Source: a virus
DNA length: 37,240 nucleotides
Strand: one strand, 5' to 3'
Virus record (IMG/VR): IMGVR_UViG_3300031232_000011
Location: 1 to 37,240 of that record
Part shown: positions 1 through 37,240 of the stretch, in pieces
How positions within the stretch are numbered: the first letter of the stretch is position 1
How the letters are laid out: each line of letters opens with the position of its first letter
The notes under the pieces: model-generated
What the model saw: only the letters and a program-made list of their open reading frames with translations
Told to the model about the DNA's origin: nothing
The model's database searches: none
Made by a program: the position numbers and the translations under genes

Positions 1-127
1 CTGGCGACATAGTCATACCACGTGAGGGCTGCCCGCAGTGGGCTCGTGGGCTCCGCCTGGGCGCTCTTCCCGGCCCCGGGTGCATCCTGGAACGCCGCGT
101 TCAGCCGGGTCCGGATCTCCGGCTCCA
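1..127. repeat. Terminal direct repeat, left copy (circular overlap)
   Basis: These 127 bases are identical to 37114-37240. An open reading frame continues without interruption when the ends are joined through the repeat, so the molecule is circular or circularly permuted with a unit length of 37,113 bp. A 127-base overlap is also the size left by some k-mer assemblers on circular contigs, so it need not be a biological terminal repeat. Confidence 0.95.
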
Positions 128-485
128 CGGCCGTGGGGCTGAGCGCCCGCGCCACGTGCCGGCAGGCCCGCTCCTGGAGAAAGCTGACAAGAGGCCCCGG
201 TCGCCGCGCACCTTGCGCGATCATGCTTGGCACGAGGTTGGGCCAGGAACCATCAGGCCGCCGGAACGCCGGATTCAGCCGCCAGAGCACTTGGTACACA
301 TCCGCCGCGGCGGGTTCGGCCGCCGTGAAGAAAGCGTTGCCCGCCCGGGTGAGCTCGATCGCCTGGCGCCAGGTCAGAGTGCCCACCGGGCGGCCCAGGA
401 GCGGGGCGGCCCACGGCAGATAGGCCTCCAACCTCGCTTGCGCTTCCGCCGCCTGGGCGGCGAGGAATGCCGGAGTACGCCGCAT
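1..485 (-). CDS. Tail assembly protein candidate, N-terminal part (gene crosses the circular join)
   Basis: The ATG is at 485 and the frame stays open to base 1. Joined to 36930-37113 it makes a 222-residue protein starting MRRTPAFLAAQAAEAQARL. The N-terminal part is rich in Ala and Trp/Leu, with no motif I recognise. It starts 15 nt after the tail tube gene stop, and the tape measure gene lies further downstream. In siphoviruses this slot holds the tail assembly chaperone (gpG/GT type). I see no slippery heptamer for a frameshift, so the role rests on position only. Confidence 0.6.
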   Translation of the reverse strand, partial: MRRTPAFLAAQAAEAQARLEAYLPWAAPLLGRPVGTLTWRQAIELTRAGNAFFTAAEPAAADVYQVLWRLNPAFRRPDGSWPNLVPSMIAQGARRPGPLVSFLQERACRHVARALSPTAVEPEIRTRLNAAFQDAPGAGKSAQAEPTSPLRAALTWYDYVA

Positions 486-500
486 GCGTGGCCCCAACCC

Positions 501-1208
501 TTACGCCGTGACGGTCAACACGAGCGTCGCGAAACCCTCCCGCTTCGTCTTGTTGAGCAACACATCGGTCGCCGTGACGATGAGCGTGTACACGCCCACC
601 TCCAGGGTGGCCGCATCGAAACTGAGGAGACCCGTGAGCGGATCGATCGTCACCCCAACGGGCAGCGGCGAATCGTCAAGCAGCAGGGCGGAGTAAGCCT
701 TGGTCGAGAGGGCGCGATGATTGACGGGCTTCGGATCGAGGGTGGTGATGCCGACGGCCGCGATCGATTTCGTCACGCGGAGCGTGTCGCCCTCGTCGGC
801 CGAGAGCAGGCCTTTGAAAAACGGATTCACGATCTGCGTCACGGTGACCGCAGGCTTAACGACCTGGTTGCGCTCCATGTCCTCGGGGGTTTCCGTGACG
901 ACGTAGAATTCGATGAGCGGCCACTTGTCGATCTGCAGCACATGTCCTGGCACCGGGAAGGGATCGTTCGCCCGGTTGAGCTGGAGGCTGACCGAGCCTT
1001 TCTTCGCCCCGGTGGATTTCGTGTCCGAGCCGAGATGATCGCCCTCGCCCTCCAGCTCGTGGTCGATCGAGCGGCCAGCCACCTTGAGCGAATCCTTGAT
1101 CCAGTGGTACGCGAGGGGCAGACCGTCGACGAGCACGTTGAGGTTGACGCAAGACGGATCGCGTAAGCCGCGTTTGCCGTCGGTGAAGGAGGGAAAATCG
1201 TTGGCCAT
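501..1208 (-). CDS. Major tail tube protein with C-terminal Ig-like domain
   Basis: 235 residues beginning MANDFPSFTDGKRGL, the size and position of a siphovirus tail tube protein: after the tail terminator-like gene, before tail assembly and tape measure. Residues about 10-160 would be the tube fold. The last ~70 residues contain LPVGVTIDPLTGLLSF followed by VYTLIVTATD, the pattern of bacterial He_PIG/Ig-like domains, as in tail tubes that display an Ig domain (lambda gpV). The Ig match is seen in sequence; the tube role is inferred from gene order and length. A TTTTGAC motif lies 17 nt before the ATG and there is no clear Shine-Dalgarno sequence. Confidence 0.7.
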   Translation of the reverse strand: MANDFPSFTDGKRGLRDPSCVNLNVLVDGLPLAYHWIKDSLKVAGRSIDHELEGEGDHLGSDTKSTGAKKGSVSLQLNRANDPFPVPGHVLQIDKWPLIEFYVVTETPEDMERNQVVKPAVTVTQIVNPFFKGLLSADEGDTLRVTKSIAAVGITTLDPKPVNHRALSTKAYSALLLDDSPLPVGVTIDPLTGLLSFDAATLEVGVYTLIVTATDVLLNKTKREGFATLVLTVTA

Positions 1209-1253
1209 GATACTAGCGGCGGAGTGTCAAAATCCCGCGGCCGCCGCCGGACT

Positions 1254-1790
1254 TCACGAAATATTTTCGCGCGACAGGAAACGGATGCCCAGGCGTTCGG
1301 TGGCCTCGTGCGCCAGTTTCTGCTGATCGACGCGCCGGGCGGGCTGAATGAAATTGAGCGAGAGAATGTCTAGCCACACGAGCTCGGCGTTAAGCTGTGC
1401 GACTCCGCAGGAGAAAAGTGCGCGGATGCGGCCGCGCTGCCGGCAGAGCCGCTTGTAGCAATCCGGAGTCTGCCCGGGCGCGGGGGGTTCGTCGCCGACC
1501 GGCACCCGGTGCGTGATTTCGAGGACACCGCTCCAACCGCCCGCCATGCTCGAGATCCCGCCGCCGCCGTCCTGGTGAAAGACCAGAATGCTTTCGTCGG
1601 TTTCGCCCGTCTCGAAACCGACGATGCACACATCGTCCGCGATCGGTTCCAGTTCGGGCCGGCCCGCGGCGTCGGTGCCGAGGACACGCACAAAGGGCGA
1701 GCCGACCTTGAAGCCGGCATTGACCAGGAGCTTCGCGGCCGCGGCTTCGAATTGCTCCTCGAAGGCAAAGAGTTCGTCGGGCGTCGCCAT
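1254..1790 (-). CDS. Tail terminator-like protein (by position)
   Basis: 178 residues beginning MATPDELFAFEEQFEAAAAK. No motif is recognised with certainty. Length, an acidic N-terminal helix and the position directly before the tail tube gene suit a tail terminator or tail-completion protein (gpU-like). Several cysteines are present (DVCIVGF, DCYKRLCRQ, LFSCGV). The ATG at 1790 is preceded by TTTTGAC 15 nt upstream. It could instead be another head-tail joining protein. Confidence 0.5.
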   Translation of the reverse strand: MATPDELFAFEEQFEAAAAKLLVNAGFKVGSPFVRVLGTDAAGRPELEPIADDVCIVGFETGETDESILVFHQDGGGGISSMAGGWSGVLEITHRVPVGDEPPAPGQTPDCYKRLCRQRGRIRALFSCGVAQLNAELVWLDILSLNFIQPARRVDQQKLAHEATERLGIRFLSRENIS

Positions 1791-1820
1791 ATCCTGCGCG
1801 GCGAAGTCAAAAGTTCCCCG

Positions 1821-2531
1821 CTACGCCCGGACGAAACCGGCACTGCGCGCATCCCGCTGCAGCAGGTACGGCAGTTGGCGCGCCAGGTCGTTGCGCGCGT
1901 AGCCGACGGCGCGATCCGCCCGCCGCTGCATCTCCGGCCCCACCCAGGCGGGCGCGTGCGCCGGCACAATGTTCACGGCGCGCACGAAGAGGCTGGCGCC
2001 GGTGATCTGCACCTGCACGGAGCCGCGGCCGCCGCCGTGCCTGGAAATCCACTGCGCGGGCGAGAGCCCCAGGGCGGTGGCCGCGGGCATCCAGCCGGCG
2101 GCCAGCTTGCCGACGTGCCCGCTCAACTTGGTGAGGAGCAGCCGGAACTTGGCGGCGTCCACATAATAGGGCTGCGTGCGGTCCCGCTTCATCGGCGAAC
2201 CGGGGCGCTTGCTGGCGAGCAACCGCTGGTGGATCTGCACGAGCTGCGTGCCGGAGATCTGCTCCTGGCGCCGCCGCTTGAATTTCACGGGCGCGAAGGC
2301 GGTGTAGAGATCGCGCTTGATCGCCCGTAAACCGCGCGCCTTGGCGCCGCTGGAGGAATCGAGGGAACCGGGCCCCGCCGTGGCACTCGCCGGCGGCGTG
2401 ATCGAGATCACGTGGCGCACCGCGCCCTTGGCCGCCTGCAGGAGGACGGCCGCAAAGGTCTTCCCCGAGGCGAAGGCGAAGCGCTCGATCTCCTGGTGGC
2501 CGTCGCGCATGACCGAGGTGATGATGTCCAT
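1821..2531 (-). CDS. Putative tail completion / minor tail protein
   Basis: 236 residues, basic, beginning MDIITSVMRDGHQEIERF. Lys/Arg-rich stretches (KFKRRRQE, MKRDRTQ) and the position between a connector-like gene and the tail terminator-like gene suggest a gpZ-like tail completion protein. This is inference from order and size; no family motif is seen. It starts 3 nt after the stop of the preceding gene. That junction sequence is repeated at another gene boundary (10120-10140). Confidence 0.5.
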   Translation of the reverse strand: MDIITSVMRDGHQEIERFAFASGKTFAAVLLQAAKGAVRHVISITPPASATAGPGSLDSSSGAKARGLRAIKRDLYTAFAPVKFKRRRQEQISGTQLVQIHQRLLASKRPGSPMKRDRTQPYYVDAAKFRLLLTKLSGHVGKLAAGWMPAATALGLSPAQWISRHGGGRGSVQVQITGASLFVRAVNIVPAHAPAWVGPEMQRRADRAVGYARNDLARQLPYLLQRDARSAGFVRA

Positions 2532-2547
2532 CGCTCAGGTTTCCACG
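2527..2547 (-). repeat. Gene-junction repeat, copy 1 (stop-GCG-ATG)
   Basis: This 21-bp segment carries the last codons of one gene (VET, TGA), a 3-nt gap and the ATG of the next. It matches 10120-10140 with one difference, although the genes on either side of the two sites are unrelated. It looks like a shared termination-reinitiation linker. Confidence 0.8.
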
Positions 2548-2888
2548 CGCGCGCAGGTGCATTGCTGCGCGGCTTCCTGGGCGGACTCGGCCAGCACGCT
2601 GATCTTCCAGCCCGTGCCCACCAGGCCGGCCGAGGGGCAGGCGGTGATCCGGAAAAACATCAGGAGCTTCAGGGGGAAATCCCCCAGGACGGGAAACTGC
2701 ATCGTGCCGATCCGCTGATACTCGACCCCGCCACCCTGCTCCTGGATCTGGCCTTCGGTGCGCCCGAGGCCGAACGCCACCTCAAACGCGCGGCCGGGCG
2801 CCGCTGCAAAAACGACCGTCGCCGGATAGAGTGAGCGCACGAGAGCGGCTTTGCGCGCGTTGAAACGTTGCAGGGCGGCAGGATTCAC
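2535..2888 (-). CDS. Putative head-tail connector protein
   Basis: 117 residues from a GTG at 2888; the nearby ATG at 2890 is immediately followed by TGA in its frame and cannot be used. Begins NPAALQRFNARKAALVRSLY. It lies after the capsid and coiled-coil genes and before the tail genes, the usual place of a head completion or stopper protein (gpFII-like size). No diagnostic motif is visible. TTTTGAC lies 14 nt upstream, and a strong terminator sits between this gene and the preceding one, so it may begin its own transcript. Confidence 0.5.
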   Translation of the reverse strand: MNPAALQRFNARKAALVRSLYPATVVFAAAPGRAFEVAFGLGRTEGQIQEQGGGVEYQRIGTMQFPVLGDFPLKLLMFFRITACPSAGLVGTGWKISVLAESAQEAAQQCTCARVET

Positions 2889-2919
2889 ATGAGGGCCCGC
2901 GAGTCAAAAGCGCTGCGCC

Positions 2920-2957
2920 AAAAAAAAGAGCCCGCCCGGCGCCTTCGCCGGACGGGC
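2920..2957 (-). terminator. Rho-independent terminator after the 3008-3643 gene
   Basis: Read on the minus strand: a GC-rich inverted repeat (arms about 2930-2941 and 2946-2957, small bulge, 4-nt loop) followed at once by CTC and eight Ts (2927-2920). It lies 50 bp downstream of the stop at 3008 and divides the capsid block from the connector/tail block. Confidence 0.85.
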
Positions 2958-3007
2958 CTATGCCGCATCGGATATGGGTGTATCCTATTTTTTCGCGCGC
3001 TGAGAGA

Positions 3008-3643
3008 CTACGACTTGGGGCTGCCCGGTTTCGGGGCGCCCGGGGGATGAACGATAGGCGCAACAAAGGGGACGCCGTTGATGACCGCACTGGGCAACAC
3101 CGGGTCACTGCCCGGCGTTTTTTGCCGCTGGGCGTGCGCGTCATCGTCCGAGCGATTTTCCGCCACAGCGGCGGGGGCCGTGCCCGCTTGGGCCAGCCGG
3201 GCTTTGAGGTCGGCTTTTTCGGTTTCCGTCGCGCTGAGCCTGGTCTGGTGCTCCACCACCAGCTTCTGCGCGGCGCTCAATTTCGTCTGCAGCTCCTTCA
3301 CCTTCAGGTCCAAGGCGGCGAGCTTGGCTTTCGATTCCGCGGCGCTCGCGTGGAGTTCCACGGCCTCGCGGTCGCGGGTCGCCAGGAGCGCCTGCACGCG
3401 CGCGAGTTCGGCCCCGTAGGCGGCAATCCGCGCCGGCGTGATCTCGAGCGCCAGATCGGTGGCGACCGGCGCGGGTGCCTTGTCGGGGTGCACCCAGACT
3501 TCGACGCCGGACTCGAGCCGGCCAATCATTGCTCCGGAAAGCTGGTTGAGTTGCACAACGGTGGCGGGCTGGGTCTTGCCCGCCTCGTCTTTGATATCGA
3601 TCGCGGTCCCGACGGGCTGGGCGGAAGGGGTGGTGAATTTCAT
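3008..3643 (-). CDS. Coiled-coil protein after the capsid gene
   Basis: 211 residues. The N-terminal ~60 residues look folded (VGTAIDIKD, MIGRLESGVEVWVHPD). Residues about 75-150 are a long heptad-like helix (AELARVQALLATRDREAVEL). The tail is Pro-rich and disordered, ending GAPKPGSPKS. Unknown family. It follows the major capsid gene by 35 bp and is closed by a terminator, so it probably acts in head assembly or decoration. No Shine-Dalgarno consensus is clear. Confidence 0.6.
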   Translation of the reverse strand: MKFTTPSAQPVGTAIDIKDEAGKTQPATVVQLNQLSGAMIGRLESGVEVWVHPDKAPAPVATDLALEITPARIAAYGAELARVQALLATRDREAVELHASAAESKAKLAALDLKVKELQTKLSAAQKLVVEHQTRLSATETEKADLKARLAQAGTAPAAVAENRSDDDAHAQRQKTPGSDPVLPSAVINGVPFVAPIVHPPGAPKPGSPKS

Positions 3644-3678
3644 GAGGATGAATCCTGGTTCAGGCCGGTGGCGTTAAA

Positions 3679-4908
3679 CTAGTTCAGTCCGGCGACCGTG
3701 ACGGACGCGGTGCCGGGGGCATCGCAACGACCGCCGGCGACCGGCGTGATGGCAATGCTGGGGGTGCCGGTGTAGCCCGTGCCGGGCGTGGCAATGGTGA
3801 TGCCGGTGATGGCGCCGACGGTATCGATCTGCGCGGTGGCGGTGGCACCGGAACCGACGCCGCCCGTGAGGGCGACATCGGGCGCGGTGAAGACATTCGT
3901 GGCGTTGCGGTATCCGTAGCCAGGATTCGTAACCTTGGCGGAGACGATCGTGCCGGCGGCGCCCACGACCACGCCGTTGATGAGGCGCACCAGGTTGGCC
4001 GGGTTGCCGACCGAGTACCCATCGAGCCAGGCGAGGCGCGTATGGACGGACATGTCGGTGTCCATCCATTGCTGCACGAGCACGGAGAACCCGGAATTAT
4101 CGTCCGTCATGATCGACCAGCTGAAGGGGGCGCGCAGCCCGGCGGCGGCGAACACCTCGTCGGGACTCTTGGGGGCGCGGCCCATGTAGATGAGCGCATC
4201 AGGCGTGCCGCCGAAACCGATGAGATTGCTGTCGGACGGGACCAGGGCTGGGAACCGGTCGTAGGCGAGGCCGGTGACGATCGCCGGCAAGCGGCCGAGT
4301 TTCACGACCTCGGCATTCTGCGGACTGTTCAGCGCAGAATAGAGGGCCGCATCGCCGAGCAGCGCAATGTTCACCGGGGAGGCAGTCAGCAAATACCGAT
4401 TCTCCTGGGGCGTGGCGCGATCATCGAGGAGTCCCGTGAAGGGCAGCAGCGTGTTGAGATAGGTCCAGCTGGCGGCGACGCTGAGATAGGGCGCCTTGCC
4501 GTTGACCGTCGTGTTGAAATTGTAGCGCGAGACCATGGCGGCCATCGCGCGGACGATCTCGTTGGAGAGGCCCACGGCCATCGGCTCGGCAGTCTGATCG
4601 ATCAGCCGCAGATCGGTCGTGTTGATCTCGGCCGCGGTAAACTTGTGGTAGATCTGCCGAAAATTGCGGAGCTTCCCGAGCACGTCGACCATCGCGAAAT
4701 CGCTCGGCGGGGTGCCAAAATTCGTGACCGGCGACACCGTCAGGATGCGGGAACTGACATCCTGCCCCAGCACGGCGCCGGCGATGGAACCGTCAAGCTC
4801 CTTGAAGCCCATACTGAAGGTGCGCAGCAGCGGGGGACGGAGGAAGGTGAGCTGCAAGGCGCGCTGGATGATCTTAGCGCCGACGATTAAACCGAATGCA
4901 TTGGCCAT
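3679..4908 (-). CDS. Major capsid protein with C-terminal beta-repeat extension
   Basis: 409 residues beginning MANAFGLIVGAKIIQRAL. Position after the scaffold-like gene and length fit an HK97-fold coat protein, and residues 1-312 resemble coat proteins of the P22/phage-coat type in style (LSNEIVRAMAAMVSRYNF, GFSVLVQQWMD). Residues 313-409 are a Gly/Thr-rich extension. It has two related units, around VTNPGYGY with GSGATATA (325-360) and around IATPGTGYTGTPSI (372-386), a beta-repeat pattern known from secreted proteins. I infer a surface-displayed domain. The coat assignment is based mainly on synteny; no cleavage site was identified. Confidence 0.75.
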   Translation of the reverse strand: MANAFGLIVGAKIIQRALQLTFLRPPLLRTFSMGFKELDGSIAGAVLGQDVSSRILTVSPVTNFGTPPSDFAMVDVLGKLRNFRQIYHKFTAAEINTTDLRLIDQTAEPMAVGLSNEIVRAMAAMVSRYNFNTTVNGKAPYLSVAASWTYLNTLLPFTGLLDDRATPQENRYLLTASPVNIALLGDAALYSALNSPQNAEVVKLGRLPAIVTGLAYDRFPALVPSDSNLIGFGGTPDALIYMGRAPKSPDEVFAAAGLRAPFSWSIMTDDNSGFSVLVQQWMDTDMSVHTRLAWLDGYSVGNPANLVRLINGVVVGAAGTIVSAKVTNPGYGYRNATNVFTAPDVALTGGVGSGATATAQIDTVGAITGITIATPGTGYTGTPSIAITPVAGGRCDAPGTASVTVAGLN

Positions 4909-4960
4909 GACGGGGGAGGGTTGAGTTTAAAAAAAGGGTGGAGGGATTGAAGGGCGGCCG

Positions 4961-5767
4961 TCAGTTGTGGCCGGCTGGAAACATGCGGGCAAAGTTCGCG
5001 TTCCAGAATTTGCCGGCTTCGCCGACCTTGCCCGCCTGGACGAGCGACTCGTAACGGGCCAGCAACTCCGTGGATTCGCTGCCACTTTCGGTCGTGGAGG
5101 GCTGCGCGGCCGGCAGGGCCGCGGCATTGAAGCCGAGTTCGCTGACCTGCGCGAGCGTGCGGGAGGAAATGAGGTGGGCAAACGCGGCCTGGGTCACCGC
5201 CGCGCTTTGCTCCGCGGCGGAGAGTTTTTTAAAATCCTCGTCGGCCTTGATCCCGAGCTTCGCGAGATTTTCGGGGGAGTCATCGAGCGCATCGAGCTTG
5301 AGGCCGAGGGCGGTACCGACCGCCGCCAGCGCCCCGGTGGCGCGATCGCGTTCGGTGGTGAGGGTGGCGATCTGAGTGGACTGCGCGGCGACGACTGTGT
5401 TCGCGCTGGCCTTGATCGCGTCGGCGATCGCGGCGCAATCTTTGCCGACAAAATCCGTGACCTTGAGGCCGAGGGCGGGGAGCACCGCGCCGAGCGTGAC
5501 CGCTCCGACGTTGCCGGCCTCGAGCGCCGTGACGCGCTGCTGGAGCACCGTGTTCTCGCGGGCGAGGGTTTCGCGGGCGGAGAAGGCCGCGGTGAACTTG
5601 GCCATCAGGCCTTCGACGGAAACGGTCGGACTCTCGGCCGTATCTTTGCTCGCGTCGGGGTGCGCGGCGGCGAGCGTCTGCAAGCTCGCCAGCTCAGTCT
5701 CCTCCGGGGCGTTGCGGGTGGCCTGGGCGAGCAGGGAGGCGAGTCGGGCGCGTTGGGACTTTTTCAT
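4961..5767 (-). CDS. Capsid scaffold-like protein
   Basis: 268 residues from the ATG at 5767 (MKKSQRARLASLL). An upstream in-frame TTG at 5794 is less likely because it lies inside a TTTTGAC motif. The protein is Ala-rich and helical, with coiled-coil stretches around residues 50-90 and 120-150. It lies immediately before the capsid gene (52-bp gap), as expected for a scaffold. The C-terminus (WNANFARMFPAG) is distinct and may be the coat-binding end. A perfect 7-bp hairpin lies just before the start codon. Confidence 0.6.
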   Translation of the reverse strand: MKKSQRARLASLLAQATRNAPEETELASLQTLAAAHPDASKDTAESPTVSVEGLMAKFTAAFSARETLARENTVLQQRVTALEAGNVGAVTLGAVLPALGLKVTDFVGKDCAAIADAIKASANTVVAAQSTQIATLTTERDRATGALAAVGTALGLKLDALDDSPENLAKLGIKADEDFKKLSAAEQSAAVTQAAFAHLISSRTLAQVSELGFNAAALPAAQPSTTESGSESTELLARYESLVQAGKVGEAGKFWNANFARMFPAGHN

Positions 5768-5768
5768 G

Positions 5769-5786
5769 GGCGGATGAGAATCCGCC
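5769..5786 (-). promoter_or_regulatory. Hairpin directly upstream of the scaffold start codon
   Basis: On the minus strand GGCGGAT-TCTC-ATCCGCC forms a perfect 7-bp stem with a 4-nt loop, ending one base before the ATG at 5767. It would occlude the initiation site and could set scaffold dosage. A TTTTGAC motif lies directly before it. Confidence 0.5.
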
Positions 5787-5819
5787 GTTGTCAAAATCGC
5801 CCGCCGGCCTCGGTCGTGG

Positions 5820-6035
5820 CTACGAGAGAATCTGCCGCAGGTCTATTTGCACGCCGACCGGCAATTGCTCGGCCAACTCCGCATCGAACTGGGCCGAGTC
5901 CTGGTCCCGATGGACCGCGACGCGGTGGACAAAGACTTTGCAGGGGATGCCGGATTCGGTGGTGCCTTCCCACAAACGCACGGGCACCCCGCCGATTTTG
6001 GTCACATGGGGCGTGGCAACAATTTCGATTTTCAT
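5820..6035 (-). CDS. Small protein of unknown function
   Basis: 71 residues, MKIEIVATPHVTKIGGVPVR onward, with alternating beta-like segments (VPVRLWEG, CKVFVHRVAV). Its ATG overlaps the stop of the preceding ribbon-helix-helix gene in an ATGA, so the two are translationally coupled. No family recognised. Confidence 0.6.
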   Translation of the reverse strand: MKIEIVATPHVTKIGGVPVRLWEGTTESGIPCKVFVHRVAVHRDQDSAQFDAELAEQLPVGVQIDLRQILS

Positions 6036-6247
6036 CGGAAGACTTGGGTGGAGAAGGCTGCCACCGCCGCATCGATCACGCGCCCAATCCCGCCGTGGTT
6101 AGGGGCAAGCAGCTTGAGGGTGGCCAAGGTTTCGGGGGCGACGCGTTGCATGGTGAGTTCGACGCGGGCCTCGCCGCGCGGCAGCGGGGGCCGGCCGCGA
6201 CGCGGCGCCGGCGGGCCGGACAAGGTTTTGGATTTCGGAGCGGCCAT
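6032..6247 (-). CDS. Ribbon-helix-helix protein with AT-hook-like N-terminus
   Basis: 71 residues from the ATG at 6247 (MAAPKSKTL). Residues about 14-22 (PRRGRPPLPRG) resemble an AT-hook. They are followed by a strand-helix-helix pattern (ARVELTMQRV, APETLATLKLL, GIGRVIDAAVAAF) typical of Arc/CopG-type DNA-binding proteins. It sits in the middle of the head genes just after a strong terminator and is coupled to the next small gene. It may control head genes or act on packaged DNA; both ideas are inference. Confidence 0.55.
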   Translation of the reverse strand: MAAPKSKTLSGPPAPRRGRPPLPRGEARVELTMQRVAPETLATLKLLAPNHGGIGRVIDAAVAAFSTQVFR

Positions 6248-6289
6248 GGCACCGGTTTTTCGAGCAATAGGCGGAAGGGGCAAGCCTAG

Positions 6290-6320
6290 AAAAAAGGCCC
6301 GGCATTGCGGCCGGGCCTTT
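6290..6320 (-). terminator. Bidirectional rho-independent terminator
   Basis: A perfect 11-bp inverted repeat (6293-6303 with 6310-6320; core GGCCCGGC / GCCGGGCC) with a 6-nt loop. On the minus strand it is followed by six Ts (6295-6290). It lies between the stop at 6343 and the next start at 6247. Confidence 0.85.
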
Positions 6321-6342
6321 CCTATTTCCCTGGTCGGTTGCT

Positions 6343-6927
6343 TTAGCGGCGTCGCGCCGACGTCGGGGCAACGGGAGGGGTTGCACCCGGGCGGGCCGCG
6401 GCGAGCGCTTCGGGAGTGGAGGTCAGTCCGGCGGCCGTGTCGGCGGCGCGCTCGGCAATCAGTTGGTCGTCCGGCGTGCTGAGGCCGTACGCCCGGTCGG
6501 CGGTGCGGTCCAGGGCCAGCTGCGGATCATCCGTCACCGGCGGCGGGGTCAGGGCATCCAACGCTTCGGCGCGCGTGGCCAGGCTGCCGGCCAGGGTTTC
6601 CAGCTCGTCGAGGGTCGCCTGGTCTTCCGCCGAGATCGGGCCGGGCGAATTCTGCAGGGTCACGATCAGTTCTTTGAGTTGTGCGATGTCAGCGGCGATG
6701 GCGGTCAGGCCGGCATCCACGCGTTGGAGATGGGCGGTAATGGCCGCCCCCGAGGTTTTGATTGCGCTCATGATTCTGTTTTCCAGTTCTTTCAAGTCGA
6801 TCTTAGTGGCGAGTCCGGCGTGCGACTTGAGCCAGTCGAACTCGATAATTTTTTGTTCGCGCAGGCCGCCTAGTTCGCGGGCCACGTGGGAGAGTGCTGC
6901 CGACAGGTGATGGAGATCCTCGGTCAT
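6343..6927 (-). CDS. Coiled-coil head-region protein, unknown function
   Basis: 194 residues beginning MTEDLHHLSAALSHVARELG. Residues 1-110 are strongly helical with heptad character (LATKIDLKELENRIMSAIK, AADIAQLKELIVTLQ). The C-terminal third is Pro/Ala/Thr-rich and ends in TSARRR. Its ATG overlaps the preceding stop (ATGA). The gene is ended by the terminator at 6290-6320. It resembles small coiled-coil proteins often found beside phage head genes, but no family is named. Confidence 0.6.
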   Translation of the reverse strand: MTEDLHHLSAALSHVARELGGLREQKIIEFDWLKSHAGLATKIDLKELENRIMSAIKTSGAAITAHLQRVDAGLTAIAADIAQLKELIVTLQNSPGPISAEDQATLDELETLAGSLATRAEALDALTPPPVTDDPQLALDRTADRAYGLSTPDDQLIAERAADTAAGLTSTPEALAAARPGATPPVAPTSARRR

Positions 6928-7145
6928 ATTGTATTAGCGCGGACGATGCGCCGGGTTGAGGGTACGGAGCCAAAGCCAGAGGCGGTCGCCGGGAAGCCGG
7001 CCGATTCCAGCACCGCGTCAGCTGCGGAAAAATAGGCCAGCCCGCCCCCACCCCGGTGCGGGGCGAGATCGGCGGACGGCGGGGTTGAAGCGCGCGAAGC
7101 GACGCGAGTGATGCGGGCGGCGAGGAGTATGAGTTCGTTTGTCAT
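6924..7145 (-). CDS. Small protein of unknown function
   Basis: 73 residues from the ATG at 7145 (MTNELILLAARITRVASR); a longer frame from 7202 would pass through the dyad-rich spacer and is less likely. It is coupled to the next gene by an ATGA overlap. Contains Gly-rich GGGGLAYF. No function assigned. Confidence 0.5.
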   Translation of the reverse strand: MTNELILLAARITRVASRASTPPSADLAPHRGGGGLAYFSAADAVLESAGFPATASGFGSVPSTRRIVRANTI

Positions 7146-7150
7146 ACTGC

Positions 7151-7184
7151 TAAAGATCGGTCCGGATCTTTTTTTGTATATACA
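7151..7184. promoter_or_regulatory. Dyad-rich AT-rich spacer after the protease gene
   Basis: The 53-bp gap holds a 6-bp hairpin (AAGATC / GATCTT) followed on the plus strand by Ts, and a perfect 10-bp palindrome TGTATATACA (7175-7184). AT content is far above the surrounding genes. It may be a promoter for the genes to the left or a weak terminator; I cannot tell which. Confidence 0.35.
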
Positions 7185-7198
7185 GAAATGATGGTAAT

Positions 7199-8209
7199 TC
7201 ATGGTGACGTTTGTAAGACCGCGGCAGCGTCATTCGCGCCGACGGCGGACAGCGCCGCGGCGAGCTCGGCGCGGAGGCCGGCCAGGAGCGCGGGCAGCCC
7301 GGGGACGAGCTGGTCGGCCAGGTTCAGGCCCACCGCCTGCTCGCCATCGAACCACTGGCCTTGCAGGGTTTCGTTTGCGACTACGCCGCGGCGGCCGCGC
7401 ACTTCGGCGAGGAAGCGATCGTTGCAGCGGCCGACCTCGGCATCGAGGAAGGCGCGTTGCTCCTTCGAGAGCGTGGTGCCCATGACGCCGATCGCCTTGA
7501 ACGTGCCGCGCTTAAAGAGTTCGAGCGCGATGCCCTCGGCCTTCAGGTATTGCGCATAGTCGTAGAGTGCGCAGTAGGTGCCGATGCTGCCGACATCGGC
7601 GCTGATCGTGCAGACAAAGCGGTCGCACTGGCTGCCCAGCCAATAGGCCGCCGAGCAGGCGATCGTATCGGTGAAGGCGATGACGAGTTTGCCGGTGGCC
7701 GAGAGGGCGCGGATCTGCGCCGCCGTCTCCGGGATGCCGGTCGAGATGCCGCCAGGAGAATTGATATTGAGCACCACCACGGCCACGTCGCTCCGGGCCG
7801 TCAGTTCATCCAGCGCGGCCTGCAGCGTATCCAAGCAGAAAAAGCCGTAGCACCAGCAGGTGAAGGCATCGTAACCCTTGATGATGGTGCCGCAGATATC
7901 GATGACGGCCACGCCAGCCGCGACCGTATAGATCGGCTCGTCCCAGGGCAGCACGTTATCCAGCGGCTCAGAGTCGTCTTCCGGGTCAGGCGCATCGGGG
8001 TCATCGTCCTCGGCGCGTATCCGTCCGGGACTCGCCAACCGGGATAGGCCCGGCGTCCGCGCTTCCCGCACGGGCGGCAGCCGCATCGCCGGAGTCCCGT
8101 CCGCCAGCTCGCGCATGAGCGCCTGGTGCCGGTCCGGCCGCATGCAGACCGGCCGGGAAAGGAACTCGGCGAGGAGCTGATGAGGGGAAGCGGCTGGAAA
8201 ATATTTCAT
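7199..8209 (-). CDS. S49-family (SppA-like) head maturation protease
   Basis: 336 residues from the ATG at 8209. The N-terminal ~85 residues are a polar/acidic propeptide-like region (AEDDDPDAPDPEDD). The catalytic domain carries the ClpP/crotonase-fold landmark INSPGG (150-154), the nucleophile context ACSAAYW (Ser186) and a possible catalytic Lys in GTFKAIG (Lys238), as in lambda gpC-type peptidases. It would cleave scaffold and capsid precursors during prohead maturation. It follows the portal gene by 34 bp, with a perfect 20-bp palindrome in between. No scaffold is fused at its C-terminus, so scaffold is probably the separate gene at 4961-5767. Confidence 0.9.
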   Translation of the reverse strand: MKYFPAASPHQLLAEFLSRPVCMRPDRHQALMRELADGTPAMRLPPVREARTPGLSRLASPGRIRAEDDDPDAPDPEDDSEPLDNVLPWDEPIYTVAAGVAVIDICGTIIKGYDAFTCWCYGFFCLDTLQAALDELTARSDVAVVVLNINSPGGISTGIPETAAQIRALSATGKLVIAFTDTIACSAAYWLGSQCDRFVCTISADVGSIGTYCALYDYAQYLKAEGIALELFKRGTFKAIGVMGTTLSKEQRAFLDAEVGRCNDRFLAEVRGRRGVVANETLQGQWFDGEQAVGLNLADQLVPGLPALLAGLRAELAAALSAVGANDAAAVLQTSP

Positions 8210-8225
8210 GGAAAAAAAGAGGGTC

Positions 8226-8245
8226 GAGTTGCACCGGTGCAACTC
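8226..8245. promoter_or_regulatory. 20-bp perfect palindrome, copy 3 (operator-like)
   Basis: GAGTTGCACCGGTGCAACTC, identical to the core of the palindromes at 14801-14822 and 14839-14864. It overlaps the portal stop codon and precedes the protease. The even length and central CpG are the architecture of LacI/GalR-family operators. A T-run (8218-8212) lies 7 nt further along, too far for a standard terminator. Confidence 0.75.
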
Positions 8246-9815
8246 AAGGGGCGGCGGGATCGGCGGTGACCGCAGAGGTATCGGCCCCACTGGAAACGAC
8301 GGTGGGAAGCGAGGGCCGGCCGTAGATGGCCGCCAGGACTATCTCGGGATCGAGCCCGCGGTCGATCGCGCCCTGGCGGATATAGCAGTATTCATCCATC
8401 CACGAATCGAGCTCATCGAGCCCCAGGCCCTGCCAGCCGAAGAATCGGCGGAAAGTGAGGGCACCGGAACGGAGTTGGGCCAGGTAGAGTTTGCCATCGC
8501 GGCCGACGTCGACGGTCATCCGCGCGGGCGTGATCCAGTCATGCTTCCACCACTCCGGATCGGCGCAGGGTGGCAGTCGCCACGAGGCCAATTCGTCCGC
8601 GATGAAATAAATATACTCAAGCCCGAGATCGCTATCGACGAGGATCTGCTGCTCCGACTCGACGAAGGATTGCGCGTCCTGCATCACGTAGCGCACGTTC
8701 GAGCCGCCGAGCGCTACGATATTGTAGAGTACCTCCGGCGAGAGATCCACGCCCAGGGAGATATCGCGCACGAGCTCCTGCAGGAACCCCAGCGTGTTGG
8801 GGTGCGGCCGCTCATCGAGGAGGATTTTCAGTTCGCGGCCGGGATCGAGCTCCTGTACCTCGCCCCCGGAGCTGGAGAACACGCGATCGATATTCACCTT
8901 CTGACCGCCGCCGAGATCCACCGCTCGACGATTGCCGGCCGCGCCGCCCGGGCGGGGGGTCGGATTGGGCGTCGTGTCTTTCGCCGCCCCGATGTAATAG
9001 CCCATGCGGGACGAATTTTTGATCGAGCCCTTGAAGTACGCGTTGATCTCCGTGCGATCGAGCAGGTGGTTGACCGCGTGCGCCAGGATGGAAAGGCCGC
9101 GCGCCTGGCCCGGGCGCTCCAAATCCGCCAGGAGCAGGCAAGAAACGGCGGGCACGTCGACCTGCGTGTTGTCATCGCCGAGGAGCCGGTAGGAAAGCGC
9201 GCGGTTGTGGCGATCGACCTTCACGCCGTCGTACATCGTTTTCTCTTCGCCGGGCGCGGGCTTGCCGCTGCCGATCTGGTGGCCCTCGAAGAGCGCCGTG
9301 GTCGCGCGGCCGTCCGCACCGCGGGTGAGCACGGTGGCGATGTCTCCGTCCTTGTACCGGCAGCCGAGCTTCACGCGCTGCGCGCGATAGCCGTTATACT
9401 TGCCGGACAAATCGTACGTGGCTGCCGAGCCCATCACGGCCTCGAAGCGCGCGAGCGCGATTTTATTCCACGCGCGATCCCCGGTCTGCGGACGCGGCAT
9501 CAGCCCGGTGCCCGCCACCATGCGGGCCATGCCTTTCACCAGGCGGCGGCAAAAGCCGACGTTCGCGAACAGGAAGCGAACCTTGCGCAGGATTTCCGTG
9601 CGGGTGAAAGCGCTGATCTCCCGGCGAGTATCGACCTCCGGAAAATAGACCATGCCGCGCGCCATGGTGGCATCCGCTCCCTGGTGCCCTCCCCCCATGC
9701 CCCAGCCGCCAAAGAGGCCCGAACCGAAATCGGCCACACTCAGCCGCGCGACGCGCGGTTCGCCCGGGAGCGGGCCCAGCGTGGTGCGGCTTGGGAGCTG
9801 GAGCTTGCGGGCCAT
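8244..9815 (-). CDS. Portal protein, lambda type
   Basis: 523 residues, the usual size for lambda gpB-type portals. Recognisable family-style segments include LSGKYNGYRAQRVKLGCRYK with DGDIATVL, RGLSILAHAVNHLLDRTEIN followed by AYFKGSIKNSSRMGYYI, and a C-terminal DPEWWKHDWITPARMTVDVG. It forms the dodecameric vertex through which DNA is packaged by the terminase. Gene order portal, S49 protease, scaffold, capsid supports this. The C-terminal 20 residues are Thr/Ala-rich and probably disordered. The gene stop overlaps the operator-like palindrome. Confidence 0.93.
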   Translation of the reverse strand: MARKLQLPSRTTLGPLPGEPRVARLSVADFGSGLFGGWGMGGGHQGADATMARGMVYFPEVDTRREISAFTRTEILRKVRFLFANVGFCRRLVKGMARMVAGTGLMPRPQTGDRAWNKIALARFEAVMGSAATYDLSGKYNGYRAQRVKLGCRYKDGDIATVLTRGADGRATTALFEGHQIGSGKPAPGEEKTMYDGVKVDRHNRALSYRLLGDDNTQVDVPAVSCLLLADLERPGQARGLSILAHAVNHLLDRTEINAYFKGSIKNSSRMGYYIGAAKDTTPNPTPRPGGAAGNRRAVDLGGGQKVNIDRVFSSSGGEVQELDPGRELKILLDERPHPNTLGFLQELVRDISLGVDLSPEVLYNIVALGGSNVRYVMQDAQSFVESEQQILVDSDLGLEYIYFIADELASWRLPPCADPEWWKHDWITPARMTVDVGRDGKLYLAQLRSGALTFRRFFGWQGLGLDELDSWMDEYCYIRQGAIDRGLDPEIVLAAIYGRPSLPTVVSSGADTSAVTADPAAP

Positions 9816-9818
9816 GGG

Positions 9819-10124
9819 TTAGCAGCTGACGAGTTCACCGGCGCACAGGTAGCCATGCCAATGGTCCACCCAGTTGATGGACGGCGTAAGCGTTGGTCGC
9901 TCCACATTCCCATCCCAGCCCCAGTGTTGGCCGGCCGCATTGGGCCCTTCGCGGACCGGGACATACACGACGCCCAACGATTCGGCGGAGATTTCCGGCG
10001 CGTTGATAAACAAGCCGGAGGTCACATTGTCCTCCACGTGCCAGCAAAAATCGCCAATCTGCGTGAGTTCGTCATGCGGACAATCATCCGGATGGCGGCG
10101 GCAGGAATAATTCTTCGCGTCCAT
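9819..10124 (-). CDS. Small His/Cys/Trp-rich protein, DUF6527-like
   Basis: 101 residues. The segment GWDGNVERPTLTPSI followed by HWHGYLCAGE matches the pattern I associate with DUF6527 phage proteins (WDGN..PT..PSI...WHG). Cys/His pairs at the N-terminus (SCRRHPDDCPH) suggest metal binding. Function of the family is unknown to me. It lies 3 nt after the previous stop, using the repeated VET-TGA-GCG-ATG junction, and ends 3 nt before the portal start. Confidence 0.6.
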   Translation of the reverse strand: MDAKNYSCRRHPDDCPHDELTQIGDFCWHVEDNVTSGLFINAPEISAESLGVVYVPVREGPNAAGQHWGWDGNVERPTLTPSINWVDHWHGYLCAGELVSC

Positions 10125-10140
10125 CGCTCAGGTCTCCACG
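10120..10140 (-). repeat. Gene-junction repeat, copy 2 (stop-GCG-ATG)
   Basis: Twenty of 21 bases match 2527-2547. As there, it holds codons VET, a TGA, GCG and the next gene's ATG-GAC. Confidence 0.8.
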
Positions 10141-10436
10141 TAGCGGCCGGAGAAATCGGGGATCCAGCCGCTGGGCGGTGGCGCGGGAGTGTTGGCCGGA
10201 TCGACCTCGAGCAGCAGCTGCTCGTAGGCCGCGATGAGGATCCACTTGTCGAAGGTCACCTGGCCGCCCGCGGCGCCCAGCTCTGAAGACGTGCTGGTGA
10301 TTGTGACCTGCTCCGTGCCCTCGGCAAAAGCCGCGGCGGACGCGGTCCGGATCGCCGCGACATCGTAAACGCCCGCGGTGTAGTGGCTCCGGCGGAGAAA
10401 TTGCAGGCAGGCGGCGAGCTTCGCGTTATCGTCCAT
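10128..10436 (-). CDS. Small head-region protein, unknown (connector candidate)
   Basis: 102 residues beginning MDDNAKLAACLQFLRRSHYT. The first half looks helical, then comes a Thr/Ser strand-like stretch (QVTITSTSSELGAAGGQVTF) and a Pro-rich C-terminus. It lies upstream of the portal, where gpW-type joining proteins can occur, but no match is claimed. TTTGAC lies 15 nt before the ATG. Confidence 0.5.
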   Translation of the reverse strand: MDDNAKLAACLQFLRRSHYTAGVYDVAAIRTASAAAFAEGTEQVTITSTSSELGAAGGQVTFDKWILIAAYEQLLLEVDPANTPAPPPSGWIPDFSGRYVET

Positions 10437-10452
10437 TGCCCGCCGGGTGGTG

Positions 10453-10653
10453 TCAAAGGCTGGGCGGGATCACGTCGGCTTTCGGCGGCGCCGGCGGCGC
10501 AGCCGGGACCGGCACGACTACGACCTCCGCCGTTGGCGGCGGCGGAGGCAGCTCGATGACCGCGATCCCCGCGTGCGAGAACTTCAGCAAACCGTTGGCC
10601 TTGGCCCGGGAGACGATCCGGTCGAATATTTCCTTCTTGTTGAGCGGGGCCAT
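10453..10653 (-). CDS. Small Pro-rich protein, unknown
   Basis: 66 residues. A basic helical N-terminus (LNKKEIFDRIVSRAKANGLL) is followed by a Pro/Val/Ala-rich tail (ELPPPPPTAEVVVVPVPAA). TTTTGAC lies 14 nt before the ATG at 10653. It is the first leftward gene after the rightward three-gene island. No function assigned. Confidence 0.5.
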   Translation of the reverse strand: MAPLNKKEIFDRIVSRAKANGLLKFSHAGIAVIELPPPPPTAEVVVVPVPAAPPAPPKADVIPPSL

Positions 10654-10678
10654 GGGAAGAGAGGCGAGTCAAAAGCCC

Positions 10679-10706
10679 GATTACAAACCGCCCCGCCGTT
10701 GTAATC
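10679..10706. promoter_or_regulatory. Inverted repeat upstream of the portal-side transcription unit
   Basis: GATTACAA (10679-10686) and TTGTAATC (10699-10706) are perfect 8-bp arms 12 bp apart. They lie between divergent starts at 10653 and 10846, the expected place of an operator or promoter. On the minus strand TTGACT is present near 10730, but no convincing -10 sequence is seen. Confidence 0.4.
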
Positions 10707-10845
10707 CGAAAAGCCTCGCAATGGAGTCAAGACAAAGCATGGTCAGCAACGTCAGAGGGCACCACGCCCCGCGACCTCCGAGCCCCGGAGCCAAAAAGGA
10801 AATGAGGCCGGCAACCGAAAGCCGTAAAAATCAGGACCAAACAAA

Positions 10846-11079
10846 ATGAGCGAATACTTCTTCGGCATCACCCACAACAAGCCGACTGCCGCTATCGCTA
10901 AGCGCCGCGATCGAGTGGCCCGCAAACACGGCGGGGCCTACGTCGAGGTCAACCGGCGCGAAGGCTCCGCGCTCGGGATCAACCACGGGCGCTACCAGGC
11001 CTGGTATGCGATCCCGAATCGGGGCAACCCGTTTGACGCGCAGATAGCTGCGGAGATCCGCGCTGAGCTTGGCGAGTGA
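10846..11079 (+). CDS. Small basic protein, first gene of rightward island
   Basis: 77 residues, MSEYFFGITHNKPTAAIAKR onward, with a basic segment (AKRRDRVARKHGG). AGGA lies 9 nt before the ATG, a usable ribosome-binding site unlike most neighbours. It reads against all flanking structural genes. No family recognised; probably cargo between terminase and portal. Confidence 0.6.
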   Translation: MSEYFFGITHNKPTAAIAKRRDRVARKHGGAYVEVNRREGSALGINHGRYQAWYAIPNRGNPFDAQIAAEIRAELGE

Positions 11080-11086
11080 CCCCCAT

Positions 11087-11111
11087 GAGCCCCGGCCCAC
11101 AGCCGGGGCTC
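11087..11111 (+). terminator. Strong hairpin between rightward genes
   Basis: GAGCCCCGGC and GCCGGGGCTC form a perfect 10-bp stem with a 5-nt loop. The following sequence is TCTCATC, so there is only a poor T-tract. It may be a weak terminator or an mRNA-stabilising hairpin just before the start at 11120. Confidence 0.45.
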
Positions 11112-11119
11112 TCTCATCT

Positions 11120-11686
11120 ATGACAATGCTCTCCGACATCCACTCCCTAGCTCCCCGCCTACAGGCCGAGATACTGCGCGCGGTCGAGACTGCGCCGTCC
11201 GCATGGACTCAGCACGTGGCCCGTGTGCAGCTCGATGCGTGGGCTACCCTCGCGCGCTGGCACGAGGGCGGAGAGCGCGTCTGGCGCATCTCGGCCGCAG
11301 CAGCCGACGAGACAGCCGACATGCTCCTGCCCCTCGATCTTCCGTTCTCCACGGCGCGTACGCGTGGAGAGGCCGTGGCCTACCAGCTACCAGATCGGCA
11401 CGAGTGGATCATCCTCGCACGGCATGCGCCCGCGCCCTGTGTCGTGCCCGTCGCCGAGGGTGTGAGCTGGGCGTTCCGCCAGCCTCTGCTCACCTATTGC
11501 ACCGAGCTCGATGGCGGCACGCTCGCCGCCGGCTACTACTCCCTCGCCGATCAGCCTACGCCCGCGCAGCTCGTGCTGAGTCCTGGCAATACGCTCGGAC
11601 AATCTCTCCGTGCTCTCACTGAGGCCAGTATCGCCGAGGAAGAGTATCGCGTGGGCCTGGCGCTGATCCACCACTATCTGCCATGA
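11120..11686 (+). CDS. Unknown protein in rightward island
   Basis: 188 residues from the ATG at 11120 (a second ATG follows two codons later). Begins MTMLSDIHSLAPRLQAEILR. Mixed alpha/beta character, with Trp residues (SAWTQHVARVQLDAWATLARW) and a strand-rich middle (VWRIS, WIILARHAP). No membrane segment, signal peptide or known motif is seen. It is joined to the next gene by an ATGA overlap. The leftward structural operon is interrupted here, so a moron is likely; the function is not assigned. Confidence 0.55.
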   Translation: MTMLSDIHSLAPRLQAEILRAVETAPSAWTQHVARVQLDAWATLARWHEGGERVWRISAAAADETADMLLPLDLPFSTARTRGEAVAYQLPDRHEWIILARHAPAPCVVPVAEGVSWAFRQPLLTYCTELDGGTLAAGYYSLADQPTPAQLVLSPGNTLGQSLRALTEASIAEEEYRVGLALIHHYLP

Positions 11687-11895
11687 GTAAGTGCAAGCCC
11701 AAGACCTCCGCCGCGCAGCTCGCGGCTGTGCGCGCTTGGGAGCGCCGCAATCCCGCAGCCGCCCAGGCGCGCAAGGATCGCTGGTCGCAGTCGCCGGCGG
11801 GCCGCGCCTGGCTCAAGAAAAACCAGCGAAAGAAAAACGCGGCGCGCGATGCCTGGCGCGCGCGCAAGAAGGCCGAGGCGCTTCGCGCGTTTTAG
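11683..11895 (+). CDS. Small, very basic protein
   Basis: 70 residues with many Lys/Arg (KDRWSQSPAGRAWLKKNQRK, ARKKAEALRAF), probably nucleic-acid binding. It begins in an ATGA overlap with the previous gene. Its TAG stop shares two bases with the TAA of the large terminase on the other strand, so the five bases TTTAG end both genes tail to tail. Confidence 0.6.
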   Translation: MSKCKPKTSAAQLAAVRAWERRNPAAAQARKDRWSQSPAGRAWLKKNQRKKNAARDAWRARKKAEALRAF

Positions 11896-13757
11896 CCGGC
11901 TGGCGCGGGCGCAGCGGCCGCCAGGGCTTCAGCGTCCCACGCGGCAAAGTAATCGGGCGACGCGATGAACCACCAGACGTAGAGGAGCTTCAGGGCATCG
12001 CCCCAGTCGTTGGTCGATTTCTTTTCCCACACCCATTTCGTGAAACCCCAGGGCGTCAGCAGGGGCACCAGGTGCTCGCCGCACAGCTCGGCGATAAACT
12101 CCGCGTCGCAGTCGGCCGGGAGCCAGAGGCGGGGGACCTTGGACGTGCCGGCTTGGATCTTGTGGAGATCGCGGATCCGATCGATGTAGAGCGCGCGTTT
12201 GAACTCGTCATCGTTGAAGTGGTACACGTTGAACTCCTCGCCATCGTGCGGCGTGATGCTGGCCGAGACGAGTGCGCCGCGGGTCTGCACGCCGCCCCGG
12301 CCCTTGGCGGCAAAGAAGCGGTGGCCGCAGCGCACGCAAAAACTCCGCACGTTCTTCGTCTCGAACCCTTCGTCGATCATGCCTTCCGGCGAAATGACCG
12401 GTTCGCCCGTCGTCGGATGCGCGATGGGCACGTCGGCCTCGATCAGCAGATCGTCGTAAGCCAGGCTCGCGCCATAGTCGACGACGAAGCACTCCCCTTT
12501 TCGGTTGAACGCGCCGCGAATCCATTTCTTCACGTCGCCCTGTACGTCGGAAGCAATCGGCAACACAAACTGCAGGCCGACTCCCGCCGGCAGCGTGCCA
12601 CGCTTATATTTGCCGCGGAGCTTGTGGATGTCCTCGTGCGTCAGGGCCGCCCGCTGGGTCTTCCACTCCTGGCCGAAGCGGCCGCTCCACACCGCTTTTT
12701 TTTCCGCGGGGTTGTGCTGCGTGGAAATGATATCGAGGGCGATCAACCCCAGCTTCGCCCCGGGGAAAAGGGAAAAGAGATCCGAGGACTCGAGGCTGAT
12801 GTGGCCGGGCTCGGCGTTGGCGTTGGTCGGGCGCCATTCGCCGTGCAGGGCCATGTCGCGCTTGTGCCGGTCATAAATTTTTCCGTCCGGACAGGCGGGC
12901 GTGCCGGCCCGGATACAGGAGTAGTAGGCCTCGCGCTTCACGCGCTCCTTGTCGTATTCGCCATCGGGCCGCTTGCAGTGAGAGAAGATCACCCGCTCGG
13001 GAATCATCAGCTGAAACTCCCCGCAATGGGGACACGGCACGTGGAATTTATGCTGGCTCCCCTTCTTGTATTCGACCGTCGTGATATCGATTTCCTCATT
13101 GGGCGCGGCGAGCACGACCAGCTTGAAGCTCTCCACGGTTTTGAAGCGCGACTTCACCTCGGCGACGACGTGCGAATAGTTGCCCGTCATGCGCGGAATC
13201 TTGTCGGCCTCGTCGACCACGGCGAAACTGATCGTCTTGTTGGAGACCGCGCCGATCGATCCGCCGCCAGCGAAGTAGATCGACATGTCGCGCAGGTAGA
13301 AAGTCAGGGTCTGCAGCTCGTTGTCGTCATCCTCTTTGATGACGGCCGAGCTGAGCGGACAGGACTCGAGCATCGGCTTCAGCCGGTCCCGGGCGATGCG
13401 CTTGATTTCCTGCAGTGAGTCGATCACATAGAGACAATTCTCCGGCGCCGTCGCCACGATCTTGACGAGCTTGTTGAGCACGCCCTGGGTGAATCCGCCC
13501 TGCGCGTTTTTCTTGACTGTGATCTGCCGCACGGCCGGATCGTCGAGACACTCCTGAAAAAACTTGGTGTGTGGCGAGATGTCCGGATCGAAGGGCCCGG
13601 GGTTCGTGGGCGAACCCTTTTCGCTAAGGACGATATTTTTCTCCGCAAACTGCCAGGTGTTGAGCTTGCACGGCTCCGCGAAGACGCGCGCCAGCACGTC
13701 GGGCGCCACGGAATCCGGCGCGAAGGCCAGGGGGAAATCAGAGGTCGACGCTACCAT
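11892..13757 (-). CDS. terL: Terminase large subunit, GpA type
   Basis: 621 residues. The ATPase part has a degenerate Walker A-like loop KKNAQGGFTQ (82-91), comparable to the SARVGYSK loop of lambda gpA, and a Walker B FAVVDEADKIP with Asp182-Glu183. A CPHCGEF metal-ribbon motif follows. The nuclease domain begins near PIASDVQGD, the DVQ signature of GpA-family enzymes, and the C-terminus has NDWGDALKLLYVWW. It packages DNA into the prohead through the portal and cuts it. Its ATG overlaps the end of the small-terminase candidate by 20 bp. GpA enzymes are usually cos-cutters, so cohesive ends are expected. Confidence 0.93.
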   Translation of the reverse strand: MVASTSDFPLAFAPDSVAPDVLARVFAEPCKLNTWQFAEKNIVLSEKGSPTNPGPFDPDISPHTKFFQECLDDPAVRQITVKKNAQGGFTQGVLNKLVKIVATAPENCLYVIDSLQEIKRIARDRLKPMLESCPLSSAVIKEDDDNELQTLTFYLRDMSIYFAGGGSIGAVSNKTISFAVVDEADKIPRMTGNYSHVVAEVKSRFKTVESFKLVVLAAPNEEIDITTVEYKKGSQHKFHVPCPHCGEFQLMIPERVIFSHCKRPDGEYDKERVKREAYYSCIRAGTPACPDGKIYDRHKRDMALHGEWRPTNANAEPGHISLESSDLFSLFPGAKLGLIALDIISTQHNPAEKKAVWSGRFGQEWKTQRAALTHEDIHKLRGKYKRGTLPAGVGLQFVLPIASDVQGDVKKWIRGAFNRKGECFVVDYGASLAYDDLLIEADVPIAHPTTGEPVISPEGMIDEGFETKNVRSFCVRCGHRFFAAKGRGGVQTRGALVSASITPHDGEEFNVYHFNDDEFKRALYIDRIRDLHKIQAGTSKVPRLWLPADCDAEFIAELCGEHLVPLLTPWGFTKWVWEKKSTNDWGDALKLLYVWWFIASPDYFAAWDAEALAAAAPAPAG

Positions 13758-14655
13758 CGGGGAGCCTTTGCCAATGTTTCGCCGTGCGCAGCAGGGTTTC
13801 CTCGCGCTGGCTCTCGGCGCCCAGGGCGACCCGCAGCAGCGTGAGCTGCTCGGTCGTCAGCGCCGCGGCCAGGCGCGTGCACACATTGTCCGCGAGCTTG
13901 TGCCGCATGCCGCGCATGGTGGTGAGCAGCGTGGTGAGATCCGCCCGGAAGTCGGCCACGGGGGCGAGGTCGCCGCGCGCGGCCTGGAGATCCTGCAGCG
14001 ACTTCTCCGTCTTGCGCAGGAGATCGAGGGTGTCCTCGAAATGTTTCTTGCGCTTGCTCACGATCAGGTCGCCGTCGCCCGCCTCCATGGCCGTGCGCAG
14101 CGATTTCTGGTTGGCGGCCAGTTGTATCCTTAGTTCGTATACCGCGGCTTCCAGGCCGACGCCCTGCAGGCCGGAGAAGTCGACCTTCGTGCCGGCCGTC
14201 TCCGCGCCTTTCGCCAGGAGCGGCACCGGCGTTGGCTCGGCCGCGTCGGCCGAGCCCGGCGGCGGGGCTGCGGCCACGGCGACGTCGACGATGCGCGATG
14301 GCGGACGCTTCTGCAAAAATCCGCTGGCGAACATTTCTTCCCACCACGTCGGCAGCAGATGGATCTCGTCCAGCGGACAGATCCGCCTGGCGCGCTTCCC
14401 GACGGCGACCAGACGCTTGATGTTTCGGACGTTGTAGCCGAGCAGCCCGGCGTAGTGCGCATAAAGCTGCCGGTATACTGGTCGCGCCGGCGGCGGGTTG
14501 ACCAAGATCTCGGGCGGCAGCACGTCGGCGAGCTCCGCCAGCTCGGTCGCAGCGAGCAACTGCCCGGCCGCCCACCGCTTGAGCAGCCCAGCCTGGCGTC
14601 CCTGCTGGAGCAGCCGTAGCTGCTCGAACGTAGGAGTTGCAGCGTTTTCCGTCAC
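13738..14655 (-). CDS. Terminase small subunit candidate
   Basis: 305 residues from a GTG at 14655 with a good ribosome-binding site (AGGAAGGGAG, 7 nt spacing). The N-terminal ~100 residues contain helical DNA-binding-like segments; YNVRNIKRLVAVGKRARRIC resembles a helix-turn-helix recognition region. Residues about 165-260 are coiled coil (YELRIQLAANQKSLRTAMEA, HFEDTLDLLRKTEKSLQDLQ), suitable for the oligomerisation typical of small terminases. It directly precedes and overlaps the large subunit gene. Longer than many small terminases. Assignment by position and architecture. Confidence 0.65.
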   Translation of the reverse strand: MTENAATPTFEQLRLLQQGRQAGLLKRWAAGQLLAATELAELADVLPPEILVNPPPARPVYRQLYAHYAGLLGYNVRNIKRLVAVGKRARRICPLDEIHLLPTWWEEMFASGFLQKRPPSRIVDVAVAAAPPPGSADAAEPTPVPLLAKGAETAGTKVDFSGLQGVGLEAAVYELRIQLAANQKSLRTAMEAGDGDLIVSKRKKHFEDTLDLLRKTEKSLQDLQAARGDLAPVADFRADLTTLLTTMRGMRHKLADNVCTRLAAALTTEQLTLLRVALGAESQREETLLRTAKHWQRLPDGSVDL

Positions 14656-14800
14656 AGCGCGGCTCCCTTCCTCGCTAAATCTCGAAAAATTTGCACCTCA
14701 ACCCTGCCCAACCCCAAAGCCTGCAGAGCACCACCAGCGGACGGCCGCTCTCCTGGGCGCGAGGCGCCTGAGCGCGTTCGCCCTGCACGTCGCGGCCGGA

Positions 14801-14822
14801 CGAGTTGCACCGGTGCAACTCG
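14801..14822. promoter_or_regulatory. Operator-like palindrome, copy 1
   Basis: A 22-bp perfect palindrome whose 20-bp core is GAGTTGCACCGGTGCAACTC. It lies about 147 bp before the small terminase start and 40 bp, centre to centre, from the next copy, about four helical turns, so proteins bound at both would sit on the same DNA face. Confidence 0.8.
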
Positions 14823-14838
14823 ATGCGATCCGCCGACG

Positions 14839-14864
14839 GTTGAGTTGCACCGGTGCAACTCAAC
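14839..14864. promoter_or_regulatory. Operator-like palindrome, copy 2 (26 bp)
   Basis: A 26-bp perfect palindrome with the same 20-bp core as the copies at 14801 and 8226. Perfect symmetry well beyond the core is unlikely by chance. On the minus strand it lies downstream of a TTTGACA at 14933-14927, so a bound protein could block a late promoter. Confidence 0.8.
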
Positions 14865-15288
14865 GCGCGCCGCGCCAGGGCCGCGATCGAGGCGATAGAG
14901 GATTTCCAGGTCATACTGGTAGCGCCTGTCAAAGGGTCAGCCGCTTTTTTTATTCTTCGTGCGAAAAAAAGGTGAGGGACGCCGCCACCGTAGCCGAAGG
15001 CCCGGGGCCGAAGAGATTCCTTACCCCGGGGGTCCGGGTAGCGGTGGTAGCGGTGGAGGTGCCCTCGCCGCCTTTTATTAGAGCACTACCACTATGATAA
15101 AACTCCTCAACTGGTATACCCGCCACATCCCACCACTACCCTACGATTTCCAATATTTGTGTATCAACCTCTTAGGAGGGTATAGGTGACAGAAAAAAGG
15201 GTATAGGTGGGTATAGGTGCCCGGGACGAAAACGCGCAAACGCGGGTCCGCAGGCCCGAATCGGGGCTAGGATGGAGCTAGGAAGCCG
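14865..15288. other. Non-coding region between replication and packaging modules (late promoter / cos / origin candidate)
   Basis: No plausible gene is seen. The stretch contains TTTGACA on the minus strand (14933-14927); an A/T-tract inverted repeat (CTTTTTTT 14944-14951, AAAAAAAG 14964-14971, with TTCGTGCGAA inside); a 9-bp tandem repeat GGTAGCGGT (15037-15054); and three GGGTATAGGTG repeats (15178-15219). GpA-type phages carry cos upstream of the small terminase gene, so cos is expected here. I cannot define the nick site. Confidence 0.5.
15178..15219 (+). repeat. Three helically phased GGGTATAGGTG direct repeats
   Basis: Exact copies begin at 15178, 15199 and 15209, i.e. 21 and 10 bp apart (two turns and one turn). 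A related GGTATACCC lies nearby at 15112-15120. They could be small-terminase binding sites (cosB-like), iterons of a replication origin, or a regulator's sites. Position upstream of the small terminase gene favours the first; closeness to primase/helicase genes favours the second. Confidence 0.7.
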
Positions 15289-15309
15289 CCGGCACGGGCA
15301 CCGTGCCGG
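15289..15309 (-). terminator. Perfect hairpin after the helicase gene
   Basis: CCGGCACGG-GCA-CCGTGCCGG: a 9-bp perfect stem with a 3-nt loop, 40 bp beyond the stop at 15349 of the last replication gene. There is no T-tract on the minus strand, so if it stops transcription it may do so weakly or with Rho. Confidence 0.5.
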
Positions 15310-15348
15310 GCACCGATACCCCTTGGGGGCAGCCGGCGGCAGACCGCG

Positions 15349-17094
15349 TCAATTGCCAGTCTCGGGGGGCGCGGGGGCGACTGGCGCCACTACTGCCGGC
15401 GGCGGCGCCGGTAGAATTTCAACCTGGTAGCGTCGGTGCCGGTTGCGGCCGCGCTTGCCGAAGCGCACGCGGCGCCCGTCCTTGATCGTGTAGATCTGCG
15501 CGTTCATGTCCGTTCCAAACACCCTCCCAAGTGCACTCGAAGTCTTAGAACCGCACTCGTACCAATCCTCAGAGCCGTCCTCGGCCTCGCCGCGCGCCAT
15601 CTTGCCGTCGGTGAACTTCCACGCGAAGCACTCATTCCGCCGGCAGATATCGACCAGCACCTGGAACGTGAATTCGTGCAGCAGTTTTCCGGCCGGCATC
15701 GCTTTGGCCAATTCGTCGACGAGCTCGAGCGCGTCGAGTTGCTCGGGATTGGTGGACTCCTCATCCTTCGGCCGCTGCAGCGGATCGACAAAGCCGGCCG
15801 CCGTCACGATCCCGCCGATCAGATCGCTCCATTCCTCAAACCCCGCGATCCGGCGCCAGGTCCTGGCCTGCGCCGCCCGTCCCTTGTCCCAACCCCGCAC
15901 GAGTGCCCACAGGGCACTCAGTAAATCCCCGCGCACGGCCGGCTTCGCCAGCCACTGCGGCGTGAAGATGCGGGTGAATGTCCTCGCCTGCGGATCTGCC
16001 TCCTCCGTGTGCAGCGAGCACAGGAGGCACCGCTCGGCGAGATCCGGGGAGGTCGTCAGGTTATTGCCTGTGATGATCACCATCGTCCCTTTCGGCGCGT
16101 CGAAGGTCTTGCTATTGCTGCCGAAAACTCGGCCGGTCCAGATCGGGGTGGTCATGAAACTCTCGAGCAGATTGCTTTTCAAATGCCCCGTGAGGTTGTC
16201 GAAAAACAGATACGGCAATCCCTGCAGGGCGGTCGCATCAAGGAGCTTTTTCGTTTCTTCCTGGCTGGATAGTGTCTGCCCCTTCGCCAGGCCGTAGCAC
16301 GCGGTAATGCCAAATTGCGCGACCAGCGATTTGCCAGATCGCACCTTGTTCGATTTGTAGAGAAAGCCCATGCGCGCCGCGGTGACTTCCTGTAGGCCGA
16401 ACACAAAGAGCGCCACCATTTCCGCGACCGCCACCGCCAGCGATCGCTCGTCAACGAATGGAAACTCTTTCAAGTAATCGCGCAGCATCGCCGCGCCCTC
16501 TTCTGGCAGGAGCTTCTCGTTGATGCGAACCTCGCTGGCGAGGGTGTAGGTCTGTGAGAGCTCGTCGTAGCCTGGTTTCAGCAATTCAATCTGCCCGGCG
16601 GCCCTGACCACGGGCAGTGGTGCAGAATTCACCCGTGCGATTTGTCGCAGTGAATGCATAAATTTGTCCGCCGCGAGCGTACCGTTCGCGCAATCCCGCG
16701 GCATCGTTGCGGGATCGTGCTCGGTTTGACCTTCGCCGGTCGCACGATTGTTCACCACGAATCGGCTGCGACAGGTCACGCAATAATCCTCGAGCAAGGT
16801 CCTGAAGCGATCGGCCGTGACGACATCGAGGCCGCCGTCCTCGGGGTTGACCGTCACCGGGACTTTGTCGCGCCGGTACACCGGCGCCTCCACCAGGAGT
16901 TGGCCCGCCTCGCGGGCAAAGGCCGAGAGCTGCCGGCCACTGCCGGGCAGATCGAGCCAGGGCACACTGCTCTTGCCGTCCTCGCCCTCACCATCCTTGA
17001 GCACGCGCAACCCCGCGGCACCAGCCGCGTCCAAGACTTCCTTGCCCACATTCTTGAGCGCGAACTTATTGGCGGCATCCGATTGCTTGCTCAT
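15349..17094 (-). CDS. Replicative helicase-like AAA+ ATPase (SF3-like)
   Basis: 581 residues. A CVTC...C cysteine set (residues 105-135) lies in the N-terminal part. The ATPase core has Walker A SNKVRSGKS (Ser253-Gly-Lys-Ser256; the first Gly of the consensus is missing), Walker B YLFFDN (295-300), sensor-1 IITGNN (340-345) and an arginine (Arg355) in DLAERCL. This order fits helicases encoded beside phage primases. The Thr/Pro-rich C-terminus looks disordered. Its ATG overlaps the primase stop (ATGA), so both are made together, last in the early operon. It would unwind the origin and fork for phage replication. Confidence 0.8.
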   Translation of the reverse strand: MSKQSDAANKFALKNVGKEVLDAAGAAGLRVLKDGEGEDGKSSVPWLDLPGSGRQLSAFAREAGQLLVEAPVYRRDKVPVTVNPEDGGLDVVTADRFRTLLEDYCVTCRSRFVVNNRATGEGQTEHDPATMPRDCANGTLAADKFMHSLRQIARVNSAPLPVVRAAGQIELLKPGYDELSQTYTLASEVRINEKLLPEEGAAMLRDYLKEFPFVDERSLAVAVAEMVALFVFGLQEVTAARMGFLYKSNKVRSGKSLVAQFGITACYGLAKGQTLSSQEETKKLLDATALQGLPYLFFDNLTGHLKSNLLESFMTTPIWTGRVFGSNSKTFDAPKGTMVIITGNNLTTSPDLAERCLLCSLHTEEADPQARTFTRIFTPQWLAKPAVRGDLLSALWALVRGWDKGRAAQARTWRRIAGFEEWSDLIGGIVTAAGFVDPLQRPKDEESTNPEQLDALELVDELAKAMPAGKLLHEFTFQVLVDICRRNECFAWKFTDGKMARGEAEDGSEDWYECGSKTSSALGRVFGTDMNAQIYTIKDGRRVRFGKRGRNRHRRYQVEILPAPPPAVVAPVAPAPPETGN

Positions 17095-18332
17095 GCGTCG
17101 ACGCGTTGGAGGTTGATCGCGGCTTCGCGACAGCGGCCGCTGACGGGCGCGTAGTAGTCCAACCCCGCCAGGAGCGTGGCCCCGCCCTCCTCGTCCGCGT
17201 CACTGATGCCGAGCGCCGCTAGGTCCAGCCAGGTCTTCTCGACGTCGCGTAGCGCCGGCAGCTCGCAGATCGGTCGACCATCGGAGCCCGGTTGGAGGTA
17301 GAGGAGCTTCTGTAATTTGGGCTTCGCGTAACGCTGGAACCGATCATCGTCGCCCCATTTCCCTTCTCGAAAACATCCAGGCAAACGCGACAACCGCACT
17401 CCCGACCACGTGCCCCGATCGGCGCCGAGCATGAGCCCCGCCATGAGGAAGGGCATCATGGCCGCCTTCTCTGCATCCCACTCACGCTTGGTCCGGCAGT
17501 CGACGCGCACGAGCGCATGGATCGAGCGGCCGCCGCTGGTGTAGAGCGCCTCGATCTTGAGTGGCACCTGGACGATGAAGCCGAGCCAGTCGCGCGGCGG
17601 CGCCTTGTCGGACTCGAGCAGCATGTAACGAAACGCCCGCACGCTTTCCTCCGACCTGCGACTCAACTTTGGTTCGCCCGTTTTTTTGTCGACCGATCGC
17701 GGATTCGGGTGGTACTCGCCGTCGACCGGCTGCGGCAGAAACCATACCCCTTCCTTCGCGCTCGTGGGCAAGGCCTCCGCCGGCCAACAGGCGTCGCCCT
17801 GGCTCATCTGGTCAGTGAAAATCAGGATGTTTTCCCCCGGTGGATACAGCGCGGACAAGAACCCGGCGGCCGTCACACCGGCCGGGTCCGTGGCCGAGCG
17901 GTTCGCCAGCCACAGCAGATCCGCGACGCGTCGCCAGGGCAACGCCAGGTCGGCCAGTTTCTGGGCGTCGTACTGCACCTGCTTTTTGCGCTCAGTCTCA
18001 GGCAGCAGCCCCATGGCCTTGCGCTGCGGGCCCGCCGGCGTGATCCCGATATCCTCGAGTAGGTAGCCGCGGCCGCCCGCGCTGGGGAGGCCGTCGACGC
18101 TGTTCAATTTATGATTTATCTCGGACGCCGACCACGGCGGATCGCAACGCTGGCTATATTCTTCTACCAGGGGCCGCGCGCTATCCGCCGAAAAGCCGAA
18201 ACCGTGCAAGAGGGTCCGCACCACGTTGAACAGCGCCGTGTGTCCGCCCGACCCGCTGACTGCTGGCGGCATCAAGGCGAGATAGCGCCGCGCCCGCTCT
18301 TCCACGGGGATTCTGGGATACTGGGTGGCCAT
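17091..18332 (-). CDS. Archaeo-eukaryotic-type primase with N-terminal PriCT-like domain
   Basis: 413 residues. Residues 12-80 (ARRYLALMPPAVSGSGG ... CDPPWSASEINHKL) match the PriCT-1-like helical domain found with phage/plasmid primases. The catalytic part shows motif I LLESD (238-242), the Ser-x-His motif GGRSIHALV (His272) and RLPG (316-319), as in AEP-fold phage primases. It would make RNA or DNA primers at the fork. It lies between the family X polymerase-like gene (9-nt gap) and the helicase (ATGA overlap). The helicase domain is on a separate polypeptide, unlike P4-type fusions. Confidence 0.78.
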   Translation of the reverse strand: MATQYPRIPVEERARRYLALMPPAVSGSGGHTALFNVVRTLLHGFGFSADSARPLVEEYSQRCDPPWSASEINHKLNSVDGLPSAGGRGYLLEDIGITPAGPQRKAMGLLPETERKKQVQYDAQKLADLALPWRRVADLLWLANRSATDPAGVTAAGFLSALYPPGENILIFTDQMSQGDACWPAEALPTSAKEGVWFLPQPVDGEYHPNPRSVDKKTGEPKLSRRSEESVRAFRYMLLESDKAPPRDWLGFIVQVPLKIEALYTSGGRSIHALVRVDCRTKREWDAEKAAMMPFLMAGLMLGADRGTWSGVRLSRLPGCFREGKWGDDDRFQRYAKPKLQKLLYLQPGSDGRPICELPALRDVEKTWLDLAALGISDADEEGGATLLAGLDYYAPVSGRCREAAINLQRVDA

Positions 18333-18341
18333 GGCTATGGT

Positions 18342-18944
18342 TCACCGGCGCTCCTGGGGCGTGCGATAGGGCAGCCCGACGAAATCGAAAACATCCGCTT
18401 CGCTCCCGACGCGGTGGCACATCGCGCCCGTGTAGTTGCGATCGCAACTGACCCGCGAGAATCCCGACCCGTAGGGATGCCATTTCCAGCCGCGGGCCTG
18501 CGCGGCCTGGGCGATAGCGATATTGCTGAGCGCGCCGCCGGTCCGACAAACGAGGTAGTTGTACCAATTATCCTGGGTCGCCGCGAACAGGTCCACGGGA
18601 ATTCCGCTCGGCAAATGCACCATGAGTTTGTTTTTCTCGCCGAAGGCTTCGGCGCCCTTGATGTTCTTGCGGCGCCCCAGGACACCTCGTTGCTCCAGGG
18701 CGGCGATGGCGCGATCCGCCAGATTGACCGGAACCGCGTGCGGCAGCAACTCCAACGGATCCAGCTCCTCAACCACGAGCGGAATATAGAGGAGCTCAAT
18801 ATCCCCCACATGCGGCTTGTGCCGTCGCACGCTGCCGGCGACCTCGATCCGCGCGGCGGCCTCGGCCGCCAGCAACGCCACGCGGATCTCGTCGGCGACG
18901 GCCGCCGCCTGCTCCCAAGGCCAACGTTGTTTTTCTGTGCTCAC
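18342..18944 (-). CDS. DNA polymerase family X-like nucleotidyltransferase
   Basis: 200 residues from a GTG at 18944, 4 nt after the preceding stop; an ATG at 19022 would overlap the previous gene by 74 bp and is less likely. Palm motifs of Pol beta-type enzymes are present: GSVRR (37-41), GDIELLYIP (Asp48 and Glu50 where Pol beta has two Asp), and PVDLF (Asp118). A thumb-like region follows (NYLVCRTGGALSNIAIAQAA, GWKWHPYGSGF), ending EADVFDFVGLPYRTP, the usual family X C-terminus. The 8-kDa and PHP domains are absent. It may fill gaps or repair phage DNA; activity with the Glu variant is not certain. Confidence 0.8.
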   Translation of the reverse strand: MSTEKQRWPWEQAAAVADEIRVALLAAEAAARIEVAGSVRRHKPHVGDIELLYIPLVVEELDPLELLPHAVPVNLADRAIAALEQRGVLGRRKNIKGAEAFGEKNKLMVHLPSGIPVDLFAATQDNWYNYLVCRTGGALSNIAIAQAAQARGWKWHPYGSGFSRVSCDRNYTGAMCHRVGSEADVFDFVGLPYRTPQERR

Positions 18945-18948
18945 GGAT

Positions 18949-19458
18949 TTATGCAGTAGTCGCGGAGTCTGCCCGGCGGAGCCATCCGGCGCGCGTGTCG
19001 CCAAGGCGTTCGTCCATCTCATCCTCCGTTTCAGGATGAAGGTGCATGTCGTTCACGAGCCGGTCATACACGCCGCGCCACCAAGTGCGGACACGCTGAT
19101 CAGGATGCTTGTATCCGACGACCTCCACGGCATGCATTAGGTGCAGCTGGAAGTGATGCGGGATCGCGTCCAATGAGCGCAGGTAGTCCGCCACGATGGC
19201 GTTCATTCCCTCTTCCCAATCGACGTCGAGCGTATGTTTCAGCGATGGTCCGGTGAACGAGCCGCCATTGGCGTCCCACGGATCGGTCAGCACCTTGCCG
19301 TCGAGCGCCGAGAGCAGGAGACACCGGCGATACCAGCGCAGGAGCATTTTGCATCCTGCGTATTTCGGGAGTCCGTCAGGGCCTCGCACTGCAGTGAGCA
19401 GCACGGTTTGCTGCATCATCGGCAGCGAGTGTGTCCATTCTTGAGTTACGTTTTTCAT
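18949..19458 (-). CDS. Conserved-type phage protein of unknown function
   Basis: 169 residues from the ATG at 19458, chosen because it overlaps the previous stop in an ATGA. Begins MKNVTQEWTHSLPMMQQTVL. Features: RGPDGLPKY, MLLRWYRRC, and HPDQRVRTWWRGVYDRLVND. The segment MMQQTVLL-RGPDG recalls hypothetical proteins seen in other phage replication regions. Soluble, no membrane segment. Function unknown. Confidence 0.65.
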   Translation of the reverse strand: MKNVTQEWTHSLPMMQQTVLLTAVRGPDGLPKYAGCKMLLRWYRRCLLLSALDGKVLTDPWDANGGSFTGPSLKHTLDVDWEEGMNAIVADYLRSLDAIPHHFQLHLMHAVEVVGYKHPDQRVRTWWRGVYDRLVNDMHLHPETEDEMDERLGDTRAGWLRRADSATTA

Positions 19459-19700
19459 GGCGAAGGTTGCTGATCCCGAGCGTTGGGCAAAGCAGTCGCG
19501 GTCATTCGCTTGGTCGCGCAAGGCCAGCATAAACGCAGCATCTCTCGACCGTTTTCCCTCCACAGCAGCAGCGGGACCGCCTCCTCGCCGTCTTCGTCGA
19601 GAATTTTATCCAGGAATTGCCGGCAGCCCGCGCAGCGCTCCTCGCGCTCGTGCCAGAACTCTTCCGGAATGCCCGCGAGGTCGATTTGCAGCCCGCTCAT
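19455..19700 (-). CDS. Small zinc-ribbon-like protein
   Basis: 81 residues from the ATG at 19700, which forms an ATGA with the previous stop. Two CxxC pairs, CAGC (near residue 20) and CWPC (near residue 60), separated by an acidic linker, suggest one zinc site. Coupled at both ends. Function unknown; possibly nucleic-acid binding. Confidence 0.65.
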   Translation of the reverse strand: MSGLQIDLAGIPEEFWHEREERCAGCRQFLDKILDEDGEEAVPLLLWRENGREMLRLCWPCATKRMTATALPNARDQQPSP

Positions 19701-20056
19701 GGCACCCCCTTCGTCTTCCAGTCGATAAAAAGTTTCTCCTGCTCGCGCTGCCACCAGCGCCTTCGCCAGCCGCGAAAGCCAGGAACAGGATTCTCAATCG
19801 TGACCGCTACCGCGCCAGCCTCGCGGCAAATGCACCAGCGTTCGTCCTTCAGTCTCATTAATCGGGTGACCGGGGCATAGCCCCGCAGCAAGGCATGCGC
19901 TACAATGTATAGACGGTCCCCTGGCTCGATGTCGGGCCGCGCTCCGCCCATAAAGAATCCCCATTCCGTTCCTGTCGGGGGATCCCCCACGGCATCGCCC
20001 TCGGCGATCCATTCTTTCCAAAACCACTTGGGGACTGTTACCACGAGGTCGCTCAT
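19697..20056 (-). CDS. Conserved-type small phage protein, possible PUA/ASCH-like fold
   Basis: 119 residues beginning MSDLVVTVPKWFWKEWIAEG. The arrangement of short aromatic blocks (GTEWGFFMGG, PGDRLYIVAHALLRGYAPV, WCICREAGAVAVTI, PGFRGWRRRWW) recalls PUA/ASCH-like proteins in phage early regions. This is pattern recognition only; a search is needed. It starts 1 nt after the previous stop and ends in an ATGA overlap. Confidence 0.6.
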   Translation of the reverse strand: MSDLVVTVPKWFWKEWIAEGDAVGDPPTGTEWGFFMGGARPDIEPGDRLYIVAHALLRGYAPVTRLMRLKDERWCICREAGAVAVTIENPVPGFRGWRRRWWQREQEKLFIDWKTKGVP

Positions 20057-20057
20057 A

Positions 20058-20390
20058 TCAATTCATCGGGGTTGAATGTTGCGCGAGGAACTGTTTGGCC
20101 GCCTGCACGGCCGTCGCCACCTCACCGCAAATGATTTTCGCCGGCTCGCCGGGCTTCATTTCCTCGCGGCGATAAATCAGCAGCACGAAGTCGAGCTGCG
20201 GCGGAATCGTCTGCCGGCAGAAAGCCCGTAACTCGGCGAGCCCTCGGTCTTGAGCGTTCCCCGCGTAACCCGGGCTGCAGGCGCTGCAGAGGTCCTCCTC
20301 CACCCAATGGCAGGGCGCGCCCGTGCGTTCGATGCAGCCGCGGCAATCGCCGTCGGTGCAGCCGCAGACCCGGCAGGTGCGCACGCTCAT
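20058..20390 (-). CDS. Small zinc-finger protein
   Basis: 110 residues from the ATG at 20390 (ATGA overlap with the previous gene). CRVCGCTDGDCRGC followed by GAPCHWVEEDLCSAC gives at least seven Cys and a His, a compact zinc-binding motif that is common in small phage proteins. The C-terminal half is helical (DRGLAELRAFCRQ). Probably nucleic-acid or protein binding. Confidence 0.7.
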   Translation of the reverse strand: MSVRTCRVCGCTDGDCRGCIERTGAPCHWVEEDLCSACSPGYAGNAQDRGLAELRAFCRQTIPPQLDFVLLIYRREEMKPGEPAKIICGEVATAVQAAKQFLAQHSTPMN

Positions 20391-20410
20391 ACGGCATTCC
20401 CCCTTTCTGA
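20387..20410 (-). repeat. Junction cassette copy 2 (RBS + SERGNAV + ATGA)
   Basis: Read on the minus strand this 24-bp block encodes SERGNAV-stop, carries a GAAAGGGGG ribosome-binding site, and supplies the ATG of the next gene. It matches 20677-20700 with a single difference. It is a duplicated translational-coupling module flanking the 97-residue gene. Confidence 0.85.
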
Positions 20411-20680
20411 GAGTGCTTCCAAGCAGTGGTCGATCACCCGAATGTCGATTTCGGCAGATACTATTTGGCCGCGAGCTTTCATGATTGCCGACTCTGCTTG
20501 GAGTCTCTTGAATTTGAGCCGCTGGATTTCGTCCTCCACGGAACTGCCGGCCAAAGTCGCACCGATCCTCATCCCTCCTTTTTCTCGCACGCTGCCTGGA
20601 CTCGATGCGTCGAGGCATCGGCCGAGTTCCGCGCACCGCACCTCTGTCACGCAGGCTCGGCAGTTTGGATATGCTTTCAT
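20387..20680 (-). CDS. Small coiled-coil protein with N-terminal cysteines
   Basis: 97 residues beginning MKAYPNCRACVTEVRCAELG (several Cys), then a helix VEDEIQRLKFKRLQAESAIM and an acidic tail. It is flanked on both sides by nearly identical 24-bp junction cassettes, so it may have been inserted as a unit. Function unknown. Confidence 0.6.
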   Translation of the reverse strand: MKAYPNCRACVTEVRCAELGRCLDASSPGSVREKGGMRIGATLAGSSVEDEIQRLKFKRLQAESAIMKARGQIVSAEIDIRVIDHCLEALSERGNAV

Positions 20681-20700
20681 ACCGCATTCCCCCTTTCTGA
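20677..20700 (-). repeat. Junction cassette copy 1 (RBS + SERGNAV + ATGA)
   Basis: The first copy of the cassette at 20387-20410, at the end of the J-domain gene and the start of the 97-residue gene. Confidence 0.85.
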
Positions 20701-21243
20701 TTTGGCCTCGGCAAACGCCCGGTTGATCGCGGCCATGGATTCGTGCGCGCCGCCGGCGTCCGGATGATATAATCGCGCCTTGTCCTTAAACGCGGCCGTG
20801 ATCGCCGTCAGCGACGCCGCCCGATCTACGCCGAGCACTGTCCACCAGTCTTCGTCCCCGGCGCCCGTCCAGGGCAGCGCCAGGTAGCCGGCAAACGCCC
20901 GCTCGATGCTGCCCACGCCCCAGCGCTCCTGCAGCCGCAGCGATTCGACATGCTTGGAAATCGCCCAGAGGTTGTCCTCAACCCGGTCCCACTTGTCACA
21001 AGGCAGAGCGTACGGCCGGGCCCGGAGCTGAAAATAAACGCAAACGCCTTTGTCCTTCGGCTTGGAGCCGAGCGTTACGTTGCTGCTGATCACGAGCTGG
21101 GTGCATTTCGTCAGCTCGAGCTGCCTTTGCACTTCCTCGACGGCCGCAAATACGGTGCGCTCGGCAAACGCCGATCGCAATTGCGCGGCCGCGCGCGGCC
21201 AGCCTGGTGGCCAGCTCAAGGGGTAAGCGCTATGCGCGCTCAT
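20677..21243 (-). CDS. J-domain (DnaJ-like) phage protein
   Basis: 188 residues from the ATG at 21243 (ATGA with the ParB-like gene). Residues 1-125 are a region seen with phage J-proteins (CDKWDRVEDNLWAISKHVES, ERWGVGSIERAFAGY). Residues about 132-180 form a compact J domain: DEDWWTVLGVD, a helix, the HPD motif (160-162) and GGAHESMAAINRAFAEA. HPD is needed to stimulate DnaK, so it may recruit host Hsp70 to the replication complex, as known for other phage/plasmid systems. That role is inference. Confidence 0.8.
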   Translation of the reverse strand: MSAHSAYPLSWPPGWPRAAAQLRSAFAERTVFAAVEEVQRQLELTKCTQLVISSNVTLGSKPKDKGVCVYFQLRARPYALPCDKWDRVEDNLWAISKHVESLRLQERWGVGSIERAFAGYLALPWTGAGDEDWWTVLGVDRAASLTAITAAFKDKARLYHPDAGGAHESMAAINRAFAEAKSERGNAV

Positions 21244-23060
21244 TGCGGCCACCTCTTTCCACCCGTTGCCCGCGGGGCTCTCTTTTTCGCCCGCTTGCCT
21301 GGCTTCCGCTTCATGCTGCCTGTGACGGCCGCCACCGCCTTGGCTGCCGCGCCTGGCTTGCGGCTGACCCGCTTCTTGTCTTTGCGGATTTTGCTGAGGC
21401 TCGGCGCTGGCGCTGCGGCGGTGGGGATGAGATTTTCATTCGTCTTTGCCCAGGCAGTGAATTCTGCGAGCCCTGGCGCGTCGACTCCCCGCCAGCGCAT
21501 CGCGTCGGCGAAAAACAGCAGCGGCACCAGCACTGCTCGCTCCGCTTCGGACTGCTTTTTGAACCACGCTCGAATTACGTGATGCCAACCCTTCGCCGCA
21601 TGTCCCGGGAGCTTCAGCCAACGGCCAAGGAAGGCCGCTCCTTCGCTTTGCAGCCGCTCCAAGGCGACGATTTCTAACCCCTGCCAGAGCCCCGCGTCCC
21701 GCTGCCCATCGATCTTCGTCCGTAACGCGGCGCGCAGATCGTCGAGGCGGTTAAAGGCCGCGGCTTGCCGTTTCTGGGCCGCGGCTTTTTCTTCGCGGAT
21801 ACGTTTGGTATCAGGTGCTGCGGTGGCCGGCTGCCGCCCGTTTTTGCCGCGGAAGATCGGTTCGCCGATCTTTTCTGCGCCGGCGATGATCAGATCCCGG
21901 GAAGCAACTTCTACCGCCGCGCCGGCTTGGTCCATCGCCAGGCAAACTTCCACCTGCAGTCTCTTTTCTTTCAAGGCCGAGACGAGTTCGCGCCAGGTGG
22001 GAGCATTTTTCACGGCCGGCTTGAGCAAGTGCGCGTCTGGGGGGCCATCCAGGGCGACGTAGGGCGAATCGTAGCTGGTGATTCCTCGTGACGCATGCTC
22101 CGGAAATACCTGGCGCGATTCGGCGGCGGTGAGCACGCGCGCCCCCTGCTCTTTCGCCACGGCGGCCGCGCGGTCGAACGCAGCCTGCGCTTTTGCGACA
22201 TAGCACGCGGGCCGGGTGCAGATATCGCCCCGCTGCACATCGCCGAACAGCTCCTTGTTGTTGCCGGTGCGATACGGGCACAGAGAACAGGGCGCGTGAG
22301 GCGCAAACTGCGCCAGGTGCGCGACGAGCGTGGCATCTTCCTCGTCAAACGGCGCGCCCTTCAACTCCCGCATAAAATTCGCCCGCACATAATCCTGGGC
22401 CTCGCGCTTCGTCATCGCCTCGCCGTCATGGCCCTTGATGATTTGCTTCGCGGCGTCGGCCCGCTGCTCCCGATCGGGAATACGCGTGATATACGCCGCC
22501 GTCGTCGCGCCGAGCCGCCCCGCCTGCAGCGCTTTTTGGGCGAAGGGCGGCAAGTCCAGCAATTCCATGCGCCGGTACACGTAGGCTTCGGCCTTGCCGA
22601 GGGATTCGCCGAGCGAGGCGGCCGTGTGGCGGCGCGAGCCGTCGTCGTTTTCGTAGGCGAGCTGCCGCCGAAAAGCCGCGCCTTCCTCGAGCGGCGTCAG
22701 CTGGTTGCGCGCGAGCTGCTCGGCAAGGTTGAGTTCCACGAGCTCGGGATCGGTCAGCTCTTTGATGCGCGCCGGCAACTCCGCCAGGGGGATTTCTTTG
22801 GCCGCGCGCCAGCGGCATTCCCCGCTGACGATTTCATAGGCCGGCGTCCAATCGCCCTGGGGGCGGGCCGCTTCGAGTTGCGAGGGCGTGCTGGTGCCCG
22901 CGCACCAGGCCGGACGGACGAGGAGGTTTTCCAGCACGCCATTTTTTCTGATGTTGGCCCGCAGATCGGCGATGTACGTCCCATCGAAATGCTGGCGCGG
23001 ATTAAGTTTGCTCGGCGCAAACAGCGCGAGCGGGAGGAGCACGGTGTCGGCTAGTTGCAT
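21240..23060 (-). CDS. ParB-like protein with cysteine cluster
   Basis: 606 residues. The N-terminal ParB/Sulfiredoxin-type domain has NPRQHFD, then IVSGECRWRAAKEIPL (about 78-93; the GERRWRA box) and NLAEQLARNQLTPLEEG (111-127). A helix-turn-helix-like section follows (SLGESLGKAEAYVYRRMELL). Cys258, Cys261, Cys281 and Cys286 look like a metal site. The C-terminal third is basic (KIRKDKKRVSRKPGAAAK). No ParA is present, so partition is not its obvious role; it may bind or nick DNA at the origin. Good site AAAAGGG, 7 nt before the ATG. Confidence 0.8.
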   Translation of the reverse strand: MQLADTVLLPLALFAPSKLNPRQHFDGTYIADLRANIRKNGVLENLLVRPAWCAGTSTPSQLEAARPQGDWTPAYEIVSGECRWRAAKEIPLAELPARIKELTDPELVELNLAEQLARNQLTPLEEGAAFRRQLAYENDDGSRRHTAASLGESLGKAEAYVYRRMELLDLPPFAQKALQAGRLGATTAAYITRIPDREQRADAAKQIIKGHDGEAMTKREAQDYVRANFMRELKGAPFDEEDATLVAHLAQFAPHAPCSLCPYRTGNNKELFGDVQRGDICTRPACYVAKAQAAFDRAAAVAKEQGARVLTAAESRQVFPEHASRGITSYDSPYVALDGPPDAHLLKPAVKNAPTWRELVSALKEKRLQVEVCLAMDQAGAAVEVASRDLIIAGAEKIGEPIFRGKNGRQPATAAPDTKRIREEKAAAQKRQAAAFNRLDDLRAALRTKIDGQRDAGLWQGLEIVALERLQSEGAAFLGRWLKLPGHAAKGWHHVIRAWFKKQSEAERAVLVPLLFFADAMRWRGVDAPGLAEFTAWAKTNENLIPTAAAPAPSLSKIRKDKKRVSRKPGAAAKAVAAVTGSMKRKPGKRAKKRAPRATGGKRWPQ

Positions 23061-23090
23061 AGGATAGCCCTTTTGACGATAGGTGGTTTG

Positions 23091-23924
23091 TCACGCGCAG
23101 CGCGCGGCGCCGCCGAGGCGGTTTTGGTTGCCGCGCTGGGCCTCCGCGTAGTGCGCGCAGGCGGTATCCGATTTTTGGAAACGGGCTTTGACGCCGGCGG
23201 CGCCGCGGTCCGCGAGGAAGCGATTGTATTTTTGCTTGATCCGCTCGCACCAGGTCGCGCCTTTCACTCCGAACATGGCGCCGAGTTGGCGGACCGTCAT
23301 GTCGAAGATGAGCGAGGAATAGTTGGCTTTGGCCATCACGAATACCCTCAGGACCGTTTGCTCCGGCGACGGCCCATCGTAGAAAAAGAAGCGAAGGACG
23401 GCGATTTCACAGGTTTTGCGCGCCTGAAAATCCTCCTGCGACTCGCCCTTGCGCGCGGCCCGCAATTGCTGCAACGACACGGCTCGGAAGTGTTGGTGGG
23501 CGCGCAGCCGCTGGTGCGCGACCGCCAGGGTATGCTCGATGATCGCGTCCTGGCGCACGGCCGGCCGGGAGGTCGCCCGGGTGCCCGCCAAGAGCGCGGA
23601 GACGCGCCGCAAGTGCGCCAAGGGCGAAGGCATCACCAGCCATTGCATCGCCCCTAATGGCAGCGTACGCACCAAGCCGGGCTCGAGGGCGCGCGCGAGC
23701 AGATAGAGCCGCTGCATGACGGCCGCGGGGTGAGGCGGATCCGTCAGGAGATAGCCCATCACGCCGGCGAGGGCACTGCCGCGATCGGCGGGCGCCGCGC
23801 GCAACTCGTGCGCCAGGAGCACGGTGAGCGGCGAGCTCGGATCGACGAATTCCGCCACGCCGGAGCGGATCGCGGCCGAAATGGAGATGCACGGTTCGGT
23901 GGCAGTGATGTCCTCGTCCGTCAT
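23091..23924 (-). CDS. Unknown protein with C-terminal helix-turn-helix-like region
   Basis: 277 residues, beginning MTDEDITATEPCISISAAIR. Mostly helical. Near residues 208-240, FDMTVRQLGAMFGVKGATW followed by CERIKQKYNRFL has the spacing of a helix-turn-helix DNA-binding motif. Second gene of the early operon, coupled by ATGA to the first. Its C-terminus has several Asn/Gln/Arg residues. It may be a replication regulator; this is inference. Confidence 0.6.
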   Translation of the reverse strand: MTDEDITATEPCISISAAIRSGVAEFVDPSSPLTVLLAHELRAAPADRGSALAGVMGYLLTDPPHPAAVMQRLYLLARALEPGLVRTLPLGAMQWLVMPSPLAHLRRVSALLAGTRATSRPAVRQDAIIEHTLAVAHQRLRAHQHFRAVSLQQLRAARKGESQEDFQARKTCEIAVLRFFFYDGPSPEQTVLRVFVMAKANYSSLIFDMTVRQLGAMFGVKGATWCERIKQKYNRFLADRGAAGVKARFQKSDTACAHYAEAQRGNQNRLGGAARCA

Positions 23925-24241
23925 GCGCGGCCCTCCCGAACGTAGAGCTCTTTGGCCCGCGGCGCGATGAGCGCCCGCGCCGGCGTTTCTAGCCTTTGTA
24001 GCAATTCCGCGCGCAGACTTACCGCCGCCGGCAGCAAACCGTCGCGTTCGAGCCCGTCGGCCAGCTTAGCCGCCGCGAAGGGCGTATAAACGACGATCCC
24101 TTGCGGGTTGATGGAGCGGTGGCTCGGCAGGTCGATGTTCCCCGGAAGGTGCTTTTCGATATCCCCGGACTGAAGGCCCGTGATCCGCGCTAACTCCGAT
24201 CGGCTAAAGCAAGGCAATGGCGGCAGAAACAAGTAGCTCAT
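23921..24241 (-). CDS. First gene of early operon, small HTH-like protein
   Basis: 106 residues from the ATG at 24241, with a clear AAGGG site 8 nt upstream. FSRSELARITGLQSGDIEKH is helix-turn-helix-like and the rest is helical (AAKLADGLERDGLLPAAV). Being first after a structured leader and terminator-like hairpin, it is a likely early regulator. The next gene overlaps by ATGA. Confidence 0.6.
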   Translation of the reverse strand: MSYLFLPPLPCFSRSELARITGLQSGDIEKHLPGNIDLPSHRSINPQGIVVYTPFAAAKLADGLERDGLLPAAVSLRAELLQRLETPARALIAPRAKELYVREGRA

Positions 24242-24261
24242 AATGGATACCCTTAAAAATT

Positions 24262-24280
24262 GCCGGGATACGCTCCCGGC
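24262..24280 (-). terminator. Attenuator-like hairpin before the early operon
   Basis: On the minus strand GCCGGGA-GCGTA-TCCCGGC (perfect 7-bp stem, 5-nt loop) is followed at once by AATTTTTAAGGG. It is thus an intrinsic-terminator shape with five Ts, placed between the leader and the first ribosome-binding site; the AAGGG right after the T-run is that site. Confidence 0.55.
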
Positions 24281-24281
24281 G

Positions 24282-24621
24282 GTGGCAGATTTTCTGGGCA
24301 TGGAATCTGCGACTCGCCCCTTCCCTCGCGGGAAATCCGATTCGGGATCCCGTGAGGGAAACCCCGAATCGCGAAAGTAAACGAAGCGGCCGGACCATCC
24401 GCTCGAAGTGCTGATGCCGCAGGCGCAATGCGCCGTGGGGCGATGGTCCCGTTTTCCCCCAATGGCCCGAAACAGATGGAGCCGCCAAGCACCCTCCATC
24501 TCCGGCCAGTGAAGAGGCCGCTTCGAAATGAGACACAGGGCATCGCACGGCGTTGAACCCTGCTAGTCTTGAGTCACGGGTTACCCCGAAAGACTTTCCT
24601 ACAATCATGCCCCGTGTCTCA
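24282..24621 (-). ncRNA. Candidate structured leader RNA (multi-stem)
   Basis: Stems seen, in plus coordinates: 24285-24291/24304-24310 (7 bp); 24321-24333/24348-24360 (13 bp with one G-T), which excludes 24339-24346/24363-24370 (8 bp); 24382-24391/24516-24525 (10 bp) closing a multi-branch with 24392-24399/24442-24449 (8 bp, stacked directly on it; inner 24422-24426/24430-24434) and 24463-24467/24504-24508 plus 24474-24481/24494-24501 (5+8 bp); then 24529-24543/24607-24621 (15 bp, one mismatch) with inner 24565-24570/24590-24595 and 24577-24580/24585-24588. Minus orientation is favoured because the attenuator-like hairpin and the first gene follow on that strand. It could also be DNA-level dyads for proteins. 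Confidence 0.45.
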
Positions 24622-24693
24622 AAATGATGGCGGTAGCAGTCGGCGACCGCACTGCGCAGCAAATTACAAACATGGCTGATTCGTGTAGTATTC

Positions 24694-24860
24694 TGCTTCC
24701 AAATTGCTACCAAAACAGGCAAGTATTTGGCTCTCAATGGCTGGATTAAAACTGACCCGCACTCTACGTTAGAGTTTACACGCCTTTTCATGTTGCATCC
24801 TATTGCCCAACAGAGGGCGTCCTTGCTTCCAAGAAAGCAGTCTGCTTCCATGTGCTTCCA
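24694..24860. other. Candidate attP: core dyad with phased TGCTTCCA arm-type repeats
   Basis: Direct repeats TGCTTCCA lie at 24694, 24824, 24843 and 24853, with a variant TGCTACCA at 24705. Spacings of 11, 19 and 10 bp keep them near one DNA face. Between the two groups is ACTCTA-CGT-TAGAGT (24761-24775), a core-like inverted repeat. Two arm groups around a core next to int is the layout of lambda-type attP sites. The repeats could also be operators for int. The exact crossover is not determinable from this sequence. Confidence 0.55.
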
Positions 24861-24872
24861 CCCACTATCACT

Positions 24873-26063
24873 ATGCAAGGTATCTCCGTTTATCTCCGCC
24901 CTGGTCGCCCCACTTACTACGTCGCCTACGACTGCCCCGTGCGCGCCCGTCGCGTATGCGAGTCGACCGGAATCAGCATCAACGATCCGCGCGGGAAGCT
25001 CGGCGCGTATGCCTATGCCCGCGAAAAAAGTCAGAGTGGTGTGGCGCGTGGCCAAGCTCGCGACGAGTCCTGCTGGGAAAACTGGGCGAAAACGTGGCTG
25101 CAAATGCGCTACGCCGGCAACCCCAAGACTCTGGGCAGTTATTTGGGCGCTTGGAAACACCTGAGCTACTATCTGGCCGAACACAAAATCCCGACGCCGC
25201 GTGCCCTCAATTACCGCCACGTGGTGGAGTTTGCCATCTGGCGTGAAACCGTGATCAAAAAGAGAACCGGAAAACACATTTCGAGGAATACCTCCATTCA
25301 CAACATCAAGGTGCTTTCGCGCCTGATGCGGGAAGCGATACGGCGCGGCTTTGCCACGGCCAACCCCTGCCTCGGTTTGTCCGACGATGTACCGGCAACA
25401 CCAGCGCCAAAAAAAGCGGAATTTACCGACTCCGATATCGCGAAAATTCGGAAAGAATTGGCCCGGCGGAAAGCTATCGGCGTAAAAAGTGACTGGATGG
25501 AAATCGCGTTCGAGATTTCGCTCCACCAGGCTTGCCGCCTCTCCGCCACCCAAATCCCGATGGAATGTATCGACCTCGATCTCGACACGATCCAGTTCCA
25601 CGAGAAAGGCGGGCAAATTTTCACGGTGCCACTGCATCCCGGGCTGAAGCCGTTGCTTGCACGCCTGAAAGAGGATGGTCGACTCATCACGTGCAAACTG
25701 CCGACGATCACCGCCAGCCGGGAGTTTATTGCACTGCTCCGAAGCATCGGATTGCCGCACTCGTTTCACTGCCTCCGCGTCACGGGCATCACCCGCATGG
25801 CGCGGGCCGGCATCCCGGAACAACAGTCGATGGCGTATGTGCATCATGGCAGCTGGGCGATTCACAAAATTTATCAGCGGCTCAAGCCGGCGGATGTCCG
25901 GGGGTGTCACGCGGCTCTGGTGTTTTCGCCGCCTGCGGCGCCAGCACCCGTTTCGCCACAAATTCAGGATGCGCATCCAACCACGCCGACACCTTTGCCG
26001 GTGTCGAGTATCGTCCCGAAAAAATCAAAGGCTCACTACCTTGGGCAGCGAGTTGCCGGTTAG
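24873..26063 (+). CDS. int: Tyrosine recombinase (integrase) with overprinted C-terminal tail
   Basis: 396 residues from the ATG at 24873; an in-frame GTG at 24852 overlaps an arm-type repeat and is less likely. The N-terminal region includes a SAM-like arm-binding/core-binding part (WENWAKTWLQMRYAGNPKTL). Catalytic residues visible: Arg222 (QACRLSATQI), Lys245 (HEKGGQ), His299-x-x-Arg302 (HCLR), His324/325 (HHGSW) and Tyr334 (HKIYQRL). It integrates and excises the phage at attP/attB. After residue ~338 comes a 58-residue Pro/Ala-rich tail, which lies antisense to the conserved part of the gene at 25882-26190. Confidence 0.93.
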   Translation: MQGISVYLRPGRPTYYVAYDCPVRARRVCESTGISINDPRGKLGAYAYAREKSQSGVARGQARDESCWENWAKTWLQMRYAGNPKTLGSYLGAWKHLSYYLAEHKIPTPRALNYRHVVEFAIWRETVIKKRTGKHISRNTSIHNIKVLSRLMREAIRRGFATANPCLGLSDDVPATPAPKKAEFTDSDIAKIRKELARRKAIGVKSDWMEIAFEISLHQACRLSATQIPMECIDLDLDTIQFHEKGGQIFTVPLHPGLKPLLARLKEDGRLITCKLPTITASREFIALLRSIGLPHSFHCLRVTGITRMARAGIPEQQSMAYVHHGSWAIHKIYQRLKPADVRGCHAALVFSPPAAPAPVSPQIQDAHPTTPTPLPVSSIVPKKSKAHYLGQRVAG

Positions 26064-26190
26064 CTTTTTTGATTCCGTAGATGAGCCAAGGGCCCGCCAG
26101 CCCCAGCGCGGTCGCCAAATCGAGACTGTTCAGGAGCTGATTTTTCACGGGCACGGTGGCCTTGGGTGCGAATACAGAGCGCTTATTCAT
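25882..26190 (-). CDS. Winged-helix/excisionase-like protein, copy B
   Basis: 102 residues from the ATG at 26190. Residues 24-85 read as helix-turn-helix plus wing (LDLATALGLAGPWLIYGIKK; PLIFSGRYSTPAKVSAWLD). The paralogue at 26723-27070 is identical at 41 of 57 aligned positions in this block. Excisionase or small regulator is the best guess. The gene overlaps the previous stop by 8 bp and runs 182 bp antisense into the integrase 3' end. Conservation with its paralogue shows that this frame is real. Confidence 0.7.
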   Translation of the reverse strand: MNKRSVFAPKATVPVKNQLLNSLDLATALGLAGPWLIYGIKKANRQLAAQGSEPLIFSGRYSTPAKVSAWLDAHPEFVAKRVLAPQAAKTPEPRDTPGHPPA

Positions 26191-26497
26191 AGGCACAGCG
26201 GCCGACGGCAAATTCCGGCAGTCCGGCCGCGACCCAGAGCTCATGCCGGAATGACCAGTCGGTGACGTGGGCGATGGCATGATAGGCGAGATACTGGGTG
26301 CTCGGCTGCATGCGGCGTACAACCAGGCCAAAAGCTTCGACTACTTCCGGGCCAGGATCGTAACTGTAGAGATTGATGATTTGCACCGCGGCATCCAGGG
26401 CGCGGTTGTCCGTTCCCGTCAGCGCACCCGTGCAGTGCTTGCCGAGATTTGCCTTGAGCCAGGGCCGGATCGTTTCGCAGGCGGGTTTCGGTCTCAT
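26183..26497 (-). CDS. Unknown protein of lysogeny operon
   Basis: 104 residues from the ATG at 26497, MRPKPACETIRPWLKANLGK onward. Contains NLYSYDPGPEVVEAFGLVVR and YLAYHAIAHVTDWSFRHELW; mostly helical. Overlaps the next gene by 8 bp. No family recognised. Confidence 0.6.
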   Translation of the reverse strand: MRPKPACETIRPWLKANLGKHCTGALTGTDNRALDAAVQIINLYSYDPGPEVVEAFGLVVRRMQPSTQYLAYHAIAHVTDWSFRHELWVAAGLPEFAVGRCAYE

Positions 26498-26501
26498 GGA
26501 C

Positions 26502-26714
26502 TCAGTTCCTTTCGGCGGCGCGGCGTTCGAGGAAATCGCGAAGCAGTCTATCGACCTCGGTTCGGGCGGCGTTTGCGACATAGATCCATTGGCAGTCGCG
26601 GCTATCCGGTCCACCGAACGGAACAGCAATCACCGTGAATGCGTATCCAGGAGGGAGCATCCCCTTCACGGTTGCGGCGATTAGCTGCATCTGCGCTCTG
26701 CTGACTGCCGGCAT
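26502..26714 (-). CDS. Small unknown protein of lysogeny operon
   Basis: 70 residues, MPAVSRAQMQLIAATVKGML onward, alpha/beta (YAFTVIAVPFGG, WIYVANAARTEVDRLLRDFL). Starts 8 nt after the previous stop and ends 4 nt before the next start. Function unknown. Confidence 0.6.
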   Translation of the reverse strand: MPAVSRAQMQLIAATVKGMLPPGYAFTVIAVPFGGPDSRDCQWIYVANAARTEVDRLLRDFLERRAAERN

Positions 26715-26722
26715 GGCTGGGT

Positions 26723-27070
26723 TTAGTCGTGCGGGGCGGCCGCTTTTTTTCCCCGCGGCGCCAGAATGTGGCGCGCGATAAAATCCGGATGCGTGTCGAG
26801 CCAGGCGGCGACGCGCGCGGGCGTCGAATAGCGGCCGGCAAAGATCAACGGTTCCTTACCCTGGGCGGCGTATATCCGGTTCGCTTTTTTCACGCCGTAG
26901 ATCATCCAGGGCCCGCCAAAACCGAGCGCCGCCGCGAGCCCAAGACAATTGAAGCGCCGATCTTTCACCGGGAGTTTGGCTGTTACCCCCGCGAGCACAC
27001 TGTCCGCTTCAGGGGGAGAAAAAGGCGCCACGGGGGCGCCGACGTCGGAATCGTGGATTCGCGAGTTCAT
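26723..27070 (-). CDS. Winged-helix/excisionase-like protein, copy A
   Basis: 115 residues from the ATG at 27070 (MNSRIHDSDVGAP). The conserved block (LGFGGPWMIYGVKKANR ... PLIFAGRYSTPARVAAWLD, then PDFIARHILAP) is shared with copy B at 25882-26190. The N-termini differ. The helix-turn-helix plus GRYSTPA(K/R)V wing recalls excisionases. Two copies may act as a heterodimer or as Xis plus regulator. Confidence 0.7.
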   Translation of the reverse strand: MNSRIHDSDVGAPVAPFSPPEADSVLAGVTAKLPVKDRRFNCLGLAAALGFGGPWMIYGVKKANRIYAAQGKEPLIFAGRYSTPARVAAWLDTHPDFIARHILAPRGKKAAAPHD

Positions 27071-27111
27071 GGGATTGAGGGGGGACTGACTGGCGACTGG
27101 TTTACCGCAGC

Positions 27112-27495
27112 TCAAGCCGCGGGCGTGGTGGCGGCGTGTTCATGGCCGGGGCCCGCCGCTTGGGCTTCGGCCAGGGCCGCCTTCAGCTCGAGCAGGGCAC
27201 AGAGCTGGGCGTCCAGCTCGGCTGCGGTCGCGCCCCGCTCCAGCGCCCGCGCACAGGAGAGCGTGAGGCGGGAGAGTTCCTTCGGATCGATTTCCGCCTG
27301 TTGCCGGGCGATCAGATACGCAGAAATTTGCGGCCAGAAAACAGTGAAGCTCTCGCGCAGCAAATCCGATAAGTTGTAAAAGGGATCTCGCTCCCTGAGT
27401 CTGTGCAACAATCTGAGCAGCTCCGGACGGAGCGCACCGGCCCGAAAGTTGACCGGGTTCTCAGATTTCCTGCGGGTCGGAATATCTTTGGACAT
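27112..27495 (-). CDS. Ribbon-helix-helix-like regulator, first gene of lysogeny operon
   Basis: 127 residues from the ATG at 27495 (MSKDIPTRRKSE). The segment PVNFRAGALRPELLRLLHRL followed by NLSDLLRESFTVFW has the strand-helix-helix spacing of CopG/Arc-type proteins. The rest is helical (ARALERGATAAELDAQLCAL). It is divergent from the ribbon-helix-helix gene at 27576, over a dyad-rich gap, so autoregulation and a lysogeny-control role are likely. Confidence 0.6.
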   Translation of the reverse strand: MSKDIPTRRKSENPVNFRAGALRPELLRLLHRLRERDPFYNLSDLLRESFTVFWPQISAYLIARQQAEIDPKELSRLTLSCARALERGATAAELDAQLCALLELKAALAEAQAAGPGHEHAATTPAA

Positions 27496-27505
27496 GGCCG
27501 ATTGC

Positions 27506-27575
27506 GTATTGCATGGGCTACGCACAACACAAGCCCAAAGTTGTCTACAATGCAATACACTAACCTAATAGGTTA
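27506..27575. promoter_or_regulatory. Divergent promoter/operator with nested dyads
   Basis: The 80-bp gap contains GTATTGCAT (27506-27514) with its inverse ATGCAATAC (27550-27558), centres 44 bp apart; GGGCT/AGCCC (27515-27519/27532-27536); TTGT-CT-ACAA (27541-27550); and TAACCTA-A-TAGGTTA (27561-27575), which ends right at the ATG of the plus-strand gene. It probably holds both promoters and the sites of the two flanking regulators. TTGTCT (27541) with CTAATA (27565) is a weak -35/-10 candidate pair; it would give an almost leaderless mRNA. Confidence 0.6.
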
Positions 27576-27827
27576 ATGGCCAAAAACCATCTGAGCAAAA
27601 ATTCCGCTATTAACGCCCGGCTGGAAGACGCTCTGCGCGCCCGCATCGACCGGATACACCAAATTTATGGTACAACTGATTCTGTAGTGCTGCTGCGTTT
27701 GCTCGAGGCCTTTTGCGACCACGTGGAAGCGGAGAATGCCGTCCGTTTTCCGATTGTCATCTGCCGAGTTGAACCGTTGCACGCCGTTGCGGAACCGAAA
27801 GGAAAATACCCGTCGGCCAAAAGCTGA
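27576..27827 (+). CDS. Ribbon-helix-helix-like regulator, divergent partner
   Basis: 83 residues, MAKNHLSKNSAINARLEDAL onward. The pattern INARLEDALRARIDRIHQIY, then TTDSVVLLRLLEAFCDHVEA, fits a ribbon-helix-helix dimer, and the C-terminus is basic (PKGKYPSAKS). No Shine-Dalgarno sequence: a 15-bp palindrome occupies the space before the ATG. Opposite orientation to the other regulator suggests a bistable or mutual-repression switch; inference. Confidence 0.6.
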   Translation: MAKNHLSKNSAINARLEDALRARIDRIHQIYGTTDSVVLLRLLEAFCDHVEAENAVRFPIVICRVEPLHAVAEPKGKYPSAKS

Positions 27828-27844
27828 ACGGCGGTGGCCCACCA

Positions 27845-28144
27845 TTAATTCCCCGGCGCCGGCGGCGCCCCCACCCGGGCGCGCTCGACGGCCGACTCGG
27901 CGACGAGCACCGCTTGTTCGGCGATGCTGATTTCGTGCGCCTGGAGATGCTGCACCGCGGGCATTACGGTCGTCCGGAGCAGCTCGGCGAGACCGGTCAC
28001 GAGCGCCACGCCGCCGGCCATGGCGGGATTGATGGCGACCGCCGCGGCGGCCAGTTGCTGGGCGATGAGCAGGGCATCGTCCACGGAGAAAACGACCGTG
28101 GATTCGGCCGGATCGGTGACACTCTGGGCAATGTTATTTGGCAT
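27845..28144 (-). CDS. Small unknown protein at end of late operon
   Basis: 99 residues, MPNNIAQSVTDPAESTVVFS onward, Ala/Val-rich and helical (ALLIAQQLAAAAVAINPAMA). Possibly weakly membrane-associated, but without a clear hydrophobic span. Overlaps the lipoprotein-like gene by 11 bp. Last gene of the late block; converges with the regulator at 27576-27827. Confidence 0.55.
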   Translation of the reverse strand: MPNNIAQSVTDPAESTVVFSVDDALLIAQQLAAAAVAINPAMAGGVALVTGLAELLRTTVMPAVQHLQAHEISIAEQAVLVAESAVERARVGAPPAPGN

Positions 28145-28595
28145 CGGTGTGGGCCGCGCGATAGGCGGCGATTTGGGTGGTGAGGTTGGTCAGGACAGCC
28201 AGGGCACCCTGGAGGGCAGCCCGTTTTCTTTCGACTTCGGTCTGGTCGGCCGCCGGCGTGCCGGCCGCCAGGCGATAGGCCTTGGCCGCCACGGCGTAGG
28301 CGTCGCGCGCCGCATAGGCGTCGCGGATCCATGCGTCCTTCTGCGCGGCGACGCTGGCCGACAAGGCGCCCACCTCGGGCCAGCGCGCGAGATAGGTGGC
28401 GTTGGCGTCCGCCCAGCCGACAAAGCCCGTGAGCGCGTGCGACGCGTCGAGGATGGCCTGGTCGGTCGTGGCGAGCGTGGCGTCACTGTAGGCGCCCCCC
28501 GCCTCCAGCGTCACGGGATTACTGCATCCGGTCTGAGCGACCGGCAGCCCCACTGCGAGCAGCGAGGCGAAAAGCCAAAATTTTAAGGTTTTCAT
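28134..28595 (-). CDS. Lipoprotein-like secreted protein (lysis region)
   Basis: 153 residues from the ATG at 28595. Signal peptide MKTLKFWLFASLLAVGLPVA, then QTGCSN. The cysteine suggests a lipoprotein although Gln at -3 is unusual for a lipobox. The rest is helical, Ala-rich (AWIRDAYAARDAYAVAAKAY). It directly follows the holin candidate, so a spanin-like envelope role is possible; no proof. Confidence 0.6.
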   Translation of the reverse strand: MKTLKFWLFASLLAVGLPVAQTGCSNPVTLEAGGAYSDATLATTDQAILDASHALTGFVGWADANATYLARWPEVGALSASVAAQKDAWIRDAYAARDAYAVAAKAYRLAAGTPAADQTEVERKRAALQGALAVLTNLTTQIAAYRAAHTDAK

Positions 28596-28611
28596 AAAAA
28601 GTGAAACGAGT

Positions 28612-29049
28612 CTAGCGGCCGCGGTCGCCCAGTTGGACCCCGCCGATCTTCTCGTGATTGGTCCGGCCGAAGTAGAAGCCAATCACCAGGGAAAGAATAT
28701 TCCCCATCAGCATGAACGCCTCCTGGCCCACGGACATCTGTTTGTCGGTCGAGGCGGCGGCGGCGATCAACAGCGACAGCCGCGCGGCGACGCCCAGCAC
28801 GGTAATGACGACGACCAGCGCGATCAGGGCCTGCATATACTCCCAGATGACATTGATCGAGCGCTGCCCGGCCGTCCGCAGATCGTCCTCGGCGGTGGTC
28901 GTGGGCGCCGTGTTCTTGTCCCCGACCACGGCCGGCGCAGACACCGGAGTCGTGGTCGTACGCGCGAACAGCGGCACCTTGGACGTGGTTTCCCCCGCGT
29001 CGTCGAAGGGCGCCGTTGTGACCGTCTTGACCGGCAGTTCCACGGGCAT
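28612..29049 (-). CDS. Membrane protein, holin candidate
   Basis: 145 residues from the ATG at 29049. A Thr/Pro-rich soluble N-terminus (~65 residues) is followed by two hydrophobic segments, about 71-98 (ALIALVVVITVLGVAARL) and 110-128 (AFMLMGNILSLVIGFYFG), then a short polar tail (RTNHEKIGGV). Two-helix proteins ending in GFYFGRT-like sequence occur as phage holins. It sits among small secreted and membrane proteins after the tail fibre gene, as a lysis gene would. Confidence 0.6.
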   Translation of the reverse strand: MPVELPVKTVTTAPFDDAGETTSKVPLFARTTTTPVSAPAVVGDKNTAPTTTAEDDLRTAGQRSINVIWEYMQALIALVVVITVLGVAARLSLLIAAAASTDKQMSVGQEAFMLMGNILSLVIGFYFGRTNHEKIGGVQLGDRGR

Positions 29050-29078
29050 GGGGCACGGGGCGTGGAGGGCGGTGGCAG

Positions 29079-29483
29079 TTACTTGGCGGTGGCCGTCAGG
29101 GCGGGATTGGTTGGCGGGACGGCGGGCAGTTCCACGATGAGGGTCAGCGGCGGCGTGGTGGCACTGCCGACACTGTTCGAGATGACCACCACGTAGCTGC
29201 CCGCATGGGCCGGCTGGACATTGGGGATGATGTATTCCGCCGCGGTCGCCGCGGGAATCACGACACCGTTGCGTGACCAGACATAGCTGAATGGCAGGGT
29301 GCCGTCGGCAGTCGCGGCCAAGGTGACAGTCTTGCCCTGGAGAAAGGTGGCGATGGGTCCGTTTGGGCCCGCCACCGCGGCGGCCGGAGCGGCGGCCTTC
29401 GTCGGGGCGGCGCCTGAGCACATGGAGCAAATGCCGGCGACGAGCACGGCCAGCACGATACGGAAGATTTGATTTATTTTCAT
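29079..29483 (-). CDS. Secreted immunoglobulin-like domain protein
   Basis: 134 residues with a signal peptide (MKINQIFRIVLAVLVAGICS) and a single Ig-like domain: GKTVTLAATADGTLPFSYVW, RNGVVIP, then HAGSYVVVISNSVGSAT. This form of domain is very common in secreted verrucomicrobial proteins, which suggests the gene was taken from such a host. It may act at the cell surface, for example in adhesion or exclusion; function not shown. Confidence 0.7.
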   Translation of the reverse strand: MKINQIFRIVLAVLVAGICSMCSGAAPTKAAAPAAAVAGPNGPIATFLQGKTVTLAATADGTLPFSYVWSRNGVVIPAATAAEYIIPNVQPAHAGSYVVVISNSVGSATTPPLTLIVELPAVPPTNPALTATAK

Positions 29484-29504
29484 AGGGGGAAGGGTGCAGT
29501 GAGG

Positions 29505-29939
29505 CTATTCGGTGACGTGGAAAATTTCCTGCAATTCGGCCAGGAAGCGGTCCGCCCCACCCTCCTTGTTGGCGACGAATTTGACGCACGCCGTCACGGC
29601 CTGGATCTGGAGATCGGTCATTTCGAGCGTGGCGGTCTTGAGTTTCCAGTCGCGCTCGGCCTTGGCGGCGGCCAGGGCGGCCGCGCGGAAGTCCGGCGAG
29701 CGCGGATCGAGCGCGCACGGATCAGGCGCGGTCAGCGCATAGTCTTCGAGTTTGATGACGAGGTGGCCGGCGGCGATTTTCTCTTTCGGCGAGGAAGTCC
29801 ACCCCGCTTTGAATATTTCGGTGAGGAGCAGCATCGCGCCCATGGAGAGCGTGAGTATCCGCCCGGTGACGACCGGGACGGACACCGGGGATGCAGCAGC
29901 AGACAACGGTGTAGAGGTACCTGGATTTTCGTTGGTCAT
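29505..29939 (-). CDS. Unknown protein with one possible membrane segment
   Basis: 144 residues. Ser/Thr/Pro-rich N-terminus, then VTGRILTLSMGAMLLLTEIF (about 24-43), a short hydrophobic stretch, then a helical C-terminal part (RAAALAAAKAERDWKLKTAT). Alternative holin or pinholin partner. Position after the fibre gene suits a lysis or tail accessory role. Confidence 0.5.
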   Translation of the reverse strand: MTNENPGTSTPLSAAASPVSVPVVTGRILTLSMGAMLLLTEIFKAGWTSSPKEKIAAGHLVIKLEDYALTAPDPCALDPRSPDFRAAALAAAKAERDWKLKTATLEMTDLQIQAVTACVKFVANKEGGADRFLAELQEIFHVTE

Positions 29940-29943
29940 AAAA

Positions 29944-30207
29944 TCAGGGAGCCGTATCGACCGAATCGATGAGGGCCGCGAGGGCCAGGAGCTGGACTTG
30001 CACGGTGCCGGGAATCACACCCGCGGCAAAAGTGGTCGGCCCGATATAAAACGGCGGCGAAATATCCACGCCCGCCTGCTGGCCGACGACATAGCGGTGG
30101 GCATTGACGCCGACGAGCGCACCGGCCGTGCTGAAGACAATTTCGATCTTTAGCGAACAGCGGATGCGGGTGACCGAGATGGGAGTAGCGTCGAGGATTT
30201 TAGCCAT
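29944..30207 (-). CDS. Small unknown beta-rich protein after tail fibre
   Basis: 87 residues, MAKILDATPISVTRIRCSLK onward, with many strands (YVVGQQAGVDIS, GTVQVQLLALAALID). It lies 25 bp after the fibre gene and may be a fibre chaperone or a small structural protein. Confidence 0.5.
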   Translation of the reverse strand: MAKILDATPISVTRIRCSLKIEIVFSTAGALVGVNAHRYVVGQQAGVDISPPFYIGPTTFAAGVIPGTVQVQLLALAALIDSVDTAP

Positions 30208-30232
30208 AGGAGTGATGCGTTTTTGATTAGGG

Positions 30233-32776
30233 TCAGTTGCTCAAAATTCCGTTTGCGACCAGCGCCGCGACGACGCCCGCGAGCGTGCCGCCGGAAGCGT
30301 ATTTTCCCTGCGCGGCTTGGCTGTTGCAGCCGAAGGCTCCGAAAACAGTCACGGCACCGCTTGGAGCAATGGTAAGTGCATTGATACTCGTCCCGTTATA
30401 CGTTCGGAAAGTATAGGCCCGAGCAGAATTCCCCAAGCTCGAAAATTCCATCTCTTGCGTCGGGCTGTTTGTCCCGACATTGCGAACGTAACAAATGTCA
30501 GCGTTTGTTGTGTCTGAGAACGCGAGGAGACCCCCGCCTTTTACCAAAAGTTGAGTCGTCGCGCTGATCGCCCCCGTGACCGTGAGGCCGGTGGAGGTGA
30601 ACGTCGCAATGCCTGCGCTGTCTGCTTGATTATTTATGTTCAGTCCGTTCGTCCCAGCGAGCAGCACGTTATAGCCGCCAACACCGTGAAAAAAGTTGCC
30701 GCCGCCCAGAGTATGATAAGTCCCATTAGCAAACGCCACGGCTCCCGTTGTGCTAATCGTCGTAAACGCCCCCGTGCTCGGCGTGGTCGCGCCCACGGTC
30801 CCATTGAACGCACTCGCCGTGATCGTCTTGTTCGATAGCGCCTCTGCGCCCGCGAGGGTGGCGAGCGTGCCTGTAATCGGCAGGGTGATACTCGTCGCGG
30901 CCGTGCTCGTGAGCGTCGTCGCAAACGCGCCCGCGGTCGTCAGATTCCCGCCAAGAGTGATCGTCTTGCCAGTGTTCGCCACGCCCGTGCCGCCGTATTG
31001 GCCGGCGATGATGGACGCATTCCACACCCCCGTGGTGACCGTGCCGAGATCCGTGAGCGCCCCCGACCCCGCCCACGTCGAAAGCGCGGTGTTTTCCACC
31101 AGGGAGAGGCCCACATCGGCCCTGGTGAGCGTGATCGCCCCAATGCGGCCGGCGACGGATACGACGTTGTCCGTGTTGTCGATTTTCTGCCAGAGGGCGC
31201 CGTTGGAGATGATCCAGTCGCCGACCTCGAAGCTGAGGGAGGCGAAGGTGCCCGCCGCCGAGACGACGTAGTAATTGCCCTTGGTGGCGGCACTCGGGAT
31301 CGTCGCGAGCGTGGGCGTGTTCGTCGCGGCATCGTACCCGCCCTGGTATTTCACCTGGCCCAGGATCGCGTCGGGAATCTGCAACGTCGGGATCTTGCCG
31401 CCGACATCGAGCGTGGCCACGCCGCTCGCGACGCCCATCTCCGTACGCAGCACTTGCGCGGCATTACTGAGCGCGTCCAACCCCACCGCGGCTTTGTCGA
31501 GCGTCTGCCAGCTTTTGTTGCCACTCCAATATTGTCCCACGGTGCCGGGCGCTATGGCCGGCTCCTTGGCGTTCCAGACGGTCGCGGAGGCCACATAGCC
31601 GTCGGCAATGGCCGAGCCGCGCCAGATGCCCGCGGTCACGGTGCCGAGCGTGGTCAGCGCCCCCGAGCCAGCCCAGGTCGACAGGGCGGTATTCTGCACG
31701 AGGTTGAGGGCGAGCTGGCTTTTCACGGCCGCAAAGTCAGCCGCGCCGAGCAGCGCCTGGACATTGGTGGAAGGCGTGATGGCCGCGTAAAGGGAGAGGT
31801 TCGGGCTAAACGGTTGTCCGCCGCCCGTCGCCCCGATCGCGGTCTTCAGCGCGGCCAGCGAACTCGAGCAGACCAGCCCACCCTGCACGACGAACAGTCC
31901 ATCGGCGTCACCTAGCGCGGCGGCCGCCCCGATATCGCCAAAGAAAGTCGAGCGCATCACGGTCGGATTGGCCGCCTGCAGAAAAGCGTCCATCGGCACG
32001 CTCAGCGTCAGGCTGGGCAGGCTGCCGGGCCGGAGATACGTGAATTCGCTGGTGGTCGGATTGCCGCCCGCAGCCGGCGTGGATACGTGCAGGGTGGCGC
32101 TCAGGCCCAAGCTGGCGCCGACGTCGTCGACGGCCGCGACGGTTAGCTCGTAGGTGGTTTCTGCCGTGAGTCCGATGAAATCATAACTGAGGCCGCTGGA
32201 GACGCCGACCTCAACCCCGTCCAGATAGACCACGTAGCCCGCCACGAAGCCCGTGGCGGCCTGCCAGGTCAGTCGGACCGAGGTGGCGGTGACCAGGCTG
32301 GCCTTCAGTCCCGTGGGCCAGGCACTGGGCACCGGCGTCGGCGCGGGCGCATCGCTCGGCGGCAGGATCCACACGGCAGTGCGATACCAGGAGCGCGTGC
32401 CCGTCCCGGGCGAGATCAACTGAAATTCGAGCTCAAGGGTTTTCGGCGGCCCTGCCCCGATGTAATCCAGCAGCTCCGGCGCCGTGAGCGGCAGACTGAA
32501 GGCCCAGCCGTGCTCGATCGGCGAAAAATCCGTGGGGCCGAGGAAAAACAAGAGCTGCCCCGGCAACCCGAGCGAAAGGTAGGGCTCAAATTCCGGCGCC
32601 CCCGACTCGGCCCGATATGCGCCCGCGCGATCGATCAGGAAAATTTCGCAGGCCAGGGTGTTGCCGGCGATTAGCGGCGGCACGTCGACCGTGCGCCGCT
32701 CGGTCAGCGAATACATCCGCCGCAGGGCCGGCGTCGGCTCGTCGGCGTTGAGGATGAGTTGGAGATCGATGGGCAC
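30233..32776 (-). CDS. Tail fibre / receptor-binding protein with fibronectin III domain
   Basis: 847 residues from a GTG at 32776. The N-terminal ~150 residues are probably the attachment part. Residues about 155-235 are a fibronectin type III domain (PTGLKASLVTATSVRLTWQA, YELTVAAVDDVG). The middle has repeated fibre units (NTALSTWAGSGALT twice, and VGQYWSGNKSWQTL). The C-terminal region is Gly/Thr/Ser-rich, with typical trimeric fibre sequence (TLGGNLTTAGAFATTL, GTLATLAGAEALSNKT). It probably recognises the host surface. TTTGAC lies 14 nt before the start. Confidence 0.85.
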   Translation of the reverse strand: MPIDLQLILNADEPTPALRRMYSLTERRTVDVPPLIAGNTLACEIFLIDRAGAYRAESGAPEFEPYLSLGLPGQLLFFLGPTDFSPIEHGWAFSLPLTAPELLDYIGAGPPKTLELEFQLISPGTGTRSWYRTAVWILPPSDAPAPTPVPSAWPTGLKASLVTATSVRLTWQAATGFVAGYVVYLDGVEVGVSSGLSYDFIGLTAETTYELTVAAVDDVGASLGLSATLHVSTPAAGGNPTTSEFTYLRPGSLPSLTLSVPMDAFLQAANPTVMRSTFFGDIGAAAALGDADGLFVVQGGLVCSSSLAALKTAIGATGGGQPFSPNLSLYAAITPSTNVQALLGAADFAAVKSQLALNLVQNTALSTWAGSGALTTLGTVTAGIWRGSAIADGYVASATVWNAKEPAIAPGTVGQYWSGNKSWQTLDKAAVGLDALSNAAQVLRTEMGVASGVATLDVGGKIPTLQIPDAILGQVKYQGGYDAATNTPTLATIPSAATKGNYYVVSAAGTFASLSFEVGDWIISNGALWQKIDNTDNVVSVAGRIGAITLTRADVGLSLVENTALSTWAGSGALTDLGTVTTGVWNASIIAGQYGGTGVANTGKTITLGGNLTTAGAFATTLTSTAATSITLPITGTLATLAGAEALSNKTITASAFNGTVGATTPSTGAFTTISTTGAVAFANGTYHTLGGGNFFHGVGGYNVLLAGTNGLNINNQADSAGIATFTSTGLTVTGAISATTQLLVKGGGLLAFSDTTNADICYVRNVGTNSPTQEMEFSSLGNSARAYTFRTYNGTSINALTIAPSGAVTVFGAFGCNSQAAQGKYASGGTLAGVVAALVANGILSN
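31035..31110 (-). repeat. Tail-fibre internal repeat, copy 2
   Basis: About 76 bp similar to 31635-31710, exactly 600 bp away. Both encode the LV(E/Q)NTALSTWAGSGALT unit. Such repeats can change fibre length by recombination. Confidence 0.7.
31635..31710 (-). repeat. Tail-fibre internal repeat, copy 1
   Basis: The partner of 31035-31110, one fibre unit upstream in the coding direction. Confidence 0.7.
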
Positions 32777-32836
32777 CGCTTGGCGCGAATGTCAAAGCTG
32801 CCTGAAGCGACCGCGGAAAGGTTGTCTAGACTGCCC

Positions 32837-33328
32837 CTAATATTTCAACGGCTCGAATCCGATCAACACGTACTCCACCTGAACTTTCATGCCCTCATCC
32901 CCACCCAGCCGGGTATCCTTCGCCGTCACTTGAACGCGAATATACGAACCCCAAGACTTATCATAATACGACGCCACAAAATGAGGCGAGCCGCTCGCAT
33001 TCTGTGTCCCCGACACATACCAAAAACGGTAAGTCTCGGGACCACCCACGACCGCGGCGAACCCCAGCGAAACAGTGCCCTCCGCCAGATCGTACAGCCC
33101 ATCGGTGGTCCCCGCCTTTGACCAAGAGAAATCACAAAAGAACGCGCTCCCCACCAGTTGCGCCTGCGTGATGGAGCAAAAAGCCGAGCCCCGCCCCTGC
33201 GTGACTGTCACCGCCGGAGGGCTCGCCGGGACAACCGCTTTGGCTTTTTCCTCCCCGCACGTGCTCCACAGGAGATCCCCCTGGGCGATGCGCAAAAATC
33301 CCCCTCCCGTTTTGGGTTTGACCGCCAT
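32837..33328 (-). CDS. Small structural protein (tail tip or fibre accessory)
   Basis: 163 residues, beta-rich (VTVTQGRGSAFCSITQAQLV, YIRVQVTAKDTRLGGDEGMK). Its ATG shares one base with the stop of the previous gene (TGATG), so it is coupled. No family recognised; lies between the tip-like protein and the fibre. Confidence 0.6.
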   Translation of the reverse strand: MAVKPKTGGGFLRIAQGDLLWSTCGEEKAKAVVPASPPAVTVTQGRGSAFCSITQAQLVGSAFFCDFSWSKAGTTDGLYDLAEGTVSLGFAAVVGGPETYRFWYVSGTQNASGSPHFVASYYDKSWGSYIRVQVTAKDTRLGGDEGMKVQVEYVLIGFEPLKY

Positions 33329-34629
33329 CAGACCAGATCGTCGAAATTGATTTCAGTCGTCGCCACCCGGTAGATCGGACCGCCCATCCAGGGCGCGGGG
33401 CCCTCGTTCTCGTAGATTTGGTATCCGCTCAGCGGCGTCAGCAGCGCGGCCAGGAATGCTACCGGATTCTGCATGCCGGCGGGCGGCACAATATCCGCCG
33501 GGCTCGCGATGCCGGCCGACACTCCGGGCAAATAAAAAGTCTCTGTCACTCTCGTGCGTACGAGCCGGATGCCGCCGGCGTAGTTGCCCGTGCCGCCTAT
33601 GGCATAGGTCGAAGCGTAAGTGCCGACCAAATTCACCGCGTAGAGGTTGTTGCTCCAGCCGGGGAGCCAGATCGTGTTGGCATCGATCACGCCCCAGTAG
33701 CCCGCGGGATAAATAAAAGTGACCGGATTGCCCCACACCGCGGCCAGCGCCCGGGCCGGATCGAAACCGTGGGCCGTGATGGCCAGGTGCGTGGGCAGAT
33801 AGATTCTTTGCTGGGAGACGCCGATTACGGTGGTCGTGGGATGGGCCGACGTGGTGACCGTAAGACTGCCGGCGCCCATCGTGATCGGAATGAGCCGCGC
33901 GGCGTCGGTGCCGCCGCTCAGCGCCAGCGCGAGCGAACCGCCGCCAACGGCGGGCAGGAAATTCCCCACGCCCACCGTGAGGCCTGCGGCGACGATCGAG
34001 GCCAGGCCGTTGAGTGCCGCGGCAATCGTGGCGTCCCCGGTATTGTACGCCAGGGCGTCCGTGGTGCTGGCCCCGTAAGAGAGCGTGAAAGTACCGGCGG
34101 TGGCGTAGCCCACCGTCTGCGTGCTGGGCACCTTGAGGGGATTATAGAGCTTCGAATCGCCAGTGACGTAGAGCCCGAATGCGGCGGAATAGCTGCCCGA
34201 CCCAATCGTGGACCATGTCGGGTAATCGGTGGCGGGGCCCTGCGTCTTTGCGCTCAGATCGAAGGGATTGAACGCGGTGTCCGGGGTGTAGTCGGGCTTC
34301 GTGAAATAGCGGGAGCCCGGGTAGTTGACTTGCGGCCCGGGAATATTCGCGAAGACGCGCTTGACCGCGGCCCACTGGCCATTGATCGGCACGGGATCGC
34401 TCTCGGCGGCGAGGTAGGCCGTAGCATCGGCCGGGTCGCGATCCGGCACGCCGGCAGTGCGCAGGCCGAGCTTCGGCCGATACCGCGCGCGAGCGACCTG
34501 ATAATGGCGCTCGTAGAGCTTCGTCGCGAGATCGGGCACGAAGGAGCCCTTGAAGGGATAAGTGACGATCGGCCCGGGCGTGAGCTCGTGCTCGTGCAGC
34601 TGGCCATCGCGAAAGCGGGGCGTATCCAT
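33328..34629 (-). CDS. Putative tail tip / baseplate protein
   Basis: 433 residues beginning MDTPRFRDGQLHEHELTPGP. Strand-rich, with a Gly/Ala/Thr-rich middle (SYGASTTDALAYNTGDATIA). The end, VATTEINFDDLV, is acidic. It lies directly after the tape measure gene (7-bp gap), where distal tail or tip proteins are encoded. Assignment by position only. Confidence 0.55.
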   Translation of the reverse strand: MDTPRFRDGQLHEHELTPGPIVTYPFKGSFVPDLATKLYERHYQVARARYRPKLGLRTAGVPDRDPADATAYLAAESDPVPINGQWAAVKRVFANIPGPQVNYPGSRYFTKPDYTPDTAFNPFDLSAKTQGPATDYPTWSTIGSGSYSAAFGLYVTGDSKLYNPLKVPSTQTVGYATAGTFTLSYGASTTDALAYNTGDATIAAALNGLASIVAAGLTVGVGNFLPAVGGGSLALALSGGTDAARLIPITMGAGSLTVTTSAHPTTTVIGVSQQRIYLPTHLAITAHGFDPARALAAVWGNPVTFIYPAGYWGVIDANTIWLPGWSNNLYAVNLVGTYASTYAIGGTGNYAGGIRLVRTRVTETFYLPGVSAGIASPADIVPPAGMQNPVAFLAALLTPLSGYQIYENEGPAPWMGGPIYRVATTEINFDDLV

Positions 34630-34636
34630 GAGGCGG

Positions 34637-36115
34637 TTACCCAGTGAAGAGCACGGTGGGCACGCCCTTGGCGAGCTGGCCGTTCAGGTTTTTGAGCTGA
34701 TCGGCGATGCTGTTGGTCGTGCCCGCGCCCCCGAGCTGGCCTACGAGATTCGTGAGGAGGCTGTTGGTCTTGTCGGTCTTGTCCTGGGCGCGGGTGTATT
34801 GCTCGATCAACTGGTCGACGGCGAGCGGGTCGCCCTTGAAGCCCGCGCGCACGGCGTCGGCACCGCCGAAACTGAAGTCGGTCCGGATCTGGTTGCGCAT
34901 ATCCAGCTCTTTTTGGACGCGCGCATTTTCGTTTTGCAGCCGGAGAATCTCCAGGGAATTGCCGAAACGGAAGGCGCTGCCCGGATCGTCTTGGAGCCCT
35001 TGCAGCTTCGCGTTATTCTTCTGCCTCACGTCGGCCAGTTCGGCGTCGCTGGCCGCCGAGATCTCGGCGGCCGACTGGCCCCCCAGGACCGCCATATTCA
35101 TGAAGCCCTCATAGGATTCCTGCGTTTTTCGAGCGGCTTCGGCCTGACCCTCCATGATCGCCAGCGCTGCAGCTTCCGCCTTCGCTTTCGCTTCGGCGAG
35201 CACAACCGCCAGCTTTTTCAGCTCAACGTCAGTCGCGTCAAGCGCGGTCTGTTTGGACGTATCGACGAGCACTTCCTTCTTCAAGACGGCCAGTCTTCCC
35301 TGCAGGATGGTGATCTGCTCTTCGGTGGTTTTTTGATCGAAAAGGTATTGCTGGTGTTTCGCCTCGGCCGCGGCCTGTTCCTGGTACCATTTGAGATCCT
35401 CGGCCCCCACTTTCGCACTCACCGCGGCCTCCTCCTTTTTCAGCGCCAAGCCCGCTTCGGTCACCTTGTTTTGCGCCTCGGATATCTTGACCCCGAGCTG
35501 ACGGCGGCCCAGGGCATCGCCCTCGTAGGAAACCAGATCGGACTGCAAATTGCCGAGGGTCACGAGGCGGGCAAAATACTGATCCTCCGTGCTGAGCGCC
35601 TTGAGCGCAATCTCCGCCCGCTGCGTGTCCAGGGTGAGCAGATCGGCCGTGATTTTCTTGAATTCCTGCGCGTGCTCCTGTGACTTGCGTAGACTCTCCC
35701 GCTGGCTCGCCAGCGCGGCATCCGAGGCGCGGATGGCCTCGTAGCTGGCATTAAAGGCATCGGCCCCCATGTAGGCATACTCGGCCATATCGACGAGGTT
35801 TTCGCCCGCTCGGCCGAGGACGCCCACGACCTGCACGCCCCAGTTCTTGGCCGTGCCGGAAATATAATCCCAGCCATCGCCCAGATTGCGCACGGCCTGG
35901 GTGTTGGCATCGATCTCGCCCTTGGCGGCGCGCGCGCGCTCGATCACGCCGTCGAAAAAAGCAAAGAGCGTGGCCGCCACGCCCCCCAGCTCGAGCCCGC
36001 GACGCAATCCGCTCCACTCCTTCGACGCGCCCTTGATATCGGCGTTCACGCCCTTGAGCTGGGATCTGAATCCCGAGGTATCGAGGCCCATTGCGAGCAG
36101 GATGTTGTCGGCCAT
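34637..36115 (-). CDS. Short tape measure protein
   Basis: 492 residues. The N-terminus MADNILLAMGLDTSGFRSQL is typical of tape measure proteins, and most of residues 120-380 is a long coiled coil (LRKSQEHAQEFKKITADLLT, VELKKLAVVLAEAKAKAEAA). One hydrophobic patch is at GVAATLFAFFDGVIERA. At the usual ~0.15 nm per residue the tail would be roughly 70 nm, short for a siphovirus. TTTGAC lies 14 nt before the ATG. A repressor/membrane-protein pair interrupts the usual tail assembly-tape measure adjacency. Confidence 0.78.
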   Translation of the reverse strand: MADNILLAMGLDTSGFRSQLKGVNADIKGASKEWSGLRRGLELGGVAATLFAFFDGVIERARAAKGEIDANTQAVRNLGDGWDYISGTAKNWGVQVVGVLGRAGENLVDMAEYAYMGADAFNASYEAIRASDAALASQRESLRKSQEHAQEFKKITADLLTLDTQRAEIALKALSTEDQYFARLVTLGNLQSDLVSYEGDALGRRQLGVKISEAQNKVTEAGLALKKEEAAVSAKVGAEDLKWYQEQAAAEAKHQQYLFDQKTTEEQITILQGRLAVLKKEVLVDTSKQTALDATDVELKKLAVVLAEAKAKAEAAALAIMEGQAEAARKTQESYEGFMNMAVLGGQSAAEISAASDAELADVRQKNNAKLQGLQDDPGSAFRFGNSLEILRLQNENARVQKELDMRNQIRTDFSFGGADAVRAGFKGDPLAVDQLIEQYTRAQDKTDKTNSLLTNLVGQLGGAGTTNSIADQLKNLNGQLAKGVPTVLFTG

Positions 36116-36160
36116 GCGGAGGGCGGAATGTCAAACGGTTCGCCCGGCTCTCCGCAGGTC

Positions 36161-36403
36161 TCACCGTTGCCGCGTGGCCTGCGGCCCGGTGCTTGTCCTC
36201 AATTCATGTGCTTCTTGCGGTGGTGGTTGGAGCCGCGGCAGCAGCTCTAGAAGCATGCTCCCCGCCGGGTGCGCCAGTCCCTGCTCCCAGTTCTGTAGGT
36301 TTTTTAGTTTCAGGCCCCAGGCCTTTGCGGCCTGGCTCTGGCTGAGAGAGTCCCGCTGGCGGGCCGCTTTTAATAGCTTAGCGAATTGGTTTTTTTGGGC
36401 CAT
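36161..36403 (-). CDS. Small helix-turn-helix (XRE-like) repressor
   Basis: 80 residues. QFAKLLKAARQRDSLSQSQA and AKAWGLKLKNLQNWEQGLA form the helices of an XRE/Cro-type DNA-binding domain. The C-terminus is Pro/Gln-rich. It is divergent from the membrane protein at 36527, with inverted repeats between them, so it probably represses itself and that gene. It lies inside the tail operon, away from the lysogeny block. Confidence 0.75.
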   Translation of the reverse strand: MAQKNQFAKLLKAARQRDSLSQSQAAKAWGLKLKNLQNWEQGLAHPAGSMLLELLPRLQPPPQEAHELRTSTGPQATRQR

Positions 36404-36452
36404 GGCTCATGTGATCAATAATCCTTCTTTGTTGGAGTTTCTTTGGTCATCC

Positions 36453-36482
36453 GCCCCGGTGGTGCGCAAACACTGCCGGGGC
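36453..36482. promoter_or_regulatory. Inverted repeat between divergent moron genes
   Basis: GCCCCGG (36453-36459) and CCGGGGC (36476-36482), 16 bp apart, centrally placed in the 123-bp gap between the repressor and the membrane-protein gene. Candidate operator. AT-rich promoter-like sequence (TTGCTA ... TTATTAGGA) follows toward 36516. Confidence 0.5.
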
Positions 36483-36526
36483 ATTTCTCTTGCTAAACTA
36501 TCCCCATTTATTAGGATATGGTCAAT

Positions 36527-36913
36527 ATGAAAACCGAAGACTCGCTGACCTTTGAGCAGGCCATCCCTGCGTATGCTGCCGGTGGTTGGAAAATCATTAG
36601 CGACGGCCCGAGCGGGTTGCAGATGCAGGCACCCAAGAGAATGGGCGGTTTAGACAAGGTCTGCCTGGCTTTCGGCATTCTGACCGTGGTGGCCTACGGA
36701 GTCGGGCTTATCTTTATCGGCATTGCGCTCATCGACTATGCGTTTCTAACCAAGCAAAAAACCAAGCTTTTCACCCGTGATTCGCATTTCTCAAAGGCCG
36801 AAGCCCAAGGCAAGATTCAGCCCAAAAAAACGTCTAGGGCGTTTGTCTGGGTGCTCGCGGTTGCTCTCGTTTTCTTTCTGCTCTTGTTTGCAGCAGTTGC
36901 CTTGAGGCGATAA
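36527..36913 (+). CDS. Membrane protein, moron / exclusion candidate
   Basis: 128 residues from the ATG at 36527; the earlier ATG at 36518 leaves only 1 nt after AGGA, whereas this one has 10. A soluble N-terminus (~45 residues) is followed by hydrophobic segments at about 48-70 (AFGILTVVAYGVGLIFIGIA) and 108-125 (VLAVALVFFLLLFAAVA), with a basic loop between. Lower GC than the neighbours. It has its own regulator and terminator, so expression in the lysogen is likely; a superinfection-exclusion role is a guess. Confidence 0.65.
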   Translation: MKTEDSLTFEQAIPAYAAGGWKIISDGPSGLQMQAPKRMGGLDKVCLAFGILTVVAYGVGLIFIGIALIDYAFLTKQKTKLFTRDSHFSKAEAQGKIQPKKTSRAFVWVLAVALVFFLLLFAAVALRR

Positions 36914-36928
36914 CCCGGCGCGGCCGGG
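36914..36928. terminator. Convergent GC hairpin (CCCGGC-GCG-GCCGGG)
   Basis: A perfect 6-bp stem with a 3-nt loop, placed in the 16 bp between the stop of the plus-strand membrane protein and the stop of the tail assembly gene. It can work in both directions, but has no T-tract on either side. Confidence 0.5.
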
Positions 36929-36929
36929 C

Positions 36930-37240
36930 TTAACCCAATGTCCCGGGCTCTTCCCCCGGCGGCCGCGGCGGCGGGCCGATGAGCGCGTGGCTGGGCGGGG
37001 TGTACCGCTCTTCATGGCCTTCGAGGATGTCCGGCACGCGCAACACCTGGAAGGTCCAGGCGACCCCGTAGTCGAGGCAGGCAGCTTGGCTATGGCCGGC
37101 CAGGGCGAATTCGCTGGCGACATAGTCATACCACGTGAGGGCTGCCCGCAGTGGGCTCGTGGGCTCCGCCTGGGCGCTCTTCCCGGCCCCGGGTGCATCC
37201 TGGAACGCCGCGTTCAGCCGGGTCCGGATCTCCGGCTCCA
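36930..37240 (-). CDS. Tail assembly protein candidate, C-terminal part (continues at 1-485)
   Basis: This is the 3' end of the gene that begins at 485; bases 37114-37240 repeat 1-127. The C-terminal residues include SEFALAGHSQAACLDYGVAW and a Pro-rich end (GPPPRPPGEEPGTLG) before a TAA at 36932-36930. The joined protein is 222 residues. Confidence 0.6.
   Translation of the reverse strand, partial: EPEIRTRLNAAFQDAPGAGKSAQAEPTSPLRAALTWYDYVASEFALAGHSQAACLDYGVAWTFQVLRVPDILEGHEERYTPPSHALIGPPPRPPGEEPGTLG
37114..37240. repeat. Terminal direct repeat, right copy
   Basis: Identical to 1-127; remove one copy to obtain the 37,113-bp circle. Confidence 0.95.

Follow-up and report, generated by a model that had tools for sequence, protein, structure and literature searches.

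Results

Gene layout and attachment site

The window, by which we mean the whole stretch of DNA that was analysed, is a virus record of 37,240 bases in which nearly all genes lie on the minus strand, a tyrosine integrase being the main exception (Table 1). A gap of about 600 bases separates the integrase from p106, the first gene of the minus-strand series p106-p277-ParB-DnaJ...primase-helicase. The integrase side of this gap is the attachment site, and the remainder, about 24242-24690, is a structured block. The p106 product is predicted to fold as a small winged-HTH protein (pLDDT 74), for which MerR-type PDB structures rank first, weakly (E 0.2).

The attP arm-repeat layout of the window is shared by five further related loci (integrase or att), and most of these have arm repeats that flank or adjoin the 3' end of a tRNA. 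Integrase arm sites are paired at a spacing of about 10-13 bp and, at loci showing either side of attP, occur on each of them; the 7-9-bp arm word is phage-specific (TGCTTCCA, TTGGTGCC, TGCTCCC, TTGTGGCCA, TTGTTCCCA). As read from these words, integrase arm specificity changes while the layout of the arm sites stays constant. Elsewhere in the window, a palindrome with the core TTGCACCGGTGCAA (full form GAGTTGCACCGGTGCAACTC) is present in three copies, at 8229, 14805 and 14845, the last two lying 40 bp apart in the intergenic gap ahead of the helicase gene. Together with the ParB-like gene, these palindromes look like a parS-type centromere, which suggests a partition or phage-plasmid phase. 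On the other side of the genome, an XRE-type HTH gene (RstR/DicA-like; 36161-36403, minus strand) adjoins a divergent ORF (36518-36913, plus strand), and this pair is a candidate immunity module.

Table 1. Features of the operon head and attachment region (window coordinates unless a locus is named).
Feature	Position	Strand	Remarks
Tyrosine integrase	24852-26063	+	divergent from operon
attP region (arm-site locus of the window)	24694-24862	+	integrase arm-type repeats flanking core
Arm-type repeat TGCTTCCA(A/T/C)	starts 24694, 24824, 24843, 24853		attP region
Arm-type repeat variant TGCTACCAA	24705		attP region
Arm-site loci of related phages	L172 1266-1425; L271 1165-1185; L267 10018-10036; L272 3817-3985; L273 3822-3987
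Domain B	24529-24621	-	15-bp hairpin with inner CGGG-GUAA-CCCG hairpin; z -5.15
Domain C, conserved core	24382-24525	-	three-way-junction RNA; MFE -79.2, z -4.4
P1 5' arm CGAAGCGGCC	24516-24525	-	partner 24382-24391
P1 3' arm GGCCGCTTCG	24382-24391	-	all pairs kept in G007 and G001
P2 hairpin	24456-24515	-	base UCUUCA/UGGGGG with three U.G pairs
P2 inner 8-bp stem	24474-24481/24494-24501	-
P3 5' arm GGACCATC	24442-24449	-	all 8 pairs kept in G001
P3 3' arm GATGGTCC	24392-24399	-	abuts P1
Junction J2/3 GGGAAAACGGGAC	24446-24458	-	same in window and G007; G001 differs
Domain E, long hairpin	24309-24372	-	z -4.67
Terminator-like hairpin GCCGGGA-GCGTA-TCCCGGC then AATTTTTAAGGG	24262-24280	-	-15.1 kcal/mol
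p106, first operon gene	23921-24241	-	small predicted winged-HTH protein
p277, downstream operon gene	23091-23924	-
ParB-like gene, downstream operon	21240-23060	-

Folding and non-coding character of the leader

The initial annotation had described about 360 bases of nested inverted repeats in this gap as a new structured leader RNA with an attenuator. All the repeat arms that it named are present at the positions given: the 10-bp stem and the 8-bp stem that abuts it are perfect, both the 8-bp and the 5-bp parts of the two-part stem are found, the 15-bp stem (24529-24543/24607-24621) has 14 Watson-Crick pairs and one G.U on the minus strand, and the 7-bp terminator-shaped hairpin lies at the p106 ribosome-binding site. 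Folding of the minus strand of 24240-24700 gave -209.6 kcal/mol compared with -171.4 +/- 6.0 for shuffled sequences (z -6.3; matched by 0 of 100 shuffles). Moreover, a scan of the whole record in windows of 300 bases singled out 24300-24629 on the minus strand as the part of the 37-kb phage with the strongest folding, with z values over the leader region of -6.1 to -7.1 against a window mean of -0.24 (SD 1.24) and a next best value of -3.5. The plus strand of the leader folds well too (z -6.1), so that the region is an extreme folding outlier on both strands.

The leader was also said to be non-coding, and codon statistics agree: its codon log-odds is -0.13 compared with 0.26 +/- 0.14 for the phage genes, with no coding signal in any frame. 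Both an N-terminal extension of p106 and a 96-aa ORF running through the leader were rejected as coding on these statistics. An open frame of 590 aa (24204-25976, minus strand), antisense to the integrase, crosses the leader without a stop; codon statistics give no support for coding in its leader part. Searches of Rfam 15 at curated score returned no match for the window or for the element in loci L271 and L172 of the relatives described below, and blastn found no second put-like copy elsewhere in the window.

A three-way junction found in two related phages

The core of the leader (domain C) is a three-way junction closed by the 10-bp P1, with a long irregular hairpin (P2) and an 8-bp P3 stacked directly on P1. 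Relatives of the phage were reached through an improved TerL alignment. The nearest is carried by an Opitutaceae MAG (genome G007, L173), with a phage TerL 74% identical to that of the window, and the second is the IMG/VR contig G001 (TerL 58%, integrase 38%). When 273 Opitutales genomes were searched with a covariance model (R1) based solely on the three-way junction of the window, a single match reached E <= 0.01 (G007 contig C103:919-1033, minus strand; 53 bits, E 1.1e-5). This match falls in the MAG carrying the related phage and at the homologous position, in the order attR, element, operon. A second-round model from the window and G007 copies (R3) retrieved no further genome among 388 Verrucomicrobiota genomes and no match in 1.44 Mb of other phage loci. 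Within the 51 kb of G001, the top rank of R3 was a weak match (L172 1160-1069, minus strand; 20.7 bits, E 0.027) about 105 bases inside the attachment arm, a spot that had previously been picked out by eye.

The G007 homologue was detected by the covariance model and not by blastn at the threshold used; similarity searches of the leader DNA against phages, and blastn in the 273 Opitutales genomes, gave chance matches only. Single-sequence protein scans with ParB, TerL and integrase had no matches, ParB relatives had no early-region synteny with the window, and an integrase profile run over 378 Verrucomicrobiota genomes added a single further integrase, which is distant and whose short contig lacks the operon. 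Two other loci were considered and set aside as carriers of the element. L272 has an integrase 56% identical to that of the window with a different early module and no element, and L273 shares a 9-mer (GATGCGGCC) after attP but no convincing helix pair. As an observation in its own right, the attachment of the integrase at L272 3803-5176 to a different early module points to module exchange at attP.

The core measures 115-144 nt, with arms up to 124 nt apart. Folded alone, the G007 copy is modestly better than shuffles (z -1.75), the minimum-energy fold of the G001 copy keeps P1 but not P3, and P2 is absent or much shorter in G001.

Compensatory changes and strand

In G007, P1 is formed by CGATGCGGCC/GGCCGCATCG and extended to 15 perfect pairs, and in G001 it is formed by CGATGCGGAC/GTCCGTATCG with 11 pairs. 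The arms of P3 are GGACCATC/GATGGTCC in the window, GGACTGCC/GGTAGTCC in G007 and AGCCGGGC/GCTCGGCT in G001, and P3 abuts the P1 3' arm in all three phages. Comparison of 24 pairs (P1, P2 base and P3) between the window and G007 showed 18 unchanged, 1 changed on one side, 5 changed on both sides and 0 broken; the six basal pairs of P2 contribute 2 of the two-sided changes with 0 breaks, and P3 another 2 together with the one-sided, compatible change. Among 18 pairs compared with G001, 10 are unchanged, 2 one-sided, 6 two-sided and 0 broken. When the same number of 3'-arm substitutions was placed randomly, all pairs were kept in 8 of 400000 trials, and control 3' partners slid out of register paired at 37-50% compared with 98.8%. 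A P1 and an abutting P3 of comparable size occurred in 1-2% of shuffled regions each. Since the flanking GGGAAAACGGGAC and GTCCGGCCGC are identical, the placement of P1 and P3 in G007 is independent of the structural alignment; placement in G001 relies on that alignment, which makes it the weaker copy.

Wherever a pair is not Watson-Crick, in eight cases of eight, it is G.U when read on the operon strand and A.C when read on the opposite one, which favors an RNA in the operon sense, an argument that is partly circular because the helices were chosen on the minus strand. Compensatory changes are found at the homologous locus of the two relatives, one of them (G001) weak, and they favor structure for 24382-24525. 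A structured RNA conserved in the window and its relatives is, in our estimate, very likely. As the element lies on the operon sense strand close to the attachment site with its helices kept, we conclude that it is a new, lineage-restricted structured leader RNA. The earlier description is therefore supported for the three-way junction; for the whole 360 nt as one conserved element it has so far no support, as searches with models of the 15-bp hairpin brought up no homologue.

Parts found in the window only

The covariance model of domain B (R2) found no homologue, and this domain is so far lineage-specific; both relatives have hairpins resembling it ahead of the element, with unconserved sequence, and no homology is claimed for them. 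Domain B contains three copies of TTGAGWCACRGGG, at 24528-24540 (plus), 24569-24581 (plus) and 24610-24622 (minus), whose starts are spaced by exactly 41 and 41 bp, or about four helical turns. The arm 24611-24622 can pair with either 24569-24580 or 24529-24540, the two pairings being mutually exclusive, and 0 of 20000 shuffled loops matched it equally well. The domain may act at the RNA level, as a switch, or at the DNA level, as an operator array, and p106, as a predicted small winged-HTH protein, is a candidate binder of domain B.

The domain E hairpin, which by inspection was not found in the relatives, is mutually exclusive with a 9-bp stem (24338-24346/24363-24371), and prefix folds switch between these two forms. 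Downstream of it, the G+C-rich 7-bp hairpin followed by AATTTTT has the shape of an intrinsic terminator ahead of the first gene; it forms freely in prefix folds, and shuffles indicate that one such hairpin per kb is expected by chance. No terminator-like site follows the element close by on the same strand in G007 or G001, and no conserved alternative anti-terminator pairing was found. The proposed attenuator is thus borne out as a hairpin with a U tract in the window, and not as a conserved feature.

Prophage context and gene order

The G007 locus L271 1-1300 is the right end of a prophage that is split from its integrase end over two contigs. On the minus strand, an intact tRNA-Ser (1213-1300) is followed by the arm repeats, the element, an SLT cell-wall transglycosylase and the p106 homologue. 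At the other prophage end (L267 9900-11162), the integrase is accompanied by 31 bp that repeat the 3' end of tRNA-Ser and form the attL/attR core. The intact host tRNA-Ser reads directly into the prophage operon, of which the transglycosylase is the first gene.

In all three phages the element sits just inside the attachment site on the operon sense strand. It is followed by p106 after about 140 nt in the window and by the transglycosylase start codon after 36 nt in G007, and in G001 it lies inside a p106-like ORF; p106 homologues adjoin it in both relatives. Because the attachment-site position is fixed while the next gene and its distance change, an action on the operon as a whole, through control of elongation, is favored over one on the translation of a single gene. 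The element falls within an 89-aa ORF in G007 and a 167-aa ORF in G001. The distance from P1 to the junction differs by 23 nt between the window and G007, and the difference in element length between G007 and G001 is not a multiple of three. These differences break the frame while the helices are kept, so no reading frame is shared through the element.

Discussion

Our results describe, in a virus of Opitutaceae-type bacteria, a conserved RNA at the junction between attachment site and operon, which is probably a control switch that turns virus genes on. How it works is less certain. By analogy, we tentatively favor a control of transcription into the operon in cis, comparable to that by HK022 put or Tn916 canT, at a little under an even chance; this preference is based on the fixed position between att and operon together with these two precedents. 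The leader RNA would act on RNA polymerase or its elongation factors at the operon entry and would decide whether transcription continues into the one-direction block of phage genes. In the window, the decision point may be whether polymerase reads through the hairpin 24262-24280, which immediately precedes the p106 ribosome-binding site. Because tRNA-Ser reads into the operon in the G007 lysogen, a conditional element at this junction would shield the lytic genes from read-through out of host tRNA-Ser, and phage-initiated or induced transcription would pass it. Nevertheless, the computations do not distinguish between antitermination, attenuation and effects on RNA stability or on translation.

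The HK022 put RNA, of about 70 nt with two stem-loops, is a phage leader RNA that alone makes the polymerase terminator-resistant (PMC9378689). The core may be likened to it as a structured RNA that heads an early phage operon in sense orientation and would act on transcription elongation with no phage protein dedicated to the task. However, the core is a three-way junction of 115-144 nt closed by a P1 of 10-15 bp, a layout unlike that of the put family, whose RNAs suppress intrinsic and Rho-dependent termination through the beta' zinc-binding domain. As to position, put lies in the transcript just downstream of an early promoter; the element heads the operon, and no sigma-70-like promoter was found. 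Tn916 combines an insulating terminator (T1), which blocks host transcription between the element end and the genes, with the cis-acting antitermination RNA canT, which permits read-through after excision and in the excised circle lies ahead of the attachment junction (PMC11658703). A control at the element end against host read-through would be common to both systems, given the tRNA-Ser of G007; in contrast to Tn916, the present element lies inward of the att site, toward the operon, and has no conserved terminator. The B. subtilis EAR and pLS20 conAn2 antitermination RNAs (PMC11658703) are likewise cis-acting RNAs heading long operons, but they differ in host phylum and structure, with no Rfam match and no detectable similarity to the element.

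The structured block might instead be a separate trans-acting phage RNA of roughly 350-450 nt, with 24262-24280 as its 3' end, which we consider possible but unlikely. Antisense immunity RNAs use competing complementary pairing, and domain B may resemble the P4/P1-type RNAs in that, within a leader heading a replication operon, one of its arms has two complements that exclude each other. The block is self-contained and ends in a terminator shape, and an RNA of this kind would bind a protein or another RNA, as do those immunity RNAs or IsrK, a prophage RNA made by termination of a leader (PMC4825925). Nevertheless, domain B with its repeats and the terminator are not found in the relatives, where the core overlaps ORFs and no terminator lies close by on the same strand.

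A leader acting after transcription, on stability, on processing (e.g. of tRNA-linked read-through transcripts) or on translation of the first gene, would be in keeping with the 36 nt that part the element from the transglycosylase start codon in G007 and with the window hairpin set against the p106 ribosome-binding site. Since which gene comes next, and how far away, is different in each of the three phages, we regard it as rather unlikely.

The domain B repeats might also be DNA-level sites, an operator array or a part of the att/excision complex, with RNA folding incidental. Their exact 41/41-bp spacing, the winged-HTH appearance of p106 and the adjoining attP arm sites speak for such a role, but domain C would be left unexplained, and its G.U pairs, the stacking of P3 on P1 and the long reach between its arms indicate a single strand, so that we find this improbable. 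Finally, chance or similarity from a shared short ORF rather than RNA, as might be read into the ORFs overlapping the element in G007 and G001 and brief peptide matches (ENGT, PAAS) in one of the frames, is very improbable given the broken frame, the lack of codon signal in the window and the compensatory pairs kept.

Cis control of transcription into the operon thus stays our preferred, tentative reading. Its widest form, an as yet undescribed RNA-only element family of temperate Opitutaceae phages that modify RNA polymerase at the phage-chromosome junction, is a speculation that we hold to be quite unlikely; such a family would keep tRNA read-through out of the lytic genes and, on induction, make a block of roughly 35 kb terminator-resistant, which we likewise doubt. 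To our knowledge, very few phage operons are known to be controlled by RNA alone, HK022 put being the phage example, and hardly any phage molecular biology exists for the Opitutaceae. A covarying Opitutaceae leader would be an independent case of such control and a ready assay system. Moreover, an element at the att site, with a tRNA reading into the lytic operon, may make it testable how integrated elements stay silent beside strong host transcription.
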